A stretch of DNA of 8,958 bases, taken from a bacterium. Lineage in GTDB: Bacteria > Hydrogenedentota > Hydrogenedentia > Hydrogenedentiales > SLHB01. This document shows positions 1 through 8,958 of this stretch, one piece after another (within the stretch, counting starts at the first letter, position 1; each line of letters begins with the position of its first letter). Both the position numbers and the translations under genes were made by a program. The notes beneath the pieces are model-generated. The model made no database searches, was not told where the DNA came from, and saw only the letters and a program-made list of their open reading frames with translations. The DNA lies in NCBI GenBank assembly GCA_024231375.1, contig JAAEQP010001778.1, forward strand, positions 1-8,958, read 5' to 3'.

Positions 1-31
1 CCCAGGCCACGGACCGGATGAACCTACTCAT
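1..31 (-). CDS. Start of an unidentified gene, cut off by the left window edge
   Basis: An ATG at 31-29 overlaps the TGA stop (30-28) of the preceding TPR-like gene in an ATGA arrangement, which usually means translational coupling. Only ten codons are visible, reading MSRFIRSVAW, and the frame is open to the window edge. This is too little to assign a family. The coupling places it as the fourth gene of the minus-strand operon that begins with the small precursor-like peptide, so a maturation, transport or regulatory protein would fit, but that is inference from position only. Confidence 0.5.
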   Translation of the reverse strand, partial: MSRFIRSVAW

Positions 32-1512
32 GGTGCGCTCTCCCGTTCACGAAACGCTGCATCAAGCGCTCTCAACAGTGTGGGATCCTTTGTACGGGCC
101 CGCACGTCTTCCCAGATGGCCCATTGCTCCTCGACGTTTCCTAACTTGCCAAGGGCCTGTCCCATGATGAAGAGTCCGCGGTCCACTTGGGCCGGATCGT
201 CTTCCTGGGCTACGTACACATTCAGCGCATCGAGCACCCCGTCGTAATCCTCCTGCAGATAGAGTAGCCGTGCCAGGAGCATGAGCGCACGGGGCGGCGC
301 TCCCTTGTCGATGGTCTCCCGAAGAAGGGTCTCCGCCGATCCGTAAGCCTTCCACGCATCCGAGTAGACACGGGCCAAGGCCATGGCAGCCTCATGTGCC
401 ACGTCGTCGCCTTCGCCGTAGATCATCGCGAAGTCGTAGTAGCGCTCGGCGTCGGTGTAGCGCTCGATGCCGGCCAATGAGTCGCCGCATTTCTTTGCGC
501 ACACGGCATGGGATCCCGATGCATCCGGTCTCAGACTCACGCTCTGGGTCAGCAAATCGAGGCAGGCCGCGAGTGTCCCGCTCGCGCAGGCGTCGCCCTT
601 CTCCGAATCCTGTCCAAGCAGGGATCGCGCATCTTTCGAGCGAAGGCCGACGCCCTCGACGATACCCGTCACTGTTTCAAGGATGTCGCCGGCTGACACC
701 GCGTCGGCCCCATCCGACAAGGCGAACGACGAGGCCCCTTTCACCAGAGCGCGGTAGTGCTGCGACATGGCCGTCTCGTCCGAGGCGTAGTCGGCCGCAA
801 ACATACCCCGGGCCGCCGATGCGATGGGAGTCAGTGCCGTCGCGGGACGCCGGTACGCCTCGATCCGTCTGCGGCACAGGGCCACGTGTCGGCTCCATTC
901 GCCGGAATCCTCGCTGTCCCGCGACAGCCGGTCCGCCCAACAGGGCTCGCCCAGCGAGTCGAGCGCATTGACGAGGGTCGCGCGGTATTGCCCCTGCCAG
1001 AGCCGCGAGGTGTCGTACCACTTGAGGGCGCTGCTCAGCGCTCCTTCCAGTTCCTGGCGATTCCCTTCGTCGGTCCAGTACCGGATCAGGTGGTGCGCCG
1101 CCCGCAAGCCGCTCCGCGTTCGCGGGTGCTCCGCCTCCCATCGGCCGGCCATCTGGACCGCATCCTCAGGCGGAAGATGGGTGAGCACAAGGTCGAGGGC
1201 CCGGTCGCCGGCCACCGTGTCCGCATGGTCCCACGCGAACGCTCTCATCCACTCGGACATCTTGGTTGACCACGGCGCCGCCGTGCCGAGGAACTCGACC
1301 GCGTCAGCGCCCGCCTGGTCGCCGGCATGATCGTGTGCGATCCCCCGCGCCAAATCCCCTTTGTCCGCGTCCGGGCGTTCCCGCAACGCGTCGGCAAGCC
1401 GGGCCTCGAACGAACCCGGCCCGTAAGGCCCCGCCGACCACGCCCCGCAACAGACCAGCAAGGCCGCTATCGTCGCGCCACACGCTACAGACCTGGATCT
1501 AGCCAACACCAT
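28..1512 (-). CDS. Secreted TPR-like repeat protein of unknown function
   Basis: A 494-residue protein with an N-terminal Sec-type signal: basic residues at 5-7, a hydrophobic stretch at about 10-24, and a plausible cleavage site after AWSA (residue 27). The mature part is mostly helical. The clearest TPR-like helix pairs lie at about 348-475 (around ERYTDAERYYDFAMIYG, PRALMLLARLLYLQEDY and RGLFIMGQALGKLG). Several cysteines (191, 213, 309, 317, 338, 342) would suit an oxidising envelope compartment. The ATG start at 1512 is supported by AAGGAGGGG directly upstream, and the gene overlaps the end of the kinase-like gene by 14 bases. TPR proteins are usually interaction scaffolds, so in this operon it may hold a peptide product or an export partner in the envelope. 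No catalytic motif is visible and the function is not known. Confidence 0.85.
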   Translation of the reverse strand: MVLARSRSVACGATIAALLVCCGAWSAGPYGPGSFEARLADALRERPDADKGDLARGIAHDHAGDQAGADAVEFLGTAAPWSTKMSEWMRAFAWDHADTVAGDRALDLVLTHLPPEDAVQMAGRWEAEHPRTRSGLRAAHHLIRYWTDEGNRQELEGALSSALKWYDTSRLWQGQYRATLVNALDSLGEPCWADRLSRDSEDSGEWSRHVALCRRRIEAYRRPATALTPIASAARGMFAADYASDETAMSQHYRALVKGASSFALSDGADAVSAGDILETVTGIVEGVGLRSKDARSLLGQDSEKGDACASGTLAACLDLLTQSVSLRPDASGSHAVCAKKCGDSLAGIERYTDAERYYDFAMIYGEGDDVAHEAAMALARVYSDAWKAYGSAETLLRETIDKGAPPRALMLLARLLYLQEDYDGVLDALNVYVAQEDDPAQVDRGLFIMGQALGKLGNVEEQWAIWEDVRARTKDPTLLRALDAAFRERESAP

Positions 1513-2461
1513 TCCCCTCCTTGAGCACCCCCATCACCGCGGATACCGTGTCCGGCAAGTGCCCCACCGTCAGCGAATGAAGTGAAACCTTCTCAAAGAA
1601 CCGCGCCACCGCCGGGAGCATGGCGCCCAACGGCGGATGGGGGGGATGCATGTGGTTTATGAGCACCCGCAACGCCGTCGACGCGCGGCATGGCCCCGTG
1701 CGCGCGGCCCGGGCGAACGTGCGTTCGTCACGCTGAATCAACTCATGCGAACGCTGCGGATTCGCCGGCGGCGGCTCACCAACGCCCAGCGTATACATGC
1801 GGCCCCACTCCTCCAAGGGCTCCTGAACCGAAACCGATCGCGTCTCGCCGCCCTCGCCGGGCTCCAGAAAGAACACCCACCGCACCGGCACGTCGTCGCC
1901 GCCTGCCGGGATCGCGCCGGCCGCGGCCCGCTCAAGATCGCCGCTATCCATCAGTTGCCGGGTAAATGGACGAATCGTCCTGCGCGTGTGCAGCGGGTGG
2001 ATTCGGCGCGATTCAAGGTCAACCGGGGCCACATCGTCCCCCAGCAGGATCAGCCCCTCCGCCTCCAGCGCCATGGCCAGCGTGGTCTTGCCGCTGGTCG
2101 ACGCGCCCACGAAGATCGCCGCCCCAGATTCCGTACACACACTCGAAGCATGCAGAAACCGCAGATCGGGACGGCCACGCACCAGCAACAGTTGAATCAG
2201 GTCGTCCACCCGCGGCCATGTGTCCCCCAACGACAGGATGGCTGTCCGACCCTCGAACGATACGCGGTACCCGCCGTCCAGCCGTTCGATGGAGAGGTCG
2301 AACACAGAACCGTCGCCCGCACCGCCGTCTTGCGCCTCCCCCGACTGCGCACGCAACGTCTCGGCGACGGAATCGTCGTCCGTCCGGACGACAAACCGGC
2401 GCCCCAACGCCGTCCACTCAACTGCGGTGGCGCGGCTGTCCCCTACAGACACCTTGGTCAA
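1499..2461 (-). CDS. HPr-kinase/PEPCK-like P-loop protein, probable RiPP peptide kinase
   Basis: A 320-residue soluble protein. Seen directly: a His in the motif FLHASSV (His104), a Walker A loop GASTSGKT at 119-126, and the sequence LILLGDDVAPV at 138-147, with paired Asp at 142-143. This His / P-loop / Asp-Asp order is that of the catalytic half of HPr kinase/phosphorylase and of the shortened homologues found in lasso-peptide and other RiPP clusters. The regulatory N-terminal domain of true HprK is absent, and residues 1-95 resemble the variable N-terminal segment of the RiPP-linked proteins. Some such enzymes, for example those of paeninodin-type clusters, phosphorylate the C-terminal hydroxyl residue of the precursor. 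Others have no assigned role, including the ScmC-type proteins as I recall them. The start is uncertain: TTG at 2461 (used here) or GTG at 2452, both without a clear Shine-Dalgarno, starting 11 and 20 bases after the stop of the small peptide gene. Coupling to that gene is likely. Confidence 0.85.
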   Translation of the reverse strand: MTKVSVGDSRATAVEWTALGRRFVVRTDDDSVAETLRAQSGEAQDGGAGDGSVFDLSIERLDGGYRVSFEGRTAILSLGDTWPRVDDLIQLLLVRGRPDLRFLHASSVCTESGAAIFVGASTSGKTTLAMALEAEGLILLGDDVAPVDLESRRIHPLHTRRTIRPFTRQLMDSGDLERAAAGAIPAGGDDVPVRWVFFLEPGEGGETRSVSVQEPLEEWGRMYTLGVGEPPPANPQRSHELIQRDERTFARAARTGPCRASTALRVLINHMHPPHPPLGAMLPAVARFFEKVSLHSLTVGHLPDTVSAVMGVLKEGNGVG

Positions 2462-2465
2462 ACCA

Positions 2466-2479
2466 GCACCGTCAGGTGC
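2466..2479 (-). promoter_or_regulatory. Small hairpin across the precursor stop codon
   Basis: On the minus strand, GCACC-TGAC-GGTGC forms a perfect 5-bp stem with a 4-base loop, and the loop contains the TGA stop of the small peptide gene. Stem-loops between a precursor gene and its modification genes often lower downstream expression. This one is short and has no T-tract, so it may be weak or accidental. Confidence 0.3.
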
Positions 2480-2555
2480 AAATGGCCTTTACCTCGTCGC
2501 TCTGGAATTCTTCGTCGTCGTAACTCTCGACGACGGGGCTTTCGTACGGTTCCAT
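2472..2555 (-). CDS. Candidate RiPP precursor peptide, 27 residues
   Basis: A short open frame starting at ATG 2555 and ending at TGA 2474-2472. A strong ribosome-binding site, GGGAGGA, sits about five bases upstream of the ATG, better than that of the next gene. The product begins MEPYESPVVESYDDEE, is strongly acidic, and ends KAICT. Tyr4, Pro7 and Val9 fit the Y-x-x-P-x-(L/V/I) leader pattern recognised by PqqD-like RiPP recognition elements in lasso and related systems. The only Cys and a terminal Thr lie in the last two residues. The next gene encodes an HprK-like protein, a frequent RiPP partner. A classical lasso core is not evident (no Thr at -2 followed by Gly and an Asp/Glu at 7-9), so it is probably another class. 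The ribosome-binding site, motif and neighbour together make a real gene likely. The chemistry is inferred. Confidence 0.65.
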   Translation of the reverse strand: MEPYESPVVESYDDEEFQSDEVKAICT

Positions 2556-2688
2556 CTTCGTCCTCCCTGGGCTCCGGGCTACTAGTTGCCCGGCTCCTCT
2601 GCATCGGCGTCAATGATGGCGTCATGGCGTTTGCCTCTCACGCCGTTTCTAGACTTCAAGGGTACACCGGCTAACTGGTATTTCGCAA

Positions 2689-2700
2689 GTGGACATCCAC
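2689..2700. repeat. Palindrome GTGGA-CA-TCCAC, possible operator
   Basis: A perfect inverted repeat with 5-bp arms and a 2-base centre. It ends eight bases before the TTGACA hexamer of the plus-strand promoter candidate and lies in the shared region upstream of both operons, so a dimeric regulator could bind here. The arms are short and chance occurrence is possible. Confidence 0.3.
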
Positions 2701-2708
2701 ATTCAAAC

Positions 2709-2738
2709 TTGACAGCAAACGCTGGCCCTTGGCACAAT
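2709..2738 (+). promoter_or_regulatory. Sigma-70-like promoter candidate for the metallopeptidase operon
   Basis: A perfect TTGACA (2709-2714) is followed after 18 bases by CACAAT (2733-2738), which matches the TATAAT consensus at four of six positions. It is oriented toward the secreted metallopeptidase gene and would give a leader of roughly 120 bases. No other plus-strand hexamer pair in the intergenic region looked as good to me. Confidence 0.45.
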
Positions 2739-2868
2739 GTTGTTGTAGAGATGAGGATGGCACAGGTAGATGCTCAGAGTCGTACCGTCTTGGTTTGGGG
2801 AGACGTTCGCTCAGGGCTAGGCCGGAACTTGCGGGATTCGTCTGCAGGCCCCTGGGGAGAATTGGCGT

Positions 2869-4247
2869 ATGGTTGATGTCGTAGACCGCTTGGCGCACGC
2901 TGTTGCCTGTGCGACGATTCTGACTGCTTGTCTTGTTGGTGTTGCGCGGGCCGACGTGCACGTCGGGGAAGAGCAGAGGGCCTGCATGACCGAGGAATGG
3001 TGGAACAGCACCGACCCTGAAAGGCCTCCTGGCACGCCCCCTTATCCCCCCAACGAGGAAGACGAAGGCTCAGTTCTGATCTATACCCAGCACGGCGATC
3101 TGATCGAACCGATCGAGGGGGGGCCTGGGATGGTGTGTTTCTACTCCCTATTGGGGAATGGTGCTGCCTCCGTTTCAGCGGAGGAAGTGACTGCGACCTC
3201 ACTACATCTGAGGGAAAGGACCTCGCGGACAATGCGGTGACGGAGTTGGAAGACTGCCAGGATCCTGACTACGTGACCGTGTTTTCGCGCGATAACTCAG
3301 ACCGCAAACACTTCATGGATACGGTCGGGTGTATCGTTTCCGCGGAGAAGGTCACCGGGCCGGATTTCGTTTACGCGCGACGGGCAGAATTCACGGAAGT
3401 GTGGTTCAAGACCGATGTCGACGCTGAGGGCCTGGACCGCTTCGGTACCTTTGATTTCAGCCGAACGGAATGCAGGACAAGCCACCCCGAGATCAATGCG
3501 ACTGGTGGTGGCGAGACGGACACTTGGCATTTCAAGCAGATTGTTGTCTGCGCCGTCGAGCCGTCAGGAGACGCGATCATCCGGAAGGGGGTCGCGCGGG
3601 ATGCCACCGTTGGGACGGTCGCTCAGCTCGGCATGAAGATGGCGAATGATATTGAGACGATCAATAAGCACCTGTGGGAAGACGAGGATGGCCCCGAGGG
3701 TTGGGGCCCATGGAGAGATCTCACGGGTATCGCGCCATGGTGGTTCACGGAAGATGCCAACGGGGATAAGTGGGTACCCGTCAGCGTGGGCACGTGGGAC
3801 GAGGATGTGCGCGTCGACACGAAGTACGCGTTCGGAGGCTTTCGACACGATAGCGACTACCTGGCGATAGTGAACCTTTCGCGGTTGCAGGATACGGCGA
3901 TGCTCGACCTCCTCCTGAGCAAATCGGATCATGTGCTCTACGTAACGGATATCACTGTCGCTATTGGTGTTGGGAGGCCGGGAAGGCCCGCGGCCATCGT
4001 GGAAGTCTCAGGATCTGCCGAGACTCTCTTGCACGAATGGGGTCACAACGCGGGTTTGGACTATCATGCAAACATGGCAAACCATGATTGCTGGCCGAAT
4101 GACAAGCCGGGATACCCCCTCAATGTCATGGCACCCAGCGGTAATGGGCAATGGTACATCCGGCGAGGGTGTTGGCACATAGATGATGACGATTGTGATA
4201 CAATGATACAGTACGACCAAGTTAACGCGTATGAGACAGAGGACTAG
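2869..4247 (+). CDS. Secreted metzincin-like zinc metallopeptidase, interrupted by a -1 frameshift
   Basis: Two overlapping frames together encode one protein of about 459 residues. The first frame starts at ATG 2869 behind GGGGAG and has a signal peptide (hydrophobic VACATILTACLVGV, cleavage probably after ARA). It would stop at 3240. The second frame is open from before 3117 and runs to TAG at 4245-4247. It carries the zinc-site motif HEWGHNAGLDYH (from base 4032) and a downstream NVMAP that fits the Met-turn of metzincins. Cysteines near the C-terminus (in NHDCW, RRGCW and DDDCD) may form disulphides. The change of frame fits a -1 shift at seven G (3117-3123), though a G4 run at 3153-3156 is an alternative. 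It may be a true frameshift mutation, a sequencing error or programmed slippage. The third His is one position later than the usual HExxHxxGxxH. It is the first of three exported proteins on this strand; its substrate is unknown. Confidence 0.75.
3117..3123 (+). other. Run of seven G, probable frameshift site in the metallopeptidase gene
   Basis: In the frame of the signal-peptide part, the codons here are gaG GGG GGG, so the run has the exact X-XXY-YYZ phasing of a -1 slippery heptamer. A one-base backward shift gives EGG followed by AWDGVFLLPIGEW and enters the frame holding the catalytic motif. A lost G would have the same effect. A 6-bp perfect hairpin (3167-3184, CCTCCG / CGGAGG) lies 43 bases downstream, farther than is usual for a frameshift stimulator. 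Confidence 0.45.
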
Positions 4248-4316
4248 CTCTTAGTCTCGAACCTGGATGAAGGGCGGTGCATGAGCGTACCGTTCCATGT
4301 TCGGAGGTGATGAACG

Positions 4317-5102
4317 ATGACACTTGAAGGTCGCGTTCGGGGTGCCATTTCGGTGAGGCCGTTGGCGTGTGTTGTGCTGTTCTCGGTGGCCGCGGGGGCG
4401 GTAGTCGCGCCGATTTCGCCGGCAGAAGAGCAATCTTCTGTCTCCGAAGCCGAGGAGCCCTATGTTGAGCCGCCGTGGCTTGCCGATACACGCCAGTACT
4501 TTCTCATTCAGGACCACAAGGAAGGGAAGAAGTGGGCCGTGCGCAGCCGGCGCCCGAAGCTGCATGAACGGACAGACGATGAGATGGTGTTTATCCTGGA
4601 ATCTGGCCGGGCTGTCCTGGCCGAGAGGCGCGTGGACGGCCAGACGATTCTGGCGATCTCGAAGATGCTGCAACGGACCAAGCCGTCCCCGGAGGTCACG
4701 AAGTTCATTGACGAGTTCCTGAGCAAAGACCTGACCGGCAAGCGGATCGACCGGAATCACTACAGGGCGATGACGGAAGCCATCGCCGCGCTTGGATTGT
4801 ACAGGTCGGACGACGCGTTCAAGGTGCTCTTCAGAGTCTCGCAGCCGGCCTTCTGGGAGAAACGTGTGTGGGCATCCGTGGAGAGCCCACCGGACGCGGA
4901 CCGTTGGGATCCCCTTGACCGGCTTCGTGCAGAAGCGGCAGGTTGGATAGGCGAGTGGGATCCCGAGATCGCGGAGCCTGCTCTGCTGGAACTGGCGGAG
5001 ATTGAAGGGCCCGGATCGCGGGTTGCGGAGGTCATTGATCTTAGGCTCGAAGTGATCGATCAGCGGAAGCGAGGGGTGTACGTCCGTGACAGTATACCCT
5101 GA
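4317..5102 (+). CDS. Exported HEAT-like protein of unknown function
   Basis: A 261-residue protein with an N-terminal signal (hydrophobic LACVVLFSVAAGAVVAPI at about 16-33, then an acidic linker rich in Glu and Ser). Residues from about 70 onward are helical. The segment around LRAEAAGWIGEWDPEIAEPALLELAEI (about 212-238) looks like a HEAT-type helix pair, with a related pair near TEAIAALGLYRSDDAFKVLF. A strong ribosome-binding site, GGAGGTGA at 4303-4310, fixes the ATG at 4317. It begins 69 bases after the metallopeptidase stop and is followed after 82 bases by another exported protein, so one transcript is plausible. No catalytic residues are apparent. A scaffolding or adaptor role in the periplasm or outside the cell is the most that can be inferred, and I do not recognise the family. 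Confidence 0.8.
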   Translation: MTLEGRVRGAISVRPLACVVLFSVAAGAVVAPISPAEEQSSVSEAEEPYVEPPWLADTRQYFLIQDHKEGKKWAVRSRRPKLHERTDDEMVFILESGRAVLAERRVDGQTILAISKMLQRTKPSPEVTKFIDEFLSKDLTGKRIDRNHYRAMTEAIAALGLYRSDDAFKVLFRVSQPAFWEKRVWASVESPPDADRWDPLDRLRAEAAGWIGEWDPEIAEPALLELAEIEGPGSRVAEVIDLRLEVIDQRKRGVYVRDSIP

Positions 5103-5184
5103 ATCTCCAGAATCGCGCCATGGGCATGCGTCGCCGGCATCGTGCGACTGACCTGGGGAGTCGGACTTCAGAGGAGGGTGAACC

Positions 5185-6138
5185 GTGGATTCTATGAACC
5201 GAGACGTTCCGGTCACTTCGTACGCCTGGGTTGGCCTGCTAGCACTGGCCTTGTTCGGACTCCCGGCGGCGGCGATCGAGATCACTGACCTGACAAAGGA
5301 GACGCCGGACTTCCGGCTGCTGATCCTCGAACAAAGACTTACCGAAGAATCGCTTGCCGAGATCAACGAGACACGATACACCCGGGACAGGGACGAGCGA
5401 CATCGTCGTTTCCTAGCACTGACGAGCGACGCCAACGCCCCGTTCGAGGTCAGGCGCTGGGCGACGCTCGAAGTGATGCGCTACATGTTGAATCCGCTCG
5501 GTGAATACCATGAGGCGCTGCGGATGGGGGATGCGTGGCTCGCGAAGCACCCGGATGACCCGATGGAGATCAAGATCCGTTGCGCCTTGGCGAGGATCTA
5601 CGTGGGGAGGGCGAGCTCGAAGAAGCTCGCGGAGCTTCAGGAGCGCGAAATCCGTGAACCCTTCAAGCCGTCCCGTCACGAGCGACTAGACGCCGTGCGA
5701 CGGCTAATGGATCCCATCTTTGTCAAACACAGCGAACCCACCTATGACTTGGTTCGCGCGCATCAAGAGTACGCATCCGCGCTCGGTACACTGGGCACCG
5801 GAGTGCCGGACGAGTGGGAACGCAGCGATGAGGCGCAGGCGTTGGACCCGAGGGCGCGGGAGGCCCGGATGCTCAGGATGCGCCACGGGTTTCACCAGGA
5901 ACAGGTTGGACATCTCAAGGCCGCCGAAGGACTTGTCCAGATGGTCATCGACGACCCGAAGGTGACGAAGGATGCGCAACTACTACAGGTCAAGGAAGGG
6001 GCATTGAGGTCCATTCAACACCATGCCATGCTCGCGGAGCAGGAGGCGCAGTGGGTCCTCAAACGCGCGGAAGGTGTGGAATCGCTCGTTGTGGACAAGG
6101 CCGTTGAGCAGGTTTGGCAAGAAGCGACCGAAGAATAG
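5185..6138 (+). CDS. Exported TPR-like protein of unknown function
   Basis: A 317-residue protein. The N-terminus has a hydrophobic segment SYAWVGLLALALFGLPAAA (about 12-30), either a signal peptide cleaved after AAA or a membrane anchor. The rest is hydrophilic and helical. Residues about 88-150 read like TPR helices (EVRRWATLEVMRYMLN, EYHEALRMGDAWLAKHPDD, IKIRCALARIYVGR), and later helices around 188-210 and 245-300 continue the pattern. The start is GTG at 5185, preceded by GAGGAGG with seven bases between; an ATG three codons later lies too far from that site. It is the last gene of the plus-strand set. Like the minus-strand protein at 28-1512 it is an exported TPR-like protein, but I see no clear sequence relationship between them. 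Confidence 0.82.
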   Translation: MDSMNRDVPVTSYAWVGLLALALFGLPAAAIEITDLTKETPDFRLLILEQRLTEESLAEINETRYTRDRDERHRRFLALTSDANAPFEVRRWATLEVMRYMLNPLGEYHEALRMGDAWLAKHPDDPMEIKIRCALARIYVGRASSKKLAELQEREIREPFKPSRHERLDAVRRLMDPIFVKHSEPTYDLVRAHQEYASALGTLGTGVPDEWERSDEAQALDPRAREARMLRMRHGFHQEQVGHLKAAEGLVQMVIDDPKVTKDAQLLQVKEGALRSIQHHAMLAEQEAQWVLKRAEGVESLVVDKAVEQVWQEATEE

Positions 6139-6377
6139 GGTGGAGGGGGCGAGCCTGCCGGTAGCCACCAGGTCTCCTCTGGAAGCCGTGATCGCCTGCG
6201 GCGACCGCACCGGGTGAAGCCGGATCGGTTTCTTCCGCGGCCGTCATCCTGAGGAACGCGCAGACCATGTTCGCCTGGTGGCCATTCTTAAGCGCGAACG
6301 GCTTCGGGTCACCCATCAGCACAGAAGACGCGTGCTCCGTTAACCACAGCTGCGTATTCCGACGATGACGCCCACGC
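6139..6377. other. Gene-poor stretch, possible gene remnant on the minus strand
   Basis: No confident gene is present. On the minus strand a frame from ATG 6379 gives about 60 residues of protein-like sequence (for example LWLTEHASSVLMGDPKPF and NGHQANMVCAFLRMTAAEE) with G/C-rich third positions. It then continues into arginine/proline-rich, shadow-like sequence overlapping the end of the TPR gene and stops at 6059. It may be a fragment of a decayed gene, possibly mobile-element derived, but I do not recognise it. A plus-strand frame of 33 codons from ATG 6268 covers the same bases. A GC-rich 5-bp hairpin (TGCGG-CGA-CCGCA, 6197-6209) without a T-tract is a weak terminator candidate for the plus-strand operon. 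Confidence 0.3.
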
Positions 6378-6492
6378 AATCCGAAGGATTCCGGCCGGGT
6401 AATCCGAAGGAAGGCGGCCAGCCGTTCCGAGCGAAGCGGACCACCTAATCCGAAGGATTCGGGCCGCTTGTCGGAGCGTAGCGACGCGGGTC
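6378..6492. repeat. Short repeats in a 23-base register beside the IS element
   Basis: The sequence AATCCGAAGGA starts at 6378, 6401 and 6447, spacings of exactly 23 and 46 bases. At 6378 and 6447 it extends to the palindrome AATCC-GAA-GGATT. The two intervening 23-base slots, starting at 6424 and 6470, hold a second related motif, GAGCGaAGCG and GAGCGtAGCG. The array is therefore about five 23-base units of two types, the last overlapping the left inverted repeat of the IS21 element. Multiple transposase-binding repeats at the ends are known in the IS21 family; a host-genome intergenic repeat is the alternative. Confidence 0.55.
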
Positions 6493-6497
6493 GTTCA
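6469..6497. repeat. Left inverted repeat of the IS21 element
   Basis: This begins TGTCGGAGCGTAGCGACG and ends in TCGTTCA, whose last three bases are the complement of the istB stop codon. It matches the right end in the opposite orientation, with a one-base gap after GTAGCGA and a second short gap before TCGTTCA. Confidence 0.65.
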
Positions 6498-7271
6498 AGT
6501 GTCTTTGTTCTTCTTACCTGATGGCTTGGTGGTAGTCAAGTCTTTGGTCTTGCGTTTTCGCATGGATTCTCCTTTGAGCGTGATGGTGTAGGCGTTGTGG
6601 ATGAGTCTGTCAAGGATGGCGTCGGCCAGGGTGGGGTCGCCGATGGTCTCGTGCCAGTGCTTGACGGGGAGTTGGGCGGCGATGAGGGTTGAGCCTCGAT
6701 CGTAGCGGTCTTCCATGACCTCGAAGAGGTCCCGTCTTTGTTCGTCCGTCAGGGGCGCCGTCCCCCAATCGTCGAGCACGAGGAGTTGGGCTCTGGCGAG
6801 GGCGCGCAGGAGTTTGTCGTAGCGTCCGTCCACCTTGGCGATGGCGAGGTCCTGGAAGAGGCGCGCGATGCGGAAGTACAGAACGGGGTAGCCCTCGCGG
6901 CAGGCTTTGTTGCCAAGCGCGCAGGCGAGGTAGCTCTTGCCGGCGCCGGTAGGCCCGGTGAGGATGACGTTGTGGTGTTGGCGGATCCAGTCGCAGCCGG
7001 CCAGGCAGAGCATGAGGGACTTGTCGAGCCCGCGGGGGTGTCGGTAGTCGATGTCTTCAATGGTGGCGGCCTGGCGTAGTCGGGCGCGCTTGAGCCGGGT
7101 TTTGAGGCGGCGGTTTTCGCGGTCGGTGTACTCGCAGTCCACGAGCAGGCCGAAGCGTTCGTCGAAGGTGAGGGCATCGCGGTCGGGCAGGTCCATTTGT
7201 TCGATGAGGGCCTTCTGCATCCCCGTGAGCCTCAGTTCGCGCAGTTTGTCGAGTGTGGGATGAATCAGCAT
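6495..7271 (-). CDS. istB: IS21-family helper ATPase IstB
   Basis: A 258-residue AAA+ ATPase related to DnaC. In the IS21 family IstB forms ATP-dependent assemblies on DNA and helps the IstA transposase choose and use the target. Visible motifs: Walker A GPTGAGKS at 106-113, Walker B LLVLDDWG at 153-160, a sensor-like strand STLIAAQLP, and DRLIHNA near the C-terminus with an arginine that fits the AAA+ arginine position. The N-terminal helical part (about 1-75) is of normal length, and the full protein is in the usual 240-260 range. The ATG at 7271 has AAGGAG about 11 bases upstream and comes 21 bases after the istA stop. The basic C-terminal tail (RKRKTKDL and SGKKNK) is a common variable feature. 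No damage is seen. Confidence 0.95.
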   Translation of the reverse strand: MLIHPTLDKLRELRLTGMQKALIEQMDLPDRDALTFDERFGLLVDCEYTDRENRRLKTRLKRARLRQAATIEDIDYRHPRGLDKSLMLCLAGCDWIRQHHNVILTGPTGAGKSYLACALGNKACREGYPVLYFRIARLFQDLAIAKVDGRYDKLLRALARAQLLVLDDWGTAPLTDEQRRDLFEVMEDRYDRGSTLIAAQLPVKHWHETIGDPTLADAILDRLIHNAYTITLKGESMRKRKTKDLTTTKPSGKKNKDT

Positions 7272-7292
7272 GGTGGCGTGTTCTCCTTTCTG

Positions 7293-8840
7293 TCAGTGGC
7301 GTTGGTAATAGTCCGCCCCGCGCACGTTTTCATGCTCGATGGGCGGTGGCGCGGATGATTGTGTGGCCAGGGGTTTCTTGTCGAGTTCGTTGTTGAGGAT
7401 GGACTTGACGCTTCGGTACGAGGGCGACTGGATGGCCAGGGCACGCAGGCAGGCGGCTTCGAGCCGGTCCACGCCGTAAACCTCGCCCAAGCGTTTGATG
7501 CCCATACAGGCGCGAAACCCCTGCTGGGGATGGGGGCGCGAGGCAATGATTTGCTTGGCCACTTCAGCGGTGGCTTGGCCGGCTTTGCCCACCCACCGGA
7601 TAACGCGCTCGGGCGTCCATTCGGCGTGGGCGCGATGACTTTCGGGCATGTGTTCGTTCTTCGTGGTGTGGCGGTGCTTCTTGTGGGAACGCAGATGGCT
7701 GGCCACGCGCACGCCCTGGTGAAAAACCTCGACGGCCGTGATGGTCAAGCGGACGTGGACCTCCTGTTTCACCAGGCGGTAGGGGACGCTGTAGTAATGG
7801 TCGTCGGCGCGGACGTGGTAATCCAGACTCACGCGGGCCTTGACCCACTCGGCATACTCGTACCGGGTCGCGGGCAGTGGCACCAGGGCCGGTTTGTCCA
7901 CCTTCTCGAACAGCGAGCGCCTCGAACCCTCGAACTGCTGGAACGGCCGGCGATTGTATTCCACCAGCAAGACGGAGATAGCCTGGTTCAGTTCCGTCAG
8001 GCTGAAGAAGGTGCGGTTTCTGAGCTTGGCCAGGATGCGTCGCTCCACCCCCTGGACGCCCGCCTCCACTTTGGCCTTGTCCTTGGGCTTCTGGACCCGG
8101 GTGGGCAGAATGGCCGTGCCGTAATGGGCGGCCATCTCGGCATACGTGGGGTTCGCATCCGGATCGTACCGGCACGAATACGAGACGCCGCTGCGCAGAT
8201 TGTCCGGGATGACGAGCTCGGGCGCACCGCCGAAGAACTCGAACGCTCGCACATGCGAGGCGATCCAGTCCGGCAGGGTCTGGGTCCACGTGGCCTGCGT
8301 GTACGTGTAATTGCTGGCTCCCAGCGTGGACACGAAGATCTGTGCCTGACGGATTTCCCCGGTTTCGCGGTTGGTTACCGGCATCGTCATGCCGGCGTAG
8401 TCCACGAACAGCTTCTCTCCGGCCCGGTGGTCCTGGCGCATCCACACCGGCAGTTTGCCCGCCCACTGCCGGTAGAGCTCGCAGAATCGGCTGTACTCAT
8501 AGCCGTCCGGATGGACCGCCTTGTACTCCTCCCACAACAGGAACAGCGTCACGCCTTTGCGTCGCAGTTCCTCGTGCAGATGCTGCCAATCCGGCAGCGG
8601 TCGGGGCGCATTCGTGGGCGACACCGGCGGCGCGAACAGCAACGCCTCCAACTCGCCGTCCGACAGCCCCTGCTGCAACGGCCAGGACAATCCCGCGCGT
8701 TCCGCTCGCTGCAGATACTCCCTCACCGTTGTGCGTCCCATCCCGCAGCTCTGGGCCACGGCCCGGGGACTCAGCTTTCCGCCCCAACTTAACCGTAATA
8801 CTTCTCGGATCTTACGCATGGACAACCGCTCCGCCGACAT
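7293..8840 (-). CDS. istA: IS21-family DDE transposase IstA
   Basis: A 515-residue transposase. The N-terminus has a helix-turn-helix (about 20-45, SPRAVAQSCGMGRTTVREYL) for binding the element ends. The RNase H-like catalytic core shows the acidic triad: Asp147 in KLFVDYAGMTM, Asp213 in LVIPDNLRSGV and Glu259 in KDKAKVEAGVQ, with spacing usual for IS21/Mu-like integrase folds. The C-terminal part from about 320 includes a beta-rich domain (around YHVRADDHYYSVPYRL) as in other family members. The ATG at 8840 follows GGAGGAGAGCG. Length and motifs are complete, and istB follows 21 bases downstream in the standard arrangement, so the enzyme is probably functional. Confidence 0.96.
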   Translation of the reverse strand: MSAERLSMRKIREVLRLSWGGKLSPRAVAQSCGMGRTTVREYLQRAERAGLSWPLQQGLSDGELEALLFAPPVSPTNAPRPLPDWQHLHEELRRKGVTLFLLWEEYKAVHPDGYEYSRFCELYRQWAGKLPVWMRQDHRAGEKLFVDYAGMTMPVTNRETGEIRQAQIFVSTLGASNYTYTQATWTQTLPDWIASHVRAFEFFGGAPELVIPDNLRSGVSYSCRYDPDANPTYAEMAAHYGTAILPTRVQKPKDKAKVEAGVQGVERRILAKLRNRTFFSLTELNQAISVLLVEYNRRPFQQFEGSRRSLFEKVDKPALVPLPATRYEYAEWVKARVSLDYHVRADDHYYSVPYRLVKQEVHVRLTITAVEVFHQGVRVASHLRSHKKHRHTTKNEHMPESHRAHAEWTPERVIRWVGKAGQATAEVAKQIIASRPHPQQGFRACMGIKRLGEVYGVDRLEAACLRALAIQSPSYRSVKSILNNELDKKPLATQSSAPPPIEHENVRGADYYQRH

Positions 8841-8854
8841 CGCTCTCCTCCAGG

Positions 8855-8867
8855 TTGGTTAAACCAA
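8855..8867. promoter_or_regulatory. Palindrome upstream of istA, possible operator
   Basis: TTGGTT-A-AACCAA is a perfect inverted repeat with 6-bp arms and a single central base. It lies only a few bases upstream of the GGAGGA ribosome-binding site of istA, inside the right end of the element. It could be a self-repression site for IstA or a structure limiting translation from transcripts that start outside the element. Confidence 0.35.
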
Positions 8868-8872
8868 AAAGG

Positions 8873-8914
8873 TGAACGATACCCGGGTTATCCCGCGTTC
8901 GCTACGCTCCCCCA
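8873..8914. repeat. Right inverted repeat of the IS21 element
   Basis: Read inward on the minus strand it begins TGGGGGAGCGTAGCGAACG, matching the left end, and reaches TCGTTCA as the left end does. Between CGCGGG and TCGTTCA it carries extra bases including the palindrome ACCCGGGT (8881-8888), which the left end lacks. A second palindrome, CCCACT-A-AGTGGG (8911-8923), straddles the proposed boundary. Confidence 0.6.
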
Positions 8915-8958
8915 CTAAGTGGGCGGATTTCCCCGGGACAGGGTGGCGTGATCGCTCG

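Follow-up and report, generated by a model that had tools for sequence, protein, structure and literature searches.

The window analysed here comprises 8,958 nucleotides and is the whole of contig JAAEQP010001778.1, with no sequence beyond base 1. On its minus strand lie a 27-codon peptide gene, an HprK-like kinase gene and a gene for a TPR-like protein (Table 1). The kinase gene starts 10–19 bases downstream of the peptide gene, depending on whether the TTG or the GTG start is taken. The TPR-like protein has a hydrophobic N-terminus and for this reason is presumably exported; the same gene order is seen at locus L001 (40% identity). Genes for a PqqD, an S24/S26-like peptidase or a nucleotidyltransferase are absent from the window. 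A blastn search of positions 1–2700 against plasmids gave no match, and no relative was recovered from viral contigs either with the kinase relative P0002 or with a back-translated peptide pattern.

Table 1. Features of the peptide–kinase locus in the window
Feature	Positions	Strand	Basis or remark
Precursor peptide gene, 27 codons, MEPYESPVVESYDDEEFQSDEVKAICT	2472..2555	-	13 distinct relatives, codon constraint, leave-one-out profile
Shine-Dalgarno-like GGAGG	2562..2566	-	6 bases before ATG
Leader motif YxxPxV (Tyr4, Pro7, Val9), predicted PqqD-type docking site	2529..2546	-	
Phe17-x-Ser19	2499..2507	-	Aligned with LPP F-x-T leader end; one possible cleavage site
Val22-x-Ala24	2484..2492	-	Signal-peptidase-like -3/-1 pattern; other possible cleavage site
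C-terminal Cys26-Thr27	2475..2480	-	
HprK-like kinase gene	1499..2461	-	TTG start; GTG 2452 in database
Kinase His101	2150..2152	-	Predicted fold and motifs
Kinase P-loop GASTSGKT (116-123)	2084..2107	-	Predicted fold and motifs
Kinase Asp139-Asp140	2033..2038	-	Role by analogy with BsfK
TPR-like protein gene	28..1512	-	Overlaps kinase stop

The 27-codon frame is a real gene. A leave-one-out profile recovers the window peptide at E 3.5e-14, the next best match standing at 0.67, and purine-rich sites also precede each of the seven other family members covered for upstream sequence. A profile of four peptides (from the window and loci L007, L008 and L009) identified six more copies in draft genome G001 (E 1.1e-11 to 2.8e-8). 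Only two of the 68 genomes covered by the peptide, kinase and S24/S26-like profile searches, G001 and G033, pass 1e-7 with this profile; the next match lies at 0.08. Six database proteins matched as well, yielding four further distinct peptides and two repeats (of L065 and L066). Twelve weaker matches (E 0.08 to 0.97) were discarded as chance; a fuller profile, built from its own matches, recovered none of them at E ≤0.1.

The 14 distinct peptides of this family, the window peptide included, share the pattern Y-x-x-P-x-[IV]-x7-F-x2-D-x-[VA], followed by a short tail that contains Cys and Ser/Thr. The leader Tyr is invariant in the 13 peptides where it is present (one peptide is cut), as are Pro and Ile/Val in all 14. 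The Pro-x9-Phe spacing is kept throughout, the column of Phe17 being Phe in 14/14, and two residues on stands Ser (8, window included) or Thr (3) in 11 peptides, with Ala, Asp and Arg in one each. The Val22 column is Val/Ala in every peptide and the Ala24 column Ala in 13/14, in keeping with the -3/-1 rule for signal-peptidase cleavage. Ser/Thr occupies the Thr27 column in 11/14 and lies one column earlier in the other three; at least one Cys occurs in every tail, and CxC in four. Lengths are mostly 27–37 residues, and only L008 (35–37) and L066 (45) of the 14 reach 35. G001 carries eight scattered copies, six of them on short contigs that lack a kinase gene. A search for a companion family present at every peptide locus gave two families shared by L063, L064 and L065, pairwise sharing for L062 and L008, and none for the window.

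The kinase of the window has the predicted fold and motifs of an HprK-like enzyme and probably phosphorylates the 27-residue peptide. In the database search, the 7995 candidates sharing most words were scored, so that relatives may be missed; P0005 is a third relative, at 34%. The kinase profile matched in 63 of the 68 genomes at E ≤1e-3, with five matches above 300 bits, all in G001 and G033; the remainder, at ~53 bits or less, mostly short and centred on the P-loop, were not counted. A peptide gene is found at four of the five kinase loci with readable upstream sequence: the window, L003/L007, L004/L008 and L006/L009, of which the last three were located via the kinase alone. The exception is L001, the closest kinase relative, where kinase and TPR genes are accompanied by no peptide frame in the upstream 1.1 kb. 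The sequence-only reading had proposed a 27-residue RiPP-like precursor that has a ribosome-binding site and a leader motif of the PqqD-recognition type and pairs with an HprK-like kinase, and these proposals are upheld. The codon-level conservation it called for is likewise established across the family, as is its expected conserved leader with a more variable C-terminus. A kinase relative with no small frame upstream, which it had named as refuting its proposal, occurs once, at L001.

The remaining components come from relatives. In G033, contig C268 carries, in order, a kinase, NTP_transf_5 (59 bits vs a cut-off of 31.2), a solute-binding/TPR protein, a PqqD (TIGR04353, "HPr-rel-A system"; 39.1 bits vs 35), an S24/S26-like protein and C45 (119.9 bits vs 85), an established co-location of the cassette in one relative. 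This contig ends inside its kinase gene, and the peptide position is lost there; the sister of that kinase, on contig C303, carries the peptide, in the order peptide, kinase, NTP_transf_5 (64.4 bits). PF14907 lies directly 3′ of the kinase at both loci. No single contig thus holds peptide, PqqD and peptidase together, these being split in G033 over C303 and C268. In G001, contig C596 has a solute-binding protein, a PqqD (60.4 bits) and S24 (24.3 bits vs 23.3), with neither kinase nor peptide. The S24/S26-like frames beside PqqD in the two genomes are 40% identical over 102 positions; Pfam S24 is passed by the G001 frame only, the G033 frame having no Pfam match. Against PDB sequences, the S24/S26-like frame has no match stronger than E 0.05 and none to a peptidase, and PqqD matches TfuB1 at E 0.048. 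The S24/S26-like protein is strong in 2/68 genomes, the same two as peptide and kinase, a co-occurrence that could be explained by shared ancestry. An MsbA-like exporter was not seen among the frames scanned on C268. In G033, ABC transporters share contigs with a different PqqD gene (L081) and with a different PF14907 gene (L082).

Radical SAM/SPASM, asparagine-synthase and lasso B2 families have no match on the peptide and kinase contigs of G001 and G033, and among ~30 neighbouring frames on the short peptide contigs no RiPP enzyme was found beyond kinase, nucleotidyltransferase, PqqD and peptidase. On other contigs of these drafts, G001 has six SPASM matches and G033 five; in G001, a 536-aa frame of C343 holds both a SPASM match and a PqqD match. 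Asparagine-synthase matches (three in G001, five in G033) are uninformative about a cyclase because the family includes ordinary asparagine synthetase. The only PF13471 match of G001 is a fragment of 43 positions within a 567-aa frame (27.7 bits vs a cut-off of 26), and the only one of G033 falls under the cut-off (21.4 bits). Clear PF13471 domains of the lasso B2 type are present in G023, G035 and G065, on contigs that also carry other HprK-like genes.

In our opinion, the window peptide is probably the precursor of a linear phosphorylated RiPP outside Bacillota that resembles the Linear Polyphosphorylated Peptides (LPP). The YxxPxV leader would be bound by a recognition protein of the PqqD type, its gene lying elsewhere in the genome; the HprK-like kinase would then add one or more phosphates to Ser/Thr of the tail, the proposed acceptor here being Thr27; and an S24/S26 signal-peptidase-like enzyme would cut after Ser19 or Ala24, leaving a core of eight or three residues, respectively. 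The nucleotidyltransferase may afterwards load the phosphate. We infer binding, phosphorylation and cleavage as well as their order. Because SPASM genes occur on other contigs, another modification or a radical SAM partner is possible. The suggestion that the class may be new is probably not to be kept in full, as leader spacing and gene set fit LPP.

The alternatives differ in what they make of the kinase and of the tail. Short length, and absence upstream of the L001 kinase, are what a chance open frame would predict, an explanation that codon-level constraint and the family profile rule out for practical purposes. It is quite improbable that the product is a small regulatory or structural protein, left unprocessed and working with exported TPR-like proteins while the kinase acts as HprK does on HPr: the six kinase-free G001 copies and the companion families of L063, L064 and L065 would suit such a role, whereas the leader motif is of the PqqD type and the G033 kinase cassette includes a PqqD and an S24/S26-like peptidase. 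A lasso precursor whose core has degenerated, with the HprK-like kinase and the nucleotidyltransferase as its tailoring enzymes after the manner of the paeninodin/Bsf subfamilies, would account for the YxxPx[IV] leader and both tailoring genes, and for B2 domains on contigs that carry other HprK-like genes in three genomes. A lasso core must, however, close a ring of 7–9 residues, which is impossible in a peptide with no Gly and only three or eight residues after the possible cuts; with no PF13471 match on the peptide and kinase contigs of these drafts either, we consider this reading very improbable.

Membership of some other RiPP class, for example one based on radical SAM chemistry or on Cys, with the conserved Cys modified and the kinase an accessory, is unlikely. 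It would explain the Cys of all 14 tails and the four CxC motifs, and it finds potential partners in the SPASM genes of both genomes, one of them in the same frame as a PqqD match; moreover, the G033 kinases and PqqD match, below cut-off, the NCBIfam models for SynChlorMet, a radical SAM cassette. The peptide and kinase contigs, which are short, nevertheless contain no SPASM match, and Ser/Thr close to the terminus is no less constant than Cys.

Within the preferred LPP-like reading, we tentatively entertain the possibility that one maturation set (in G001, three kinases and one S24/S26-like peptidase) serves many scattered short precursors. Several of these lie beside exported protein genes, and the phosphorylated Cys-Ser/Thr core might, instead of being an antibiotic, serve those proteins, for example as a signal or as an attached moiety. 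At 27–31 codons, such precursors are at or under the usual minimum length of gene finders. The cores are short enough that a single synthetic peptide, with a single kinase and a single PqqD protein, would suffice to probe the site and chemistry of phosphorylation. LPP, reported in 2026 from Bacillota alone, would extend into an uncultured phylum with its precursors named, and the many-precursor layout offers a handle on the role of phosphorylated linear RiPPs, a question not settled in the LPP paper (PMC13381572).

The HPr-kinase homologues of paeninodin and pseudomycoidin phosphorylate the C-terminal Ser of the precursor, with a nucleotidyltransferase partner in pseudomycoidin (PMC8498205); those systems differ in their lasso fold and lasso enzymes, and the window peptide ends in Thr. 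In the Bsf system (BsfA, K, B1, B2, C, N), the HprK-like kinase BsfK phosphorylates a YxxPxL precursor on ring Ser3, is boosted by a PqqD-type protein and accepts Thr, and Ala at Tyr, Pro and Leu of BsfA did not stop phosphorylation (PMC10368454). Precursor type and HprK-like kinase are common to both systems, as are, in a relative, a discrete PqqD-type protein and a nucleotidyltransferase; lasso cyclase, B2 peptidase and a lasso core set Bsf apart. With HPr-rel-A, a term not met in the literature searched, the likeness lies in the G033 PqqD that passes TIGR04353 and in TIGR04352 being the best NCBIfam match of all six kinases scanned, but at 20.4 to 41.4 bits (29.7 for the window kinase), far under the cut-off of 200.

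LPP (LppA, K, B, S, N, D) was reported from Bacillota only, frequently in the neighbourhood of capsule loci, with precursors of 35–200 aa, a reported range rather than a definition, and cleavage after F-E-T (PMC13381572). Here, by contrast, there are relatives in Hydrogenedentota, a single draft genome has eight copies at scattered sites, the precursors are mostly 27–37 aa (one of 45) with short Cys-Ser/Thr tails, and no MsbA-like exporter is seen among the frames scanned on the cassette contig. The LPP scan motif wants Thr or Ala after F-x, found in 4/14 peptides, against Ser in 8/14. A cut after F-x-[ST] would leave LPP core Ser3 without a counterpart, and the window tail offers Thr, while LppK did not phosphorylate an S3T variant; the catalytic His and Asp of LppS are 25 apart, as against 15 for the His and GD Asp picked here (PMC13381572). 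On the other side stand the leader motif [Y/W]xxPx[L/V/I/F/A], in LPP a PqqD-type docking motif (PMC13381572) and present in all 13 peptides with a readable Tyr, the window peptide included, the Pro-x9-Phe-x spacing, the adjacent HprK-like kinase in the window and three relatives, and, in a relative, a cassette contig on which no cyclase is seen and which carries a discrete PqqD, a putative signal-peptidase-like leader peptidase and a nucleotidyltransferase.

The sequence-only reading placed an unannotated RiPP-like precursor of 27 residues beside an HprK-like kinase. In the window, GGAGG lies six bases upstream of the ATG of the peptide gene, and the gap between the peptide stop and the kinase start, 10 bases long, becomes 19 with the GTG start of the database. 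According to the database entry of the kinase, the window is one entire contig of 8958 bases, so that the sequence left of base 1 is unreadable.

Features of the window and of related loci in other genomes
Feature	Source	Position	Strand	Remarks
Precursor peptide gene, 27 codons, MEPYESPVVESYDDEEFQSDEVKAICT	window	2555 to 2472	minus	ATG start
HprK-like kinase gene	window	ends 1499	minus	start ten bases past peptide stop
TPR-like protein gene	window	1512 to 28	minus	start overlapped by kinase stop
HEWGHN metalloprotease-like motif protein	window	2869-3240 and 3135-4247		apparently split over two frames; divergent from peptide
Two proteins with hydrophobic N-termini	window	4317-6138		very weak HEAT and TPR matches; second marginally matches (E 0.01) a protein beside the L066 peptide
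IS21-like insertion element	window	6495-8840	minus	IstB (PF01695, 252 bits); transposase with Mu-transposase C-terminal and sub-threshold integrase-core matches
Peptide, kinase, NTP_transf_5 (64.4 bits, cut-off 31.2)	G033 C303			contig ends there
Kinase, NTP_transf_5, solute-binding/TPR protein, PqqD, S24/S26-like frame, C45-type hydrolase	G033 C268			near-duplicate of C303
DUF1573 protein	L001	3611-4702		after peptide-free kinase-TPR pair
WD40-caspase-like protein	L007	2-3400		contig of one peptide
Fic-family and AbiU2-like proteins	L065	8457-10316		contig of another peptide

The frame behaves as a coding sequence. Across nine peptide genes (21 gapless codons; L067, being cut, was left out), pN/pS is 0.39 in frame but 1.71 and 1.26 when the two alternative frames are read, pN is below pS in 36 of 36 pairs, and the in-frame ratio was reached by none of 500 column shuffles. 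Because five of the nine genes had been picked by peptide similarity, the test was rerun on the four kinase-adjacent genes, giving a ratio of 0.50, which 1 of 1000 shuffles reached. Codon-level conservation is borne out in both sets. Purine-rich sites precede all eight family starts listed, and a profile built without the window peptide recovers it among the window's six frames at 3.5e-14 (runner-up 0.67).

The window kinase was aligned with its closest database relative (P0002), and a single search of GTDB species contigs with this alignment gave one hit, locus L001, which belongs to a Candidatus Hydrogenedentota MAG (G001). Among 68 genomes of the phylum, the window kinase has relatives at E up to 1e-5 only in G001 (three places, all paralogues) and G033 (two places). 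Judging by these nearest kinases, the window probably comes from a relative of the Hydrogenedentota. Peptides stand upstream of the kinase at L003 (G001 C582; MQEYETPAIESYDADDFIDDDALAYLTCYT), L004 (G001 C658; MMMPEYETPVIESYDEADFLSDPALAESCSGSTPLGD) and G033 C303 (MTPYDPPRIETFQEESFEADVAQAATC). The proposed pairing therefore holds in the window and three relatives, i.e., at four of five kinase loci with readable upstream sequence, the second G033 kinase being left out as it starts at a contig end. The exception is L001, the closest kinase, where no peptide frame was found in the upstream 1.1 kb; its kinase-TPR order is that of the window, and the TPR proteins are 40% identical.

A four-peptide profile searched against the 68 genomes recovered the three genomic members and six more G001 copies (E 1.1e-11 to 2.8e-8), the best match beyond these nine places reaching only E 0.08; a fuller profile, built from its own hits, matched just these nine places at E up to 0.1. 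The protein database contributed six matches among 666 candidates, four of them further distinct peptides; one of the four, P0012, ends in MEPYETPVVESFDVEEFQSDEVKAICT, almost identical to the window tail. The family comprises 14 distinct peptides, numbered here from Tyr, which in the window is residue 4; position 24 thereby corresponds to window Thr27. The leader positions Tyr1 (13/13 readable peptides), Pro4 and Ile/Val6 (both 14/14) are conserved, as anticipated from the sequence. Ser/Thr8, Phe/Tyr9, Phe14, Asp17, Val/Ala19 and a Cys in the tail are likewise present in 14/14, Glu7 and Ala21 in 13/14; Ser/Thr occupies position 24 in 11/14 and position 23 in the remaining three. Net charge ranges from -5 to -10. 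Six of the eight G001 peptides lie on short contigs without a kinase gene. Common to three of these (L063, L064, L065) are two companion families with hydrophobic N-termini, one TPR-like and another of ~290-390 aa. This location of precursors beside putatively exported proteins is the basis for tentatively suggesting that the core may serve those proteins.

Candidate maturation genes occur in the two relatives. The two G033 loci (L009 and L010) are 83-88% identical. In C268 the kinase is cut at the contig end, and any peptide upstream would fall outside the contig; NTP_transf_5 is in two pieces (59 and 51.1 bits), apparently an assembly repeat. The PqqD protein has 90 aa (TIGR04353, 39.1 bits, cut-off 35) and the hydrolase scores 119.9 bits (cut-off 85). 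G001 C596 has the same solute-binding protein, PqqD and S24 genes on a contig from which kinase and peptide are absent; on no single contig of G001 or G033 were peptide and PqqD found together. The S24/S26-like proteins of C268 and C596 are 40% identical over 102 positions. Among the 68 genomes, strong matches to them are confined to G001 and G033, as are peptide and kinase, with one weak match in G042 (5.1e-4); shared ancestry of the two genomes might also account for this co-occurrence.

Other RiPP machinery was located elsewhere. Asparagine-synthase matches (3 in G001, 5 in G033) and SPASM matches (6 and 5) include none on the peptide or kinase contigs of these genomes, and a Pfam scan of ~30 of the neighbouring frames on peptide contigs gave no RiPP enzyme beyond those named. 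Lasso B2 domains amount to one fragment just above cut-off in G001 and one match below it in G033; clear examples share contigs with other HprK-like genes of the phylum in G023 (L084, C52), G035 (L086, C44) and G065 (L085, C39). The G023 and G065 contigs also carry PF14907 and the G035 contig PqqD; YxxP peptide frames occur in G065 and, as three successive frames (MKKxYExPKVVEYG...), in G023. G001 C343, with PqqD and SPASM matches in one 536-aa frame, and G033 C323 (L082), where an ABC transporter accompanies a SPASM and a PF14907 protein, are possible other RiPP loci.

PMC13381572 (2026) describes Linear Polyphosphorylated Peptides (LPPs) as cut after FET and polyphosphorylated at core Ser3. 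By homology, the window precursor might be cut after F-x-[ST], leaving DEVKAICT. Signal peptidases cut after [VA]-x-A, a rule that would leave ICT. The core from the [VA]-x-A cut has a hydroxyl residue at +3 in 11/14 peptides, as in the LPPs. Phosphorylation of Thr27 would be the main modification. A difficulty is that LppK did not accept Thr in place of its own target residue (PMC13381572), while the lasso-subfamily kinase BsfK did (PMC10368454). PMC10368454 also reports that BsfK tolerated loss of YxxPxL residues, which counts against the proposed route.

PMC13381572 states that LPPs are restricted to Bacillota (section 12), though it describes their peptidase cluster as 'predominantly' from that phylum (section 6). 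In the literature searched in full text, neither an account of such peptides from beyond Bacillota nor the term HPr-rel-A turned up. We classify the window peptide as LPP-like, apart from LPP proper, because the precursor does not fall within the lengths reported, the other genes are absent from the window and no product is known. The sequence-only reading held that the class may be new; with an LPP-like leader spacing and enzyme set, it is probably not wholly new. According to PMC13381572, LPP clusters combine a precursor (consensus YxxPxVLxHQxIxFETxxS), an HprK-like kinase, a discrete recognition protein, a signal-peptidase-I-like peptidase, a nucleotidyltransferase and an MsbA-like exporter. 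Compared with that description, the spacing of Tyr, Pro, Val/Ile and Phe is the same in the present family, and the enzyme set, bar the exporter, recurs in a relative. The catalytic Ser29 and His68 of LppS are 39 apart (same source), close to the Ser-His spacing of the S24/S26-like proteins (39 and 38), whereas its Asp93 is 25 from His, compared with a His-Asp spacing of 15 here.
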